A stretch of 64,000 nt of DNA from Leptotrichia wadei (GTDB taxonomy: Bacteria; Fusobacteriota; Fusobacteriia; Fusobacteriales; Leptotrichiaceae). The stretch is from contig NZ_AP019841.1 of the NCBI RefSeq assembly GCF_007990445.1, positions 992,001 to 1,056,000 on the forward strand, read 5' to 3'. Below, in pieces: positions 1 through 64,000 of the stretch (position 1 is the stretch's first letter; each line of letters begins with the position of its first letter). The translations under genes were made by a program, and so were the position numbers. Below the pieces are notes generated by a model that was given only the letters and a program-made list of their open reading frames with translations, ran no database searches and had not been told where the DNA came from.

Positions 1-658
1 TCATAGTGAATATAACCATTCCAATAGCATAAATAACGATTCCTATAAAGATATTTCCAGTTGGAACAACAGATGAAATGCTGGCAGCTATTACTTTTCC
101 AACTCCAGCTTTAGTAAATACAGCACCTAATGCAGCAAGAAGCTGTGGCAAAATGGCAGTTGCACCAATTTGCATAAGAAGTTTTGAAGTATCTTCGTTT
201 GTTTCGCTGAATTTTGGTTTTATGATAATTGCAGCTGCCAGAAGGGCGACAAGCGAACCTCCACCGATACCTAATGCAGGTGGTATAGCAGTTTTTCCAA
301 TTTTAAATTGAAGTATCAGAAAAGCGGCAATTCCAATTAATACAGCTGGGATGAAAATTTTATTTTTTAATTTTTCACTTTGTGCGATTTTGAATTGTGA
401 AGAAATATTTTCAAATTTTCCAATATGTAATTGTTTTGTTACAGTAATTATGGCAAGAATTACAAGAAGTCCGCCAGTAACCTTATATGGAATAGCTTCT
501 CCAAAAATAAATATTATCCCAAGAATAGTCCAAAACAAAAATGTTCCTATTTTTGCCTTTTCATTTTTCAACCCTCTAATTCCAGTACTTATACTGACAA
601 GTCCGCAAAGAATATAAATAATTTGTGTCAAAAGTTTTAAAAGAGCTTTTATTTCCAT
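1..658 (-). CDS. DUF979 family membrane protein (partial, 3' end outside window)
   Basis: The minus strand is open from the ATG at 658 to the window edge, about 219 codons, so the C-terminus is missing. It begins MEIKALLKLLTQIIYILCGL and is a very hydrophobic multi-pass protein with glycine-rich turns such as PPALGIGGGSLVALLAAA. Its start overlaps the stop of the upstream DUF969 gene by one base (TAATG), so the two are translationally coupled. DUF969 and DUF979 proteins usually occur as such a pair, often beside a pyrrolidone-carboxylate peptidase, and are thought to form a permease. The substrate is unknown. Family assignment is from pairing and general character, not a search. Confidence 0.75.
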   Translation of the reverse strand, partial: MEIKALLKLLTQIIYILCGLVSISTGIRGLKNEKAKIGTFLFWTILGIIFIFGEAIPYKVTGGLLVILAIITVTKQLHIGKFENISSQFKIAQSEKLKNKIFIPAVLIGIAAFLILQFKIGKTAIPPALGIGGGSLVALLAAAIIIKPKFSETNEDTSKLLMQIGATAILPQLLAALGAVFTKAGVGKVIAASISSVVPTGNIFIGIVIYAIGMVIFTM

Positions 659-1338
659 TATTTTTTACCTCCTTTGCTCAAAATTATTTTTTTATCATAA
701 ATATATACTTGAATAAAAGTAAAAATTATTGCAATTATTCCAATTGGTATTGAAGATAGCGCCAATTGCTTCAAAGATACAGCATATCCATTTTCCTTCA
801 GTGTAGTCTGAATCAAAAGAAGTCCTGATGCCCCTACAAATATGTTTTGTGAAAAGAAATTTCCATAATTTTCAATTGCGGCACTTAAACTTTTTAACTC
901 TTCAGTTTGCTTTTCTGTTAAATCCTTATTTTTATGAGTTTTTGCAGCAGCTTCAGACATTGGGTAAATAAGAGGTCGTATAAACTGAATATGCCCACCG
1001 ATTCTAATTGACAATGCACTCGCAATCGAACGGATTACCATATAAAGTCCTAAGATTCTGCCGGCAGTCGCATTTTTTAATTTTTCAATTAAAGCTGCAC
1101 TTCTTTCTCTAAGTCCATATCTTTCAAGCACTGCAATAACTGGCAAGCTAATCAAAAAAATTGACATAAGCCTATTATCCACAAAAGCCTTTCCAATAAT
1201 TCCAAGAATTTCAAAAAAATTCATTTTTGCGGCAATTCCAGTAGCTATACCAGCAGTAAGCACCACAGCCAGCACATCTAGCTTCAAAGAAAATCCCACT
1301 ACAATAATAACAATACCAATAAGTATCCATAAATTCAT
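658..1338 (-). CDS. DUF969 family membrane protein
   Basis: A 226-residue integral membrane protein with about five or six hydrophobic segments, starting MNLWILIGIVIIVVGFSLKL. It carries the polar loop RSIASALSIRIGGHIQFIRP and a basic C-terminus, which fit the DUF969 family. A strong Shine-Dalgarno (TAGGAGG on the minus strand) lies about 8 bases before the ATG. It overlaps the DUF979 gene by one base and probably forms a two-subunit transporter with it. The pair is often found with peptidases, which suggests amino acid or peptide-derived substrates, but nothing here shows that. Confidence 0.78.
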   Translation of the reverse strand: MNLWILIGIVIIVVGFSLKLDVLAVVLTAGIATGIAAKMNFFEILGIIGKAFVDNRLMSIFLISLPVIAVLERYGLRERSAALIEKLKNATAGRILGLYMVIRSIASALSIRIGGHIQFIRPLIYPMSEAAAKTHKNKDLTEKQTEELKSLSAAIENYGNFFSQNIFVGASGLLLIQTTLKENGYAVSLKQLALSSIPIGIIAIIFTFIQVYIYDKKIILSKGGKK

Positions 1339-1496
1339 AAGTATTCCTCCTAATAAAATTTATTATTTTTTTTAATTATCACATAATCCTAATATGATTT
1401 TACCTTGAAATAGTGAAAATGCAATAGTTTTAGAAAAAAATAGATTTCTAATTTTATACTGCTTTTTAAGTTTTGAAAAATAAAAAATAAAATTTT

Positions 1497-2285
1497 TTAA
1501 ATAAAAATTTCTGAAACTGCAAATAATACAGCTTTTCCACTCAATGAAACTCGATTTTTTTCTCTATCTAATTTGCAATAAAGAATTCCAGTTCGTTTGG
1601 AAGCCTGAAATGCGACGATTTCGTTTTTTCCCAATTTATCTGACCAAAGTGGTATAAGATGACAATGTCCAGAGCCACAAACAGGATCTTCAGCAACATT
1701 CAATTTTGGTGCAAAAGAACGAGAAACACAATCAAATTCTGAGTTTTCACCAGCTTTAGCCGTAATGTGTAAAAGAAGCCCGTCAAGCAATTTAATTTTT
1801 TCCAAATTTGGCTCAAACTTTTCCACAAGTTCCGAATTTTCCAAAACACAAACTAAATCCCTGTCAATAAAGACTTCTAGCGGTTTAACTCCAATCGCAT
1901 CAATTATCTCTTTCGTAATTTCAACAGATTTTAAGTCGTAAGAAGGAAAATTCAATTCAAATAATTCTCCTTTTTTATGAACGATTAAATCGCCACTCAA
2001 TGTGTCAAACACGATTTTATCAATATTTTTTTCATAAAAATTAGTTATTACAAAAGTTGTCGCCAAAGTAGCATGTCCACAAAGGTCGATTTCTCCGCCA
2101 GGAGTGAACCAACGTAATCTATATTTCTCATTTTCCTTCACAGCAAAAGCCGTTTCCGACAAATTATTTTCTCTCGTAATCGAAAGCATTAAGTTGTCAT
2201 CTATCCAAGAATTCATAATACACACAGCAGCAGGATTCCCTTTGAAAACGGTATCTGTAAAGGCATCTACAACATATTGTTTCAT
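1497..2285 (-). CDS. PhzF family isomerase-like protein
   Basis: A 262-residue protein with the PhzF fold signatures: the N-terminal VDAFTDTVFKGNPAAVCI, the NNLSETAFAV segment carrying the conserved catalytic glutamate, GEIDLCGHATLAT, and EDPVCGSGHCHLIPLW in the second half. The length matches the family (about 260-300). PhzF catalyses an isomerisation in phenazine synthesis, but most homologues in non-phenazine bacteria have unknown substrates, and no phenazine genes are nearby. The minus-strand GAAAGGAAAA before the ATG is a good ribosome site. It stands alone on the minus strand between the DUF969 gene and the divergent restriction operon. Confidence 0.88.
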   Translation of the reverse strand: MKQYVVDAFTDTVFKGNPAAVCIMNSWIDDNLMLSITRENNLSETAFAVKENEKYRLRWFTPGGEIDLCGHATLATTFVITNFYEKNIDKIVFDTLSGDLIVHKKGELFELNFPSYDLKSVEITKEIIDAIGVKPLEVFIDRDLVCVLENSELVEKFEPNLEKIKLLDGLLLHITAKAGENSEFDCVSRSFAPKLNVAEDPVCGSGHCHLIPLWSDKLGKNEIVAFQASKRTGILYCKLDREKNRVSLSGKAVLFAVSEIFI

Positions 2286-2422
2286 ATTTTTCCTTTCTAT
2301 TTTTTTGAAATAAAATTTAAAAAATTAGTTTTGAATACTTCAGAATATTGTATAGTAAAATGGGAAAAAATTCAATATTTTTTAAAAAGTTTTGTACTAA
2401 AAATAAATTTTATTTGAAATTA

Positions 2423-2431
2423 TGATATAAT
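2423..2431 (+). promoter_or_regulatory. Extended -10 promoter of hsdM operon
   Basis: TGATATAAT is an extended -10 element about 43 bases before the hsdM start. No good -35 lies at the usual spacing, which is common for extended -10 promoters. Seen in sequence; activity inferred. Confidence 0.45.
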
Positions 2432-2473
2432 GTTAACAAAAAATAAATTATGAATAGATATAAGGAGAAAGAA

Positions 2474-4051
2474 GTGGCAAATACAAAAGAATCAAATGAA
2501 ACGGCACAAAGAGCAGAATTGCATCGTAAAATCTGGGCAATTGCAGATAATGTGCGTGGAGCGGTAGATGGTTGGGATTTTAAACAGTATATTTTGGGAA
2601 TATTATTTTATAGATTTATTTCGGAAAATATGACAGAATTTTTCAATAAAGCAGAACATGAAGCTGGAGATTTGGAGTTTAATTATGCGGATATTTCTGA
2701 TGAAGAAGCTGAAGAAGATTTTAGAGCTGGTACTGTGGAAGATAAAGGATTTTTTATTTTACCAAGTCAACTTTTTGAAAATGTAGTAAAAACAGCGAGA
2801 ACCAATGAAAATTTGAATACAGATTTAGCAAATATTTTTAAAGCTATTGAAGCAAGTGCTGTTGGATTTGAGTCGGAAGATGATATTAAAGGATTATTTG
2901 AAGATGTCGATACTACGAGTAATCGTTTAGGTGGAACGGTTGCTGAAAAAAATACAAGATTAGCAGATATTTTAACAGGAATTTCTGAAATTAATTTTGG
3001 AAGTTTTCAGCATAATGATATAGATGCTTTTGGAGATGCGTATGAATATCTAATTTCAAATTATGCCAGCAATGCTGGTAAGTCAGGAGGAGAATTTTTT
3101 ACACCGCAAACAGTTTCTAAACTTCTGGCAAGACTTGTAATGGAAGGAAAAGAAAATATCAATAAAGTATACGATCCGACATGTGGAAGTGGTTCTTTAT
3201 TACTTCAAATGAAAAAGCAGTTTGAGGAACATATTATTGATGAGGGATTTTTTGGACAGGAAATAAACATGACTAACTTTAACTTGGCTCGTATGAATAT
3301 GTTTTTACACAATGTAAACTACAATAATTTTTCAATAAAACGTGGAGATACCTTACTTAATCCATTACATAATGATGAAAAACCTTTTGATGCGATTGTT
3401 TCAAATCCGCCGTATTCGATTAAATGGATAGGAGACGGAGATCCGACACTTATTAATGATGAACGATTTGCACCAGCAGGAAAACTTGCTCCAAAATCTT
3501 ATGCAGATTATGCGTTTATAATGCATTCATTAAGTTATTTGTCAAGCAAAGGAAGAGCAGCAATAGTATGTTTTCCAGGTATTTTTTATAGAAAAGGTTC
3601 AGAAAAAATCATTCGTAAATATTTAGTAGACAATAATTTTGTAGATTGTGTAATACAGCTTCCAGAAAACCTGTTTTTTGGAACATCAATAGCGACTTGT
3701 ATTTTAGTAATGGCAAAGAATAAGACAGAAAATAAAACGTTATTTATTGATGCAAGTAAGGAATTTAAGAAAGAAACGAATAATAATATTTTGCAACCTG
3801 AAAATATTGAAAAAATAGTAAGCGAATTTAGAGAAAAAACTGATGTAGAATATTTTGCAAGATTGGTTGATAATAGTGAAATAGCTGAAAATGACTATAA
3901 TTTGTCAGTTTCAACTTATGTGGAAAAGGAAGATACTCGTGAAAAAATAGATATCGATGTGTTGAATAAGGAAATTGAGGAAACAGTAAAAAGAATAGAT
4001 GAATTAAGGGCTTCTATAAATGAGATAGTGAAGGAGCTTGAAAGTGAATAA
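2474..4051 (+). CDS. hsdM: Type I restriction-modification system, DNA methyltransferase subunit HsdM
   Basis: HsdM makes N6-adenine methylations as part of the HsdM2S complex. The N-terminal helical domain ([20 protein letters not shown], then [18 protein letters not shown]) is typical. The SAM-binding motif [13 protein letters not shown] and the catalytic NPPY motif ([10 protein letters not shown]) are both intact. The C-terminal helix ([20 protein letters not shown]) is the part that contacts HsdS. The start chosen is GTG at 2474, preceded 6 bases upstream by AAGGAG. An in-frame ATG at 2450 has no ribosome site. It is the first gene of hsdM-hsdS-hsdR, resembling EcoR124-type (type IC) systems. 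Confidence 0.95.
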
Positions 4052-4162
4052 GTAAGCAATATTGTGGGTGGGAATTTGTAAAATGTGGTAAAAGACTCTT
4101 CTGTTGATTGCCACTCGACAAAATAAAATTGAGGGAAAACGACTAAAAGAGGGAGAGAAATA

Positions 4163-6064
4163 ATGAAATTTATGGAAAAACTTTTAGTGGGGGAAAAGGT
4201 TGAGTGGAAGAAATTGGGGGAAGTTTGTGAAATTTTAGATAATAAAAGAAAACCTATTGCGAAAAAAGATAGGATAATAGGAACATATCCGTATTATGGT
4301 GCAAATGGAATACAGAGTTTTGTTAATAATTATATATTTGATGGAAGTTTCATTTTAATGGGAGAAGATGGAAGTGTAATCAATAAAGATAAAAGTCCAG
4401 TATTACATTGGATAAACAACAAAAAAATATGGGTAAATAATCACGCTCATGTTTTAGGTCAATTGAATATAAGATATAATTTAAAATATATCTACTATTA
4501 TTTATCAATAGTGGATGTTTCGTCTATTGTAAAAGGCACTCCACCTAAAATAAATCAAGCAAATATGAAAGAAATAAAAATTCCAATTCCTTCACTAGAA
4601 ATACAAGAAAAAATTGTAAAAATACTTGACAATTTCACAAAATGTGTTACAGAATTACAGGCAGAATTACAGGCAGAATTACAGGCAAGAAATAAGCAGT
4701 ATAACTATTATAGAGATATGTTGTTAAGTGAAGATTATTTGAATAAAATTTCTAAAAAGATTTATGAAATCGAAGAAAATAGAACACTTGCATTAGTACC
4801 AATTAAAGAAGTTTGTATAAGACAAAGGGGATTTAGTATAACAGCTGGTGAAATGAAGGAAATTCATAAAGACAATGCTCCAATTAAAATATTTGCAGGT
4901 GGAAAAACAACAGCAAATATAGATGAGTATAATATTGATAAAAAATATATAATTAAAAAACCAAGTATCATAGTGAAATCACGTGGGAATATAGATTTTG
5001 AATTTTATGATAAACCTTTTTCTCATAAAAATGAATTATGGTCTTACTCATCAAATGATGATAATATATTAAATATAAAATATTTATATTATTATTTGAA
5101 AAAAAATATAAAATATTTTGAAGATAAAGCAATATCAGGGAAATTACCTCAAATATCAACAGGCATTACTGATAATTATAAAATTTGGCTGCCTTCTATT
5201 ATTATCCAAAATAAAATTGTAAAAATTTTAGATAGATTTCAGGAACTTCTTTCTGATACAAAAGGACTACTTCCTTTGGAAATAGAGCAAAGAAGAAAAC
5301 AATATGAATATTATCGAGAAAAACTCTTGACATTTGATAAAGAAGAAGGGTATGCTTTAAGCACAGCACAGCACAGCACAGCACAGCACAGCACAGCACA
5401 GCGGCAAATAACGAGTGAATTTTTTGAATTACTTAAAGAAGCAGCAAAAATTGCTGGCGTTGATGTAAGTGATAAAGTCGAGTGGAAAACATTAAATGAA
5501 ATATTTAATACAAGAACAGGATATACACCTTCAAGAAAAAAAATGTCTTATTGGGAAAATGGTGTTATAAATTGGTTTACAATAGAAGATATTCGTCAGA
5601 GAGGAAGAAGTTTAGATTTTGCAAATGTAAAAATTTCAGAATCTGGAGTGAAAAAAGAGGTATTTAAAAGTAATTCAATGGTGTTATCTATAATCGGAAC
5701 GATTGGAGAATATGCTTTAATAAAAACAGATTTTGTAATTAATCAGCAATTTATGGTATTTACTTTAAAAGATAATTATTTAGATTTTATAAATATGGAA
5801 TTTTTAAAATATTATTTTAGTAAAATTTCAAACTATTGTACAAGAAATATTAGAAAATCAAGTATTCCAACGATTGATATAGATGGAATTCTAAGAATAA
5901 AAATCCCATTACCATCATTAGCGGTACAAAAACACATCGTATCAATTTTAGATAAATTTGATGTTTTAGTTAATGATTTATCACAGGGTTTACCAAAAGA
6001 AATAGCCTTAAGACAAAAACAGTATGAATATTACAGGGAAAAATTATTGAATTTTGAAAAATAG
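4163..6064 (+). CDS. hsdS: Type I restriction-modification specificity subunit HsdS, three target-recognition domains
   Basis: HsdS chooses the DNA target. At 633 residues it is about half as long again as a normal HsdS (about 400). It contains three TRD-plus-conserved-helix modules: residues about 10-190 (starting VEWKKLGEVCEIL), about 205-395 (starting LVPIKEVCIRQRGF) and about 430-633 (starting VEWKTLNEIFNTRTGYTP). Each ends with the same helical motif, seen as NKQYNYYRDMLL, RKQYEYYREKLL and QKQYEYYREKLL. A 12-bp repeat lies in the first spacer helix. A (GCACA)8 tract lies between modules two and three and reads STAQHSTAQHSTAQ. If the tract changes by a number of units that is not a multiple of three, translation stops within 20 bases after it and leaves a two-TRD protein of normal size. 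The gene sits 111 bases after hsdM with a purine-rich leader. Confidence 0.93.
   Translation: MKFMEKLLVGEKVEWKKLGEVCEILDNKRKPIAKKDRIIGTYPYYGANGIQSFVNNYIFDGSFILMGEDGSVINKDKSPVLHWINNKKIWVNNHAHVLGQLNIRYNLKYIYYYLSIVDVSSIVKGTPPKINQANMKEIKIPIPSLEIQEKIVKILDNFTKCVTELQAELQAELQARNKQYNYYRDMLLSEDYLNKISKKIYEIEENRTLALVPIKEVCIRQRGFSITAGEMKEIHKDNAPIKIFAGGKTTANIDEYNIDKKYIIKKPSIIVKSRGNIDFEFYDKPFSHKNELWSYSSNDDNILNIKYLYYYLKKNIKYFEDKAISGKLPQISTGITDNYKIWLPSIIIQNKIVKILDRFQELLSDTKGLLPLEIEQRRKQYEYYREKLLTFDKEEGYALSTAQHSTAQHSTAQRQITSEFFELLKEAAKIAGVDVSDKVEWKTLNEIFNTRTGYTPSRKKMSYWENGVINWFTIEDIRQRGRSLDFANVKISESGVKKEVFKSNSMVLSIIGTIGEYALIKTDFVINQQFMVFTLKDNYLDFINMEFLKYYFSKISNYCTRNIRKSSIPTIDIDGILRIKIPLPSLAVQKHIVSILDKFDVLVNDLSQGLPKEIALRQKQYEYYREKLLNFEK
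4651..4686 (+). repeat. hsdS: 12-bp tandem repeat in HsdS spacer helix (3 exact copies)
   Basis: AGAATTACAGGC is repeated three times exactly, coding for a run of LQAE tetrapeptides. In EcoR124I-type HsdS proteins a TAEL-type tetrapeptide repeat at the same place sets the spacer length in the recognised DNA site. Copy-number change here would keep the frame. Confidence 0.9.
5361..5402 (+). repeat. hsdS: Pentanucleotide phase-variation tract (GCACA)8 in hsdS
   Basis: Eight exact GCACA units (5361-5400) plus GC. The unit is not a multiple of three, so gain or loss of a unit shifts the frame. The two other frames stop at 5409-5411 (TAA) and 5416-5418 (TGA). This is the structure of a slipped-strand contingency tract. 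Confidence 0.92.
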
Positions 6065-6101
6065 ACATTTAAAAGGGGGAAGATAAAGGAAGTGAGTTTA
6101 A

Positions 6102-9100
6102 ATGTCGGAAAAAAGTGCGATTTATGAAAGATCAACAATTGCTGAGATGACAAATGGAATTATTTTAGCTAATTATGAAGAAATACTTCAAGTTCAAGAT
6201 ACATATCAGAGTGAAAAAGAACTTGAAGATGGGATGATAAGGGATTTAGAAAGTCAAGGGTATGAAAGATTTTATGGGAAGACATCAGAGGAACTTTATA
6301 AAAATTTGAAGGTTCAAATTGAAAGATTAAATAAAGTTGCTTTTACAGATAAAGAATGGGAAAGATTTTTAGTGGAATATCTTGATTGTCCAAATGACGG
6401 AATGATTGAGAAAACTAGGAAGATTCAGGAAAATTATATCTATGATTTTATTTTTGATGACGGACATTTGAAAAATATAAAAATTATTGATAAAAAAAAT
6501 ATACATAATAATATTTTACAGGTTTGTAATCAAATTAAGCAAAAAGGTAAGCATAAAAATCGTTATGATGTAACGATATTAGTTAATGGATTGCCACTTG
6601 TTCATATAGAATTGAAAAAACGTGGAGTAAGTCTTCATGAGGCATTTAATCAGATCCATAGATATAGTAAGGAAAGTTTCAATAATGAAAATTCACTTTA
6701 TAAATTTGTTCAGATTTTTGTAATTTCAAATGGGACTTATACTCGTTATTTTGCAAATACTACGGCACAGAATAAAAATCATTATGAATTTACATGTGAG
6801 TGGGCAGATGCGAAAAATAAAGTTATTAGAGATCTTAAAGATTTTACAGCAACATTTTTTGAAAAGCGAACTATTTTAGAAGTTTTGACAAAATATTGTG
6901 TTTTTGATTCAAATGATATTTTGCTAATAATGCGACCGTATCAAATAGCAGCAACTGAACGAATTTTGTGGAAGATAGAATCCAGTTATCAAAATAAGAA
7001 ATGTGGTAAAATTGAAGCTGGAGGATTTATTTGGCATACTACAGGTTCAGGAAAAACTTTGACTTCTTTTAAAACGGCAAAACTTGCTACAGAACTTGAA
7101 TATATTGATAAAGTGTTTTTTGTGGTTGATAGAAAAGACTTGGATTATCAGACAATGAAGGAATATCAGAAATTTCAGCCTGATAGTGTAAATGGTAGTA
7201 AAGATACAAAAGAACTTAAACGAAGTATTGAAAAACAGGATAACAAAATAGTTGTTACGACAATCCAAAAATTAAATGAATTTGTCAAAAAAAATCCAAG
7301 CCATGAAATTTACGATAAACATTGTGTTATAATTTATGATGAATGTCATCGTTCTCAATTTGGAGACGCACAAAAAAATATTAGGAAATCTTTTAAAAAT
7401 TATTATCAGTTTGGATTTACAGGAACACCAATTTTTCCTGAAAATGCTCTTGGAAGTGATACAACAGCTGGAATTTTTGGAGCTCAATTACATAGTTATG
7501 TTATAACAGATGCTATTCGTGATAAAAAGGTTTTAAAATTTAAAGTGGATTATAATGATATTAGGGCAAAATTTAAAGCGGCTGAAGCAGAAACAGATGA
7601 TAAAAAGCTCAAGGAACTTGAAAAAAGAATGTTGTTACATCCTGAGAGAATTTCTAAAATAGTAGAATATATTTTAAAAGTATATAATACAAAAACTCAT
7701 AGAAATGAATACTATAATATAAAACAGAAACGGCTAAACGGTTTTAATGCTATGTTTGCTGTTCAAAGTGTAGAAGCTGCAAAACTTTATTATGAAGAAT
7801 TTCAAAAACAGCAAGAAAATTTGCCTGAAGAAAAAAGACTGAAAGTAGCGACAATTTATAGTTTTGCTGCGAATGAAGAGCGAAATGCGATAGGAGATAT
7901 TCCTGATGAAAATTTTGAGCCAAGTGCAATGGAATCGACAGCGAAAGAATTTTTGGATAAAGTAATATCTGATTATAACGATTATTTTAAAACAAATTTT
8001 TCAACAAATGGAAGTGAATTTCAGAATTATTATAAAGATTTGTCTAAAAAGGTTAAGGATAAAAAAATTGATATTTTAATTGTTGTGGGAATGTTTTTGA
8101 CAGGATTTGATGCACCAACATTAAATACTTTGTTTGTTGATAAAAATTTGAGATACCATGGATTAATTCAAGCGTTTTCAAGAACAAACCGTATTTTGAA
8201 TAAAGTTAAAACTTTTGGAAATATTGTATGTTTTAGAGATTTGGAAAAGGCTACAAAAAATGCTATTAAAACTTTTGGAGATGAAAATAGTGTAAATATA
8301 ATTCTTGAAAAAAGTTATAACGACTATATAAAGGGATTTAAAGATGAGGAAACAGGAAAATCAATAAAAGGATATGTAAGTTTATGTAATGAAATAGTTG
8401 AAAAATTTCCAAAGCCTGTTGAAATTGAAAAAACTCAAGATAAAAAGGAATTTGTAGAATTATTTGGAGAATTGCTTAAAACAGAAAATATACTTAAAAA
8501 TTTCGATGAATTTGAAAATTTTGAGAAAATTATATCTGATAGACAAATGCAGGATATGAAGAGTGTTTATGTGGATATTTGTGAAGAAATAAGAAATGCT
8601 GGAAAAGATGATAGTAACGAAGAAGGAATTGATTTTTCTGATATTGAATTTCAAATTGATTTACTTAAAACAGATGAAATTAATTTAGATTATATTTTAG
8701 AGTTAATTTTAGAAAAGACAAAAGAACATGATGATATTGAAACATTAAAATCTGAAATAAGAAGAGTTATACGTACAAGTTTAGGAACTAGAGCGAAAGA
8801 AAATTTAGTTATAAATTTTATTAACAAAACAGATTTAAAAAAATTGAAAAATAATGGAGAAATTCTTGATGCTTTTTATAAATACGCAAAAGAAGAAAAG
8901 AAGGAAAAAATTGATGAATTAGTTAAAGATGAGAATTTAAAGGAAGATTCTAGAAGATTTATTGAAAAATCCATAAATAAAGGTTTTGTTGATTATGCTG
9001 GTTCTGAATTAGATAGTATTCTTCCACCAACTTCACGAAGAAAAGGGGCAAGAGAGGCTAAAAAACAATCTGTATTAGAGAAAATACAGAAAATGGTAGA

Positions 9101-9119
9101 AATTTTTATAGGAATATAA
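6102..9119 (+). CDS. hsdR: Type I restriction-modification system, restriction/translocation subunit HsdR
   Basis: HsdR is the ATP-driven translocase and endonuclease of the complex. At 1005 residues it has the usual length. The N-terminal PD-(D/E)XK nuclease is visible as D156 (YDVTIL), E170-x-K172 (HIELKKRG) and a following QIHRY motif. The helicase has motif I TTGSGKT near residue 314, motif II DECH near 412 and motif III FTGTP. The late motif with VGMFLTGFDAP and the segment LIQAFSRTNRI match motifs V and VI. The C-terminal helical region binds HsdM. No frame disruption is seen, so the system looks functional. It is 37 bases after hsdS with a ribosome site AAGGAAG. Confidence 0.96.
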   Translation: MSEKSAIYERSTIAEMTNGIILANYEEILQVQDTYQSEKELEDGMIRDLESQGYERFYGKTSEELYKNLKVQIERLNKVAFTDKEWERFLVEYLDCPNDGMIEKTRKIQENYIYDFIFDDGHLKNIKIIDKKNIHNNILQVCNQIKQKGKHKNRYDVTILVNGLPLVHIELKKRGVSLHEAFNQIHRYSKESFNNENSLYKFVQIFVISNGTYTRYFANTTAQNKNHYEFTCEWADAKNKVIRDLKDFTATFFEKRTILEVLTKYCVFDSNDILLIMRPYQIAATERILWKIESSYQNKKCGKIEAGGFIWHTTGSGKTLTSFKTAKLATELEYIDKVFFVVDRKDLDYQTMKEYQKFQPDSVNGSKDTKELKRSIEKQDNKIVVTTIQKLNEFVKKNPSHEIYDKHCVIIYDECHRSQFGDAQKNIRKSFKNYYQFGFTGTPIFPENALGSDTTAGIFGAQLHSYVITDAIRDKKVLKFKVDYNDIRAKFKAAEAETDDKKLKELEKRMLLHPERISKIVEYILKVYNTKTHRNEYYNIKQKRLNGFNAMFAVQSVEAAKLYYEEFQKQQENLPEEKRLKVATIYSFAANEERNAIGDIPDENFEPSAMESTAKEFLDKVISDYNDYFKTNFSTNGSEFQNYYKDLSKKVKDKKIDILIVVGMFLTGFDAPTLNTLFVDKNLRYHGLIQAFSRTNRILNKVKTFGNIVCFRDLEKATKNAIKTFGDENSVNIILEKSYNDYIKGFKDEETGKSIKGYVSLCNEIVEKFPKPVEIEKTQDKKEFVELFGELLKTENILKNFDEFENFEKIISDRQMQDMKSVYVDICEEIRNAGKDDSNEEGIDFSDIEFQIDLLKTDEINLDYILELILEKTKEHDDIETLKSEIRRVIRTSLGTRAKENLVINFINKTDLKKLKNNGEILDAFYKYAKEEKKEKIDELVKDENLKEDSRRFIEKSINKGFVDYAGSELDSILPPTSRRKGAREAKKQSVLEKIQKMVEIFIGI

Positions 9120-9184
9120 AATAACAAAATTATTAATTATTTTAAATATTTATGATTTAAGTTATAGTAAATTTAGAGAGGAAG

Positions 9185-9213
9185 TTGCATCAATATATTG
9201 GTGCAATTTTTTT
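9185..9213 (+). terminator. Terminator after hsdR
   Basis: The arms TTGCATCAAT and ATTGGTGCAA pair with one G-T and are followed by seven T residues. It separates the restriction operon from the marR promoter just downstream. Confidence 0.75.
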
Positions 9214-9239
9214 ATAGATAAAGTAAAAATAAAATTTGC

Positions 9240-9290
9240 TTGACAATATCACTAACTAGTGATAAAATAAATTGTTACTAATTAGTGATA
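9240..9290 (+). promoter_or_regulatory. marR promoter with two palindromic operators
   Basis: A -35 TTGACA (9240-9245) and a -10 TAAAAT (9263-9268) are spaced by 17 bases. A palindrome TATCACTAA/CTAGTGATA (9247-9264) fills the spacer. A second copy, TGTTACTAA/TTAGTGATA (9273-9290), lies just after the -10, and the two centres are 26 bases apart. This layout is expected for an autorepressing MarR dimer. Operator function is inferred. Confidence 0.75.
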
Positions 9291-9308
9291 AATTAGGAGG
9301 AGAAAATT

Positions 9309-9740
9309 ATGAATACTGACTGGGAAAGGAATTCAGATATCCATTTGCAGATTGTATTGCAGAGGGCTGTGAAAAAAATTGATGGTAAAATTGGAAAGGA
9401 TTTTCGGGAAAAAGGAATTACAAGTTCGCAGTTTAGCGTTTTAGATGTGCTTTATACTAAAGGTGAGATGCGTATTTGTGAATTGATTGAAAAGGTGCTT
9501 TCTACTTCAGGGAATATGACGGTTGTTGTGAAAAATATGGAGCAAAAGGGTTGGTTATACCGAAAATCTTGTCCGAAAGATAAACGTGCATTTTTGGTAG
9601 GGCTGACAGATGAAGGGGAAAAATTGTTTGAGAATCTTTTACCAGAGCATCGTAAGGAAATAGAGGAAACTTACGGGATTCTTTCAGATGAGGAAAGGCG
9701 AGAGTTAATTAGGATTTTGAAAAAATTTAAAGATATTTAG
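9309..9740 (+). CDS. MarR family transcriptional regulator
   Basis: A 143-residue winged-helix repressor. The N-terminal dimerisation helix is followed by the wHTH: ITSSQFSVLDVLYTKGEMRI, then the recognition segment STSGNMTVVVKNMEQKGWL and the wing RKSCPKDKRAFLVGLTDEG, which contains the conserved DxR of MarR proteins. An AGGAGG site precedes the ATG. Two palindromic operators overlap its own promoter, so it probably represses itself. The next gene on the same strand is an FMN reductase, and MarR/flavin reductase pairs often respond to quinones or reactive electrophiles. The inducer here is unknown. Confidence 0.92.
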   Translation: MNTDWERNSDIHLQIVLQRAVKKIDGKIGKDFREKGITSSQFSVLDVLYTKGEMRICELIEKVLSTSGNMTVVVKNMEQKGWLYRKSCPKDKRAFLVGLTDEGEKLFENLLPEHRKEIEETYGILSDEERRELIRILKKFKDI

Positions 9741-9981
9741 AATTAATAACTTAATGGAAAAGTGAAAGTAGTTCGTTATAAAATTCGAGAGTATTAAAAA
9801 TAAATATAAATTAAAAATTTTAAAAATTATTGTATTTGATAATGTATAGTAAAACTTCTTTAAAACCAAACTCAAAAGTTGTAACTATTTACTAAAAATT
9901 TAAATTTATACAATTTTAGTAGTTTGATTTTAAATAGGTTCGAGTATAATTTATAAAAAATAAAAATTGGAGGAAAATAAA

Positions 9982-10539
9982 ATGTCAAAAAAAACAGTAT
10001 TATTAATCGTAGGATCATTTAGAAAAAATTCATTTAATAAAACAGTTGCAGATTATATTGCGGAGGAATTGAAAAAAGATGTGAATGTGGAATTTTTAAA
10101 CTATAGAGATGTGCCATTATTGGAGCAAGATACAGAATTTCCAACACCTCGATCAATTAAAGAGGTTCGTGAACAAGTTGGAAAAGCAGATGCTGTGTGG
10201 GTAGTTTCGCCAGAATACAACGGTTCTTATCCAGCTGTATTAAAAAATTTATTGGATTGGCTATCTCGTCCGTTAGTGGCTTTCGATAGGGAAACACCAA
10301 CAGTAATAGCAGGAAAACCAGTAACTGTAAGTAGTATCGCAGGTTCAACTGAAGGAAAATTTGTAAGACAAAATCTTTCGACATTATTCTCATATATTCG
10401 AATGAATCCAATGGAAGGAACTGGAACAGGTTTAATCGCACCAGCAGGAGCATGGGAAACAGGAATATTGAACTTAACTGATGAGCATAAAGAAGCCTTG
10501 AAAAAACAAGTAAAAGAATTTTTGGAATTTATTAAGTAG
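9982..10539 (+). CDS. NAD(P)H-dependent FMN reductase (flavodoxin-like fold)
   Basis: A protein of about 185 residues in the NADPH-dependent FMN reductase family, which covers azoreductases, quinone reductases and chromate reductases. The phosphate-binding loop is visible at the N-terminus (GSFRKNSFNKTVADYI), and the flavin-contact motif SPEYNGSYPAVLKNLLDWL is diagnostic. The start chosen is ATG 9982, with GGAGG at 9969-9973; a TTG at 9967 lies inside the leader. The leader of about 240 bases after marR is AT-rich and contains an inverted repeat (TTACTAAAA at about 9889 and TTTTAGTAG at about 9914) of unknown role. Confidence 0.9.
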   Translation: MSKKTVLLIVGSFRKNSFNKTVADYIAEELKKDVNVEFLNYRDVPLLEQDTEFPTPRSIKEVREQVGKADAVWVVSPEYNGSYPAVLKNLLDWLSRPLVAFDRETPTVIAGKPVTVSSIAGSTEGKFVRQNLSTLFSYIRMNPMEGTGTGLIAPAGAWETGILNLTDEHKEALKKQVKEFLEFIK

Positions 10540-10591
10540 ACTTGAATTTTAATAAAATTAAATATTTAAATTTAGGAATTAATATGAATAG

Positions 10592-10623
10592 AAAACTCCA
10601 CTCTAAAACGAATGGAGTTTTTT
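10592..10623. terminator. Bidirectional terminator between FMN reductase and fucO-like gene
   Basis: AAAACTCCA pairs with TGGAGTTTT around a 12-base loop, with A and T runs on either side, between two convergent genes. Confidence 0.8.
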
Positions 10624-10628
10624 GTAAA

Positions 10629-11777
10629 TTATAATAATTTTTTATAAAGTTCTTTTATTTCTTCCAAGTTTGTATCACGTGGATTTCCGCCAGTGCAGAC
10701 ATCATTTAAAGCTGATTCAGCGATAAAATCCAAATCTTTTATATCCATTATTCCCTTTAAATTTTCAGGAATATTTACGTCGTGTGCCAATTGTCTTACA
10801 GCATCTACTGCTGCTTTTCTATATTCTTCGGGAGCCATTCTTCTAGTGTGTTTTATTCCAAAAGCCTTTGCTATTTCTCTAAATTTTTCCCCTGTATATT
10901 CAGCATTGTATTCCATTACAGTTGGTAAAATTATAGCGTTTGCAACACCGTGCGGAGTTCCGTAAAATGCTCCTAGAGGATGAGCCATTGAGTGTACGAT
11001 TCCAAGTCCTACATTTGAGAATCCCATTCCTGCTAGATATGAGGCAAGAGCCATTTTTTCTTTAGCTTCTTCATCATTTTCCACAGCTTTTCTCAAATAT
11101 TTTGCTATTAATTCAATTGCTTTTAAATGGAACATGTCAGTCATTTCCCAAGCAGCTTTTGTTGTAAATCCTTCAATTGCGTGAGTTAGTGCATCAAGTC
11201 CAGTTGCAGCTGTTAATTCTTTTGGCATTGTCATCATCATTCCTGGGTCAACTATTGCAACTATTGGCATATCGTGTGGGTCAACGCAGACAAATTTTCT
11301 ATTTTTTTCAACATCAGTTATAACATAATTTATTGTAACTTCGGCAGCTGTTCCAGCTGTAGTTGCAACTGCGATAATTGGAACGCATTTATTTTTTGTA
11401 TCTGCAACTCCTTCAAGACTTCGAACATCAGAAAATTCAGGATTATTTATAATAATTGCCACAGCTTTGGCACAATCCATAGCAGAACCTCCACCAATTG
11501 CAATAATATAATCTGCACCACTTTCTTTAAATTTTTCAACTCCAGCTTTTACATTTTCAATCGTAGGATTTTGTTGAACATCAGAAAATATTAAATATTC
11601 TAAATTAGATTTATCAAGTACATCAGTAATTTTTTTAGCTGCTCCAACCTTAATTAATCCAGGATCTGTACAAATAAAAGCCTTTTTGAATTTATTTTTT
11701 TCCACTTCACCTGGAATAGATTCAATTGCTCCAAATCCATGATAAGATACTTCATTTAAAATGATACGGTTTACCAT
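10629..11777 (-). CDS. fucO: Iron-containing alcohol dehydrogenase, FucO (lactaldehyde reductase) type
   Basis: A 382-residue group III alcohol dehydrogenase. The N-terminal Rossmann-like domain contains the NAD motif IAIGGGSAMDCAKAVAI. The metal ligands are visible in GLDALTHAIEGF (Asp and His) and GIVHSMAHPLGAFYGTPHG (His residues). The order of motifs and the length match FucO, which reduces lactaldehyde to 1,2-propanediol, but related 1,3-propanediol and butanol dehydrogenases look similar and no fucose genes are nearby. A good ribosome site (AAGGAAGTG) precedes the ATG on the minus strand. It is monocistronic and convergent with the FMN reductase gene. Confidence 0.85.
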   Translation of the reverse strand: MVNRIILNEVSYHGFGAIESIPGEVEKNKFKKAFICTDPGLIKVGAAKKITDVLDKSNLEYLIFSDVQQNPTIENVKAGVEKFKESGADYIIAIGGGSAMDCAKAVAIIINNPEFSDVRSLEGVADTKNKCVPIIAVATTAGTAAEVTINYVITDVEKNRKFVCVDPHDMPIVAIVDPGMMMTMPKELTAATGLDALTHAIEGFTTKAAWEMTDMFHLKAIELIAKYLRKAVENDEEAKEKMALASYLAGMGFSNVGLGIVHSMAHPLGAFYGTPHGVANAIILPTVMEYNAEYTGEKFREIAKAFGIKHTRRMAPEEYRKAAVDAVRQLAHDVNIPENLKGIMDIKDLDFIAESALNDVCTGGNPRDTNLEEIKELYKKLL

Positions 11778-11997
11778 AACAAGTCACTTCCTTTTATTAT
11801 AGAAATATTAATTATTTTTTTCTCTTTCTGATATAATTGTATCTCGAAAATTGTTGTTGTCAAGATGAAAAAATGTTGCATTTGATATTGTAGTTATAAA
11901 ATTTTAAAAAAATAAATTTTTATTCTAAAGGGACAAAATATGTCTCATATAAAAAGTATAATTAGATAACAAAAATAAAGTTGAGGAGATGGGGAAA

Positions 11998-12741
11998 ATG
12001 AGTAATGTAAAATTAGTTAAAAATGATGCTTTTTATAACGCTGAGTTTGATACCGATATTTTTTTATATTGGATGATAAAATGGTTAAATGTTGAGACTA
12101 CAAATAATAGCAGTAAGGTGGCTTTAAAAAATATGGCAAAAAAATTTATTGAGGAAATTTTAGGAGAAAAGTTAACTACAGAAGATATTGAGATACATTT
12201 TTCAAATAAAAATTATTATTCTGAAAATAGAACTTTTATTGATAGAATTTTAGGTAATTGTCCGATTTTGTTAATTTTAAATAGGAATCAAAATGGAAAC
12301 AGAAAATATATATATTTCAGAGATTTTAGTTATTACGAATATTCAAAAGATTTTAATGAATACAATGGGAAATTAATTAAATTATTAAAAAAATATGAGA
12401 ATTTAAAAGAAAACGAAGAGAATAATGTAAAAATTGTTCATTTTTCATCTGATTTAATTTCTAGGTATGAAAAGGAAGAAGTAGAAGAAATAAGTATTTT
12501 ATACGATAAAGAAAAATTTTTAACTTTATTTGAAAATTCAAAAAAATATATAGACGACAGTATTTTTGACAGTTATTACAATCAAATTAATCAGGAAAAT
12601 AAGAAAAATTTTGGTGTAAGTATTAACGAAAATTTATCTTTATATTTAGTTTTAGAAAGTTATATAAATAAAAAATTTGAAGATTATGATGTATATCGTT
12701 GTTTTGATTATATAAAATGGTTGAAACATGAATTTTTATAG
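11998..12741 (+). CDS. PD-(D/E)XK-nuclease-like protein, probably without active site
   Basis: This protein of about 247 residues is not a recognised named family. It parallels the nuclease-like protein at 14914-16122 in the same order: FDTDIFLYWMIKWLN versus LSQDAFICWLCNWVN, KKFIEEILGEKL versus TEFIEKMLGEKL, and DDSIFDSYYNQI versus NNSIFENYHNYL. Between these blocks the second protein has IDVLLEI followed by IIEDKV. Here the corresponding stretch reads TFIDRILGN and LILNRNQNG, so the E-x-K pair is absent. It may be a regulatory or decoy paralogue, or a decaying gene. The start at ATG 11998 is 9 bases after GGAG; an ATG at 11989 is too close to that site. Confidence 0.6.
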   Translation: MSNVKLVKNDAFYNAEFDTDIFLYWMIKWLNVETTNNSSKVALKNMAKKFIEEILGEKLTTEDIEIHFSNKNYYSENRTFIDRILGNCPILLILNRNQNGNRKYIYFRDFSYYEYSKDFNEYNGKLIKLLKKYENLKENEENNVKIVHFSSDLISRYEKEEVEEISILYDKEKFLTLFENSKKYIDDSIFDSYYNQINQENKKNFGVSINENLSLYLVLESYINKKFEDYDVYRCFDYIKWLKHEFL

Positions 12742-12762
12742 AATGTTTTTGTGTAAATTTAA

Positions 12763-13128
12763 TTGCAGAAGATAAAAAAACAAATAATTATTTTTTTGTT
12801 AAAATGGTTTAATGATAATAAAATCGAAGAAAAGACAATAAAATTAATTCAGAAAGAATTAAAAGATATATTTCCTAATTTTAAGGAAGTTAATTATGAA
12901 GATATTGATTGTGAAAATAATGAAATTCCATTAATGTGTTTTACAGTAAATCTAGATAGTTCATTAAAAGATATAAAAAAAATGGTTGATAAAATAACGG
13001 AAAAAATTGAGAAATTTAATAAAATGAAAAATTGTAGAGACATAAGAGAGGAATATGTAGAATATTTTGAAGAAAAGAGATTAAAGAAAAGATTTCGAAG
13101 TAATAGAAAAATTAGGAAAAAGTTTTAA
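12763..13128 (+). CDS. Small hypothetical lysine-rich protein, uncertain
   Basis: An open frame of 121 codons beginning at a TTG placed directly after an in-frame TAA, with no convincing ribosome site. The product is rich in Lys and Glu, with predicted helices (KIKKQIIIFLLKWFNDNKI) and a very basic end (RLKKRFRSNRKIRKKF). It shares a same-strand position between the nuclease-like gene and the WYL regulator. It could be the tail of a decayed gene, since the reading frame is the same as that of the upstream gene with stops between. I do not recognise it. Confidence 0.3.
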   Translation: MQKIKKQIIIFLLKWFNDNKIEEKTIKLIQKELKDIFPNFKEVNYEDIDCENNEIPLMCFTVNLDSSLKDIKKMVDKITEKIEKFNKMKNCRDIREEYVEYFEEKRLKKRFRSNRKIRKKF

Positions 13129-13202
13129 ATTTTGAAAAAGTGATAAATCAAGGTATAATTAAAACGTTGAGAAGAATTTTTTAGAAAGGCTTAATCTTAA
13201 TC

Positions 13203-14144
13203 ATGAAAAATGAAAATTCTGAGGAAAAATCGATTAGAATATTAAAAATAATGAAAAGGTTGAATCAAAAAGAGATAGTGAATAGAAGTGATTTAGCTAA
13301 TGAATTTAGAGTTGATAAAAAAACGATACAACGAGATATAGCTACTTTGAGGAATTATTTTTTTGAAGAAGGTGAATCGGATATAAAATATTCTAGTTCA
13401 AAAAAAGGTTATTATCTTGAAAAGAATGACAAGATAGCTTTTACAAACGAAGAACTTTTGGCTATAAGTAAAATTATCCTTGAAAGTCGGGCTTTTAATA
13501 AAGAAGAAACTGAAAAATTAATAACGAAACTAGTTAATAATTCTTCAATAAACGATAGGGAGATAATAAAAAATTTGATAAATAGTGAAAAGGTGAATTA
13601 TATTCCTTTACAACATGGACAGAAACTACTCGAAAGCATTTGGAAATTAGCGCAATGTATAAAAAACCAAGAATGGGTGCATTTAAATTATACAAAAAAA
13701 GATAAACAATATAAAGAATACAGAATAAAGCCACTGTCAATAATGTTTTCTGAATATTATTTTTATCTAATTGGATATATTGAAAATAAAGAAGAATATC
13801 CTGCAATTTTTAGAATTGATAGAATGAAAAAGATAGAAAATACAGGCAAGAAGTTTAAAATCCTAAATTATTCTGACAAATTTAAAGATGGAGAATTTAG
13901 AAAATACATACACTTTATGCACTCAGGACCTCTTACAAGAATAGAATTTAAATACAGAGGCTATATCGAGTATGTGCTTGATAAATTTCCAACTGCAGAA
14001 ATATTGGATGAAAAAATAGTTAAAGAAAATAATCGGGAAACTACAGTTTATACTGTAAAAATCGAAGTTTATGGAAGTTTTGGAGCGGAAATGTGGCTAC
14101 GAAGTCAGGGAGATTACGTTATTGAATACAAAATTTTAAAATAA
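13203..14144 (+). CDS. WYL-domain transcriptional regulator (YafY-type)
   Basis: A 313-residue protein with an N-terminal DeoR-like helix-turn-helix (SDLANEFRVDKKTIQRDIAT, residues about 28-50) and a WYL domain in the middle and C-terminal part (VHLNYTKKDKQYKEYRIKPL, then FYLIGYIENKEEYPAIFRID), followed by a WCX-type end. WYL regulators bind nucleic-acid-type ligands and often control defence or DNA-damage genes. The next gene starts 24 bases later, so the two are probably co-transcribed. The ribosome site is weak (AAAGG about 13 bases upstream). Confidence 0.88.
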   Translation: MKNENSEEKSIRILKIMKRLNQKEIVNRSDLANEFRVDKKTIQRDIATLRNYFFEEGESDIKYSSSKKGYYLEKNDKIAFTNEELLAISKIILESRAFNKEETEKLITKLVNNSSINDREIIKNLINSEKVNYIPLQHGQKLLESIWKLAQCIKNQEWVHLNYTKKDKQYKEYRIKPLSIMFSEYYFYLIGYIENKEEYPAIFRIDRMKKIENTGKKFKILNYSDKFKDGEFRKYIHFMHSGPLTRIEFKYRGYIEYVLDKFPTAEILDEKIVKENNRETTVYTVKIEVYGSFGAEMWLRSQGDYVIEYKILK

Positions 14145-14168
14145 ATTTCTATAAAAAGGAGAAAATTT

Positions 14169-14876
14169 ATGGAAAAAATACCAAAAATAAAAATTATAAG
14201 TTTAGGAGAAACAGCTCTAAGCACTATTGAGAAAGAAATAATTACACATGAAAATATAAGCATTATTACAATTAAAAATGACTACAAAGATTTAAAAATA
14301 AATTTTCAAGATACAGATGTAATTTTGATAATTTTAAATACATATTTTGAAAATGATAAAAATTTTGCCTTAGAAATAATCAGAAATACTGAAAAAAACG
14401 ACATTTTTACTGGCATTTACGATATTGAAAATGGCTATACTGACCTATTTGATTCAAAAACAGACTTTATCATAAAATGCAAATCTTCAGAAGATTTAAA
14501 AAATGGAATCAACGGAATAACAAAAACTTTAACAGCAAAAGGAATGGTTACTCTTGATTTAGCGGACTTAAAAACTGTATTTCAAAAAACCTCAAAATCT
14601 TTCGTAATTTTTGAAAAAGGAAATTTAGAAACTTTTGATGATTTCTTGCAAAACCTAAAACTAAAGCTGGAAACTTTTGATAAAAATAAAACTTATAAAA
14701 TATTTTTGAATATAACAGCAGGAAAAAATATCGAATTGACTCAGATAAAAGATATTGCTAAAATAATGACTAATATTCTTAATGAGCGGGCATTTCTTTG
14801 GGGACTGCAAATATATCCAGAAAATGAAAATTTCATAAATATTATTGCTTACATTGTGGAAGATTCAGTTAAATAA
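14169..14876 (+). CDS. FtsZ/tubulin-like protein lacking the GTP-binding signature
   Basis: A 235-residue protein whose C-terminal half reads like FtsZ. NGINGITKTLTAKGMVTLDL is followed by ADLKTVF, matching the FtsZ helix H7, the T7 loop (NxDxAD) and the strand after it; the two aspartates of the T7 loop are kept while the Asn is Thr. KIFLNITAGKNIELTQIKDI matches the FtsZ segment VLVNITAGxDLxLxE. The N-terminal half has the right strand pattern (IKIISLG, then ISIITIKND, then DTDVILIILN). Where FtsZ has GGGTGTG there is NTYFENDKN, so GTP binding seems lost. It is shorter than FtsZ (about 350). It follows the WYL gene by 24 bases and precedes a nuclease-like gene. Function is unknown, and the homology call is from remembered motifs. 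Confidence 0.65.
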   Translation: MEKIPKIKIISLGETALSTIEKEIITHENISIITIKNDYKDLKINFQDTDVILIILNTYFENDKNFALEIIRNTEKNDIFTGIYDIENGYTDLFDSKTDFIIKCKSSEDLKNGINGITKTLTAKGMVTLDLADLKTVFQKTSKSFVIFEKGNLETFDDFLQNLKLKLETFDKNKTYKIFLNITAGKNIELTQIKDIAKIMTNILNERAFLWGLQIYPENENFINIIAYIVEDSVK

Positions 14877-14913
14877 ATAAATTAATTAATATTATAGAAA
14901 GAAGGGATTTAGA

Positions 14914-16122
14914 ATGGAAAGAAACAATATTTTTAATTTTGCAACGTCAGAGCTGTCACAGGATGCTTTTATATGTTGGTTATGTAACTGGGTAAATTTT
15001 GATGACAATAGTTTATCAGAAGATGAAAAAAAATTAAAATCACTTGCAACTGAATTTATTGAAAAAATGTTAGGTGAAAAGCTCGAAGATAGGAAAGTGA
15101 ATATAAAAAGACAATATCAGAAAATAGACGTACTATTGGAAATTCAGAATAAAACAGAATTTATAACTAAAGGGAATAATATAAATCCAATAGTAGACAT
15201 GTATGTAATAATAGAAGATAAAGTGGGAACAGGTTTACATAGCAATCAGATTGAGAGATATAGAGAATTAATATCTGAAAAAAATGAAAAAGATAATGGA
15301 AGTAGGGCTAAAATAAAAGTAGTTTATTATAAAATATACGATGAAGATAATATGGAAAGATTAAAAGAGAATGGTGTGAATGTAATATTAGGAAGAGAAA
15401 ACATCCTAGAATTATTAAAAGAATACAAGGATAAGATTAATAATTCAATATTTGAAAATTATCATAATTATTTGAGCAATATAGAAACAGATGTAAATTC
15501 ATATGAAAAAAAGAACTTGGAAGACTGGAATTCAAACTGTTATATCGGATTTTTTAAAGAATTAAAAAACGAAAAAAATTTATTAGAACATGCTATTGGA
15601 AGACAAAAAGATTGTAGTTGGGGTTATGTGAATAACTCATCAGGTGGATTTATGGGAATGTGGTGGTTTCCTTTAAGTGAAGAAAAAATTAATAAATTAA
15701 CAGAAACTTCTGATGAAGATATTTATTTACAAATAGAACAATATAATCAGAAAAATATAATTGCAATAAAATATTCAATTCCTAAAAAAAATAAAAATAA
15801 TAAAGAACTTTCAAAAGAAGATTTCGAAAAGAAAGTAACAATTGCTTCCGAAAAACGTAAGGAACTTTTTTCTAAATTAAAAAATAAATTAGAAAATGAG
15901 TCGAAAGATATACTAAAATGCGAAAATAAACCAGAAAATATAAAAAAATTCGAAAATATACTAAAAAATGAAAAGTTTCAGAAAAAATATTTTAGAGCAG
16001 GTCAGTATATGACAGTAGGATATTTAGAATTTGAAAATATTGATGATTGTAAAGATAAAATAAAAATCCTTCAATATGCTTTAAATCTTTTGTTAAAAGG
16101 GTGTGTAAAAATTTTTGTGTAA
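14914..16122 (+). CDS. PD-(D/E)XK nuclease superfamily protein
   Basis: A 402-residue protein with the N-terminal motif TSELSQDAFICWLCNWVN seen in a family of bacterial PD-(D/E)XK nuclease-like proteins. The likely active site is D72 (QKIDVLLEI), E101-x-K103 (VIIEDKVG) and Q112 (SNQIERY). The C-terminal part is a separate, lysine-rich region with a conserved-looking aromatic stretch (SGGFMGMWWFPL). The natural role of such proteins is not established; defence is a reasonable guess. The gene is preceded by AGAAAGAAGGG and is 37 bases after the FtsZ-like gene. Its last codons fall inside a palindrome-like repeat (16103-16123) that is also found near 29.05 kb, so the true C-terminus may have been cut by an insertion. 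Confidence 0.72.
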   Translation: MERNNIFNFATSELSQDAFICWLCNWVNFDDNSLSEDEKKLKSLATEFIEKMLGEKLEDRKVNIKRQYQKIDVLLEIQNKTEFITKGNNINPIVDMYVIIEDKVGTGLHSNQIERYRELISEKNEKDNGSRAKIKVVYYKIYDEDNMERLKENGVNVILGRENILELLKEYKDKINNSIFENYHNYLSNIETDVNSYEKKNLEDWNSNCYIGFFKELKNEKNLLEHAIGRQKDCSWGYVNNSSGGFMGMWWFPLSEEKINKLTETSDEDIYLQIEQYNQKNIIAIKYSIPKKNKNNKELSKEDFEKKVTIASEKRKELFSKLKNKLENESKDILKCENKPENIKKFENILKNEKFQKKYFRAGQYMTVGYLEFENIDDCKDKIKILQYALNLLLKGCVKIFV

Positions 16123-16123
16123 A
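16103..16123. repeat. 21-bp inverted-type repeat, copy shared with 29049-29069
   Basis: This 21-base sequence (core AAAAATTTTTGTGTAAA) is the exact reverse complement of 29049-29069. It supplies the stop codon of the nuclease-like gene. It resembles the terminal repeats of IS256-type elements, but that is only an impression. Confidence 0.6.
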
Positions 16124-16152
16124 TCTCTAAATAATATATGGTAAAATAACTA

Positions 16153-16217
16153 TATAATATTTGGAGGTTTTTGTTATGGCTAAAAAGAAAATTGACAATA
16201 AAATTTTGACTTCTTAA
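16153..16217 (+). pseudogene. Truncated 5' end of an unknown gene left of the IS605 element
   Basis: A -10 TATAAT (16153-16158), a good ribosome site GGAGG (16163-16167) and ATG at 16176 drive only 13 codons, MAKKKIDNKILTS, before a stop. Good expression signals in front of such a short frame suggest a gene whose body was lost by rearrangement or insertion. Confidence 0.4.
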
Positions 16218-16324
16218 CAGCAAATGAATAAAATTTAGTTTCTGTTTTTTAAAAGAAAGTTTACCTTTTACAAGTAAAAAATAAATAATAAAACCTGCTT
16301 TAGAATTTTTTTTAACAAAAAGAT

Positions 16325-16372
16325 AGCAAGAAGTCTCCGACTTCTATAAGTGGGAGATGAATTGCTTTTTTT
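16325..16372 (+). mobile_element. Left-side hairpin of the IS605/tnpB element
   Basis: TCTCCGACTT (16334-16343) pairs with AAGTGGGAGA (16348-16357) around CTAT. An outer AGCAA/TTGCT stem leads into a T run. It resembles the right-end hairpin at 17675-17696 in sequence, as expected for IS200/IS605 subterminal hairpins. The remaining leader up to 16495 is AT-rich with no other gene. Confidence 0.55.
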
Positions 16373-16495
16373 GTAAAAAAAATTGAAAAAAGGATACATC
16401 CATGATAAAATTTTTGTATAAAATATTGAAGAGAAATCATTAATGATAAAATTTCTAAAGAAATAATATTCAAAATCAAAAGGAGGTGTAATTTT

Positions 16496-17593
16496 ATGAA
16501 ATATAATTTAGCATTCAAATACAGAATTTATCCAAATAAGGAGCAAGAATTATTGATAAACAAGACTTTTGGATGTGTTCGTTTTGTCTACAATACGATT
16601 TTGTATACTGCGAATAAATTTTATGAAGAAACTGGAAAAAATAAAATAATTACACCTGCAAGTTTGAAGAGTGAAAATAAATTTTTGAAAGAAGTAGATA
16701 GTTTGGCACTTTCAAATGCTCAATTGAATGTAAAACGATCGTTTACGAATTTCTTTCAGAAGAGAGCAAAGTTTCCAAGATTCAAATCTAAAAAGAATAA
16801 TGTTAAAAGTTATACGACAAATTGTGTGAATAATTCGATACGAATAGAGGAAAACAAATATTTGGTTTTGCCAAAATTGAAAAAAGTTAAATTAAAATAT
16901 CATAGAGAAATACCGAAGGATTACAAGATAAAGTCAGTAACACTAACAAACAGTAATGGAAATTACTATGTTTCTGTTTTGACAGAATTTGAAAAAGAAA
17001 TTCAAAAAGTAACTGGTAATGATAAAGTAATTGGACTTGATTTTTCAATGTCTGAATTATTTGTCAGCTCTGAAAACCAAAGGGCTGATTATCCAAGATA
17101 TTTTAGGATGTTAGAAGAAAAATTAAAGAAATTACAAAAATCATTATCAAGGAAAGTAAAATTTTCTAAAAATTGGTATAGACAAAAAGAGAAAATATCA
17201 AAATTGCATGAGTATATCAAGAATTGTCGAAGAGATTTTCTACATAAGTTGTCGAAAAAATTGTCTGAAACATATAATGCTGTGGTTGTTGAGGATTTGA
17301 ATATGAAAGGGATGAGCCAGACATTAAATTTTGGGAAAAGTGTAGGAGATAATGGATGGGGAATGTTTTTGAGAATGCTTGAGTATAAGTTGATGTTTTT
17401 AGGGAAACAATTTTTGAAGATAGATAAGTGGTTTCCATCGTCGAAGACTTGCAGTAAATGTGGAAATATTAAAGAGGAACTGAAATTATCAGAAAGAAGC
17501 TATAAATGTGAGTGCTGTGGAGTTGAGATTGATAGAGATTACAATGCGGCACTAAATATAAAAAACATTGGGAAATTGATGTTGAAATATTAG
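16496..17593 (+). CDS. tnpB: TnpB, RNA-guided endonuclease of an IS200/IS605-type element
   Basis: A 365-residue full-length TnpB (OrfB). The N-terminal FKYRIYPNKEQELLINKTFG is typical. The RuvC catalytic residues are D182 (IGLDFSM), E266 (VVVEDLNMKGM) and Asp in DRDYNAALNI near residue 346-348. The zinc finger is C319-x2-C322 and C338-x2-C341 (KTCSKCGN and CECCGVE). No tnpA transposase gene accompanies it, so the element is not self-mobile. TnpB cuts DNA next to a TAM using an RNA made from its own 3' end. A strong ribosome site AGGAGGTG lies before the ATG. All catalytic residues are kept, so it may be active. Confidence 0.95.
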   Translation: MKYNLAFKYRIYPNKEQELLINKTFGCVRFVYNTILYTANKFYEETGKNKIITPASLKSENKFLKEVDSLALSNAQLNVKRSFTNFFQKRAKFPRFKSKKNNVKSYTTNCVNNSIRIEENKYLVLPKLKKVKLKYHREIPKDYKIKSVTLTNSNGNYYVSVLTEFEKEIQKVTGNDKVIGLDFSMSELFVSSENQRADYPRYFRMLEEKLKKLQKSLSRKVKFSKNWYRQKEKISKLHEYIKNCRRDFLHKLSKKLSETYNAVVVEDLNMKGMSQTLNFGKSVGDNGWGMFLRMLEYKLMFLGKQFLKIDKWFPSSKTCSKCGNIKEELKLSERSYKCECCGVEIDRDYNAALNIKNIGKLMLKY

Positions 17594-17704
17594 GAGATAA
17601 AAAGACAGGGGAGGAACTACCCGAAGAGCTTGGTAAATATATTTGGCTAACAAAAGCAGGTACTTCCCAAGAAGCTCCCGCTTCTAAAAGCGGGAGTAGT
17701 TCAC
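17594..17704 (+). ncRNA. Probable omega-RNA (reRNA) scaffold and IS605 right end
   Basis: Directly after tnpB there is a GC-richer stretch. GAACTAC (17614-17620) can pair with GTAGTTC (17696-17702) as a long-range or pseudoknot pairing, and a perfect 9-bp hairpin (CTCCCGCTT at 17675-17683 with AAGCGGGAG at 17688-17696) lies just before the end TAGTTCAC. This matches the layout known for TnpB guide RNAs, whose guide begins right after the element end, here at about 17705. Scaffold boundaries are inferred. Confidence 0.65.
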
Positions 17705-17706
17705 TG

Positions 17707-17828
17707 TATTTGACTTTGAATTGAGCAGTGAGGATATGGAAAAAATATCTGAACTTGATAAAAAGGAAAGTCTATTCTTAAATCATGATGATGTGGAAAT
17801 AGTAAAATGGCTTAATGGAAGAAAATAA
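17707..17828 (+). pseudogene. Aldo/keto reductase, 3' remnant with frameshift
   Basis: The reading VFDFELSSEDMEKISELDK followed, one frame over, by ESLFLNHDDVEIVKWLNGRK and a stop is the usual C-terminus of an aldo/keto reductase. A missing A in the run at 17761-17764 breaks the frame. Only about 40 codons remain. The IS605 right end abuts it, and the rest of the gene is not on the left side of the element. Confidence 0.7.
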
Positions 17829-17839
17829 TAAAATGGAGC

Positions 17840-17916
17840 TGTCTCAAAATAGTAAAATTTTAAATAATTCAAAAAAATAGTTTTTACATTGTTTTTTAAA
17901 TTTTCTTTTTGAGACA
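17840..17916. terminator. Inverted repeat/terminator between AKR and LysR remnants
   Basis: TGTCTCAAAA and TTTTGAGACA form a perfect 10-bp stem separated by a long AT-rich loop, between two convergent gene remnants. It probably acted as a two-way terminator. Confidence 0.45.
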
Positions 17917-17925
17917 ACCTCTTTT

Positions 17926-18110
17926 TCAAGAATTTTTACTAAAATTATCAAATATTTTTTTCCTGTCAAAAAGTTCAACCTCTAAAGTTTTTTCCAGCTT
18001 TTTTGAACGGGAAAGGGCAGGCTGTGAAATATACAATTCTTCAGCGGCTTTTGATAATGTTCCATGTGTTGCAAATGCAATAAGCTGTTTAAGTTGTTCC
18101 AATTCTATCA
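17926..18110 (-). pseudogene. LysR family regulator, N-terminal fragment
   Basis: Only the helix-turn-helix remains: MIELEQLKQLIAFATHGTLS followed by KAAEELYISQPALSRSKKLE, then LEVELFDRKK and a foreign tail with a stop. A full LysR protein has about 300 residues. One residue also appears missing in the usual SRSxxKLE stretch. GAGGTG precedes the ATG at 18110. It was probably divergent from, or adjacent to, the aldo/keto reductase gene now also broken. Confidence 0.8.
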
Positions 18111-18338
18111 TATAAATCACCTCATATAATTTTTATTTCTAGTATGCATTTTAATTATAGCACATTTTATAAATGGTATTGTACTTTTATCTTAAATTTT
18201 AATATTATGATTATATAAAGATAAGCAAATAAAAATAAGAAAATGGAGGAAATTATATATGAAAAACTAAAAATTTAAATTACTTACTGATTTATGATAT
18301 AATTGTATTATTATAAAATCATGGAATGGAGTTTAACT

Positions 18339-18926
18339 ATGAATAAAGAAAGATTGGCAGCTTTTATGGATGCCGTACTTGCAATTATTATGACAATTCT
18401 CATATTAGAGCTGAAAAAGCCTGAAACAGCAACTTTAAAAGCCCTTTGGAATTTAAGAGTAAATTTTTTTGCATATACGATTTCATTTTTCTGGCTTGGA
18501 ACAATGTGGGTAAATCTGCATAATGAATGGCATAAAATAAAATACATTACACCGGCAGTTGTCTGGGCAAACGTAGTTTTACTGTTTTTTTCTTCGTTTT
18601 TTCCTTATGTGACTTCTTTTGTCACTTCATATTACAATAGTAGTGTAGCACAAGGATTTTATGGGATAATAGTTCTGGCTGTTACATTTTGTAATATAAT
18701 TTCTGGGCATTTGATAGGAAAAGCAAATAGAAACGATGAGAAATCACAGGAATCATTAAAAATAAGGATGAGATGGTTAAGTATTGATATAATTATAAAA
18801 ATTATGGGGTTAATAATATCGTGCACCTTTTATCCGCCAGCAATGATGATAAGTGTTTATATTACTTTACTTGGAATTGTACTTCCCGCACAATATAAAG
18901 CGGCAAAAAGGAGAAGAGGAAAATAG
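18339..18926 (+). CDS. TMEM175 (DUF1211) family membrane protein
   Basis: A protein of about 195 residues with the first-helix motif RLAAFMDAVLAIIMTILILE, which corresponds to the RxxxFSDAV motif of TMEM175 channels; the Ser is Met here. About six hydrophobic helices follow, which is the bacterial single-repeat form. Bacterial TMEM175 proteins conduct potassium or monovalent cations. WLGTMWVNLHNEWHKIKY is the usual segment of the third helix. Start ATG 18339 is 7 bases after GGAG; the in-frame ATG at 18321 has no such site. Confidence 0.88.
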   Translation: MNKERLAAFMDAVLAIIMTILILELKKPETATLKALWNLRVNFFAYTISFFWLGTMWVNLHNEWHKIKYITPAVVWANVVLLFFSSFFPYVTSFVTSYYNSSVAQGFYGIIVLAVTFCNIISGHLIGKANRNDEKSQESLKIRMRWLSIDIIIKIMGLIISCTFYPPAMMISVYITLLGIVLPAQYKAAKRRRGK

Positions 18927-18954
18927 AAAAAGTAAATAAAAATTGTCATTCTGT

Positions 18955-19044
18955 ACTGCACCCAAAATCTTGGACACAAGATTGGAGGTGCAGTTTTTAT
19001 GAGCAAATTAACAAGAAAAGATAAAATTGAAATATATGAAAGAA
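18955..19044 (+). mobile_element. IS3-family left-end remnant
   Basis: The sequence TACTGCACCCAAAATCTTGG looks like a terminal inverted repeat of an IS3/IS150-type element. It is followed by a ribosome site GGAGG and the start of an orfA gene (MSKLTRKDKIEIYER from 18999). The frame then runs straight into ybaK sequence, so the element was cut by a deletion. Confidence 0.65.
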
Positions 19045-19527
19045 AAAATTGCAAAAACAAATGCATTAAGACAGCTTGATAAACAAAAGATTCCATATAT
19101 TAATTCACACTTATGAGTGGAGTGAGGATAAAAGTGGAGGGCTTGGTGTTGCTGAGAAGTTGCCTGAACTAGCGGATAGAGTTTTTAAGACAATTGTTTT
19201 GAAAGGGAAAAGTAAAAATTTGTATGTGTGTGTAATTCATGGAGAAGCACATTTGGATTTGAAAAAGGTAGCAAAGGCCTGCAAAGAGAAAAATATTGAT
19301 TTATTGCCACTTTCAGAACTAGAAAAAGAAACAGGATATATTCGTTGAGGGTGTTCTCCTGTAGGAATGAAAAAACTGTTTAAAACTTTTTTTACAAGGA
19401 AGTTGAAAAATTTGATAAAATAATGGTTTTGGTTGGCAGACGAGGACTGCAGATGGAAGTGGAAACAGAAAAATTAGTTGAAGTTGTGAAGGGGAATGTT
19501 GTGGATTTGACGATGGAAGAGATTTAA
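19036..19527 (+). pseudogene. ybaK: YbaK/EbsC-type Cys-tRNA(Pro) deacylase, broken
   Basis: The pieces IAKTNALRQLDKQKIPYIN, HTYEWSEDKSGGLGVAEKLP, CSPVGMKKLFKTFF and KEVEKFDKIMVLVGRRGLQM together give a YbaK protein, which removes Cys wrongly loaded on tRNA(Pro). The gene is disrupted at least three times. An extra T near 19104 leads to TGA at 19114. A nonsense TGA at 19346-19348 replaces the Gly codon before GCSPVG. A missing T in the run at 19387-19393 shifts the frame again. Its start is fused to the IS3 remnant, so its own promoter is gone. Confidence 0.88.
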
Positions 19528-19576
19528 GCTATAATGGGTATAATATAAAATATTGAAACGAAGGAGTTGAAAAATT

Positions 19577-20374
19577 ATGATTGATGTAAATAAGCCATTG
19601 GAAAATCCTGTGTTAAAAGAATTGTTTAGTAGAATAGGAAAAAATCAGAAAAGTGATTTAGAATTACAAAATAAAATTTTAGATGAAATTATAATGAGAG
19701 CTTATTTTTTAAGTTATGTATTTTTTGATAAACCTATTGAAACTGATGAAACGGGAAAAGGAACTGTTAAAGAAGATTTAAATGTATCTTTCTATATGAT
19801 TTCTTCGTCTGATGGAAAACAATTTTATCCAGCATTTACTGACTGGGAAGAATTGAATAAGTGGAATATCGGCATTGATAAAATACAGACACTTATTTTG
19901 TCTTTTGATGATTATGCAGAAATGGTATTATTAAATCCAGATATAGAAGGTTTTGTTATTAATCCATTTACTACATCATTTACCTTTACAAGAGAACAAC
20001 TTAAAATTTTGAAAAAGGAAAAGGAAGAAAGACTTAAGGTCGTTGAAACAAAAGTAGAAAAGGACACGCCTGTAATGATTGGAGAAGCGAAAGAATATCC
20101 TGAAGATATGCTTGAAGCATTAAAAAGTGCTTGTAAATTAGATAAAAATATTAAAAGAACTTGGTTAATGCTCATGTATAAAGAGGGACAGGAGAGTTAT
20201 CTATTAGTTGTTGACAGTATGGGAAATGAAAAAGAAAGTATAGAATTTATAGGAAGAAAAATAACTCCATACTTGAATGGAAAATATATTGATATGCTTT
20301 CATATAAAGATAGTTTTGGAAAAGATGTTGTTAAAGATAAAAAGCCATTTTATGAAAAGAAAAATTCGATATAA
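19577..20374 (+). CDS. SseB family protein
   Basis: A 265-residue soluble protein with an SseB N-terminal domain (residues about 20-150, with FYMISSSDGKQFYPAFTDWEELNKW and GFVINPFTTSFTFTREQL) and a C-terminal SseB domain (RTWLMLMYKEGQESYLLVVD). I quote the first motif in two parts: FYMISSSDGKQFYPAF and TDWEELNKW. SseB proteins are linked to enhanced serine sensitivity in E. coli, and their biochemical role is unclear. AAGGAG lies at a good distance before the ATG. The next gene (AraC-like) starts 30 bases later, so they may be co-transcribed. Confidence 0.8.
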   Translation: MIDVNKPLENPVLKELFSRIGKNQKSDLELQNKILDEIIMRAYFLSYVFFDKPIETDETGKGTVKEDLNVSFYMISSSDGKQFYPAFTDWEELNKWNIGIDKIQTLILSFDDYAEMVLLNPDIEGFVINPFTTSFTFTREQLKILKKEKEERLKVVETKVEKDTPVMIGEAKEYPEDMLEALKSACKLDKNIKRTWLMLMYKEGQESYLLVVDSMGNEKESIEFIGRKITPYLNGKYIDMLSYKDSFGKDVVKDKKPFYEKKNSI

Positions 20375-20403
20375 TAAAAAATAGGAAAAAGAAGAAAATA
20401 ACT

Positions 20404-21366
20404 ATGCCAAAGCAATTTCAGGATTTTTTAAAGAGTATTGGATTATCAATTGAAAATATTCTTGAACAAGCGGGAATACCAAATATTTTGTGGAAAGAAG
20501 AAATTCAGTTTTCTACTGAGGAATATTATTTATTTTTGAAAAAAATTGATGAAGTCATTACTGATGAGCAAATATCAGCAATCAGCAATATTGATAATCT
20601 AAATGTGTTTATTCCATCTTTTTTTGCGGCGCTTTCTTCTAAAAATGGACTTGAAGGCTTAAAAAGATTGGCAAAATACAAAAAATTAATAGGGCCTGTT
20701 TTTTTAGAAATTAAAGAGTTTGAGGAAATAGTTCAAGTGCAGTATTTTTTTGAACAAAGAGAAAAGGAACTGCCACGTTTTGCAGTTTTGAATGAACAGC
20801 TTATGCTGATAAATTTATTGAATAAAGGAATTGGAGATAAAATATCTCCAGTAAGTGTTACAAGTCCTTTTGAGTATGGCGAATTATTGACAAAGGAGAT
20901 AAACACTACGATAAATAAAGCAAAACAAAATGAAATAATTTTTAGCATGAAAGATTTGAAAAAGCCATTTTTGATAGCAAATAATATAATGGTGGAATAT
21001 TTGGAACCTCAATTGAAACAGAAACTCGCAGAAATGGAAAGTGAAACATTTGATACTTTTACAAGCAGAGTTCAGAAAAAGCTTTTTCAGCTTATTCCAA
21101 GCGGACAGTTTGGATTGGAAAATGTAGCAGAAGAGTTTGGTATAAGCGGAAGAACTGTTCAAAGAAATCTATCGGCAGAAAATGCCAGTTTCAATCAGCT
21201 GGTGAAAGATATTCAGAAAATAATGACTTTCAATTATTTGGAAGCAAAGGAACTTTCAATTGATGAAATAGCCTATTTGGTTGGATATACGGAACTTTCA
21301 TCCTTCTATCGGGCATTTAAAAAATGGACTGGGAAAACGGTTTTGCAGTATCAGAAAGAGAAGTAA
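20404..21366 (+). CDS. AraC family transcriptional regulator
   Basis: A 320-residue regulator. The N-terminal region (GLSIENILEQAGIPNILWKE and following) matches the arabinose-binding-like domain found in AraC proteins of the OruR/ArgR-like type. The C-terminal domain has the two helix-turn-helix units: FGLENVAEEFGISGRTVQRN and LSIDEIAYLVGYTELSSFYR followed by AFKKWTG. The effector and targets are unknown. It sits 29 bases after the SseB-like gene. A tandem AATACGTTATAAA and a small hairpin with a T run (about 21391-21420) follow the stop. Confidence 0.9.
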   Translation: MPKQFQDFLKSIGLSIENILEQAGIPNILWKEEIQFSTEEYYLFLKKIDEVITDEQISAISNIDNLNVFIPSFFAALSSKNGLEGLKRLAKYKKLIGPVFLEIKEFEEIVQVQYFFEQREKELPRFAVLNEQLMLINLLNKGIGDKISPVSVTSPFEYGELLTKEINTTINKAKQNEIIFSMKDLKKPFLIANNIMVEYLEPQLKQKLAEMESETFDTFTSRVQKKLFQLIPSGQFGLENVAEEFGISGRTVQRNLSAENASFNQLVKDIQKIMTFNYLEAKELSIDEIAYLVGYTELSSFYRAFKKWTGKTVLQYQKEK

Positions 21367-21390
21367 TAGATATAAAAATACGTTATAAAA

Positions 21391-21420
21391 AATACGTTAT
21401 AAAACCGACGTATTTTTTTT
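21391..21420 (+). terminator. Terminator after AraC-like gene
   Basis: AATACGT pairs with ACGTATT and is followed by a run of eight T. It leads directly into the first copy of the 56-bp repeat. Confidence 0.6.
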
Positions 21421-21469
21421 CGTTGCAAAATGAAACGAAAAATGGAACGAAAAGCTTTTCGTTGCAAAA
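21414..21469. repeat. 56-bp palindromic direct repeat, copy 1
   Basis: It contains the perfect 18-bp palindrome AACGAAAAGCTTTTCGTT (21446-21463) and an inverted pair TTTCGTT/AACGAAA around GCAAAATGA. A nearly identical copy lies after the AlbA/ATPase gene at 22823-22879. A function as operator for that gene is inferred. Confidence 0.85.
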
Positions 21470-21540
21470 GTGATAAAAATGAAGTATAATTAATTTATAA
21501 AGATGTTGTTTTAAATGAATTATATAAATGGAGGGTTTAT

Positions 21541-22812
21541 ATGAGAAAAGAAAGTAAGGACGTAGAATTTAAGGAAAGAATAACTAGAAGTTATTTGAAA
21601 ACAGTTTCTGCTTATGCTAATTATAAGAATGGGAAAATAATTTTTGGGATAAACGATGAAGGAGAAGCTATCGGACTAGAAAAAGTAGTGGAGAATAAAC
21701 TTAATATAGAGAATACCATTAACGATACTATAAAACCTAAGCCGGAATATACATTGGATATTGAAAAAATAGAGGGAAAAAGTTATATTGTCTTAAATGT
21801 TAAAAAAGGAGATTTTCCACCATATTACTACAATGGAAAAGCCTATAAAAGAAATGATACGTCGACAATTGAAGTAGATACAGTTGAATTGAACAGGCTG
21901 ATATTACAGGGAAGCAATTTAGATTATGAGGCAATTGAAATAGAAAATGAGAAATTAGAATTTAAGTTTTTAGAAAAGAAAATGAAAGAAGTAGTAGGAA
22001 TAAAAGAACTGAATTTAGATATACTAAAAACATTGAATTTATATGAAAATAAAAAATTTAATATAGCTGCTGAACTTTTTGCAGACAATAATAATAGGAA
22101 ATTTTCTGGAATTGATATAGTAGTTTTAGGTGAAAATATAAATAAAATACTATTTAGGGAAAATATTGAAAGAAAATCCATACTTGAACAATATTATGAA
22201 GCAATCAGTGTATTTGAAAGATATTATGAATATGAAGAAATAGTAGGAGCTGAACGTATAAAAAAAGAAAAAGTTTCAAAAGAAGCTTTCAGGGAATCTG
22301 TTGCAAATGCGATAGTCCATAGATTATGGGATATAAATGCGAATATAAAAATAGTAATGTCAAATGATAAAATTGAGATTATATCACCAGGAAGTTTACC
22401 TTTAGGAATGTCAGAAGATGAATATATGAGAGGATATGTTTCAGTTTTGAGAAACCCTATAATAGCAAATATTTTTTATAGATTAGGAATAATTGAAAAA
22501 TTTGGAACAGGAATAAAAAGAATAAAATATGAATATAGGGAAAGTTTTGTGAAACCAGCTTTTGAGATATATGAAAATAGTATAAGAATAACTTTACCAA
22601 TAATTAAAACAGTTCCAAGTAATTTAGTTAACGGTGAAGTAAAAGTTTTTGAAATTCTTAAAAAGTATGAAAAATTAAGTAGGAAAGAAATCGAAGAATT
22701 AAGTAAATACAATAAATCAAAGGTTATAAGATCGATAAATGGTTTAATTGAGAAAAGTATTGTTGAGCAGGTGGGGAAAGGACGTTCAGTGAAATATCAG
22801 TTAAAAAAATAA
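21541..22812 (+). CDS. Schlafen/AlbA_2-type ATP-binding protein with C-terminal winged helix
   Basis: A 423-residue protein. Residues about 5-115 are an AlbA_2 (Schlafen-like) domain with ESKDVEFKERI, ANYKNGKIIFGINDEGE and the RNDTSTIEV end. Residues about 255-360 are a GHKL-like ATPase: FRESVANAIVHRLW (N box), KIEIISPGSLPLGM (G1 box) and EKFGTGIKRIK. The final 60 residues form a winged helix (LSRKEIEELSKYNKSKVIRS). Such proteins are widespread and often annotated as putative regulators, and some are linked with defence. A GGAGGG site precedes the ATG. The gene lies between two copies of a palindromic repeat, which fits autoregulation or a transferred cassette. Confidence 0.85.
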   Translation: MRKESKDVEFKERITRSYLKTVSAYANYKNGKIIFGINDEGEAIGLEKVVENKLNIENTINDTIKPKPEYTLDIEKIEGKSYIVLNVKKGDFPPYYYNGKAYKRNDTSTIEVDTVELNRLILQGSNLDYEAIEIENEKLEFKFLEKKMKEVVGIKELNLDILKTLNLYENKKFNIAAELFADNNNRKFSGIDIVVLGENINKILFRENIERKSILEQYYEAISVFERYYEYEEIVGAERIKKEKVSKEAFRESVANAIVHRLWDINANIKIVMSNDKIEIISPGSLPLGMSEDEYMRGYVSVLRNPIIANIFYRLGIIEKFGTGIKRIKYEYRESFVKPAFEIYENSIRITLPIIKTVPSNLVNGEVKVFEILKKYEKLSRKEIEELSKYNKSKVIRSINGLIEKSIVEQVGKGRSVKYQLKK

Positions 22813-22822
22813 ACCAAAATTA

Positions 22823-22879
22823 TTTTTTTCGTTGCAAAATGAAACGTAAAATGGAACGGAAAAGCTTTTCGTTGCAAAA
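22823..22879. repeat. 56-bp palindromic direct repeat, copy 2
   Basis: Same orientation as copy 1, with a substitution in the second motif (AACGTAAA) and a one-base insertion (AACGGAAAAGC) that spoils the perfect palindrome. It lies 11 bases after the stop of the AlbA/ATPase gene. Confidence 0.85.
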
Positions 22880-22890
22880 ATATTACAAAA

Positions 22891-22930
22891 AAAAGCTGTT
22901 TCATAAAATAACCCTCATGAGACAGCTTTT
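22891..22930. terminator. Bidirectional terminator between AlbA/ATPase gene and MATE gene
   Basis: AAAAGCTGTTTCAT pairs with ATGAGACAGCTTTT (one G-T pair) around an 11-base loop, between convergent genes. Confidence 0.8.
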
Positions 22931-22984
22931 AATTCAATGAAATCCATTTTTTAAAATTCTAAATCTTACAATTCTCTAAATTTT

Positions 22985-24373
22985 TTATACATCTTGATTC
23001 ACTTTTGGAATACTCTTCATTTCCCCTTTCAAAACAATCACAGATACAACAAAAGCTATGAAATCTGCTATTGGGAATGCGAACATAATTCCATCAATAC
23101 CCATAAAATATGGTAAAATTATTAGTAATGGTAAAAGTGATATAATTTGTCTTACAAGTGACAAAAAAGCTCCTTTTGAGGCCCTTCCAATTGATGTTAA
23201 AAACATTGTAATAGCACCTTGAATACCATTTAGGAATATGAAGAATAAAAATACTCGCATATATTTTGTTCCGTATTGAAAGTAGAGTTTGCTTCCGTTA
23301 CCGAAGACAGAAATTATTTGAACAGGGAAAAGTTCAGCGATTGCAAATGCTACTAAAGAAATAATAAAAGCCACTTTTAGAGATAATTTTAAAATTTCTC
23401 GAACCCTTGCAAATTTTTTTGCTCCATAATTAAATCCAGCAATAGGCTGAGCTCCTTGCGTCAATCCCAATAAAATCGCTATAAATATGACATTTATTTT
23501 CATAACAATTCCAGCAACGGCAATAGGAATTTCACTTCCATAAATAGATTTCGCACCATAAATTTTCAATAAATTATTTGTCACAATTTGAACAATTAGT
23601 GCAGAACATTGGAAAATCAAAGGCGATGTTCCCAACATAAACAAAATCCAAATTTCTCGTATTTTTATCTTAAAATCCTTCAATTCAAATTTTACACTTT
23701 TAAATCTAAAAAAATATAATCCTAGCATAATTGCTGAGATAAATTGCCCAATTACAGTCGCCCAAGCGGCACCGTCCATTCCCATATTAAATCCAAACAT
23801 AAACAGCGGATCAAGAATCGTATTTGTAATAGCCCCAATAACTATCGCAAGCATTGAATAAAAAGAATTTCCATCAGCTCTAACCATAGGATTTGCTCCT
23901 ATCGAGAATAATAAAAACGGTATTCCAAGAGATGTAATTTGAGTATATTCAATCGCATAATCAAAAATTTGATTAGTAGCCCCAAAGGCCGTCAACATTG
24001 GTCTTAAAAAAATATTAATTAATATGCACAAAATAATACCACTTAAAAGTAACATTGTAGCCGCAGTTCCAGCCACGCTTTTTGCCCTTTTCGGACGCTT
24101 CCTTCCCAATTCCAAATTAAAGTTAGTCGCAGCTCCAACTCCAGTCATAAGCCCAATCGCAAGACAAATCGTCGTAAGTGGAAAAGCCACATTTGTAGCC
24201 GCATTCCCAAGAAACCCAATTTTTTGCCCAATAAAAATCTGATCCACAACATTGTAAAGAGCATTAACCAAGTTAGCAATGATAGCAGGAACCGCAAGTG
24301 AAATCAACAATTTTCCAACAGGTTCTGTACCAAATTTAGTTTTTCGTTCATTTATTGCTTTCGTTTTTCCCAT
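22985..24373 (-). CDS. MATE family efflux transporter
   Basis: A 462-residue membrane protein with about 12 helices. The conserved MATE start is present (PVGKLLISLAVPAIIANLVN, then YNVVDQIFIGQ), as is the repeat in the second half with GLTQGAQPIAGFNYGAKKF. MATE pumps export drugs or metabolites using a proton or sodium gradient. GGAAAGGAAGG on the minus strand precedes the ATG. It is monocistronic, and a second MATE gene lies at 49743-51209. Substrates are not predictable. Confidence 0.93.
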   Translation of the reverse strand: MGKTKAINERKTKFGTEPVGKLLISLAVPAIIANLVNALYNVVDQIFIGQKIGFLGNAATNVAFPLTTICLAIGLMTGVGAATNFNLELGRKRPKRAKSVAGTAATMLLLSGIILCILINIFLRPMLTAFGATNQIFDYAIEYTQITSLGIPFLLFSIGANPMVRADGNSFYSMLAIVIGAITNTILDPLFMFGFNMGMDGAAWATVIGQFISAIMLGLYFFRFKSVKFELKDFKIKIREIWILFMLGTSPLIFQCSALIVQIVTNNLLKIYGAKSIYGSEIPIAVAGIVMKINVIFIAILLGLTQGAQPIAGFNYGAKKFARVREILKLSLKVAFIISLVAFAIAELFPVQIISVFGNGSKLYFQYGTKYMRVFLFFIFLNGIQGAITMFLTSIGRASKGAFLSLVRQIISLLPLLIILPYFMGIDGIMFAFPIADFIAFVVSVIVLKGEMKSIPKVNQDV

Positions 24374-24698
24374 TTTTCCTTCCTTTCCAAAATTTTTAAA
24401 TATGATAAAATTCTCTCTAAATAAAAAGAGAAAAATATTTTTTGTAACAAGAAAACTGAGAAAAAATCCCAGTTTTAAGCCATCATATTAGTATGGTAAA
24501 AAATAATATCTTATGAGTATTTTACTACATTTGGTAAAGGTTTTCAAATTTTTTTATTTAGTTTAGAACAGAATATTATGGTAGATTTTAGAATAAAAGA
24601 ATTTATTGTAATGTAAACTGACTTTAGAAATAAAAAAATGATATAAAACATGTAGATTTTTTGTTAAAAATATTGTACAATAAGTAGAGGTGATTAGT

Positions 24699-24956
24699 AT
24701 GATAGCTACAAATTATTCAAATGTGAGAAATAATTTAAAAAAATATTGTGATAAGGCAACTGATGATTATGAAACAGTCATTATAACAAGAAAAAATGAC
24801 AAAAATGTGGTACTGATGAGTGAAGAGGAATATAACAATTTGATGGAAAATCTTTACATTATGTCAAATAAGAAATATTATAATGAACTGTTAAAAAGTA
24901 AAGCGGAAGCGGAAGCGGGGAATGTACAAATACATGATATAATTGAGGTGGAATAA
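24699..24956 (+). CDS. yefM: YefM/Phd-type antitoxin
   Basis: An 85-residue antitoxin. The N-terminal part (MIATNYSNVRNNLKKYCDKA, then YETVIITRKNDKNVVLMSEE) is the DNA-binding Phd/YefM fold, and the acidic, flexible end binds the toxin. The start at ATG 24699 follows AGAGG; an in-frame GTG at 24690 is part of that site. Its stop overlaps the toxin start (TAATG), the usual coupling in these modules. The complex with the toxin normally represses the promoter. Confidence 0.94.
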   Translation: MIATNYSNVRNNLKKYCDKATDDYETVIITRKNDKNVVLMSEEEYNNLMENLYIMSNKKYYNELLKSKAEAEAGNVQIHDIIEVE

Positions 24957-25213
24957 TGAATTTAACATGGACAGATATTGCATGGGGGCAATATGAAGAA
25001 TGGCAGAAACAGGATAAAAAAATAGTCAAAAAAATAAATGAAATAATAAAAGACATCAAAAGAAACGGCAATGAAGGAATAGGAAAGCCCGAGCCTTTAA
25101 AACATGAATTGAGTGGATACTGGAGCAGAAGAATTACAGATAAGCACAGATTTATATATAAACTGACAGAAACAAGTATAGTAGTTATTGCCTGTGCAAA
25201 TCATTATAAATAA
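24956..25213 (+). CDS. yoeB: YoeB-type mRNA interferase toxin
   Basis: An 85-residue RelE-superfamily toxin that cuts mRNA at the ribosome. The key residues known from E. coli YoeB fall at the same positions: E46 (GKPEPL), R65 (KHRFIY) and the ending H83-Y84 (ANHYK). The usual motif LSGYWSRRITDKHRFIYKL is complete, so the toxin should be active. It overlaps the antitoxin gene by one base. Confidence 0.96.
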   Translation: MNLTWTDIAWGQYEEWQKQDKKIVKKINEIIKDIKRNGNEGIGKPEPLKHELSGYWSRRITDKHRFIYKLTETSIVVIACANHYK

Positions 25214-25559
25214 TAGGAATTATGAAAAATAAAGGTATGATTAAAAAACAGACTTCTTTAAAATTGAGAGAAAATCTTAATTTAAGTGGTCTTTTTTTGT
25301 CTTTTTGAAATTTATGTAACAAAATTTATAAATATTAATGTGTAGAGTCATTTTCAAGAAAAGCTCTACTTAAATAAAATTTATGAAAAAATATGGTAAT
25401 TATTTGGTTTGAAATTGTAAAAAAGATAGCCAAAAATATTTTGGTATGTTTTTTACTCTGTTAGATATAGATTTATATTTGAATTATACAATTTTATTTG
25501 GTATACTACAAATGCAAAGAATTTTAAAAAAATATAAAGTTAATAAGTGAGGGATTCAA
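25214..25559 (+). other. Intergenic region after yoeB with weak hairpin
   Basis: 346 AT-rich bases without a convincing gene. An imperfect hairpin (AGACTTCTTTAAAATT near 25252 with AATTTAAGTGGTCT near 25284) followed by T residues could terminate the toxin operon. The end holds the leader of the next gene, with a GAGGG site before the ATG at 25560. Confidence 0.5.
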
Positions 25560-26708
25560 ATGAAAAATTCGTTTAAATCAAATGATGAATTGAAAGAGGA
25601 AGAAGTATTAAAAATGATTGATGATACAAGTAAACTTGTAGCTAAAAAGAATATTAATGTTCTTGCTCAAGGGGCAGTTGCTGCTCAAAGTAGTAATGCA
25701 CTTACGAATAAAGTAGAATTTTGGAAGTGGATGGATAGAAATTATGCAGGATCAGGAATTTTTTCTAGTAATAATTCGATGCAGGAATATATTTCACAAG
25801 GAGCTGGAAAAGAGGAATGGGTTGTGAAACAACTTCAAGGAAAAGGTTATGAATGGGATTGGATGGCACAGCAAAGAAATAATATAAAAAATTTATTTAA
25901 TAGATATGATGCTGGAGATGTAGCAAATAGAGCTGCGAGCGATGTTACTGAAATGAATATATTTACAGGAAAATCAACTGAATATCAGATGAAAGCCTAC
26001 ACAGGAAAATCGAACCCTCATTTAAAAAATACGCCTACAGATATGACAGTTGTAACGAATGCAGAAAAAGTGAGTGTTGTACAAAAAAATGGTTATGAAA
26101 GTGTAGAAAGTTATCAAGATAACCAATTAATAAAAAAATCTACTGATAGTCGTTTAGAGGAAATAAAAAATGGAAGTGCAGAGCCAGTTTATAATTTTAA
26201 AAATGTTGGTGGAACTATGGCAAAGGCTGGATTAGTAGGTTGTGTAATAGGTATGGGTACAGAAGCTGTTTTTTCTTATAAAGCGTGGAAAAAAGGTCAA
26301 ATAAGTGACGAAGAATATTTGAAAGAAGTTCTTAAAGCTGGAGGAGATGCTGGGGTTACAGCTGGAATAACTTCGGGAATTATGGTTCCTGTAACAGCGG
26401 CTATTACAGCAGCAGGAGTATCTACAGTAGTGACTATTCCTATTGCCATTGTAGTAGGGGGAATTGTAAATAAAGTAGTTGCACCTTGTTTTGGAAGAGG
26501 GGAATATAGAAAAATTTTATCACAAGCTAAATATTATCAAAATTTAGAAAATGTATACGATAATTTGGTGATAAGTATGGAAAATGCTTCAAATCAGTAC
26601 TATAATTTTGTTTCAAGCATGAAAAATCAACATAAAGTAAACAATTTAATGAAAGAGAAAAGTTTAGAATTAAATATCGAATTAAAAAAATTATACGATA
26701 AAATATAA
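25560..26708 (+). CDS. Hypothetical protein with glycine-rich membrane hairpin
   Basis: A 382-residue protein I do not recognise by name. Residues about 1-215 are soluble and polar with many aromatic residues (KVEFWKWMDRNYAGSGIF). Residues about 220-330 contain glycine-rich hydrophobic segments, AGLVGCVIGMGTEAVFSYKA and GVTAGITSGIMVPVTAAITA followed by VVTIPIAIVVGGIV. They look like a glycine-zipper hairpin that inserts in a membrane. A helical C-terminus follows. It has no signal peptide. It is 21 bases before the Sel1-repeat gene and surely co-transcribed with it. A pore-forming or membrane-sensing partner role is possible, but nothing proves this. Confidence 0.7.
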   Translation: MKNSFKSNDELKEEEVLKMIDDTSKLVAKKNINVLAQGAVAAQSSNALTNKVEFWKWMDRNYAGSGIFSSNNSMQEYISQGAGKEEWVVKQLQGKGYEWDWMAQQRNNIKNLFNRYDAGDVANRAASDVTEMNIFTGKSTEYQMKAYTGKSNPHLKNTPTDMTVVTNAEKVSVVQKNGYESVESYQDNQLIKKSTDSRLEEIKNGSAEPVYNFKNVGGTMAKAGLVGCVIGMGTEAVFSYKAWKKGQISDEEYLKEVLKAGGDAGVTAGITSGIMVPVTAAITAAGVSTVVTIPIAIVVGGIVNKVVAPCFGRGEYRKILSQAKYYQNLENVYDNLVISMENASNQYYNFVSSMKNQHKVNNLMKEKSLELNIELKKLYDKI

Positions 26709-26729
26709 AAATAGATAGGAGAATTAAAA

Positions 26730-28964
26730 ATGAATGAGTTAATACCAATAGAAGATATGAATTATCTTGCACAACAATCACAAGGGAAAATAAATATGAT
26801 TTTATCAGGAATGACAGCATTGATGAATGATACAGAAGATAAAACAGAAAAGATGGAGAAACAAAATTGGTTTCAAAGAATGGTAAAAACTGTAACAGGA
26901 AAAAATAGAGCAACAAGAGAAGAAATAAAACAGAATCATGATAAATTAAATGCTTATATGTCGCAAGCAATAGCTGAATTATACAATAGAAACTGTATTG
27001 ATAGTCAAGTAATGATAAGTTTAGGAACACAGTTGAATGAACTTTATGCAGAACATTTGCAATTAAAACAAATGTTGGGAGCTTTTGTAGTAAAATTAAA
27101 TGAAAAAATAGACAGTGTAGATAATTTTCACATGTTAAATACTGAAATTGAACAAGGTGTTTATTCTGATAATGAAAAAATAATCGCAATATGTAAAGTA
27201 ATGTCGCAATTTGATAACAGAATAATGGAAGAACCTAGAAAACTTGATATTTTAAGAAGAAGTATGGAAAAACAGGAAATTATTACAGAAGATGAAGTTT
27301 TATTGACTGATTATTTAATGGATATTATGAATATTTCAGTAGATGAAATAGGGAAAATATATCTTGAATTATCAACAATTAGAAATGATTTTTTTGCTAA
27401 TTTAATTTTAGGAGTAATTGAAGACTACCATTTTCTTCCAGATATGCAAAGAAAAATGATGAAAAAGGAAAAAATAATAGAAAACCTTATTCAAAGAGAA
27501 AGGTTGGATGATACTATTACGTTATCTATAAATGAAGTTTATGATAATTTTATAAATAGTAAAATTGAAGTAAAAGAAGGATTAATACCTGTTGAATCAA
27601 TTCAAAATCAAAGAGGAAATCAAATAAGCTATAATAATAACGATAATTTAGAAATGAAAAGGGCAGAACAATTATTTCTTAATTATAAACTAGCTGAAGC
27701 ATTTGAATTATTTAAGAAACTTGCTGAGGATGATAATGGAAGAGCAATGTACTTTTTAGGTGAATTTTATAGTAATTCGATTGGAAAAATAAAATTAGAT
27801 GAAAAGAAAGGAAAAGAATGGAGAATAAAAGGTAAGGAATCAGGAGATGTTTTAGCAGCTTTAAATGTGGCTTATTCTTTACCTGAAGATTCAGATGAAG
27901 CAAACAGAATTTTCTTTGAATTATATGAAGATGTTTTAAAATTAGCTGAAGATGGAGATATTTTTGCTCAGAATGAATTGGCAGATATGTATTTGTATGG
28001 TCATGGAATAGAAGAGGATGAAGAAGAAGGTGTAAAATGGTTGAAAAAATCGGCTGATGCAGGACATTGGAGATCAATAATGGACTTAGCAGATCGTTAT
28101 TCTGATGGAGTAGGAGTGTTACAAGATGAATTAAAAGCTATAGATTTATATAAAAAAGTTTATGAATTAGGATTAGGGGAAGCAGCAAATAGAATAGGAC
28201 TTATATATGACAATCAAAATAATTCAGAAGAAGCAGTCAAATGGTTCAGAAAAGGATTTGATAAAGGGCATGATTGGTCAGGTTGTAATTTAGCAGATTA
28301 TTATTCTGATGGAATAGGGGTACCACAAGACAAACAAAAAGCTTTAGAATTGTATAAAAAAGTTTACGAATTAGGAGGTTCGGCTTCAGGGAAAGCAGCA
28401 AATAGAATAGGACTTATATATGATGACAATCAAAATAATTCAGAAGAAGCAGTAAAATGGTATAGAAAAGGATTTGATAAAGGGTATGATTGGTCAGGTT
28501 GTAATTTAGCACTTTCTTATTCTAATGGGACAGGAGTACCACAAGACAAACAAAAAGCTTTAGAATTGTATAAAAAAGTTTACGAATTAGGAGATTCAGC
28601 TTCAGGAGAAGCTGCATATAGAGTAGGAGCAGTATATGTAGAGCGAAAAGAATTTAAAGAAGCATACAAGTGGTATAAAAAATCTTTAGAACACGGGGTT
28701 GAAAAAATAGAAGAGATAGATTATTTTTTAGCCCAAATAGAACATAATTTAGCTATGAAGGAACAATTAAAAGCTACAGAAGAAGTAACACAAGCACTTC
28801 AGGATTTTAATGAAACACCTTGGGATATGAAAAAACAACAAATTGTAGAAGAAAAAGAACGAATAGCAGAAGAAAAACAACGAATTGCAGAAGAAAAACA
28901 ACGAATTGCGGAAGAAAAACAACGAATTGCGGAAGAAAAACATCGAATTGCGGAAGAAAAATGA
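26730..28964 (+). CDS. Sel1-repeat protein with helical N-terminus and heptad-repeat tail
   Basis: A 744-residue protein in three parts. Residues about 1-300 are an unrecognised helical domain (AELYNRNCIDSQVMISLGTQ, LKQMLGAFVVKLNEKI). Residues about 310-690 hold Sel1/TPR-like repeats (GRAMYFLGEFYSN, AQNELADMYLYGHGIEEDEE, GVKWLKKSADAGHWRSIMDL), a fold for protein-protein contacts. Residues about 700-744 are a perfect heptad run of the unit EEKQRIA, likely a long charged helix. Two of the Sel1 blocks are almost identical at the DNA level. It follows the glycine-rich membrane protein gene by 21 bases, with AGGAG before the ATG. The joint role is unknown. Confidence 0.78.
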   Translation: MNELIPIEDMNYLAQQSQGKINMILSGMTALMNDTEDKTEKMEKQNWFQRMVKTVTGKNRATREEIKQNHDKLNAYMSQAIAELYNRNCIDSQVMISLGTQLNELYAEHLQLKQMLGAFVVKLNEKIDSVDNFHMLNTEIEQGVYSDNEKIIAICKVMSQFDNRIMEEPRKLDILRRSMEKQEIITEDEVLLTDYLMDIMNISVDEIGKIYLELSTIRNDFFANLILGVIEDYHFLPDMQRKMMKKEKIIENLIQRERLDDTITLSINEVYDNFINSKIEVKEGLIPVESIQNQRGNQISYNNNDNLEMKRAEQLFLNYKLAEAFELFKKLAEDDNGRAMYFLGEFYSNSIGKIKLDEKKGKEWRIKGKESGDVLAALNVAYSLPEDSDEANRIFFELYEDVLKLAEDGDIFAQNELADMYLYGHGIEEDEEEGVKWLKKSADAGHWRSIMDLADRYSDGVGVLQDELKAIDLYKKVYELGLGEAANRIGLIYDNQNNSEEAVKWFRKGFDKGHDWSGCNLADYYSDGIGVPQDKQKALELYKKVYELGGSASGKAANRIGLIYDDNQNNSEEAVKWYRKGFDKGYDWSGCNLALSYSNGTGVPQDKQKALELYKKVYELGDSASGEAAYRVGAVYVERKEFKEAYKWYKKSLEHGVEKIEEIDYFLAQIEHNLAMKEQLKATEEVTQALQDFNETPWDMKKQQIVEEKERIAEEKQRIAEEKQRIAEEKQRIAEEKHRIAEEK
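28182..28592 (+). repeat. Tandem 213-bp duplication inside Sel1 region
   Basis: The segment from 28182 recurs from 28395 with few differences (one added GAT codon and scattered changes). The period is 71 codons, equal to two Sel1 units, which indicates a recent in-frame duplication. Confidence 0.85.
28848..28961 (+). repeat. 21-bp heptad repeat at 3' end of Sel1 gene
   Basis: Five full and one partial copies of a 21-base unit coding for EEKQRIA. The unit keeps the frame, so the tail can vary in length without loss of the gene. Confidence 0.9.
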
Positions 28965-28973
28965 AAAAAATTC

Positions 28974-29073
28974 GAAAGTGCCGAGAGTGACCAAAATTTT
29001 GTGTAAACTAATAGAAAAATATAGTAAATTCAGTACTTCGCTATTCTATTTACACAAAAATTTTTACACTTTC
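28974..29073. repeat. About 100-bp palindromic element (MITE-like) after Sel1 gene
   Basis: Outer arms GAAAGTG and CACTTTC and inner arms AAAATTTTGTGTAAA and TTTACACAAAAATTTT face each other, with further pairing of the middle. The right arm contains the exact reverse complement of the 21-base repeat at 16103-16123. Confidence 0.6.
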
Positions 29074-29461
29074 CTTTAACGCTATATTTACACATCCTTA
29101 AATTATAAAAACCCCAAGTTTATAAAATTAATTATACTTGGGATTTTATTTATTATTTTTATATAACAATCTCTTATTTTTGAGGTGTAGTACCTATATT
29201 TTTAATTATTCACTTGTAATAGTTCCGTATTCAAGAGCGCAAGATGATAATAATGCTAAAATTTTAGTTAGTAAAATTTATTTTTTTTATAAATTTACTC
29301 CTTTTAATTTTTTTAAAATATAGTAAAAACTATATAAAAAAATATTAATAATAAAATTTGTAAACACAAATACTCTTGTTTTTTTACAAAAAATGTGGTA
29401 CTCTTATAATATAAAAATTAATTTTATAATTAATACAATTATGTAATTATAGTTGTATAAA
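29074..29461. other. Intergenic region with terminator and decayed sequence
   Basis: A hairpin (CCAAGT at 29114 and ACTTGG at about 29136, followed by ATTTTATTT) probably ends the Sel1 operon. The rest, to the rclA leader, is AT-rich with only short frames that show no ribosome site or family resemblance. Confidence 0.6.
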
Positions 29462-29479
29462 ATGGAAAGGATGAAAAAT

Positions 29480-30853
29480 ATGAAAAAATATGATGCAATA
29501 ATAATTGGATTTGGAAAAGGTGGAAAAACTTTGGCAGGATTTTTGGCTGGGAAAGGTCAGAATGTTGCGTTGATTGAGAAATCGGATAAGATGTATGGAG
29601 GGACTTGTATAAATATTGGATGTATTCCTACGAAAAAACTTGTTGATAGTACAAAAGTTCTTAAAAATAAAGGGTTAAGCGGTATTGAGGAAAAGGAGAG
29701 ATTTTATACAGAAAGTATAAATAATAAAAATAAATTGATTGGTGCATTGCGTGGGAAAAATTATGAAATGCTGGCTACAAAGGAAAATATTGATATTTAT
29801 GATGGATTTGGAAGTTTTGTTTCAAAAAATGTGGTTAATATTGAAAGTAATGGGGAAAATGTTCAGATTGAAGGGGAAAAAATATTTATAAATACAGGTT
29901 CGACTACAATAATTCCTGGTATAAAAGGGCTTAAAGAAAGTAATCATGTGTATACAAGCACTTCAATTATGGAACTGAAGGAACTTCCTAAAAAATTGAC
30001 TATTCTGGGAGCAGGGTACATTGGATTGGAATTTGCTTCGATGTATGCTGATTTTGGGTCAGAAGTTACAGTGATTGATTTGGCACAAAGACTTATGCCT
30101 AGAGAAGATGAAGAAATTGCTGATAGGGCAAAGGCTATATTTGAGGCAAAAGGGATTAAATTTTTACTGGAATCAAAAATTGAGGAAATTGTTGATAAAA
30201 ATGGAAAAGGATATGTGCAAATTTCACAAGGAGCAGACAAGAGCGAAATTGAATCAGATGCAATTCTTGTGGCAATTGGAAGAAAACCTAATACAGAAGG
30301 GCTTAATTTAGAAGCAGCAGGAGTAAAAACTGACGAAAAAGGTGCAGTTATAGTTGATGAAACACTAAAGACAACTGTTGACAACATTTGGGCAATGGGA
30401 GATGTGAAAGGTGGACTTCAATTTACGTATATTTCTCTTGATGACTTTAGAATAATAAGGGATAATCTTTACAATGGAGGAAATAGAACAGTAAACGATA
30501 GAAATGTAATTCCATACAGCGTATTTATAAATCCACCTTTATCAAGAGTTGGAATGACTGAAAATGAAGCAATTGCCAAAGGATATGAAGTAAAAATAGG
30601 AAGACTTGAAGCAATGGCAATTCCAAAAGCAAAAATAGAAGGTGTAACAGATGGACTTCTTAAAGCAGTTGTAGATGCAAAAACAGATAAAATACTGGGA
30701 TGTACTTTATTATGCAACACTTCCCACGAAATGATAAACATTGTTGCGGCGGCTATGAAAGCTGAACAAAAATATACATTCCTAAAAGATATGATATTTA
30801 CTCATCCGACAATGAGCGAGGCTTTGAATGATTTATTTGGGAGCGTGAAATAA
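29480..30853 (+). CDS. rclA: RclA-type hypothiocyanous acid reductase (flavoprotein disulfide reductase)
   Basis: A flavoprotein of about 457 residues. The FAD motif is IIIGFGKGGKTLAGFLAGKG, and the redox-active pair is C43 and C48 in YGGTCINIGCIPTKKLV. The second dinucleotide motif is ILGAGYIGLEFASMYADFGS. NIWAMGDVKGGLQFTYISLD and FINPPLSRVGMTENEA are the RclA signatures, and the C-terminal HPTMSEALNDLF completes the dimer interface. RclA/Har enzymes reduce hypothiocyanous acid, which is made by lactoperoxidase in saliva, using NAD(P)H. The chosen ATG 29480 lies 9 bases after GGAAAGG; ATGs at 29462 and 29471 overlap this site. No regulator of the RclR type is adjacent. Confidence 0.85.
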   Translation: MKKYDAIIIGFGKGGKTLAGFLAGKGQNVALIEKSDKMYGGTCINIGCIPTKKLVDSTKVLKNKGLSGIEEKERFYTESINNKNKLIGALRGKNYEMLATKENIDIYDGFGSFVSKNVVNIESNGENVQIEGEKIFINTGSTTIIPGIKGLKESNHVYTSTSIMELKELPKKLTILGAGYIGLEFASMYADFGSEVTVIDLAQRLMPREDEEIADRAKAIFEAKGIKFLLESKIEEIVDKNGKGYVQISQGADKSEIESDAILVAIGRKPNTEGLNLEAAGVKTDEKGAVIVDETLKTTVDNIWAMGDVKGGLQFTYISLDDFRIIRDNLYNGGNRTVNDRNVIPYSVFINPPLSRVGMTENEAIAKGYEVKIGRLEAMAIPKAKIEGVTDGLLKAVVDAKTDKILGCTLLCNTSHEMINIVAAAMKAEQKYTFLKDMIFTHPTMSEALNDLFGSVK

Positions 30854-30931
30854 AGAAAATAAAAAATATTTTAGTTAAAATTTATGAATTTTTATGAAGC
30901 AATTAAAAATAATACAAAGAATGGAGAATAA

Positions 30932-31441
30932 ATGGGCGAGTTTTTAATAATTATGGGATTAGTAGTATTTTATAATCTATTTAAGATTATTTTTAATATT
31001 ATAAGAGTAATTTTTTTAAAGAAAAAGGTAAAAAAGTTTTTGAAAATTGATTTAATTTCTGAAATAATTTATTTTTTAGGATGGATAGATTTGATGAGAA
31101 ATGCAATTATTTTAGTACCTAGTCAAATATTTCATTCAGTTTTTTACTATGTTGCTATTTTAATATTTTTGATAAATAAAAGAAACAAAAAAATTCATAA
31201 TTATATTTTATTTTCGATAATAACGATTGATATAATAATTGTTTTATTTCTTCTAAATATGCTAAAATTATATCTTATTACGGTCATTACGATAATCGTG
31301 TATATTTTTATAATTGTAATTTTAAGAAAAGATAGGGATAAATTGCGAGATTGTGGATATTTGACACTATCTTTACTGGATATTGCAAATATTTCTATAT
31401 CATATATTGCATTTATAGGATATGCTGTTTCGGCATTTTAA
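30932..31441 (+). CDS. Hypothetical membrane protein
   Basis: A 169-residue protein with about five hydrophobic helices, highly enriched in Ile and Leu (MGEFLIIMGLVVFYNLFKII, then IITIDIIIVLFLLNMLKLYL). It has a short basic loop KKKVKKFLKI and another, RKDRDKLRDC. ATGGAG lies just before the start. I recognise no family, and the context gives no clue beyond following rclA by 78 bases on the same strand. Confidence 0.65.
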   Translation: MGEFLIIMGLVVFYNLFKIIFNIIRVIFLKKKVKKFLKIDLISEIIYFLGWIDLMRNAIILVPSQIFHSVFYYVAILIFLINKRNKKIHNYILFSIITIDIIIVLFLLNMLKLYLITVITIIVYIFIIVILRKDRDKLRDCGYLTLSLLDIANISISYIAFIGYAVSAF

Positions 31442-31797
31442 AAAATAATAGATAATAGATAGAATAATAAATAAAAAATTTCTTCAAATAAAAATCACGG
31501 TTATTAAGATTAACTGTGATTTTTTGCTATAGACATTTGTGAAAATGTATAAATTTTTTTAAAGAAATGCTTTAGGAAAAAGTGTTGATAAATTACAAGT
31601 AATGCAGTATAATAATATTGTTATATACTTTTTGGATTATGAAATTTTTGCAATAGAAAAAAGATAAAAAAATAAGCCCAACATTAAGGGCTTAAACACA
31701 ATAGAATTTTACTTTAATATATTATACCATATTTTAGATAAAATTAAGGTGGAAATTAGAAATATAAAGTAATATTTTTAGAAAGGAAAATTGAAAA
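31442..31797 (+). other. Intergenic region with terminator and leader hairpin
   Basis: A terminator at about 31492-31523 (AATCACGGTTA pairing with TAACTGTGATT, then a T run) follows the membrane protein gene. A second small hairpin (AAGCCC at 31673 and GGGCTT at 31687) precedes the DUF896 leader. No gene is seen. Confidence 0.6.
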
Positions 31798-32019
31798 ATG
31801 GAAGACATTATAAAAAAAATAAATGAATTTTCAAAATTGGCACGTGAGAGAGAATTGACCGAAGAAGAGAAGAAAGAGCGTGAAAAATATAGAAAAATGT
31901 ATATTGAAAAATTTAAGGAAAGTATGAGAGGGCATTTGGACAGTATTAAGGTTGTTAGAGTGGATGATGATGGAAATCCGATTGATGATGACGGGAATGT
32001 TATTGAGCCTGAAGCGTAA
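31798..32019 (+). CDS. DUF896 (YnzC-like) family protein
   Basis: A 73-residue protein with the DUF896 helical hairpin: IIKKINEFSKLARERELTEE followed by KKEREKYRKMYIEKFKESMR and the ending HLDSIKVV. The extra acidic tail (DDDGNPIDDDGNVIEPEA) goes beyond the usual family end. B. subtilis YnzC belongs to the SOS regulon, but no LexA-type box was identified here. AGAAAGGAAA precedes the ATG. Confidence 0.85.
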   Translation: MEDIIKKINEFSKLARERELTEEEKKEREKYRKMYIEKFKESMRGHLDSIKVVRVDDDGNPIDDDGNVIEPEA

Positions 32020-32140
32020 ATAAAATAGTAATGACAGTATTTAGAGATTAATCTCTAAAATCTTGAAAGTTGGATTGGCAAGATTTTATGGATTTTTGTA
32101 ATTATTTAAAGTGAATTAGGAAGGGAGTGAATAAAAATTT

Positions 32141-32797
32141 ATGAAATATGATTTAGTTATATTTGATTTGGATGGAACGCTTATGGATACGTCAAAATCT
32201 ATTACAAAGACTGTAAATTCAGCGATGGAAGAACTTGGAAAAAAGCAGTATTCTATTGATGAGTGTGTAAAATTTGTTGGTGGTGGAGTTTCGGGGTTGG
32301 CTCGGAATATTTTGGGAAAAGAGAAGTATACGGATGTAACGAATGAGAAAATGGAAAAAGTTATAAGAAAATATTATGATATTTACTTTGACTATGGTGT
32401 TGAGCCTTATGAAGGAATACCTGAATTGCTGGATTTTTTGACAGAAAATAATATAAAAAAAGGGATTGTGACGAATAAGGATCATGAAACGGCTTTGTCT
32501 GCTGTTGAAAAAAAATTGTCGAAATGGAAATTTGATGGAATATTTGGATCTAATGAAAAGGAATATCCAAATAAGCCGAATCCCTATAATGTTGATAGAA
32601 TGGCACAAGATTTGAATGTTTCAAAGGATAAAATACTATTTATTGGGGATATGCTTGTGGATGTAAATACTGCTAAAAATGCTGGAGTTGACATTGTTTA
32701 CTGTAAATGGGGATTTGGTGAAGTGAAAGGTGAAACTGGAATTAGTGAAGATGTGAAAGTGTCTAACGTTCAGGAAATTATAAAAAAAATAAAATAA
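32141..32797 (+). CDS. HAD family hydrolase, phosphoglycolate-phosphatase-like
   Basis: A 218-residue HAD phosphatase. Motif I is FDLDGTLMDTSKSI with the nucleophile Asp, motif II is GIVTNKD, motif III includes the Lys in KPNPYNVDRMA, and motif IV is LFIGDMLVDVNTAKNAG. A helical cap (residues about 15-85) marks subclass IA, like Gph and PgmB. The exact substrate cannot be told. GGAAGGGAG precedes the start by about 12 bases. A terminator (AACGGAA at about 32854 with TTCCGTT at about 32886) follows. Confidence 0.88.
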   Translation: MKYDLVIFDLDGTLMDTSKSITKTVNSAMEELGKKQYSIDECVKFVGGGVSGLARNILGKEKYTDVTNEKMEKVIRKYYDIYFDYGVEPYEGIPELLDFLTENNIKKGIVTNKDHETALSAVEKKLSKWKFDGIFGSNEKEYPNKPNPYNVDRMAQDLNVSKDKILFIGDMLVDVNTAKNAGVDIVYCKWGFGEVKGETGISEDVKVSNVQEIIKKIK

Positions 32798-32851
32798 ATT
32801 TAGATTCTTTTAGAATAAGTGGATTTTAAAAAAGTCTGATTTAGAAAGTAA

Positions 32852-32899
32852 AAAACGGAATTTGTTTTGAAAACTATAATTAATTTCCGTTTTTTTATT
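32852..32899 (+). terminator. Terminator after HAD hydrolase gene
   Basis: AAAACGGAA pairs with TTCCGTTTT around a loop of about 22 bases and ends in a T run. Confidence 0.75.
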
Positions 32900-32987
32900 T
32901 ATTAAAATAATCTGGTATTAAAGAGATTAAGTATGAAGTTAATCTTGCACCAAAAAGTTAAGGAAATAATTATTCAAATATATTTTC

Positions 32988-33016
32988 TTGTCTGTTAATG
33001 GATATTGTGGTATACT
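32988..33016 (+). promoter_or_regulatory. mnmA promoter
   Basis: TTGTCT and TATACT are spaced by 17 bases, about 73 bases before the mnmA start. Confidence 0.6.
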
Positions 33017-33043
33017 TATTTTTATAAAGCGATTAAGTAGTGA

Positions 33044-34195
<1,152 letters not shown>

Positions 34196-34380
34196 ATTGT
34201 TTATTTTTGAAATTAGTTCAAGCTTTTAAAAAACAGTCATTCAGATTTTGAAGTTTTTTTCTTTCGATTGCTATAACATTTAAATATTTGGCAAGAAGAT
34301 GTATAAGTCTTGCTCCCTTGTAAAAATAAAAAAATTAGGTTATCGAACATGTCTAATATAAAAAAAGGAGATGATAGAAT

Positions 34381-35073
34381 TTGAAAAAATTAAAACTTTT
34401 TATAGGAGTATTCTCTATTTTAAGTGTAATCTCAACAGGAAATAAACTTTATGCTTATAATGAAATACAAGGTATATTTAAACCAGGAAATCAAGAAAAT
34501 AAAAATATACCAGATAATAGTCAATCAAGAAGCGAAAATGTTCAAACTCCACAAGTAGAAATTGTTGTTGATCCTATGTGGGAATATTATATTGAATATC
34601 ATGAAAGAATTGATGCAGAATTACAAGATGTTTATGATAATCCTTCTCACGAAACTGCAGTAAAACATATGGTTTGGGTTGAGGTTCCTATATGGAAATT
34701 AAAAAATGGGCAAAAGATTTCAAGCAAGGCAAAAGTACAAGTATTAAATTTATTAGCAGAAGATGTGAAAAGTATATTTACTGAAATATACAATGGACCA
34801 GAAAAATTTCCTATTAAATCATTAGGAGGCTATAATTGGCGATCTAATGGGCTAACTAGCCTTCATAGTACTGGCCGTGCAATAGATATAAATCCTGATG
34901 AAAATCCTCAGATAAGTGCTGATGGAGAAGTTTTAGTAGGTAAAAAATGGGAACCAGGAATAAATCCTTATTCTATTACTCCAGACGGAGATGTTGTAAA
35001 AGCATTTTCTAAAAAAGGATGGACTTGGGGAGCTGGATTTTCAAGAGCTGATTATATGCATTTTGACTTTTAA
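34381..35073 (+). CDS. Exported M15-type peptidase (D-alanyl-D-alanine carboxypeptidase-like)
   Basis: A 230-residue exported protein. The first 25 residues (KKLKLFIGVFSILSVIS up to LYAY) form a signal peptide. The zinc site of M15 peptidases is seen in LHSTGRAIDINPDENP (His and Asp) and in DYMHFDF (His) at the very end. The start is TTG at 34381 with AAGGAG 11 bases before; no in-frame ATG lies between them and the signal peptide. M15 enzymes cut D-Ala or peptidoglycan crosslinks, or are endolysin-like. Middle residues 40-100 are a linker of unknown role. Confidence 0.8.
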   Translation: MKKLKLFIGVFSILSVISTGNKLYAYNEIQGIFKPGNQENKNIPDNSQSRSENVQTPQVEIVVDPMWEYYIEYHERIDAELQDVYDNPSHETAVKHMVWVEVPIWKLKNGQKISSKAKVQVLNLLAEDVKSIFTEIYNGPEKFPIKSLGGYNWRSNGLTSLHSTGRAIDINPDENPQISADGEVLVGKKWEPGINPYSITPDGDVVKAFSKKGWTWGAGFSRADYMHFDF

Positions 35074-35200
35074 TATTTGTAGGTATCAAAGTGGTAAGTA
35101 CTGAATAATAGCAGTATTTTTAATCACAAAGATCGAGGCAATTGAAAGAAAGGAACTTCAAAATCTAAATGACTAATTTAATATTTAATAAGGGAGGAAA

Positions 35201-36145
35201 ATGAAAGAATTAATATTTTGTTTAAATGCAACTATGCCTGTATTTTTACTTATGATACTTGGGTATATTTTTAGAAGAGTTGGAGTAATAGACTTGGAAT
35301 TTGCAGATAAGATGAACAGGTTTGTATTTTTGGCTCTTTTGCCTGCGCTTTTATTCAAGGAATTGTCATTGTCTGATTTTTCAGCAATTTGGGATTTGAA
35401 ATATTTATTATTTTGCTTTTTTACAACATTTCTTTCAATTTTAATAATGTGTATTTCATCAATTTTTTTGAAGGACAGGTCAATTCGTGGAGAATTTATT
35501 CAGGCCAGCTTTAGGAGCAGTGCGGCTTTACTTGCTTATGCCTTTGTGCAGAATGTTTATGGAGAGGCTAAGATTGTGGCGCTTATGGTAATTGGAGCGG
35601 TTCCGTTGTATAATGTAGCTTCAGTTGTGATTTTGATGCTGCTTCGCCCAGAACAGGGAAAATTAAACAGAGTTGTCTTGAAAAATACGTTAAAAGGAGT
35701 TATTAAAAATCCCTTAATATTGGGAATTTTAGCCGGAATGATTTGGGCGATGTTAAAAATTCCACAGCCTGTTATTATGAAAAAATCTATTTCGACATTT
35801 GCGGCTGCTGCAACTCCGCTTGGATTGCTGGCACTTGGAGCGAGTTTTGATGTGAAGGAAGTTTTTTCTAAAATAAAAGTTGTGCTAGTTTCATCTTCAT
35901 TTAAATTAATAATACTTACTGCGATATTCTTGCCAATAGCGGTAAAAATGGGATTTGAGGATGAAAAACTGGTTGCAGTGCTTGGAATGTTGGGAAGTCC
36001 GACAACTCCAACTTCATTTACAATGGCGAGAGGAATGGGGCATAACGGCTCGGTAACTTCTGGAACAGTTATGGTTACAACGATTATGAGCATATTTACA
36101 TTAACAGGCTGGCTATACATCTTAAAAGTTGCAGGATTAGTTTAA
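35201..36145 (+). CDS. AEC (auxin efflux carrier) family transporter
   Basis: A 314-residue protein with ten predicted helices. The family start (NATMPVFLLMILGYIFRRVG, then MNRFVFLALLPALLFKEL) and the second-half motif GMLGSPTTPTSFTMARGMGH are diagnostic. AEC transporters export or import malate, amino acids or other organic acids, and the substrate here is unknown. GGGAGG precedes the ATG. The lipoprotein gene starts 25 bases after its stop and may be in the same transcript. Confidence 0.9.
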   Translation: MKELIFCLNATMPVFLLMILGYIFRRVGVIDLEFADKMNRFVFLALLPALLFKELSLSDFSAIWDLKYLLFCFFTTFLSILIMCISSIFLKDRSIRGEFIQASFRSSAALLAYAFVQNVYGEAKIVALMVIGAVPLYNVASVVILMLLRPEQGKLNRVVLKNTLKGVIKNPLILGILAGMIWAMLKIPQPVIMKKSISTFAAAATPLGLLALGASFDVKEVFSKIKVVLVSSSFKLIILTAIFLPIAVKMGFEDEKLVAVLGMLGSPTTPTSFTMARGMGHNGSVTSGTVMVTTIMSIFTLTGWLYILKVAGLV

Positions 36146-36170
36146 ATAAAGGAATTTGGAGGTAAAAACG

Positions 36171-37157
36171 ATGAAATTAAAAAAATACATTCTAATTGGA
36201 ATGATAGCTTTATTAGCTGTTGTGGCTTGTGATAATAAAAAAAATAGTAAAGATAAAGAAAAAGTGAAGGCAGTAAATGTAAAAAAGGATATTTCCAATG
36301 AGGAAATAAAAAAATACAGTGAATATTTAAAAATAAGTGAAGAGCCAAATTCAGAAGAGTGGAATGATTTTTTTACAGAAATAAAAAAAGATGAATTTTC
36401 TGATGCGAATGGAAATATAAAAGATATTTCAGGCGAAATAATATCTATTGTAAATCTTGATGGTTCAATTAATTTAATAGGCAATTATATTAAAGAAATA
36501 ACCGATGTAATGCAAAAAAGTCCAAAAATGGAAGCTATTGATACAAATGCTCAAAATTTAGTTGATTCTTTAATTCAGGAGCAAAAGGTTTTGACAGAAA
36601 TTAATGACTATTTTGAAAAGGGGAATTATAAAACTGATAAACTGGGAAGAGTTGATGAATTAAATGATAAATATAAGGTTGTCTTGCGAAATCGGCTTGA
36701 AAACAGTAAAATATTTTCTAATTCTTTGCATGAATTTGCAGAAGCAATTAATAAAAAAATGGAAGCACAGTTACAAAAGGATGGAAAAACAGCCACGTTG
36801 AATATTCTAAAATTTGTAAATTCGGCAAATGGATTTGAGGAAGCAGCTTTTAGTAAAAATAACTTGAATTTTGACGAAGAAGAAGTAAAAGAACTGGAAA
36901 AAGCTAATAATGAGCTGCAGAAGGCATATAAAAATATAGCAGGAATGACAGTTGAGAATGCAAAAAAAGAAAATATAAGCGAATCAGATTTTAAAAAGAT
37001 AAAGGAAAGTTCAAAGGCGTTGTCTGAAAATACGCAAAAAATGCTGACAGGAGTAAAAAATCAGAATATTCAGGATGTAGTGATAAGTGCAAGTAATATT
37101 TTAAGTGCTAAAACTGATTTGGAAAATGTTTTTAATGTTTTGCTGATACAAAAGTAA
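36171..37157 (+). CDS. DUF3829-like lipoprotein
   Basis: A lipoprotein of about 328 residues. The signal peptide KLKKYILIGMIALLAVVAC ends in the lipobox AVVAC followed by Asp. The rest is helical and charged with the repeated pattern seen in DUF3829/YiiG proteins (YKVVLRNRLENSKIFSNSLH, EFAEAINKKMEAQL). Function is unknown. Start ATG 36171 follows GGAGG at 36158-36162; an upstream TTG belongs to that site. Family assignment is tentative. Confidence 0.7.
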   Translation: MKLKKYILIGMIALLAVVACDNKKNSKDKEKVKAVNVKKDISNEEIKKYSEYLKISEEPNSEEWNDFFTEIKKDEFSDANGNIKDISGEIISIVNLDGSINLIGNYIKEITDVMQKSPKMEAIDTNAQNLVDSLIQEQKVLTEINDYFEKGNYKTDKLGRVDELNDKYKVVLRNRLENSKIFSNSLHEFAEAINKKMEAQLQKDGKTATLNILKFVNSANGFEEAAFSKNNLNFDEEEVKELEKANNELQKAYKNIAGMTVENAKKENISESDFKKIKESSKALSENTQKMLTGVKNQNIQDVVISASNILSAKTDLENVFNVLLIQK

Positions 37158-37240
37158 AAAATTAACTTTATTGATTAATTGAAAAAATTTAATCATTAAT
37201 AAAATATATTGAATTATATAAAACTTATATATTATAATTA

Positions 37241-37270
37241 TTGACAAAAAGCCAAAAAAAATGGTATATT
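37241..37270 (+). promoter_or_regulatory. Promoter of polar amino acid ABC operon
   Basis: TTGACA and TATATT are spaced by 18 bases, about 90 bases before the substrate-binding protein gene. Confidence 0.6.
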
Positions 37271-37361
37271 ATAAAAAGGTAAAGTTAGAAAAGGAATTAA
37301 TTTATTTTTATAAAGAAAGTAATAAATTTTTAGTTTAAATAAAGGCAGGAGGAAAGTTGAA

Positions 37362-38150
37362 ATGAAAAAAATGTTGTTGTTGATGGTTCTGGCATTGAGC
37401 GTTTTTATGTGCAGTGTCCAGAAAGAGGAAAAGAAAGAAGAAAATAATGCTAATGGAATTCCTAAAAAAATTGTAGTTGGACTTGATGATTCATTTGTTC
37501 CAATGGGATTTAAAAATGAAAAAGGTGAAATTGTAGGATTTGACATTGATTTGGCTAGGGCGGTAGCTCAAAAGTTAGGAAGTCAAGTTGAATTTAAACC
37601 AATAAACTGGGATTCTAAGATACTTGACTTAAATGGTGGGAATATTGACTTGATTTGGAATGGGCTTACTATAACAGATGAGAGAAAAAAAGAAACTGAA
37701 ATGACAAAGCCATATTTGACAAGTCATCAGCTTATAATAACAAAAACAGGTTCAAATATTAAGACAAAGGCTGATTTAAAAGGGAAAATTGTTGGAAGCC
37801 AAAGTGAAAGCAGTGGAGAAGAAGCAGTTAAAAAATCAGGTGAAGACAAGACATTTAAGGAATTTAAAACTTATGCGCAGTATGATCAGGCATTTATGGA
37901 TCTTGATGCCGGGAGAATTGATGCAATTATAGCTGATGAAGTATTGGCAAAATATACTAAAAAAACGAAAGAAACTCAAGCTAAAAAAGAGCTTTACAAT
38001 ATTTTAAGCGATAATTACGGAGAAGAAGAATACGGAATTGCCGCTAAAAAAGGGAACACTAAGTTGATAGAAGCAATAAACAAGGCTATTGAAGAATTAA
38101 AAGCAGACGGGACTTACCAAAAAATTTATTCTAAGTGGTTTAAAGATTAG
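37362..38150 (+). CDS. Amino acid ABC transporter substrate-binding lipoprotein
   Basis: A 262-residue family 3 solute-binding protein. The signal MKKMLLLMVLALSVFMC ends in a lipobox (VFMC). The ligand-binding fold is visible in VVGLDDSFVPMGFKNEKGEI, VGFDIDLARAVAQKLG and IDLIWNGLTITDERK, with the hinge GRIDAIIADEVLAKY. It delivers polar amino acids (for example cystine, Gln or His types) to the permease encoded 3 bases later. The exact ligand cannot be read from the sequence. AGGAGG precedes the ATG. Confidence 0.93.
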   Translation: MKKMLLLMVLALSVFMCSVQKEEKKEENNANGIPKKIVVGLDDSFVPMGFKNEKGEIVGFDIDLARAVAQKLGSQVEFKPINWDSKILDLNGGNIDLIWNGLTITDERKKETEMTKPYLTSHQLIITKTGSNIKTKADLKGKIVGSQSESSGEEAVKKSGEDKTFKEFKTYAQYDQAFMDLDAGRIDAIIADEVLAKYTKKTKETQAKKELYNILSDNYGEEEYGIAAKKGNTKLIEAINKAIEELKADGTYQKIYSKWFKD

Positions 38151-38152
38151 TA

Positions 38153-38809
38153 ATGAACCAAGCGTTGACAATATTTATTGAACTGGTAAAAACATTACCA
38201 AATATCATAATGCTGTATATACTTACAATCATATTTTCCATCCCGTTGGGAATTTTAGGAGCGTTGGCATATACAGGAAAAAATAAAATAGTAAAATTCT
38301 TTATTTCGGTTTATACCTGGATTTTTCGTGGTACACCTTTAATGCTGCAATTAATGGTAGTTTATTATGGAATTCCGCTTATGAAAGTTGGTGGATATAA
38401 AATCGTGCTTGAGCCATATACTGCGGCAACCATTACATTTATTATAAATTATGCGGCATATCTTGTGGAAATTATGAGAAGCGGGATAGAAAGTATTGAC
38501 AAAGGACAGCATGAGGCGGCAAAAGTGCTTGGTTACAGTTATTGGCAAAAAATAATATATGTCATTTTACCTCAAACAATAAGAAGAGTGCTGCCAACAT
38601 TGGGAAATGAAGCGATTACGCTTATAAAGGATACTTCACTTATATATGTCCTGGCTGTAACTGAAGTTATGAAACGGACAAAGGAGCTGGCTAACATTTA
38701 TTATAATATTACGCCGTATATCTGTGCAATTATTATTTATCTTGTACTAAGTTTTGCGATTGACAGATTGTTTAAAAATATTGAAAAAAGAAATAAAGTT
38801 AGAATTTAG
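38153..38809 (+). CDS. Amino acid ABC transporter permease
   Basis: A 218-residue HisM/GlnP-type permease with about five helices. The early motif FRGTPLMLQLMVVYYGIPLM and the EAA loop GQHEAAKVLGYSYWQKIIYV are diagnostic, as is PTLGNEAITLIKDTSLIYVL. It forms the channel with a second copy of itself. The start lies 2 bases after the stop of the binding protein gene, so translation is coupled. Confidence 0.95.
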   Translation: MNQALTIFIELVKTLPNIIMLYILTIIFSIPLGILGALAYTGKNKIVKFFISVYTWIFRGTPLMLQLMVVYYGIPLMKVGGYKIVLEPYTAATITFIINYAAYLVEIMRSGIESIDKGQHEAAKVLGYSYWQKIIYVILPQTIRRVLPTLGNEAITLIKDTSLIYVLAVTEVMKRTKELANIYYNITPYICAIIIYLVLSFAIDRLFKNIEKRNKVRI

Positions 38810-38871
38810 AAAATTAAAAACATTAAATTTAAATAAAAAAATTTAAGTAATGTAAATTTAGGAGATAAATC

Positions 38872-39621
38872 GTGAAAAGTGAAAAAAAAATAGTAGAAGT
38901 AAAAAATCTGAAAAAACAGTATGGCGATAATGTAATTTTAAAAAATATAAATTTACATATTGACAGGGGAGAAGTTGTTTCATTAATAGGGCCTTCAGGA
39001 AGTGGAAAATCAACGATCTTGCGATGTATAGCAGATCTTGAGTCGATAACATCTGGAGAAATTTTGATTGAAGGAAACAATTTAACAGATAAAAATGTAG
39101 ATAAAAAAATAAAAAAGGAAATGCTGTTAAAAACTGGAATGGTTTTTCAGACATTTAATTTATTTCCACACATGTCAGTTAGAAATAATATAGTTAGAAC
39201 TTTAAAATTAGTAAAGAATATGAATACAGAAAAAGCTGAAAGTATCGTAAAGGAAATGTTGAGTTTAGTAGGGCTTTCTGATAAAATTAATAATTATCCA
39301 AATGAACTTTCAGGAGGGCAGAAGCAAAGAGTTGCAATAGCAAGAGCATTGGCACTGAAGCCGGATATTATGCTTTTTGACGAGCCTACATCGGCACTTG
39401 ATCCAGAACTTGTAAAAGAGGTGCTGGATATAATAAGAAAATTGAAGAGTCAGAAAATAACGATGTTGATTGTAAGTCACGAAATGAACTTTGTACGTGA
39501 AATTTCAGATAGAGTAATTATTATGGAAAAGGGTGAAATACTGGAAACAGGAACTCCAAAGCAAATATTTGAAAACCCGTCTTCTCAAAGAGTAAGGGAA
39601 TTTCTGAATGCAAATAAATAA
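38872..39621 (+). CDS. Amino acid ABC transporter ATP-binding protein
   Basis: A 249-residue ATPase. Walker A is GPSGSGKSTILR, the signature LSGGQKQRVAIARALAL, Walker B IMLFDEPTSALD and the switch His in IVSHEMNFVREIS. It is of the GlnQ/HisP group. The start is GTG at 38872, preceded by AGGAG at the right distance. It completes the binding protein-permease-ATPase operon, and a terminator follows. Confidence 0.96.
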   Translation: MKSEKKIVEVKNLKKQYGDNVILKNINLHIDRGEVVSLIGPSGSGKSTILRCIADLESITSGEILIEGNNLTDKNVDKKIKKEMLLKTGMVFQTFNLFPHMSVRNNIVRTLKLVKNMNTEKAESIVKEMLSLVGLSDKINNYPNELSGGQKQRVAIARALALKPDIMLFDEPTSALDPELVKEVLDIIRKLKSQKITMLIVSHEMNFVREISDRVIIMEKGEILETGTPKQIFENPSSQRVREFLNANK

Positions 39622-39928
39622 AATTTAACATTAATTTTAGGGTATTATGAAACTAAATTATAATGCCCTTTTATTATATATTATATAAATATTATTTTTA
39701 TATTTAAATTAAATATGAAATTAGTATAAAAAAATTTGAAATATGGCTTGTATATACAATAAAAAAATGTTATAATATAAAAAAGTTTGAGTGACCAAGT
39801 TTATCATAATGTTTATTTTTTATTAAAACTTAAATTATGAAATTAATTAAAAAGAAGTTGACTTTTAAAGTGATAAATAATATAATCTTTTTGAGAAATT
39901 AAGATGAAAAAATAAAAAGAGGTGAAAT
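39622..39928 (+). other. Intergenic region with terminator and met promoter
   Basis: A terminator (AGGGTATTAT at 39639-39648 with ATAATGCCCT at 39660-39669) ends the amino acid operon. A promoter, TTGTAT (39748-39753) and TATAAT (39771-39776), spaced 17, starts the met operon. The leader of about 145 bases shows no SAM riboswitch pattern that I recognise. Confidence 0.7.
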
Positions 39929-41002
39929 ATGGAGGGTTTTATTAAGATAAAAAATTTGGTTAAGAAATATCAGCTTAATAACGGTAAAGAATTATTAGCT
40001 GTAAATAATGTAAACCTTGATATTGAACAAGGCGATATTTATGGAATTATGGGGCTTAGTGGAGCTGGGAAGTCAACACTTATTAGACTTCTTAACAGGT
40101 TGGAAGAGCCTACTTCTGGAGAAATTTTGGTAAAACAGGAAATTGTTGACAAAAAAGATAATACAGTTACTGGATATGAGGATAAAAATATTTTGAAATT
40201 TAATATGAAAATGCTGCGTGAATATCGGAAAAAAACGGGAATGATTTTTCAGCACTTTAATTTGCTAAATTCAAGAAATGTTGCGGAAAATGTGGCTTTT
40301 CCGTTGGAAATTTCAAAATGGAAAAAAAAGGATATAGAAAAAAGAGTAGATGAGCTGCTGGAAATCGTGGGACTTTCAGATAAAAAACTGAATTACCCTG
40401 AACAGCTTTCAGGAGGGCAAAAGCAAAGAGTTGCGATTGCAAGGGCGTTGGCTAATAATCCGAAAATATTGCTGTCGGATGAGGCAACTTCAGCACTTGA
40501 TCCAAGAACTACTAATTCTATTTTGGAACTATTGAAGGATATAAATAAAAAATTTGGGATAACGATAATTCTTATTACTCACCAGATGGAAGTTATAAAA
40601 AAAATATGCAATAAAACGGCAATTATGTCGGATGGTCAAATTATTGAAAAAGGGGAAACAAAAGAGATTTTCCTGAATCCTAAAACAGATTTAGCAAAAG
40701 AATTTGTAGGAAATATTTCCCATGAAGAATTCCGCACAGAAGAAGAAAAGAAACATCGTGAGGAAAATAACGGGAAATTGCGGTTAAGGCTAAAATATAA
40801 TGAGGATCAGGTAAATGAATCGTATATTACAAAAATTATCCGTAAATATGATGTTGAAGTAAATATTTTAAGCGGATTTATTGATAAAGTGGGCGATGTT
40901 ATCGTGGGAAATTTACTGATAGAAATTTCTGCAAGTGAAGAGAAATCCAAGGATATTATTGAATGGCTAAAAGAAAATAAAATAGATTCGGAGGTGTTAT
41001 AA
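39929..41002 (+). CDS. metN: Methionine ABC transporter ATP-binding protein MetN
   Basis: A 357-residue ATPase. Walker A is GLSGAGKSTLIRLLNRLEEP, the signature is LSGGQKQRVAIARALA and Walker B is ILLSDEATSALDP. The C-terminal 80 residues form the NIL/ACT-like domain that binds methionine and inhibits the transporter in known MetN proteins (LRLRLKYNEDQVNESYITKI is its start). The order metN-metI-metQ and the one-base overlap with metI support the name. GAGGTG precedes the ATG. Confidence 0.95.
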   Translation: MEGFIKIKNLVKKYQLNNGKELLAVNNVNLDIEQGDIYGIMGLSGAGKSTLIRLLNRLEEPTSGEILVKQEIVDKKDNTVTGYEDKNILKFNMKMLREYRKKTGMIFQHFNLLNSRNVAENVAFPLEISKWKKKDIEKRVDELLEIVGLSDKKLNYPEQLSGGQKQRVAIARALANNPKILLSDEATSALDPRTTNSILELLKDINKKFGITIILITHQMEVIKKICNKTAIMSDGQIIEKGETKEIFLNPKTDLAKEFVGNISHEEFRTEEEKKHREENNGKLRLRLKYNEDQVNESYITKIIRKYDVEVNILSGFIDKVGDVIVGNLLIEISASEEKSKDIIEWLKENKIDSEVL

Positions 41003-41685
41003 TGGGATTTGATTGGGTTAAGTTTTTTCAGTTTCAAAATATGGCTCAACCATTATGGGAAACATTTTATATGGTGTTTTTTTCAACAGTTGTAGCATTA
41101 ATTATCGGACTTCCAGTTGGAATTTTACTTGTCACTTCTGATGAAAAAGGAATAAAACCTAATAAAACTTTACATAAAATACTGGATATAGTTATTGTAA
41201 ATATAACAAGATCTATACCGTTTATAATTTTGATAGTTTTATTAATTCCGCTTTCAAAATTAATATTTAAATATTCATTCGGAAGTGTTTCGTTTATTGT
41301 GCCGCTGTCATTGGGGTCAGCACCGTTTGTGGCAAGAATAATTGAAGGGGCTTTAAAGGAAGTTGATGAAGGGCTTATTGAGGCTTCAAAATCAATGGGA
41401 GCAAAAACATCTGAAATAATTTTTAAAGTTATGATACCTGAAGCATTGCCATCGCTTGTTCACGGAATTACATTAACATTAATCAGTTTAATTGGATATT
41501 CTGCAATGGCTGGTACAATTGGTGGAGGTGGACTTGGAAATGCCGCTGTAATAGATGGATTTCAAAGAAATAATCCTGAATTGATGTGGCAGGCAACAGT
41601 TGTTACAATTATTCTGGTTCAAATTATTCAGTTTATTGGAGATAGAATTGTAAGGGCATTGCTTGAAAAAAGAAAAAGGGCATAA
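41002..41685 (+). CDS. metI: Methionine ABC transporter permease MetI
   Basis: A 227-residue permease with five helices. The motifs PLWETFYMVFFSTVVALIIG and the loop GLIEASKSMGAKTSEIIFKV are typical of MetI, followed by GYSAMAGTIGGGGLGNAAV, the D-methionine permease signature. The ATG overlaps the metN stop (TAATG). It pairs with MetN and the MetQ lipoprotein. Confidence 0.96.
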   Translation: MGFDWVKFFQFQNMAQPLWETFYMVFFSTVVALIIGLPVGILLVTSDEKGIKPNKTLHKILDIVIVNITRSIPFIILIVLLIPLSKLIFKYSFGSVSFIVPLSLGSAPFVARIIEGALKEVDEGLIEASKSMGAKTSEIIFKVMIPEALPSLVHGITLTLISLIGYSAMAGTIGGGGLGNAAVIDGFQRNNPELMWQATVVTIILVQIIQFIGDRIVRALLEKRKRA

Positions 41686-41723
41686 AATAAAAAAAATAAA
41701 AAATAAAAAATTAGGAGGCAAAA

Positions 41724-42503
41724 ATGAAAAAATTGTTTACATTAGTGCTGATGATAGCACTGTTTATCGTATCTTGTGGTGGAAAAGGCCAAAAATTAAG
41801 AGTGGGAGCAACACCAATACCACATGGTGATTTATTAAATTTAGTAAAGGATGATTTGAAAAAAGAAGGAATTGACTTGGAAGTTGTTCCGTATACTGAT
41901 TATATCTTGCCAAATAAGGCGCTTGCAGATAAAAGTATAGATGCTAACTTTTTCCAACATGTTCCGTATATGGAAGACTTTGGAAAGAAAAATCATATTG
42001 ATATGGTTGCAGTTGGGAATATTCATTTAGAGCCAATGGCATTGTATTCTAAAAAAATAAAAAATATTAAAGATTTGAAAAGTGGAGATACTTTAATAAT
42101 TCCTAACGACCCTACTAATGGAGGACGTGCATTAATCTTACTTGACAAAGCTGGAATCATAAAATTAAAAGACAATAAAAATTTATCAGCAACACCTGCT
42201 GACATTGTTCAAAATCCTAAAAATTTAAAAATTGTGACAATGTCAAATGAACAAATTGCACCAAGATTAGATGAAGTTGCAGGAGCAATTATAAATTCAA
42301 ATTTTGCAATTGATGCAAAAGTTACAAAAAATGAGATTATCTTAATAGAAGGAAAAGATTCTCCTTATGTAAATGTTGTTACTGTTTTAAAAGAAAATCA
42401 AAATGATGAAAGAGTGAAAAAACTTGTAAAGGCATTGCAAAGTGAAAAAGTTAAAAAATATATTGAAGAAAAATATGATGGTAGAGTAATTCCAGCATTT
42501 TAA
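41724..42503 (+). CDS. metQ: Methionine-binding lipoprotein MetQ
   Basis: A 259-residue NLPA lipoprotein. The signal ends in IVSC followed by Gly-Gly. The NLPA motifs are VGATPIPHGDLLNLVKDDLK, VPYTDYILPNKALADKSIDA, NFFQHVPYMEDF and PNDPTNGGRALILLDKAGII. It delivers L- or D-methionine to MetNI. AGGAGG precedes the ATG. A small terminator-like hairpin (GGCTTTAAATT and AATTTAAGGC) follows near 42529-42552. Confidence 0.95.
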   Translation: MKKLFTLVLMIALFIVSCGGKGQKLRVGATPIPHGDLLNLVKDDLKKEGIDLEVVPYTDYILPNKALADKSIDANFFQHVPYMEDFGKKNHIDMVAVGNIHLEPMALYSKKIKNIKDLKSGDTLIIPNDPTNGGRALILLDKAGIIKLKDNKNLSATPADIVQNPKNLKIVTMSNEQIAPRLDEVAGAIINSNFAIDAKVTKNEIILIEGKDSPYVNVVTVLKENQNDERVKKLVKALQSEKVKKYIEEKYDGRVIPAF

Positions 42504-42750
42504 TTTTAGGATAATCAAGACAAAAATGGCTTTAAATTTAATTTAAGGCTATTTTTTTTATTTATCATTAGAAAAATAAATTTAAGATAAAATAAAAAAA
42601 TTTATTTTTTGTATAAATTTGTTGAAATAAATTTAAGAAAAATGTATAATATATCCAAACTTCTTTAAAATATTGTTTTTATTTTTTAAAAAGAAGTTAG
42701 AATAAAAAGGAAAGGATAAGTTTCTTTTGAAATAAAGAAATGAATGAAGG

Positions 42751-44898
42751 ATGAAAAAATTACTTATAGTTTCGCTATTTTTAGCTAGCATTAATTTAAT
42801 TTATGCAGAAAATGAGAATGTCGATAATAATAAACTTTCATTGGAAAGATCATATCAAAATACTGGAAATACAGCAGCGCAGACTGTTCAAAAAAGATCA
42901 GGATTCTGGGATTTTTATGAAAAGCAGCAGGCAAAACTTTTGAAGGAAAAAGATAAGGAGTTATTCGATAATCTTAGTACAAAAACTAGATCTCAAGATG
43001 ATTTTTACAAATATGTAAATGAAAATTGGGATGAGAAGACGCAGATTCCGAGTACGAAGCCGGCTTGGGGATCATTTTATGAACTTAATGAAAAAAATCA
43101 GGATTTTTTACGTAATTTGATAAAGGAATTAAAAAATAAGAAGACTTCGCTGACTGCGGATGAAAAAAAGGTATTGACACTTTATGACAGTTATTCTGAT
43201 ATGAAAAAAAGAAATGAAGAAGGATTATCGCCTATTCAAAAGGATTTGGAAAAAATAAACGGGATTCAAAATATTGAGGATTTAAAAAAATACAATGTAG
43301 AAGTTACAAAATATGGAAGTTCTGAATTTTATGGATGGGGGATAGGCACTGATCTTAACAATTCTAAAAATAATGCGGTATATTTAGGAAGTGCAGGGAT
43401 TGGATTGTCAAGAGATTATTACCAGAAGGATACTAAGGAAAATAGGGCAATATTGGAGGAATATACAAAATATGTCAGTGACATGTTGAAATATTTGGGA
43501 GAAGATAATACTCTTGAAAGAGCTAAAAAGATAGTTGCTTTTGAAAAGGGGATTGCAAATACTTTAATGACTAATGAAGAACGTCACGATGTTAAAAAGT
43601 ATAATAATCCAGTAAAAGTAAGTGATTTAGCTACATTGTCTAAGAATGTAGACTTGGCTCAATATTTGAAACAGTTAAATGTGAAAACGGATAAAGTAAT
43701 AATAACAGAGTTGAACTATTATAAAAATTTGGATAATTTTGTAAATGATGAGAATATTGACATAATTAAAGATTATATGAGATATAATTTAATTAGTTCT
43801 GCGGCAGGAGTTTTGAATGATGAGCTTGATGCTAGAAGTTTTGAATTTTTTGGAAAATATTTGAATGGACAAAAGGAAAGGGAAACGCTTGAAAAGAGAG
43901 CATTGAACTTTACAGATGGAAGTCTTGGGGAAATAATTGGAAAGATTTATATTCAAAGAAATTTCTCACCTGAAGCGAAGAAAAATGCCAAAGAAATGGT
44001 TGATTACATCAAGAAGGCAATGAAAAACAGAATTGAAAAACTGGATTGGATGAGTGCTGCAACTAAGAAAAAAGCTCTTGAAAAACTGGCAAAAATTAAT
44101 GTTAAAATAGGATATCCTGACAAATGGAAAGATTACAGCAAAATGACAATTTCAAGCAGTGATTCGTTGTATGATCAATTAAAGGGAATTAGTGAATGGG
44201 CTTATAACGAAGAGCTTAAAAAAGTAGGAAAGCCGGTAGATAAGACAGAATGGTACATGTCACCTCATACAATAAATGCCTATTATTCTCCAACAAGCAA
44301 TGAGATTGTATTCCCAGCAGGAATTTTGCAGTATCCATTTTATGACTATAATAAATTAGAAGTGGCAAGTAACTTTGGAGCAATAGGGACAGTTATTGGG
44401 CATGAACTTACTCATGCATTTGATGTGTCTGGTGCTGAATATGATGGCGATGGAAATGTTAAGAACTGGTGGACTGCTGAAGATAAGGCAAAATTTGATT
44501 TGGCTACAAAAAAACTGGAAAATCAATTTTCAAAATATACAGTTGGAGATGGAGTTCATGTTAATGGAAAATATACATTAACAGAAAATATTGCAGATCT
44601 TGGGGGATTAAACGTTGCTTATGATGCATTGCAATTATATTTGAAGGATCATCCAAATTCCTCAAAAGCCTACCCAGATACGGTAAATAAATTATTCTTT
44701 TTAAGTTTTGCAAGAATGTGGCGACAAAAATCTACTCCAGAATATTTAAAGAATCTGGCAAAAACAGATTCACATTCACCAAATATATTCCGTGTAAACG
44801 GAACTTTGGAAAATATTGACGCATTCCATAAAGTATTTGAAACAAAACCAGGGGATAAAATGTACAAGGCTCCTGAAGATAGAATAAAAATCTGGTAA
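42751..44898 (+). CDS. pepO: M13 family zinc endopeptidase (PepO/neprilysin-like), exported
   Basis: A 715-residue metallopeptidase. The signal peptide KKLLIVSLFLASINLIYA is followed by the M13 N-terminal domain (DDFYKYVNENWDEKTQIPST). The catalytic site has NAYYSPTSNEIVFPAGIL, VIGHELTHAFD (HExxH near residue 550), and the third ligand in ENIADLGGLNVAYDAL. The ending DRIKIW matches the family. It degrades small peptides, in other bacteria also host peptides. The ATG directly follows GAAGG, too near for a normal ribosome site, so the start is slightly uncertain. Confidence 0.92.
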   Translation: MKKLLIVSLFLASINLIYAENENVDNNKLSLERSYQNTGNTAAQTVQKRSGFWDFYEKQQAKLLKEKDKELFDNLSTKTRSQDDFYKYVNENWDEKTQIPSTKPAWGSFYELNEKNQDFLRNLIKELKNKKTSLTADEKKVLTLYDSYSDMKKRNEEGLSPIQKDLEKINGIQNIEDLKKYNVEVTKYGSSEFYGWGIGTDLNNSKNNAVYLGSAGIGLSRDYYQKDTKENRAILEEYTKYVSDMLKYLGEDNTLERAKKIVAFEKGIANTLMTNEERHDVKKYNNPVKVSDLATLSKNVDLAQYLKQLNVKTDKVIITELNYYKNLDNFVNDENIDIIKDYMRYNLISSAAGVLNDELDARSFEFFGKYLNGQKERETLEKRALNFTDGSLGEIIGKIYIQRNFSPEAKKNAKEMVDYIKKAMKNRIEKLDWMSAATKKKALEKLAKINVKIGYPDKWKDYSKMTISSSDSLYDQLKGISEWAYNEELKKVGKPVDKTEWYMSPHTINAYYSPTSNEIVFPAGILQYPFYDYNKLEVASNFGAIGTVIGHELTHAFDVSGAEYDGDGNVKNWWTAEDKAKFDLATKKLENQFSKYTVGDGVHVNGKYTLTENIADLGGLNVAYDALQLYLKDHPNSSKAYPDTVNKLFFLSFARMWRQKSTPEYLKNLAKTDSHSPNIFRVNGTLENIDAFHKVFETKPGDKMYKAPEDRIKIW

Positions 44899-45086
44899 AT
44901 TAGCAGTTAAGTTTTTTTAGTTTTGGAAATAAAAAAACAAATAGTTGAATTATAAAATTTTAAGATAATCGTTGCTGTAAAAGGGAGCGATTATTTTTTA
45001 TTTTTCAAACAGGATTTAGCATAAATTCTTCAATTTTAAAAATATTGAAAATCAAAAAATAATAAAAGGAAAAATATCTAGTTTTA

Positions 45087-45095
45087 TGATATAAT
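45087..45095 (+). promoter_or_regulatory. Extended -10 promoter of the lpx cluster
   Basis: TGATATAAT is an extended -10 element about 73 bases before the lpxC GTG. Confidence 0.5.
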
Positions 45096-45167
45096 ATTTA
45101 TGGATAATAAAAAAGATTTCATAAATAAAAAATGAACTAAAATTTTAGGAAATGGAGGGAACAAAAA

Positions 45168-46010
45168 GTGAAAAGAAAAACTATTAAAAATACAGTTGAA
45201 ATTTCAGGAATTGGGCTTCATAAGGGCGAAAAGATAAAAATGGTATTAAGACCTGTAAGTCAGGAAACTGGGATTGTTTTTAAAAGATTGGATGTTAATG
45301 ATAAAAATAATGTTATAAAAGTTGCTCATGAAAATTTGTTTGATTTGGAAAGAGGAACTAATATTCAAAATGAGGATGGAGTGAGACTTCATACGATCGA
45401 GCATTTTATGTCGGCACTTTCAGTTTGCGGGATTACTGATATTTTTGTGGAAATTGAAGGGAATGAAATGCCGATTTTGGATGGAAGTTCAATTCAGTTT
45501 GTGGAAAAAATTGAAAGTGCGGGGATTTTAGAATTGGATGAGGAAATAGAGCCTGTTGTGATTAAGGAGCCTGTTATTTTTTCAGATGAGAAGGCTGGGA
45601 AATATGTGATGGCATTGCCTTATGATGGATTTAAAATATCTTATACGATTGATTTTAATCATAGTTTTTTAAAATCACAGTATTATGAGCTGGAAGTAAA
45701 TTTGGAAAATTATGTGGAAAATATTGCAAAATGTAGAACTTTTGCCTTTGATTATGAAATTGATTTTCTTAAAAAGAATAATCTGGCACTGGGAGGAAGT
45801 TTGGAAAATGCTGTGGTAGTTGGAGCTGATGGGCCTTTAAATCCAGAAGGATTGAGATACCTTGATGAATTTGTCAGACATAAAATTCTTGATATAATTG
45901 GAGATTTATATGTTTTGGGAACTCCAATAAAAGCTCATATTATTGCGATAAAGGCTGGGCATTTTATAAATTCGCAATTAACTGGAATGATTGCAAAAAA
46001 ATATTTGTAA
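45168..46010 (+). CDS. lpxC: UDP-3-O-acyl-N-acetylglucosamine deacetylase LpxC
   Basis: LpxC performs the committed step of lipid A synthesis. The 280-residue protein has the motifs SGIGLHKGEKIKMVLRP, the zinc ligand in RLHTIEHFMSALSVCGI, EGNEMPILDGSS, and the second zinc region EFVRHKILDIIGDLYVLG. The start is GTG 45168 with GGAGGG 9 bases before. It opens a same-strand cluster of lipid A genes, and its presence shows an outer membrane with lipopolysaccharide or lipooligosaccharide. Confidence 0.97.
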   Translation: MKRKTIKNTVEISGIGLHKGEKIKMVLRPVSQETGIVFKRLDVNDKNNVIKVAHENLFDLERGTNIQNEDGVRLHTIEHFMSALSVCGITDIFVEIEGNEMPILDGSSIQFVEKIESAGILELDEEIEPVVIKEPVIFSDEKAGKYVMALPYDGFKISYTIDFNHSFLKSQYYELEVNLENYVENIAKCRTFAFDYEIDFLKKNNLALGGSLENAVVVGADGPLNPEGLRYLDEFVRHKILDIIGDLYVLGTPIKAHIIAIKAGHFINSQLTGMIAKKYL

Positions 46011-46164
46011 AAAATATAAAAAACACTTGTAATTTGTAAAAAAATCAAATATAATGTAAGTATAAAATTTTAAATTTTATTGAAAAGATTGAAATTAAAC
46101 TAGATTTGATTTTGAGTAAAAAATGAAAATAAATAAAAATATAAATTCAGGAGGAATAAAAAAT

Positions 46165-46599
46165 ATGGCAGCAAATGAAACAATTATGAATGTAGAGGAT
46201 ATTATGAAAATATTGCCGCATAGATACCCATTTTTATTGGTAGATAGAGTTATAGAAAAAAATGGAACAGATAGTTTGGTAGCAATTAAGAATTTGACAA
46301 TGAATGAAGAATTTTTTCAAGGACATTTTCCTGGGAAGCCTGTTATGCCAGGAGTTTTGCAAATGGAAGCACTTGCACAAGCAGTTGGGCTGCTTATGCT
46401 AGAACCTGGGAAAATACCTTTATTTATGTCAATTGATAAATGTAAGTTCAGAAAACCTGTTGTGCCTGGGGATCAGTTAAGACTTGAAGTGGAAAAATTA
46501 AGTGTAAGAAGAAATATTATTGTAGCAAAAGGGAAATGTTTAGTTGATGGAGCTGTTGTAAGTGAAGGTGAATTAAAATTTGCTGTAACAGATATGTAA
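46165..46599 (+). CDS. fabZ: 3-hydroxyacyl-ACP dehydratase FabZ
   Basis: A dehydratase of about 144 residues for fatty acid elongation. The catalytic histidine lies in LPHRYPFLLVDRV and the glutamate in GHFPGKPVMPGVLQMEALAQ. The start chosen is ATG 46165, preceded by AGGAGG (46149-46154); the in-frame ATG at 46123 would add 14 residues without a ribosome site. FabZ placed between lpxC and lpxA is the classic arrangement, as both pathways share 3-hydroxyacyl-ACP. Confidence 0.96.
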   Translation: MAANETIMNVEDIMKILPHRYPFLLVDRVIEKNGTDSLVAIKNLTMNEEFFQGHFPGKPVMPGVLQMEALAQAVGLLMLEPGKIPLFMSIDKCKFRKPVVPGDQLRLEVEKLSVRRNIIVAKGKCLVDGAVVSEGELKFAVTDM

Positions 46600-46630
46600 A
46601 GACAAATAAAAAATGAAGAGGTATTAATTT

Positions 46631-47410
46631 ATGAGTTCAAAGAATATACATCCAACGGCAATTGTTGATCCAAATGCTAAACTTGGAGAAAATGTAAAAA
46701 TAGGGGCTTACTCGATTATAGGTCCGGAAGTTACAATTGGTAACGGGACAGTTGTAGAATCACATGTTGTAATTGAGGGTGAAACAATTATTGGTGAAAA
46801 TAATTATATTTTTTCTTTTGCATCAATTGGGAAGGATCCGCAGGATTTGAAATTCGCAGGAGAAAAAACTAGGGTTGTTATTGGAAATAATAATAAAATT
46901 CGTGAATTTGTTACAATTCATCGGGGAACTACTGATAAATATGAAACAAGAGTTGGAAATAATACGCTTGTAATGGCTTATGTTCATATTGCTCACGATT
47001 GTATAATTGGAGATAACTGTGTATTGGCAAATGCTGCGACTTTTGCAGGACATGTGGAAGTGGAAGATTATGCGGTGGTAGGTGGACTTACTGCTGTGCA
47101 TCAGTTTACAAGAGTTGGGCGGCATGCGATGATAGGTGGATGTTCGGCTGTAAATCAGGATGTTGTTCCTTATATGCTGTCTGAAGGTAATAAAGCAAGA
47201 GCTGTATATATAAATATTGTAGGACTTCAACGTAGAGATTTTTCAGATGAGCAGATAAAAAGATTGAGAGAGCTGTATAAAATTATATTTAAGAAAAAAT
47301 TGAAACTGGAAGAAGCTCTTCAGACAGTTGAGCGTGAGTATGGACAATATGAGGAAGCTCAAAATCTTATTAATTTTATACGAAAAAGTAAAAGAGGTAT
47401 TACAAGATAA
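46631..47410 (+). CDS. lpxA: UDP-N-acetylglucosamine acyltransferase LpxA
   Basis: A 259-residue left-handed beta-helix acyltransferase with hexapeptide repeats (for example IGAYSIIGPEVTIGNGTVVE). The catalytic His is in VMAYVHIAHDCIIGDNCVLA, and GLQRRDFSDEQIKRLRELYK starts the C-terminal helices. It transfers the first acyl chain in lipid A synthesis. It follows fabZ by 31 bases. A gap of 269 bases then separates it from lpxI, with a long inverted repeat (AACTCTAAA at 47439 and TTTAGAGTT at 47509) but no gene. Confidence 0.96.
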   Translation: MSSKNIHPTAIVDPNAKLGENVKIGAYSIIGPEVTIGNGTVVESHVVIEGETIIGENNYIFSFASIGKDPQDLKFAGEKTRVVIGNNNKIREFVTIHRGTTDKYETRVGNNTLVMAYVHIAHDCIIGDNCVLANAATFAGHVEVEDYAVVGGLTAVHQFTRVGRHAMIGGCSAVNQDVVPYMLSEGNKARAVYINIVGLQRRDFSDEQIKRLRELYKIIFKKKLKLEEALQTVEREYGQYEEAQNLINFIRKSKRGITR

Positions 47411-47679
47411 AGTATAGAACTTTGAGATAGTATACTTGAACTCTAAAAAAACATTAGAATTTAAATAAACAGAATTAAATATTGGATTTGAGTAAATAGT
47501 CGTAGCTTTAGAGTTCGGTTTTAAAGTGATTTTACTATACAATTAAAAAATTGAATATTAAAATTTGTATATAAAGATTTAAAATATAAAATTTCTCAAA
47601 ATAATCTATGTTTTATTTTGAGTTAATTTTTTAATGTAAATATTTTTTTAGAGAAAAAATAAAAAGGAAAAAATAAAAA

Positions 47680-48489
47680 ATGACGATGGAAAAAGTAGGT
47701 CTAATTGCTGGAAATGGAAAATTGCCGGAATTATTTTTGAATCAATGCATTTTAAAGGGTATTGAGCCATTTTCAGTTTATCTGTTTGAAAGTGTGGAAG
47801 ATAGTGTAAAGGAGCATAAAAATTCTGTAAAATATAGTGTAGCGCAAGTTGGGAAAATAATTTCATATTTTAAGAAAAATGGAATAACTCAGTTAATAAT
47901 GCTTGGGAAAGTTGAAAAAAATCTGATTTTTTCAAATTTAAAATTTGATTTGACAGCGACAAAAATATTACTATCTACAAAAAATAAAAAAGATAAAAAT
48001 ATTTTAAAGGCGATAATTAATTATATCGAATCTGAAAATATTAAAGTTTTACCTCAAAATTACTTGCTAGATGAATATATTGCCAGAAATGAAGTTTATA
48101 CGAAAACTTCTCCAAACAAAAATGAGGAAAAAACGATAGAAATCGGTATAGAAGCTGCACGAATGCTGACTGACATTGATGCAGGGCAGACAGTTGTTGT
48201 GAAAGATGAATCGGTTATTGCGCTGGAAGGTGTGGAAGGGACTGATAAGACGATTTTACGTGGTGGGGAACTGGCTGGAAAAAATTGCATTGTTGTGAAA
48301 ATGGCAAGACGAAATCAGGATTATCGGATAGATATTCCAACGATCGGGCTGGAAACAATTAAGAAAGTAGCAGAGATAAATGGTCGTGGAATTGTGATAG
48401 AGGCTGACAAAATGTTGTTTATCGATAAAGAGGAAGTTATTAAATTTGCAAATAAAAATAAAATTTTTATAAAGGGAATTAAAATTTAA
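47680..48489 (+). CDS. lpxI: UDP-2,3-diacylglucosamine pyrophosphatase LpxI
   Basis: A 269-residue LpxI (DUF1009). The starting motif VGLIAGNGKLPELFLNQCIL and the C-terminal part DAGQTVVVKDESVIALEGVE followed by GTDKTILRGG are diagnostic. NQDYRIDIPTIGLETIKKVA closes the active region. LpxI hydrolyses UDP-diacylglucosamine to lipid X and replaces the unrelated LpxH of enterobacteria. It is followed by lpxB, the next enzyme in the pathway. An AAAAGG-type ribosome site precedes it. Confidence 0.95.
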   Translation: MTMEKVGLIAGNGKLPELFLNQCILKGIEPFSVYLFESVEDSVKEHKNSVKYSVAQVGKIISYFKKNGITQLIMLGKVEKNLIFSNLKFDLTATKILLSTKNKKDKNILKAIINYIESENIKVLPQNYLLDEYIARNEVYTKTSPNKNEEKTIEIGIEAARMLTDIDAGQTVVVKDESVIALEGVEGTDKTILRGGELAGKNCIVVKMARRNQDYRIDIPTIGLETIKKVAEINGRGIVIEADKMLFIDKEEVIKFANKNKIFIKGIKI

Positions 48490-48548
48490 AGTTTAAATAG
48501 GAAATTTTAAATCCTTTTCAAAATAAAAAAATGTAAAAGGCTAAAAAA

Positions 48549-49715
48549 ATGAAAAATAATTATGATACAGCAGATTCAAAAAAAAAGAAAAAAATTTTTA
48601 TTTCCTGTGGTGAAATGTCAGGAGATTTGCATGCTTCGTACATTGTGGAGGAAATGAGAAAAAAAGATGAAAATATTGAATTTTTTGGTGTAGTTGGAGA
48701 TAAGTCGATAAAGGCTGGGGTTAAGGCTGTAAATCATATTAAGAATAATGATGTTATGGGATTTGTAGAGGCTTTGAAAAAGTATAGGTATTTCACGAAA
48801 AAGGCACATGAATATTTGCAGTTTATTAGGGAAAATGAAGTAGAAACTGTTATATTCGTTGATTTTGGAGGATTTAACCTGAAATTTTTTGAATTGCTGA
48901 AAAAGAAAATTTTGAAAAAAGAACTGCAAAATTTGAGAATGATTTATTATATTCCGCCTAAAGTCTGGGCTTGGGGAAAAGGAAGAATAAAAAAATTGCG
49001 AAAGTTTGATGATGTTATTGTAATTTTTCCGTTTGAGAAGAGATATTATGATGAGAGTCTGAAAAAGGATGAGTCAAAAGGGCTGAAAGTGGAATATTTT
49101 GGGAATCCGTTTGTTGATAAATATGATTTTTCTGATAAATTGGGAGAAAAAATATTGTTGTTGCCTGGAAGCAGAAGGCAGGAAATTGAGAAATTTTTGC
49201 CAGTAATTGTAGAACTGGTTAGAAATAAAAAAGTTAAGAATGAAAAGTTTTTAATGAAATTGGCAAGTGAAGAGCATAAAAAATATATTCGTGAATTTGA
49301 AGAAAAATATAAAATTGATGTTTTAAAAATTCCAAATTTAGAAATAACTTTTGATGAAATAAAAAATATTCGGAAGGATTGTAAATATGCAATAGCAACT
49401 TCAGGAACAGTGACGTTTGAAATTTCGCTTATGGGTCTGCCTGTAATAGTAGTTTACAAGACTTCGGCAATTAATGCCTTTATTGCACGGCATATAGTAA
49501 AAATAAAATATATAACTCTAACTAATTTGAATGCTGATAAGGAAATTTTTAAGGAATTGCTGCAGGAGGATTTTTCTGTGGAAAAATTGCTTGAAGAAAT
49601 GGAAATTATGGAAAAGAATAAAAAAAATACTATTTTAGAGTTAAAAAAGGAAAGAGAAAAATTGGGTAATTTTGGAGTTTTGGAAAAGATTGCCAATTAT
49701 TTGTTAAAAAAATAA
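48549..49715 (+). CDS. lpxB: Lipid-A-disaccharide synthase LpxB
   Basis: A 388-residue GT19 glycosyltransferase. It starts with FISCGEMSGDLHASYIVEEM, and has IKNNDVMGFVEALKKY, FVDFGGFNLKFF, YYIPPKVWAWGKGRIKKLRK and LLPGSRRQEIEKFLP, the UDP-binding family motifs. SGTVTFEISLMGLPVIVVYK is the conserved C-terminal block. It joins UDP-diacylglucosamine and lipid X. It is 59 bases after lpxI. Confidence 0.95.
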   Translation: MKNNYDTADSKKKKKIFISCGEMSGDLHASYIVEEMRKKDENIEFFGVVGDKSIKAGVKAVNHIKNNDVMGFVEALKKYRYFTKKAHEYLQFIRENEVETVIFVDFGGFNLKFFELLKKKILKKELQNLRMIYYIPPKVWAWGKGRIKKLRKFDDVIVIFPFEKRYYDESLKKDESKGLKVEYFGNPFVDKYDFSDKLGEKILLLPGSRRQEIEKFLPVIVELVRNKKVKNEKFLMKLASEEHKKYIREFEEKYKIDVLKIPNLEITFDEIKNIRKDCKYAIATSGTVTFEISLMGLPVIVVYKTSAINAFIARHIVKIKYITLTNLNADKEIFKELLQEDFSVEKLLEEMEIMEKNKKNTILELKKEREKLGNFGVLEKIANYLLKK

Positions 49716-49742
49716 AAATTGACTTTATAAAAAGGAAAAAAT

Positions 49743-51209
49743 ATGGAAAAAAAACGTGAAGAACTGTTAAAGGGTTCTATCTTGAAATTATTTGTAAAAT
49801 ATTTCATACCGACACTTATTGGATCTGCGGCAGTTGTTCTTTACAACATTGTTGATAGATTCTTTGTTGGGAAAATTAGTGAAAAGGCGCTTGCAGGTGC
49901 GGGAATTGCCTTTTATATTGTTATGTTGATTATTGCTTTTTCAATGTTCATCGGAGTTGGAGCTGGAACAATTATTTCGATTAGGCTTGGACAGGGGAAA
50001 AAAGGAGAAGCAAAAAAAATATTGGGAAATGCTGTAACATTATTTGCAATTTTAGGACTTTTATTGTATGCATTTTTAATATTGAATATTGACACAGTTT
50101 TACGGTATTCTGGTGCTAACAATGAAACGTTGCCTTATGCAAGGGCTTATCTTGAAATAATATTACTGGCGATTTTACCGTTATTTTATTCATTTGGGCT
50201 TTCAAATGTATTAAATGCGGCTGGAGCGCCACGAGTTGCGATGTTTTCAATGTTAATTGGAGCGGTTGTAAATATTATTTTAGATTATGTGGCTGTAATG
50301 ATTATGCATACTGGAATTGAAGGGACTGCTTATGCGACTTTAATTGGGAATGTGTTATCTGCGATATTTGTATTGTGGTTTTTAATCGCTGGAAAACTAC
50401 CGTTTAAAATTGATATGTTTGGATTTAAATTAGAAGAGGAAAGCGTTATTACAATAAGATTTTCAAAATTAAAATTAGATCCAAAAATAGTAAAGGATAT
50501 TTTTTCAATTGGAATGTCGCCGTTTTTACTGCAAGCTGCAAGTTCAGGAGTTGGACTTGTAACAAATAAAATTGTAGATATTTACGGTGGAACTTACGGT
50601 GTGGCAGTTATGACAATTATAAATTCTTATTTGCCAATTATGACAATGAGTGTTTATGCAGTTTCTCAAGCTGTTCAGCCAATAATTGGATTTAATTATG
50701 GTGCAAAAAATTTTACAAGGGTCAAAAAATCTTTAATGACTGCTATAGGTGCAGGAGCTGTATTATCTTTTGCATTTTGGGTAATTGTAATGCTTTTACC
50801 AAAACAATTGATTTTATTTTTTAATGAAAAGAGTACGCCTGAAGCTTTAAAGGAAGGAATAAAAGCTATTAGAATTTATTTTTCACTTGTAATAATTTCA
50901 TCTTTTGGAATAACTGTGCCAAATTATTTTCAGGCGACTGGACGTTCAAAATACTCGGTTACAATGAATTTAATGCGGCAAGTTGTTATATTTCTAGCAG
51001 TTGTCATAGTTTTTTCAAATATATGGAAACTGGATGGTGTATGGCTTGCACAGCCATTTACGGATTTTCTGTTCTTTTTGATACTTCTAGTATTTTTATA
51101 CAGAGAAAAAAGATTTTTTGACAAAATGACTGAAAATCAAAGTCATTTACTGGAATCTAAAAATATAGAAGCTGCAGAGCATGAAAAAATAGATAAAAAT
51201 AATAAATAA
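49743..51209 (+). CDS. MATE family efflux transporter
   Basis: A 488-residue 12-helix MATE protein starting MEKKREELLKGSILKLFVKY, with YNIVDRFFVGKISEKALAGA and the second-half motif AVSQAVQPIIGFNYGAKNFT. It sits inside the lipid A/phospholipid cluster, 27 bases after lpxB and 25 before plsY, so it is transcribed with envelope genes. That may hint at an envelope-related substrate, but the substrate cannot be told from sequence. It is clearly different from the MATE protein at 22985-24373. Confidence 0.93.
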   Translation: MEKKREELLKGSILKLFVKYFIPTLIGSAAVVLYNIVDRFFVGKISEKALAGAGIAFYIVMLIIAFSMFIGVGAGTIISIRLGQGKKGEAKKILGNAVTLFAILGLLLYAFLILNIDTVLRYSGANNETLPYARAYLEIILLAILPLFYSFGLSNVLNAAGAPRVAMFSMLIGAVVNIILDYVAVMIMHTGIEGTAYATLIGNVLSAIFVLWFLIAGKLPFKIDMFGFKLEEESVITIRFSKLKLDPKIVKDIFSIGMSPFLLQAASSGVGLVTNKIVDIYGGTYGVAVMTIINSYLPIMTMSVYAVSQAVQPIIGFNYGAKNFTRVKKSLMTAIGAGAVLSFAFWVIVMLLPKQLILFFNEKSTPEALKEGIKAIRIYFSLVIISSFGITVPNYFQATGRSKYSVTMNLMRQVVIFLAVVIVFSNIWKLDGVWLAQPFTDFLFFLILLVFLYREKRFFDKMTENQSHLLESKNIEAAEHEKIDKNNK

Positions 51210-51234
51210 CTTATTAAAAAAAGAGGAATAAAAA

Positions 51235-51858
51235 ATGATTACAATTTTATTAATGGTACTTTCATATATTTTAGGAAGTGTGCCAAATGCGCTTTGGATA
51301 GGGAAGGTATTTAAAGGAATAGATGTCCGTGAGCACGGAAGTAAAAATACAGGATCTACAAATGCTGCACGTGTTTTAGGGGCAAAATTAGGAATTTTGA
51401 CATTAATCTTGGATATTTCTAAAGGATTAGTCCCGACATTAATTGCAATTTTGCTAAAAGTGGATTTTTTTGAAAATTTGACAAAAATTGAAAATCTTGA
51501 TTATGTGCTGGTTGGAATTTGTGCGATTTTAGGACATGTATTTTCTATTTTTATGAATTTTAAAGGTGGAAAAGCTGTTGCGACAACGCTTGGAGTATTT
51601 TTAGTTTTAGTTCCAAAGGCTATATTGTTTGCAGCAATTGTATTTTTTGTGGTTTTTGCTATTTTTAGATATGTTTCGCTTTCTTCAATTTTTGCAGCTG
51701 TATCGCTTCCTATTTTTACATATTTTTTGTACCAGCAAATAATATATGTTATTTTAGGAATTTTAATAGCAATTTTAATTATTGTAAAGCATAAGAGCAA
51801 TATTGAAAGATTAAAAAATGGGACAGAATCTAAGTTTAGCTTGAAAAGTAAAAAGTAA
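51235..51858 (+). CDS. plsY: Glycerol-3-phosphate acyltransferase PlsY
   Basis: A 207-residue membrane enzyme. The three PlsY motifs are present: SYILGSVPNALWIGK, HGSKNTGSTNAARVLG and GHVFSIFMNFKGGKAVATTLG. It transfers an acyl group from acyl-phosphate to glycerol-3-phosphate, the first step of phospholipid synthesis. The following gpsA gene makes glycerol-3-phosphate, so the two are functionally coupled. AGAGGA precedes the ATG. Confidence 0.96.
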   Translation: MITILLMVLSYILGSVPNALWIGKVFKGIDVREHGSKNTGSTNAARVLGAKLGILTLILDISKGLVPTLIAILLKVDFFENLTKIENLDYVLVGICAILGHVFSIFMNFKGGKAVATTLGVFLVLVPKAILFAAIVFFVVFAIFRYVSLSSIFAAVSLPIFTYFLYQQIIYVILGILIAILIIVKHKSNIERLKNGTESKFSLKSKK

Positions 51859-51934
51859 CGAATTTATAAAAATATAATTGTAAATGAAAATTTAAATTCT
51901 TTAGGATATTTATATATCGTGAAAGGAAGGGATA

Positions 51935-52960
51935 ATGATGAAAAATATATTGGTTATTGGTGGTGGAAGCTGGGGAACCTGCCTTTCAAAACTGTTAGTG
52001 GAAAATGGACATAAAGTATATTTGTGGGAGCATAATGAAGAGGTTAGAAAAGTTATTCGTGACACAAAGGAAAATCCTAAATTTTTGCCAAATATAAAAT
52101 TGCCTGACAGCCTTAATGTTGTGGATGATTATGGAGAAATATTAAAAAATCCTGAAAAATATGGGAAAATTGATATTTTATTATTAGCAACTCCAACGCA
52201 ATTTTTAAGAAATATTTTAAAAAGATTGAAAAATTTCTTAAATTATAATATAATACTGGTGAATGTTGCAAAAGGTTTAGAAATTGCTACAAAAAAAAGA
52301 ATCTCTGAAATTGTGGCTGAAGAACTGGAAAATAAGGAATATAGCTATGTTTTACTAGCTGGACCGACACATGCCGAAGAAGTGGCGCAAAAATTGCCAT
52401 CTGCGATACTTTCTGTATCTAAAAATGAAGAAGCGGCAAAAATCGTGCAGACTACATTTAGCAATCTTTATTTCAGAGTTTATACGGGAACGGATCTTAT
52501 GGGAGCTGAACTTGCAGGGGCATTAAAGAACTGTCTTGCAATTGCAGCAGGAATTGCCGATGGAATGGGGTATGGAGATAATACAAAGGCTGCCCTTATA
52601 ACTCGTGGAATTAATGAAATGTTTGAAATTGCAAAATTTTATAATGCAAATCCAAAAACATTTATGGGATTGTCGGGACTTGGAGATATTATTGTAACTT
52701 GTACAAGCAAGCATAGTAGAAATAGATATGTTGGGGAAAAGCTGGGGCAAGGTCAAAAAATTGAAGATATAGTTTCACACATGAATATGGTATCAGAAGG
52801 AGCAGAAACAATAAAGGCTCTTTATAAAATTATAAAGGAAAATAACTTAAAGGCACCTATTTTTACAGCACTTTATGAAGTAATTTATGGTGGAAAGCCA
52901 GTTTCAGAACTGGAATCTACATTTATGAGCAGAGATCTGAAGTCAGAATTTTTAAATTAA
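51935..52960 (+). CDS. gpsA: NAD(P)-dependent glycerol-3-phosphate dehydrogenase GpsA
   Basis: A 341-residue enzyme that reduces dihydroxyacetone phosphate to glycerol-3-phosphate. The NAD motif is VIGGGSWGTCLSKLL, with AGPTHAEEVAQKLPSAI, the catalytic Lys in GAELAGALKNCLAIAAGIAD, and FMGLSGLGDIIVTCTSKHSR. The alternative start at 51938 (MKNILVIGGG) is nearly as good; GGAAGGG lies upstream of both. It provides the substrate for PlsY. Confidence 0.97.
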   Translation: MMKNILVIGGGSWGTCLSKLLVENGHKVYLWEHNEEVRKVIRDTKENPKFLPNIKLPDSLNVVDDYGEILKNPEKYGKIDILLLATPTQFLRNILKRLKNFLNYNIILVNVAKGLEIATKKRISEIVAEELENKEYSYVLLAGPTHAEEVAQKLPSAILSVSKNEEAAKIVQTTFSNLYFRVYTGTDLMGAELAGALKNCLAIAAGIADGMGYGDNTKAALITRGINEMFEIAKFYNANPKTFMGLSGLGDIIVTCTSKHSRNRYVGEKLGQGQKIEDIVSHMNMVSEGAETIKALYKIIKENNLKAPIFTALYEVIYGGKPVSELESTFMSRDLKSEFLN

Positions 52961-52993
52961 GAAATATATAAAAAATAAAACTGGAGTGAGGTA

Positions 52994-53815
52994 ATGGAAG
53001 ATAACAACTTAAACTTAATGTCGTTATATCTAAGTGATATTCAAAAATTTGATTTACTCTCAAGAGAAGAAGAATATGAACTGTTAAAACGAATTAGGGA
53101 AGATAATGACGAACAGGCAAGACAATTACTGATTTTATCAAATTTAAGACTGGTAATAAGTACAGCTAAAAAATCTCTTGGGAACGGATTGCCTCTAATT
53201 GATTTAATTAGCGAAGGGAATATTGGATTGATAAAGGCTATAAATAAATTTGACTATGAAAAAGGGCATAGATTTAGCACGTATGCAGTATGGTGGATAA
53301 AACAGTCAATTAAAAAGGCAATTATCAATATCGGAAGGGATATTAGAATACCGTCTTATAAGTATGAGCAATTATCAAAAGTAAATAAAGTCATAAAGGA
53401 TTATACTGCCATTCACGGTGAAGCTCCATCAACAGAATATATTGCAAAAAAAGTTGATTTGAAGGAAAGCAAGGTTATATTGCTTTTAGGTGAATTTCAG
53501 GATATAATGTCATTAAATGAAACAATAGGCGATAATATTTATCTGGAGGATATTATTGGGAAAAATGATGATGTTGAGGATAAAATAATAAAGGAAGATC
53601 AGCTTGTTGAAATGAAGGAATTACTTGAAAAAGTTTTAAATGAGCGGGAAAGACTGATCCTTGAATATCGTTACGGATTGTATGACAATAAAATCCATAC
53701 ATTAAAGGAAATTGGCGAGCAGATGGGGATTACACGTGAAAGAGTTAGACAAATCGAGAAAAAGGCTATAACAAAATTAAAGGAACATTTGGAAGAATAC
53801 AAGGATATATTATAA
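52994..53815 (+). CDS. Sigma-70 family RNA polymerase sigma factor (RpoD-like, short)
   Basis: A 273-residue sigma factor with region 1.2 (NLMSLYLSDIQKFDLLSREE), region 2 (LIDLISEGNIGLIKAINKFD and RFSTYAVWWIKQSIKKAI), region 3 and region 4 (TLKEIGEQMGITRERVRQIE). Region 1.1 is missing and it is shorter than typical housekeeping RpoD (360 or more), which fits an RpoS/SigB-like group 2 or a compact SigA. Whether it is the main sigma factor of the cell cannot be told from this window. It lies 34 bases after gpsA and 16 before dnaN. Confidence 0.93.
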   Translation: MEDNNLNLMSLYLSDIQKFDLLSREEEYELLKRIREDNDEQARQLLILSNLRLVISTAKKSLGNGLPLIDLISEGNIGLIKAINKFDYEKGHRFSTYAVWWIKQSIKKAIINIGRDIRIPSYKYEQLSKVNKVIKDYTAIHGEAPSTEYIAKKVDLKESKVILLLGEFQDIMSLNETIGDNIYLEDIIGKNDDVEDKIIKEDQLVEMKELLEKVLNERERLILEYRYGLYDNKIHTLKEIGEQMGITRERVRQIEKKAITKLKEHLEEYKDIL

Positions 53816-53830
53816 AGAAGAGGTGAATGT

Positions 53831-54958
53831 ATGTTACATATAATTGTAGATAGAAAATCGTTATTGAGGGCTATGACCATAGTTGAAAATGCAGTAACTG
53901 AAAACAAAGTAAAAGAAGTTCTTTCTGGAATTTATATTGAAACTCAAGGTGAAAAGGCAATTTTGCGAGGAACAGATTTGGAACTTTCTATAAATACAGA
54001 AATAGAAGCGCAAGTGGAAGAAGATGGAAGAATTGTCATAAAGCATAAATTGATTGAAGAGTTTTTAAAACAAATTTCTGATGATAAAATAACTTTAATT
54101 GAAGAAAGTGGTAAGCTGGTAATTCAGGCAAGTTCGACAAATACAGAATTTTCTTTATATAATGTAGAAAATTTTCCACTTCAGTCAAAACTTGAAAATG
54201 GGGTTGAATATGTATTTGAAAAAGGGGAATTGTTAAATAAAATTGAAAATGTGAAAATATCAGCTTCTCCAAATCCAGAAAATCTTGCTGTAAACTGTAT
54301 TAGAGTGGAAATCGAGGAAAATAAATTAAAACTTATTTCATCTGATACATATAGATTGACATATATTGAAGAAGATTTGGAAGAGTCACAAAGAAATAAG
54401 GAAAATCTTAGCTTGAGCATTCCATTAAAGACAATTGATGGATTAATAAAGATTATGAAGTTAATAGATGAGGAAAAGATTGTAGTAAAATCAGATGGCT
54501 CAAAAGTATTTTTCAAATTTTCAAATGTGGAAATATTAACTCGTACGATTGATTTACAATTTCCAGATTATAAATCAATTTTGAATAATTCACAGCATAA
54601 TAAAAAAATATTATTGAATACAAAGGATTTTCTGTCAGTGTTAAAAAGAACTGCCATATTTGTCAGAGATAATAAGGAATCTAAAAATGGTGGAATATTT
54701 AATTTCTCAAATAATAAGCTGCTGCTTACAGGAACGAGTGAAAATGCGCAGATAAAAGAGGAAATTGTAACGATTCAAGAAGGTGAAGATTTAAAAATTT
54801 CATTAAATGTTAAATTTTTACTTGATTATATTTCTACAATTAAAGGAAAAGTTACGGTGTTGGAGCTGCTAAACAATAAAAGTTCTGTAATTGTAAAGGA
54901 TGAAGATAATGATAAATCGCTTTATTTCACAATGCCATTGGCACTTAGAGAAAGTTAA
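53831..54958 (+). CDS. dnaN: DNA polymerase III beta subunit (sliding clamp) DnaN
   Basis: A 375-residue clamp of three similar domains. It starts MLHIIVDRKSLLRAMTIVEN, and has LSGIYIETQGEKAILRGTDL and the C-terminal VIVKDEDNDKSLYFTMPLAL. The clamp tethers DNA polymerase to DNA. It is not next to dnaA or recF here, so this is not the usual origin neighbourhood. AGAGGTG precedes the ATG. Confidence 0.95.
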   Translation: MLHIIVDRKSLLRAMTIVENAVTENKVKEVLSGIYIETQGEKAILRGTDLELSINTEIEAQVEEDGRIVIKHKLIEEFLKQISDDKITLIEESGKLVIQASSTNTEFSLYNVENFPLQSKLENGVEYVFEKGELLNKIENVKISASPNPENLAVNCIRVEIEENKLKLISSDTYRLTYIEEDLEESQRNKENLSLSIPLKTIDGLIKIMKLIDEEKIVVKSDGSKVFFKFSNVEILTRTIDLQFPDYKSILNNSQHNKKILLNTKDFLSVLKRTAIFVRDNKESKNGGIFNFSNNKLLLTGTSENAQIKEEIVTIQEGEDLKISLNVKFLLDYISTIKGKVTVLELLNNKSSVIVKDEDNDKSLYFTMPLALRES

Positions 54959-55069
54959 TTAAGTTTAAAAAGCAGAAAAAATTTAAATTGATTAGAAACA
55001 GTTAAATGGCTTATATTTTTGTTTTTAAAAGAAAGTATACAGTCAGAATAATAGAAAGGAGAATATGCA

Positions 55070-56008
55070 ATGCCTATAAAAATACCAAATAACTTACCGG
55101 CTGTAGATATTTTAGCAAAGGAGAACATCTTTGTAATGGATGAAAGAAGGGCATTGTCACAAGATATTCGTCCTCTAAAATTTATAATAATAAATCTTAT
55201 GCCTACAAAAATTGAAACAGAAACACAGTTGTTAAGACTTTTAAGCAATACTCCGCTTCAAATTGAAGTAACTTTCTTAAAAATGGCATCTTATGTGTCT
55301 AAAAATATCTCTAAGGAGCACATGTCGAATTTTTATAAGACCTTCAATGACATAAAGAATGATTATTTTGACGGGCTTATAATAACTGGAGCACCTGTGG
55401 AAAATATTCCTTTTGAAGAGGTTATTTATTGGAAGGAATTAACAAAAGTTATGGAGTGGAGTAAAACTCACGTTTATTCTACAATGTATATTTGCTGGGG
55501 AGCACAGGCAGCGCTTTATTATCATTATGGAATAAAGAAGTATCCTTTAAAGGAAAAACTTTTTGGAATTTATCCTTTAAAAATTGATATTTGCCATACA
55601 ATGTTATTACGTGGTTTTGATGAAGTGTTTAATATGCCGCAATCACGGCATACAGAAGTACATGCAGAAGATATAGAAAAAATTCCTGATCTGGAAATTA
55701 TTGCCAATTCTAAAGAAGCTGGAGTGAGTATCGTACGTAGCCGAGATAAACGTAATATTTTTATTATGGGACATTTGGAATACGATAGGATGACATTGGC
55801 AAAAGAGTATGAAAGAGATGTAAAATTAGGAAAAAGTATAAAAGTTCCTTATAATTATTATCCAAATGACGATACAAGCAAAGAGCCGCTTTTTGTTTGG
55901 CGAGCTCATGCGAATTTATTGTTTTCAAATTGGATAAATCATCATGTTTATCAAGGAACTCCTTATGATTTGACAACATTGGGAAAAGTTCCTAATTTTC
56001 AAATTTAG
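55070..56008 (+). CDS. metAA: Homoserine O-acetyltransferase (MetA family)
   Basis: A 312-residue MetA-family enzyme in methionine synthesis. The nucleophile is C142 in [16 protein letters not shown]. The [15 protein letters not shown] segment has Glu at position 111, the residue linked to acetyl-CoA use, whereas Gly is typical of succinyl-CoA enzymes. [20 protein letters not shown] and [17 protein letters not shown] are also family motifs. AGAAAGGAG precedes the ATG. It adds to methionine uptake by metNIQ in the same window. A terminator (CTGTC and GACAG with T run) lies at about 56098-56152. Confidence 0.93.
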
Positions 56009-56095
56009 TTTTAAAATAGTTATATTCTTTAAGAAATATTAGTAAAAAATTTTTGAAAACGGGAATAGATTATTTATAGAAAATAATAAAAATAA

Positions 56096-56152
56096 AAAGC
56101 TGTCGAGCAATATTTGTTTAAAAAAATAAATTATGCAAGACAGTTTTTTTTA
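56096..56152. terminator. Terminator between metA and the convergent YiiX-like gene
   Basis: AAGCTGTC and GACAGTTT arms flank a loop with AGCAA/TTGCA-like inner pairing, and a run of T follows on the plus strand. Confidence 0.6.
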
Positions 56153-56179
56153 TAAAATTATTAATTAAAAGTAAAATAT

Positions 56180-56758
56180 TTATTGAGTGTAAATAGATAT
56201 ATTTTCAAGCAGAGGAGAATTCATTATGTCAAATGGCATAACCCATCCGCCGCCGTTGGAATCTAGATCTACTTCACGGCCAACCCTTTCTCCTGCTTTT
56301 TTAAATACTAAATATACAAATTGCGAGCAGTAAAGCCTCTTGTCAAAATCCTTGGTAAATGTTAATCCATAAGGCTTAGTTATAGTTTCATCAATTTCTT
56401 TGAATAATGCGGATTTAAATTTATCATCTATTCCTTTTAGTCTAAAAATAGCAACTTTTCTATTAATATTTTCCCAGGCATATATAGGACTTTCGCTGTA
56501 GCCGGCAGAATATGTTGGAAATTCAATTATTTTTTTGTGTTCATTAAGAACAGCAGCATGTCCCCACATTGAACGTAAAGTCGGCTTTTTTGATAAAATA
56601 AGAATATCTCCTGGCTGAAGTTTATCGGCATTTGAGATAACTTCATGCGTAGTGTACCAGAAATACTTATCTTCCGGTTTGGTTTTACATATAAGTGAAA
56701 GTGTCAGGATTAAAAAGAGCATCAGTCTTTTTATATTTCCCTTTAAATAAATATTCAT
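56180..56758 (-). CDS. YiiX-like permuted papain-fold (NlpC/P60-type) hydrolase, exported
   Basis: A protein of about 192 residues. An N-terminal hydrophobic stretch (KRLMLFLILTLSLICKTK) is a signal or lipoprotein anchor. The permuted cysteine hydrolase core has KLQPGDILILSKKP, the histidine in MWGHAAVLNEHKKIIEF and the cysteine in RLYCSQFVYLVFKKAG. Such enzymes act on peptidoglycan, amides or lipids. The start at 56758 is preceded by AAAGGA on the minus strand; an upstream frame extension to 56827 has no such site. It is monocistronic. Confidence 0.82.
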   Translation of the reverse strand: MNIYLKGNIKRLMLFLILTLSLICKTKPEDKYFWYTTHEVISNADKLQPGDILILSKKPTLRSMWGHAAVLNEHKKIIEFPTYSAGYSESPIYAWENINRKVAIFRLKGIDDKFKSALFKEIDETITKPYGLTFTKDFDKRLYCSQFVYLVFKKAGERVGREVDLDSNGGGWVMPFDIMNSPLLENISIYTQ

Positions 56759-57006
56759 AATGGATTGTTCCTTTCTAATTATTGGTTTAATATTCAAACT
56801 TATGTATATTATATAAAAAAGACACAAATTAGTCCAGCATATTTTTTAATAAAAAAAATTTTAAATATAATTTATTTAATGTAATAAAAGAATTAATTTT
56901 TTTTAAAAGAAATGTAAAAAATTACTTGTATTTTTTCTAAGTTTATGATTTAATTAAAGTAGGGAAGTTAAATAAAATTATAATATTTTTAAAATAGGAG
57001 GAATGG

Positions 57007-57816
57007 ATGCAAACTAATCCGGCTTTAGCTGAACGGAAGCAAAGAATTGATTCCAACATGTCTAAAATTAAGCATAAAATAGTAGTGATGAGCGGAAAAG
57101 GTGGAGTTGGGAAAACAACTACGTCTGTTAATTTAGCCTATGGATTATCGTTGCGGGGATACAAAGTTGGTATTCTTGATGCAGATTTGCATGGGCCTAA
57201 TATTCCAATTATGTTTGGAAAAGAAGGAGTAAAACTTTCAAAAATTTCTGAACCGCTGGAAATAACAGAAAATCTTCATATATCGTCATTAAGTTTTTTT
57301 GTTCCTGATAATTCGCCAGTTGTATGGAAGGGACCGCAAAAAATTACAGCAATAATGGAAATGCTGGAAGGAATTAAATGGGGAGAGATTGACTATTTAA
57401 TAGTTGACCTGCCGCCTGGAACTGGTGATGAAACATTAGGTATTGCTCAGAATATAGGAACTGATTCAAAGGCAATTATTGTGACAACACCGCAAAAGGT
57501 TTCTTTGCTGGATTCTACAAGATCAATAAATTTTGCCAAATTGATTAACTTGAATGTGCTCGGTGTAATCGAAAATATGAGTGGTTTTATTTGCCCTGAC
57601 TGTCAAAAAGAAGTTAATATTTTTAAAAAAGGTGGCGCTGAAAAAATGGCCCAGGAGAAAAAAACTGACTTTCTAGGATCAATACCATTAGATGGAAATA
57701 TTGTGGAGTCTAGCGATAACGGATTACCATTTATTTCAAATGATTCTTTAGCATCAAGAAGAATGAATGATATAATTGCTAAAGTAATTGAAAAAACAGA
57801 AAACGAAAATAAGTAA
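57007..57816 (+). CDS. Mrp/NBP35 family P-loop ATPase (Fe-S carrier)
   Basis: A 269-residue ATPase. The P-loop is VVMSGKGGVGKTTTSVNLAY (deviant Walker A), with ILDADLHGPNIPIMFG and VDLPPGTGDETLGIAQ. The Fe-S-binding CxxC is in GFICPDCQKEV. These proteins carry iron-sulfur clusters to target enzymes. The ATG at 57007 is 5 bases after GGAGG; another ATG at 57003 would give only four codons before a stop. Confidence 0.94.
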   Translation: MQTNPALAERKQRIDSNMSKIKHKIVVMSGKGGVGKTTTSVNLAYGLSLRGYKVGILDADLHGPNIPIMFGKEGVKLSKISEPLEITENLHISSLSFFVPDNSPVVWKGPQKITAIMEMLEGIKWGEIDYLIVDLPPGTGDETLGIAQNIGTDSKAIIVTTPQKVSLLDSTRSINFAKLINLNVLGVIENMSGFICPDCQKEVNIFKKGGAEKMAQEKKTDFLGSIPLDGNIVESSDNGLPFISNDSLASRRMNDIIAKVIEKTENENK

Positions 57817-57830
57817 GACAAAAAATGTGA

Positions 57831-57883
57831 AAGGAGAGGTATTTTAAATGTATCGCGATTGTAATATGTTTATTATACAATAG
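57831..57883 (+). promoter_or_regulatory. Leader ORF with strong ribosome site before response regulator
   Basis: AAGGAGAGGT (57831-57840) is the only good ribosome site here and is placed for the ATG at 57848, which encodes MYRDCNMFIIQ and then TAG. The regulator ATG comes 4 bases after this stop and lacks its own site. Translation coupling or leader control is inferred. Confidence 0.6.
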
Positions 57884-57887
57884 AAAA

Positions 57888-58565
57888 ATGAAAGTATTAG
57901 TATTTAACAAGAATGAAAAAACTAGAATGGTAGTGGGACAGTTATTAAAGGAATTAAGTTTTAATGTTATATTGGCAGAAAATGAAGAACAAATGCTAGA
58001 TGCCCTAAAGACAGAGACTCTCGATATTTCTTTTTTAGATATTAACTCAATTGAAGATTTTCCGTTGTCAATAGAAAAAATAACAAGATATAAAAAACAA
58101 AGCTATATTCTAATGGCAATTGAACAAGATGACAGATATGCGAAAACCGAAGCTCTATTGAAGGGAATAGATGACTATGTATACAATGATTTTAGATTGG
58201 AAGAGCTTTCAGCCAAATTTAGAGCAATAGTGAGAATTTTGAATAAACGGCTTACTGAAGATGAAATGGGAATTTTGACAGCCTATGATTTAACATTAAA
58301 TCCTGCAAATAGGGAAGTTAAACGTGATGGAAAAGAAATAGAATTAACAAATAAAGAATTTTTATTATTGGAATATTTCTTGAGAAATAAAAACAGAGTT
58401 CTTACTAGAACAATGATTTCAGAAAAAATTTGGGATATAGATTTTGTTTCAGAAAGTAATATTGTAGATGTGTATGTTAATTTCTTGAGATCGAAGATAG
58501 ATAAAGGACATGACCAAAAGATTATAAAAACTGTAAGAAGTGTTGGATATATCATAAAAGAGTAG
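57888..58565 (+). CDS. OmpR-family response regulator, atypical receiver
   Basis: A 225-residue protein with a receiver (residues 1-115) and a winged-helix DNA-binding domain (residues 130-225, with LTNKEFLLLEYFLRNKNRVL and IVDVYVNFLRSKIDKG). The receiver keeps the phosphoacceptor position (D51 in FLDINS), but the acidic pair near the start is replaced (LVFNKNEKT) and the conserved Lys before helix 5 is Asn (YVYNDF). It may therefore work without phosphorylation. No histidine kinase is near. Its start seems coupled to the leader ORF. It lies 71 bases after the Mrp gene. Confidence 0.9.
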   Translation: MKVLVFNKNEKTRMVVGQLLKELSFNVILAENEEQMLDALKTETLDISFLDINSIEDFPLSIEKITRYKKQSYILMAIEQDDRYAKTEALLKGIDDYVYNDFRLEELSAKFRAIVRILNKRLTEDEMGILTAYDLTLNPANREVKRDGKEIELTNKEFLLLEYFLRNKNRVLTRTMISEKIWDIDFVSESNIVDVYVNFLRSKIDKGHDQKIIKTVRSVGYIIKE

Positions 58566-58663
58566 ATTTCTTTAAAAAAATAGAAATAGTGAATATTTTA
58601 ATTAATTTATTAAACTGTTCATAATTGTAATAATAACAAATTCATAAAAAATATAAATTTTTA

Positions 58664-58692
58664 TTGATTTTATAAAAATAATGTGATAAAAT
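58664..58692 (+). promoter_or_regulatory. sodA promoter
   Basis: TTGATT and TAAAAT are spaced 17 bases, with TG upstream of the -10 (extended form), 32 bases before the start codon. Confidence 0.6.
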
Positions 58693-58723
58693 ATATTCAA
58701 ATAACAGATTAGGAGTGATAAAA

Positions 58724-59359
58724 ATGTTTAAACAAATAGAATTACCTTACGGATTTGATGCATTGGAGCCAAGCATTGATACAAAAACAATGGAAATTCA
58801 TTATGGAAAGCACCATGCAGCTTATACTAATAATTTGAATAGCACATTAAAAGACAATGCACCACAATTTTTGGAAAAATCAATAGAAGAAATTTTAACA
58901 AATTTAGATGCATTGCCAGAAAATATACGTGGGGCTGTTAGAAATAACGGTGGAGGTTTTTATAACCACAATTTATATTTTGAAGTAATGGGACCTAACG
59001 CAGGTGGAGAACCAAAAGGTGAATTAGCTGAAAAAATAAATGAAGCATTTGGAAGTTTTGACAAATTTAAAGAAGAATTTTCAAAAGCGGCTGCAACTAG
59101 ATTTGGTTCAGGATGGGCTTGGCTTGTTGTAAACAAAGATGGAAAATTGAAAGTAACTTCAACAGCAAATCAAGATAATCCATTAATGCCAGGTGTAACA
59201 CCTTGTGGATGTTCAGAAGGAACTCCAATTTTAGGAATAGACGTATGGGAACATGCATATTACTTGAATTATCAAAATAGACGTCCAGATTATATTACAG
59301 CTTTCTTTAACGTTATAAACTGGGATGCAGTATCTAAAAAATATGAAGCTGCAAAATAA
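58724..59359 (+). CDS. sodA: Superoxide dismutase, Mn type predicted
   Basis: A 211-residue Fe/Mn superoxide dismutase. Metal ligands lie in [16 protein letters not shown] (His), [14 protein letters not shown] (His) and [20 protein letters not shown] (Asp and His). [10 protein letters not shown] has the Gln typical of Mn enzymes. The loop after it ([11 protein letters not shown]) contains a CxC that is unusual. The start at ATG 58724 follows TAGGAG; the GTG at 58715 is inside this region. It is monocistronic with a terminator (AGATTGAATT and AATTCAATCT) at 59382-59426. Confidence 0.94.
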
Positions 59360-59381
59360 GTTAAAATAAATTTATAAATTT

Positions 59382-59430
59382 AGATTGAATTGGAGTCGTT
59401 ATTTATAATAATTCTAATTCAATCTTTTTT
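59382..59430 (+). terminator. Terminator after sodA
   Basis: AGATTGAATT pairs perfectly with AATTCAATCT, followed by a T run. Confidence 0.8.
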
Positions 59431-59462
59431 ATTTTGATTGAAAAAATATTTGTTTATAAAAG

Positions 59463-59491
59463 TTGACTGAAATGATATAATTTGCTATACT
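59463..59491 (+). promoter_or_regulatory. Promoter of DUF1858 gene
   Basis: TTGACT and TATACT are spaced 17 bases, with TGC before the -10. The untranslated leader of about 190 bases up to 59688 shows no further gene and no known riboswitch. Confidence 0.65.
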
Positions 59492-59687
59492 TATAGAGTA
59501 ATATTGTTATTTCTCGTTTAAATAATAAGTTTGTAATAAGTATTGCTTACTGGCTATTTTTTATGAGATTTATCACAGATTACTTTAAAATCGAATTCCT
59601 GAAATATAACATTTAGTTTAAATTTTGTTTTGAAGGATTTGCAAATAATAAAATATAAAATAAAATTTCAAATGGGAGGAAATGACT

Positions 59688-59897
59688 ATGGAAAAAGTTA
59701 CAAAAGATATGAATATAATGGAAGCTGTGGAAAAATATCCGATTATTGCGCAAGTATTGATGAGATATGGGCTTGGATGTGTTGGATGTATTATTTCGAG
59801 TGCGGAAACTTTAGGTGAAGGGATTGCTGTTCATGGGTTAAATCCAGATATAATTATTGAAGAAGTAAATATGATTCTTGAAAAACAGGAAGGATAA
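59688..59897 (+). CDS. DUF1858 domain protein
   Basis: A 69-residue protein of the DUF1858 family. The pattern VTKDMNIMEAVEKYPIIAQV followed by LMRYGLGCVGCIISSAETLG is diagnostic. The CxxC (GCVGC) suggests a redox or metal site, and the domain is found in hybrid-cluster-protein and ScdA-like contexts. The start at ATG 59688 is 8 bases after GGGAGG; an ATG at 59682 is too close. A terminator (AATAGGTAGCTT and AAGTTACCTATT) follows at 59919-59966. Confidence 0.9.
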   Translation: MEKVTKDMNIMEAVEKYPIIAQVLMRYGLGCVGCIISSAETLGEGIAVHGLNPDIIIEEVNMILEKQEG

Positions 59898-59918
59898 TAT
59901 GAAATTAGTTTAAAAATA

Positions 59919-59966
59919 AAAATAGGTAGCTTTTTGAGATTTTCATTCAAGTTACCTATTTTTTGA
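59919..59966. terminator. Terminator between DUF1858 gene and convergent membrane gene
   Basis: AATAGGTAGCTT pairs with AAGTTACCTATT, then a T run. Confidence 0.8.
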
Positions 59967-59971
59967 TGAAT

Positions 59972-60358
59972 TTATATTATTAACACAAAACCATAAATAA
60001 TATTTGTTAATAATATGATTCCTACTAGAAATCTATTGATAAATTTGAAAATGTTTTGACTTCCGAATGTGAAAGCTAATGCCAGATTTAAAATAGAATA
60101 TATTAGAAGTGTTACTGAAAAATTTTTCAAAATAAAAATTTTTTGAGTTTTCAGCAACATTAAAACTGGCGGTAGCAAATAACGGAATGAACTAAAGAAA
60201 GCATATAAAAATATAGTCAAAACTTCAAATAAAAGTATAGATACAGTTATTCTCTCTGCAAACTGTACTCGCTTTCCGCTCAGGAATAAAATTGAAACAA
60301 GCGAGTAAATACGTACAAAAAGTAATAATAATGTTAAAAAAGTAAAAGTATTAATCAT
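59972..60358 (-). CDS. Hypothetical membrane protein
   Basis: A 128-residue protein with about four helices (INTFTFLTLLLLFVRIYSLV, SILLFEVLTIFLYAFFSSFR, LLIYSILNLALAFTFGSQNI, FLVGIILLTNIIYGFVLII). I recognise no family. It is transcribed in the same direction as htpX, about 97 bases downstream of it, and could be in the same transcript. Confidence 0.6.
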   Translation of the reverse strand: MINTFTFLTLLLLFVRIYSLVSILFLSGKRVQFAERITVSILLFEVLTIFLYAFFSSFRYLLPPVLMLLKTQKIFILKNFSVTLLIYSILNLALAFTFGSQNIFKFINRFLVGIILLTNIIYGFVLII

Positions 60359-60454
60359 GTCTTATCTATTCTCCATATATATTTAATAAACCTTATATAT
60401 TTTATCATATCTGGAACAAATTCTCAAGTAAAATAAAAATCCCAATAAGTTTTA

Positions 60455-61321
60455 CTATAATAAATTTTCTTCTCTTGCCATTTTCTCAAGTTCTCTTATC
60501 CTGTCGTCAGTAGACGGATGTGTACTAAATAAATTTTTTAGATTTCCAAGGTTTGAAAATGGATTTACGATAAACATATGTGCTGTTGCCGGATCTTCTC
60601 TGTTCATTGGAATACTGTGACTGTAACTTTCCAATTTTTGGAGTGCATTACGTAAATATAAGGGATTTCCTGAAAATTCAGCTCCAGCTCTGTCTGCCAT
60701 GTATTCTCTTTTTCTTGAAATAGACATTTGAATTATAGAAGCGGCTATTGGGGCTAAAAGTGATACTAGCATTGCAGTGGCGACGTTGTTTCGTCTTCTT
60801 TCACCATTTCTATTGTCTCCGCTTGATACATAAGGTAAAAATCTTGCAATATTTGCAATTGCTCCAGCAAATGTAGCGGCAATTGTACTAATTAAAATAT
60901 CCCGATGTTTTATATGTCCAAGTTCATGTGCCATTACTCCGGCCAGTTCGTTATCATCCATCATTTCAAGCAGTCCAGCAGTACATGCAACCGCTGCATT
61001 ATTTGGATTTCTTCCAGTTGCAAAGGCATTTGGCTGTCGCTCTGGAATTATGTAAACTTTTGGCATAGGTAAATCGGCATTTTTTGCCAATCTTTGTATC
61101 AGATGATATAATCTTGGATTATTTTGGGAATTGACTTCTTGACCATTATAAGCCTTAATAACCATTTTATCACTAAACCAGTAACTGTAAAAACTCATTC
61201 CACCAGCAATTATAAGCCCAATTAATGCCCCTTGCTGATTTCCCAATGCGCCGCCAATTGCTACAAACAGGAAAACTAATCCAAACATCAAAAGACCTGT
61301 TTTCATAGTATTTATAAACAT
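60455..61321 (-). CDS. htpX: HtpX zinc metalloprotease
   Basis: A 288-residue membrane protease of M48. Two N-terminal helices precede YIIPERQPNAFATGRNPNNA, the zinc motif VMAHELGHIKHRD (HExxH), two more helices and the third ligand region SRKREYMADRAGAEFSGNP. The C-terminal FSTHPSTDDRIRELEKMA is the family end. It degrades damaged membrane proteins. AGAAAGGAAG on the minus strand precedes the ATG. Confidence 0.96.
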   Translation of the reverse strand: MFINTMKTGLLMFGLVFLFVAIGGALGNQQGALIGLIIAGGMSFYSYWFSDKMVIKAYNGQEVNSQNNPRLYHLIQRLAKNADLPMPKVYIIPERQPNAFATGRNPNNAAVACTAGLLEMMDDNELAGVMAHELGHIKHRDILISTIAATFAGAIANIARFLPYVSSGDNRNGERRRNNVATAMLVSLLAPIAASIIQMSISRKREYMADRAGAEFSGNPLYLRNALQKLESYSHSIPMNREDPATAHMFIVNPFSNLGNLKNLFSTHPSTDDRIRELEKMAREENLL

Positions 61322-61745
61322 AGGTATCTCTTCCTTTCTTTTATTTTTTTATTAGATTCGTTCAGTAGTTATATAATTTTAATTAAATAATAAGTTATAA
61401 ATTATAAGTTTTTGAACAAGTTTATTATATTATAAAAAAGTGTATTTTTCAATAAATAATTTAAGTTTTATTATTTTTTGGCATAATAGGATTATTGAAA
61501 AGTTACTCTAATTATCTCATTAAAAAAACAGAAATCATATTTTATATTATTTTTTAACAAGAGAGCCTGATTTTTTGCAAAAAATCTATAATTAATTTAT
61601 TATTTAAGTAAAAAATTGTACAAAAGAAAGCAAACTTAAAAATTTTAAATATCAGGAAAAAAAGATTGAAAATATAATTAAAATATAGTATAATAAAAAT
61701 ATATTAATATTTAATTAAATAATATATAAAAAAGGTAAAATTGAG
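61322..61745. other. Divergent intergenic region between htpX and spike gene
   Basis: About 424 AT-rich bases. A plus-strand promoter TTGAAA (61666-61671) and TATAAT (61689-61694), spaced 17, serves the VgrG-like gene. No gene is seen. Confidence 0.6.
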
Positions 61746-61754
61746 GTGATGAAA

Positions 61755-63305
61755 ATGGGGAATGAAAGTGCAAATATGGAAAATATGTATGAAGGGAAAA
61801 ATATTGGAATTATACTGGATAAGAAAAATCTGGATAATTTTGTAATTCGAGAATTTGTGCTGAATGAAAACATTAATGAACATCAGAAGCTGGAAATACA
61901 ACTGGAAATGGATGAAGAGCAAAGGAAGAATCTGGAAAGAATTATTGAAAAGGAAAATGTTGAAATTGAAATTGAACTTTCAGGGTTGGATCAGAATGTC
62001 AGAAGGAAGATTTTTTGTGGAATAGTTGATTATTTTGAAATATTAGATTATGGAAGTTATGGGTGCAGGATTTTAATGAAGGCATTTTCCAAAAGTATAA
62101 TTTTTGATAGGAAAAATGAGAAGAAATATAGAGTTTTTCAAGACACGAGTCTTATGTTTTCAGATATAATTAATGAGATTAATAAAGATTATGCTGATAA
62201 AAAGCTGGAAATAAAATATTCTGATATTGCGAAAAAGCAGATTGGCAGTCTTGTTGTGCAGTTTGATGAAACAGATTGGGAGTTTTTAGTAAGGCTTGCT
62301 AGTCAGTTGAAAACTGGGCTGTTTGTAGTTGAGCAGGGGATAATATTGTTTGGAATGGTGGAAATGGGGGAAGTTAAGAAGGAAAATAAATATTTTTCAG
62401 ATTATTCGCTTGTGAGGGATTATAAAAATTTATATTATAAAGTGCAGTCAAATAAAGTAATAAATCTAGGAGACACTGTTTCTATTTCTGAAAATACTGA
62501 GAAGAACAAAGCTGAAGAAAATGGAAAGAATAGTGAAGATTTTAATGGGAGCAAGGGAAGTTTTTCTGTATTGAAGACTAAAATATTTTTAAAGGACTTC
62601 ATTCTGAAAAGTGAATTTTTGGCAACAAATATGGGCAGTTATCATATATTTAAAAAATATAATAAAAAAATTAGAGGATGTAGAATTGAGGCTAATGTTG
62701 AGCGAGTATTTGAAGATGGTGGAATTGCAAAAATGGAAGTGAAATTTTCAGAGGGGCTAAAAAGAATTGTTCAGGAAAGAAATAATTCTGAAAGTAATGA
62801 CAGGGCTTATGATGATTATGGATTGAAAAGATTTCCATTAAGTTATCAGACTTTTTATTCGCAGACAAATACAGGATTTTTCTGTACTCCAGAAGTAAAT
62901 GACACTGTTGAGGTTTATTTTCCAAACGAAGATGAACGATTTGCAAAAGTGTCGTGGGCAATTAATAACAAAGGAAATGGAAGATTTAGCGATTATACGA
63001 AAAGGAATTTTCAGGTAAATCAGAGCGATTTTAATTTTAACTTGAATTTAAATGCTTTTGAAGTTAAGACAGCTGAAAAATATAGTGTAGAATCACCTAA
63101 TATAGTTGAAAATGCGGATAATTTTGTAAATAAGGCAACTCAAAATTTGGTGGTGGCATCAGATAATTATTTGGGGATAGAGTCGATTGGGGATGCTGAC
63201 TTTTATGCTTCTAAAATAAATATTATTGGGAAAGAAAAGGAAATAACGGTGGAATCGTTGAGTTCAGATGTGAGAATTAAAGGGAAGAAAGTTCATAGTA
63301 ATTAA
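61755..63305 (+). CDS. VgrG/gp27-gp5-like spike protein of a contractile injection system, orphan
   Basis: A protein of about 516 residues. The N-terminal region resembles the gp27-like part of VgrG proteins, seen in SLVVQFDETDWEFLVRLASQ and TGLFVVEQGIILFG (residues about 165-200). A gp5-like OB domain follows: TGFFCTPEVNDTVEVYFPNE, then DERFAKVSWAINN (residues about 375-400). The C-terminus has short strand repeats (DNYLGIESIGDADFYASKIN) as in a beta-helix spike. No tube, sheath or ATPase gene is in the window. It may serve a machine encoded elsewhere. The start at ATG 61755 follows GAGG by 8 bases; ATG 61749 and GTG 61746 are too close. Confidence 0.78.
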   Translation: MGNESANMENMYEGKNIGIILDKKNLDNFVIREFVLNENINEHQKLEIQLEMDEEQRKNLERIIEKENVEIEIELSGLDQNVRRKIFCGIVDYFEILDYGSYGCRILMKAFSKSIIFDRKNEKKYRVFQDTSLMFSDIINEINKDYADKKLEIKYSDIAKKQIGSLVVQFDETDWEFLVRLASQLKTGLFVVEQGIILFGMVEMGEVKKENKYFSDYSLVRDYKNLYYKVQSNKVINLGDTVSISENTEKNKAEENGKNSEDFNGSKGSFSVLKTKIFLKDFILKSEFLATNMGSYHIFKKYNKKIRGCRIEANVERVFEDGGIAKMEVKFSEGLKRIVQERNNSESNDRAYDDYGLKRFPLSYQTFYSQTNTGFFCTPEVNDTVEVYFPNEDERFAKVSWAINNKGNGRFSDYTKRNFQVNQSDFNFNLNLNAFEVKTAEKYSVESPNIVENADNFVNKATQNLVVASDNYLGIESIGDADFYASKINIIGKEKEITVESLSSDVRIKGKKVHSN

Positions 63306-63608
63306 GTATAATATTATTTTAAATCTGTTTAAAGTCGAACTATTAAAAATTATATAAATTTATGGTTTTAATAAAATAGTCATAATTTTTTGAGTTTGTT
63401 TTAAGACAATTTTATTGTAAAGAGACTTAAAAATACAGGAAAGTAGCAGAAACAGTCTAAAGCCTGCTCTTTTTTCCTGTATTTAAAAAACTTAATTTTA
63501 GATAGTGGAGTAATTATGAATTTTTTACATGGAGTTGAGATTCCTGTGTTAGCAAATAATATGAAATATATTTTCTGATTTTTAAATGGGATTTAGCATA
63601 AGTTTAAT
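63306..63608. other. Intergenic region with terminator
   Basis: The hairpin AATACAGGAAA and TTTCCTGTATT with inner AGCAG/CTGCT pairing (about 63431-63482) ends the spike gene and, from the other side, the channel gene. Nothing else is seen. Confidence 0.65.
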
Positions 63609-64000
63609 TTATTTTTTTCTTTTATTTCTTACAAATTGTATAAAAGATATAATTTCCTGCTTTTCTGCATCCGTGTAATTTAGAGAATTAAGGATGTATT
63701 CATCTAAATCATCATCTGGAATCAGGTCAGCTTGGCGATTTAAAAAGTAGCTTGTAATTGCTCCTGTGATCATACCAAAAGTTCCCATTCCAATGAGTAT
63801 TAGAAAAATAGCAATTATTCTTCCAATAAATGTATGCGGGTAGACATCGCCGTAACCGACGGTAGTTGCAGTTACAAATGCCCACCATAAGCTGTTGAAA
63901 TAGGATAGCTTTTCAACATAGGAAACTATCAGGGCAGATACGATAATTCCTAGTACAGCGAAAATTAACAAATAAATAAGTCCATTTGCCCTTAAAATTT
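63609..64000 (-). CDS. Potassium channel protein, C-terminal part (5' end outside window)
   Basis: The frame is open to the window edge on the minus strand, adding ILRANGLIYLLIFAVLG before the usual start, so the gene is cut. It has a pore helix and selectivity filter (WWAFVTATTVGYGDVYPHT), a last helix (IIAIFLILIGMGTFGMITGA) and a short cytosolic tail with acidic residues (IPDDDLDEYILNSL). The preceding helix (S5) is partly visible. It is a Kv-like or 2-TM potassium channel. The missing N-terminus decides which. Confidence 0.88.
   Translation of the reverse strand, partial: ILRANGLIYLLIFAVLGIIVSALIVSYVEKLSYFNSLWWAFVTATTVGYGDVYPHTFIGRIIAIFLILIGMGTFGMITGAITSYFLNRQADLIPDDDLDEYILNSLNYTDAEKQEIISFIQFVRNKRKK

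Follow-up and report, generated by a model that had tools for sequence, protein, structure and literature searches.

A third target-recognition domain that is probably gated by a (GCACA)n tract in a type IC hsdS gene of Leptotrichia wadei

Within the window, by which we mean the whole 64,000-nucleotide stretch of Leptotrichia wadei DNA analysed here, a non-triplet simple repeat lies inside the open reading frame (ORF) of a type I restriction-modification specificity gene (hsdS, 4163–6064) and sets the reading frame by its length. The question this raises is whether the tract merely shuts the enzyme off or decides how many DNA-reading modules its specificity subunit carries. An earlier reading, made without database searches (the sequence-only reading), had proposed that the gene encodes three target-recognition domain (TRD) modules, that the GCACA tract lies exactly between modules two and three, that the other two frames stop at 5409–5411 and 5416–5418, and that a change of one or two units would give a two-module HsdS of about 415 residues. 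Three Methylase_S stretches and the position of the tract bear out the first two claims, the stops were confirmed exactly, and the last claim held in silico (411–427 aa). We consider it likely, with a probability of roughly 0.72, that this is a type IC locus with a phase-variable HsdS gated by (GCACA)n, whilst tract slippage and the methylation outcome are inferred.

A complete type IC locus with a frame-setting tract

The type I set is complete, with hsdM upstream of hsdS and hsdR downstream, and its features are as follows.

2450–4051, + strand: hsdM, methyltransferase subunit, 533 aa (N6_Mtase, HsdM_N; TIGR00497 at 699.6 bits against a cut-off of 243)
4163–6064, + strand: hsdS, three-module specificity subunit, 633 aa, fused in the present frame (ORF; three Methylase_S stretches)
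4196–4684, + strand: module 1, TRD1 and the start of CR1 (Methylase_S match G000:C1:996196-996684; aligns to EcoR124I TRD1-CR1)
4650–4687, + strand: 12-bp in-frame array, (CAGAATTACAGG)3.2, giving QAEL repeats in CR1 (TRF)
4796–5287, + strand: module 2, TRD2 followed by a CR2 of the '..LLSDTKGLLPxEIEQRxKQYEYYREKLLTF' type (Methylase_S match; CR type)
5360–5402, + strand: pentanucleotide tract (AGCAC)8.6 = (GCACA)8, putative frame switch (TRF; frame reading)
5409–5418, + strand: stops of the two non-fused frames just past the tract, TAA at 5409–5411 and TGA at 5416–5418
5405–5476, + strand: module-3 linker, ..FFELLKEAAKIAGVDVSDKVEWK.., conserved across phyla (alignments A1/A2; scan of genome contigs)
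5477–6004, + strand: module 3, TRD3 and CR3, the CR3 helix running to about 6049 (Methylase_S at 104.5 bits; AlphaFold; Foldseek)
6102–9119, + strand: hsdR, restriction/translocase subunit of the EcoR124 (type IC) family (EcoR124_C, SWI2_SNF2, HSDR_N; TIGR00348)

The whole HsdS protein matched Methylase_S (Pfam) with an E-value of 1.1e-72. Since hsdM precedes hsdS, which in turn is followed by an hsdR whose product matches EcoR124_C (197 bits), we assign the locus to type IC. The usual type IC criterion of a two-TRD HsdS is not met in the present frame, which gives three modules, and is met only in the other frames. The array at 4650–4687, which the sequence-only reading had overlooked, supplies another hallmark of the type, the 12-bp (xAEL) repeats found between TRD1 and TRD2. 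Relatives carry one to three ELQ units in CR1 and, because the unit is 12 bp long, the array keeps the frame. Central repeats of the EcoR124 type alter spacer length (PMC3077401), so this array may add a further level of variation. It is an EcoR124-like spacer repeat and, as it leaves the frame intact, probably acts as a second dial that adjusts spacer length.

The GCACA tract is perfect; the (AGCAC)8.6 detected by TRF equals (GCACA)8 at 5361–5400, and no other such tract occurs anywhere in the genome. It lies past CR2 and not between TRD1 and TRD2. Reading the frames in silico, 5, 8, 11 or 14 units gave three-module proteins of 628, 633, 638 and 643 aa respectively, whilst 4, 6, 7, 9, 10, 12, 13 or 15 units gave two-module proteins of 411–427 aa. 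The three TRDs of the window all differ from one another, TRD2 and TRD3 sharing only 28% identity over 82 aa (E = 0.007).

The third module and its junction repeat in relatives

A referee may ask whether module 3 is a TRD at all, and this had been set as a test that could refute the three-module reading; it did not. Besides its Pfam match, an AlphaFold model of module 3 built with 39 relatives reached a mean pLDDT of 88.4, and its best PDB matches in Foldseek were HsdS subunits, EcoR124I among them. TRDs are also shared across positions: the window TRD3 matches TRD1 of a relative (G012) at 82.5%, TRD3 of an Erysipelotrichaceae MAG (L090) matches TRD1 of L094 at 78%, and TRD3 of G021 matches TRD2 of L090 at 72%. 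Module 3 is thus a genuine TRD. From its likeness to EcoR124I TRD1 (176.7 bits), TRD3 of Peptoniphilus obesi is predicted to read GAA. Module 3 is also under purifying selection, with dN/dS values of 0.20 (G010/G014) and 0.13 (G050/G070). Comparison of the loci revealed no start codon with an accompanying ribosome-binding site that is conserved ahead of module 3, and in the window, Leptotrichia hongkongensis and Peptoniphilus the stretch from tract to TRD contains no start codon at all. The absence of a conserved start led us to reject an independent half-HsdS gene for module 3 and, together with purifying selection, suggests that the module is probably read only when fused. We therefore regard it as a functional TRD open to exchange, whose expression is most probably confined to the in-frame state.

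In order to find relatives we examined 33 genomes of the family and used the module-3 linker to scan 84,980 species genomes. There was one genome per species, giving no tract lengths within a species or a culture, and some relatives are MAGs, in which repeat lengths and binning are less dependable. The three-module architecture with a gating repeat was found at 16 intact loci in Fusobacteriota, Bacillota and one Pasteurellaceae isolate, of which six are fused and ten split, near the one third expected for a random frame. Fused alleles are those of the window, G010 (AGAAC x17), G021 ((GCCT)7), a Eubacteriales MAG ((AC)8, 612 aa), a Clostridia MAG ((AGAC)5.8) and a Gemella sp. ((AGAC)14, 652 aa). 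Split alleles occur in L. hongkongensis JMUB5056 (G007; (GCACA)28, a 431-aa protein and then a separate third module), G014 (an interrupted tract, 422 aa plus a separate module), G020 ((AC)12.5), G050 ((GCCT)6), G070 ((ACACG)9), Gemella haemolysans and the Erysipelotrichaceae MAG (both (GCAC)3.2), Peptoniphilus obesi ((AAGC)3.5), an Ezakiella MAG ((AG)5) and Bisgaardia hudsonensis, the Pasteurellaceae isolate ((CAACG)19). GCACA itself was counted at 8, about 12 and 28 units across species. The proposal that tract length toggles the two- and three-module forms is supported by both states being natural alleles in relatives with this repeat. The fused (GCCT)7 and split (GCCT)6 alleles of G021 and G050 form a frame-consistent pair for another unit.

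Where comparison was possible HsdM was 81–99% identical to that of the window, so that these loci form a single clade which has crossed phyla. In outgroup systems, whose HsdM is about 65% identical, HsdS is of the plain two-TRD kind. In a control group of 73 HsdS module clusters lying near HsdM relatives on viral contigs, 61 were plain two-TRD single ORFs, and a scan of viral contigs with the module-3 linker and a CR2 DNA pattern gave no match. The plasmid S genes examined from a tblastn search, with matches merged along the query, were about 1.1 kb, the size of a plain two-TRD gene. One viral contig (L182:7954-9868) encodes a two-TRD HsdS (419 aa), after which (GACA)13 precedes a third module of 246 aa; its HsdM is 63% identical to that of the window and its TRD3 42% identical to the window TRD3, so a gated third TRD extends beyond the clade.

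The junction units differ by lineage (AC, AG, GCCT, AGAC, GCAC, AAGC, GCACA, AGAAC, ACACG and CAACG) and none is a multiple of three bases. Across 17 related hsdS loci, the 1,587 bp of module-2/3 junction held 16 perfect short tandem repeats and the other 30,690 bp only one, a clustering that far exceeds chance. Two loci had no junction repeat above threshold, namely the decayed copy in G012 and Ezakiella, whose (AG)5 just misses it. The window and G010 have HsdM proteins that are 99% identical, yet their tracts are GCACA x8 and AGAAC x17. That the unit turns over while position and non-triplet length stay is strong comparative evidence for selected instability. The short tracts of several loci (GCAC x3.2, AAGC x3.5, AG x5) may be locked.

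Several neighbouring arrangements were recorded alongside. The G012 copy (L066) has a truncated hsdM, a split hsdR, a broken module 3 and a junction without a repeat. In G009 (L105) an intact hsdM, 93% identical to that of the window, has no adjoining hsdS and ORFs of 314 and 1359 aa come next. In a related genus (G002, L114, 4534–5670 in the reversed locus) only some 180 residues of hsdM are left, with a TnpB-like ORF next to them, and a similar TnpB-like ORF adjoins the intact locus of G014. In most relatives hsdM and hsdS are separated by a gene that scores to the RhuM/DinD-like PADLOC candidate family PDC-S05 (L061:2668-3681, with equivalents in L063, L064, L088, L089, L090 and L093); it is missing from the window (4052–4162), G010 and G014.

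Proposed mechanism and rival explanations

The conserved regions (CRs) are position-specific across phyla, with mean identities of 84% for CR2/CR2, 79% for CR3/CR3 and 61% for CR2/CR3. EcoR124I TRD1-CR1 aligns with module 1, and the alignment of EcoR124I TRD2-CR2 with module 3 scores 105.6 bits; the C-terminal CR of EcoR124I is 66% identical to CR3 versus 54% to CR2. Because EcoR124I aligns to modules 1 and 3, it looks as if a type IC HsdS had received TRD2-CR2 and the repeat between its two halves, an inference from alignment which we regard as the simplest reading. Under such an insertion the two-module product would end on CR2 and the fused product would restore the canonical C-terminal half. 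An alignment that mixed fused, two-module and half proteins (A3) seemed to pair CR2 with CR3 and was dropped. A structure model of the full three-module protein (pLDDT 54.7, 6 sequences) was too poor to show which modules pair.

In the mechanism that we propose, slippage in (GCACA)n would shift the reading frame. When n leaves a remainder of 2 on division by 3, as with the present eight units, translation would read through the linker to give TRD1-CR1-TRD2-CR2-TRD3-CR3, and with any other n a stop codon no more than about 20 bp past the tract would leave a complete, normal-sized TRD1-CR1-TRD2-CR2 HsdS. The two-module form would read DNA with TRD1 and TRD2, and fusion would offer a pair containing TRD3. 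By inference this pair would most likely be TRD1 with TRD3, favoured because CR1 and CR3 match the two halves of EcoR124I, or possibly TRD2 with TRD3. As the TRDs of the window all differ, alternative pairings would give different motifs, and fusion would add or replace a methylation motif without turning the enzyme off. Our best guess is that the fused state has a second motif, since a three-TRD HsdS of Helicobacter pylori methylated two motifs (PMC3936762). Tract length thus decides between two and three DNA-reading modules, and cells could in this way randomly change which DNA sites are marked. The anatomy, the occurrence of both frame states in nature and the retention of a non-triplet repeat of changing unit at the junction are shown; tract slippage in L. 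wadei and altered methylation are inferred from sequence comparison. The earlier suggestion that specificity changes, instead of the system being merely shut off, likewise remains an inference in the absence of a methylome.

The most serious competitor, though an unlikely one in our view, is a plain on/off switch with one form alone active, either because TRD1 with TRD3 is the canonical enzyme and the two-module form is dead, or because module 3 blocks the enzyme. The alignment of EcoR124I to modules 1 and 3 and the closeness of CR3 to its C-terminal CR speak for it, as does an H. pylori HsdS variant in which another CR follows TRD2 and which methylated only one of two motifs (PMC3936762). Against it, the truncated form ends directly past a full CR2 (..KQYEYYREKLLTF), a normal HsdS end, no other CR is as well conserved across phyla as CR2, and TRD2 is open in nearly every locus. 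A silent-cassette store, in which module 3 would serve chiefly to donate TRDs to the first two positions and the repeat would be incidental, would fit the shifting of TRDs between positions among loci, which resembles domain movement in H. pylori (PMC3077401). Such a store, however, would require no frame switch, and ten different non-triplet units at one place and a CR3 that retains its position-specific sequence make it very improbable.

We give about as little credence to the module 3 of split loci being translated alone as a half-HsdS that would form a palindrome-reading dimer, like NgoAV HsdS1 or TRD3 of jhp1422. The latter is active alone as a presumed dimer (PMC3936762) and G014 has an in-frame TTG ahead of the TRD, but the missing start codons described above, both in three individual loci and as a feature conserved across loci, count against it. 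Sequencing or assembly artefact, or gene decay, can be all but dismissed: repeats are error-prone and the G012 relative is clearly decayed, yet the same design recurs in independent complete genomes and isolates, module 3 shows dN/dS of 0.13–0.20, and hsdM and hsdR are intact.

A bolder version of the preferred, phase-variable reading seems to us to have the balance of evidence narrowly on its side. It holds that a horizontally spread type IC clade, present in at least three phyla, carries a selected unstable junction that has been repeatedly rebuilt from unrelated units and gates a third TRD, so that one gene would yield either an enzyme with two TRDs or one with three TRDs and an added or different motif. 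Together with the EcoR124-style spacer repeat this would permit combinatorial control over the methylome with no need for additional hsdS copies.

Relation to known systems and further repeats

The locus resembles EcoR124I and EcoR124II (type IC) in its EcoR124_C-bearing HsdR, in having modules 1 and 3 to which TRD1-CR1 and TRD2-CR2 can be aligned, and in inter-TRD repeats that set spacer length (for the spacer effect, see PMC3077401). EcoR124I, in contrast, has two TRDs and no frame-shifting repeat, whereas the window HsdS has an extra TRD-CR and a non-triplet repeat between the halves. The sequence-only reading had likened the gene to NgoAV of Neisseria gonorrhoeae, where a repeat in hsdS also shifts the frame and alters specificity rather than simply shutting the system off, as we infer for the window. 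This likeness needs correcting, since NgoAV goes from one TRD to two and not from two to three (PMC9577141); its polyG tract switches between a one-TRD truncated HsdS and a fusion of two halves, and it has been described in one species. The view that a three-module form is unusual is likewise corrected by a functional precedent, Hpy99XV (jhp1422/jhp1423) of H. pylori J99, which has three TRD-CR modules in one chain and two methylation motifs, TRD1 with TRD3 and TRD2 with TRD3 yielding different sites (PMC3936762). Unlike the window gene with its three different TRDs, jhp1422 has identical TRD2 and TRD3 copies, thought to derive from recombination, and no repeat-controlled frame. In the H. pylori type IIG enzymes Hpy99XIV/HpyAXVI a frame switch also adds a C-terminal recognition domain and the motif changes (PMC3936762), but these are single-chain enzymes with a small extra domain and a homopolymer. 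Inverting multi-hsdS loci share phase-variable type I specificity (PMC7394358), although there recombination between duplicated hsdS genes does the switching, not repeat slippage.

A published survey reported repeats in 7.9% of hsdS genes (FASEB J 2020; cited in PMC7394358). The full-text literature searched, which did not cover that survey, nowhere described a third TRD gated by a repeat, and the survey may list individual members. Three-TRD HsdS and repeat-switched HsdS are each known separately, and a conserved switch from two to three appears to be new; it unites the two oddities in one conserved device across several phyla. The question of which TRDs pair in a three-TRD HsdS becomes directly testable, and HsdS proteins annotated as 'two-TRD plus fragment' or as 'fusion' may represent alternative phases of a single gene.

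Other repeats were seen in passing. At L090:3873-3880, in the Erysipelotrichaceae MAG, a (G)8 between CR1 and TRD2 throws module 2 out of frame; this is either a further, NgoAV-like switch within that gene or a MAG error. The CR1/TRD2 junction of other type IC hsdS genes carries (AAGC)n or (GCAA)n (L129 near 8244, L142 near 8183 and L153 near 8163, with 11.8, 9 and 4.5 units respectively), which would gate module 2 and thus one TRD versus two. At L172:7538-9893 four consecutive ORFs of one TRD module each lie beside a type I hsdM. Elsewhere in the window, a 744-aa ORF (26730–28964; repeat stretches 28086–28628 and 28831–28961) contains Sel1-like 216-bp repeats and, at its 3' end, a 21-bp array (KQRIAEE); copy number may vary.
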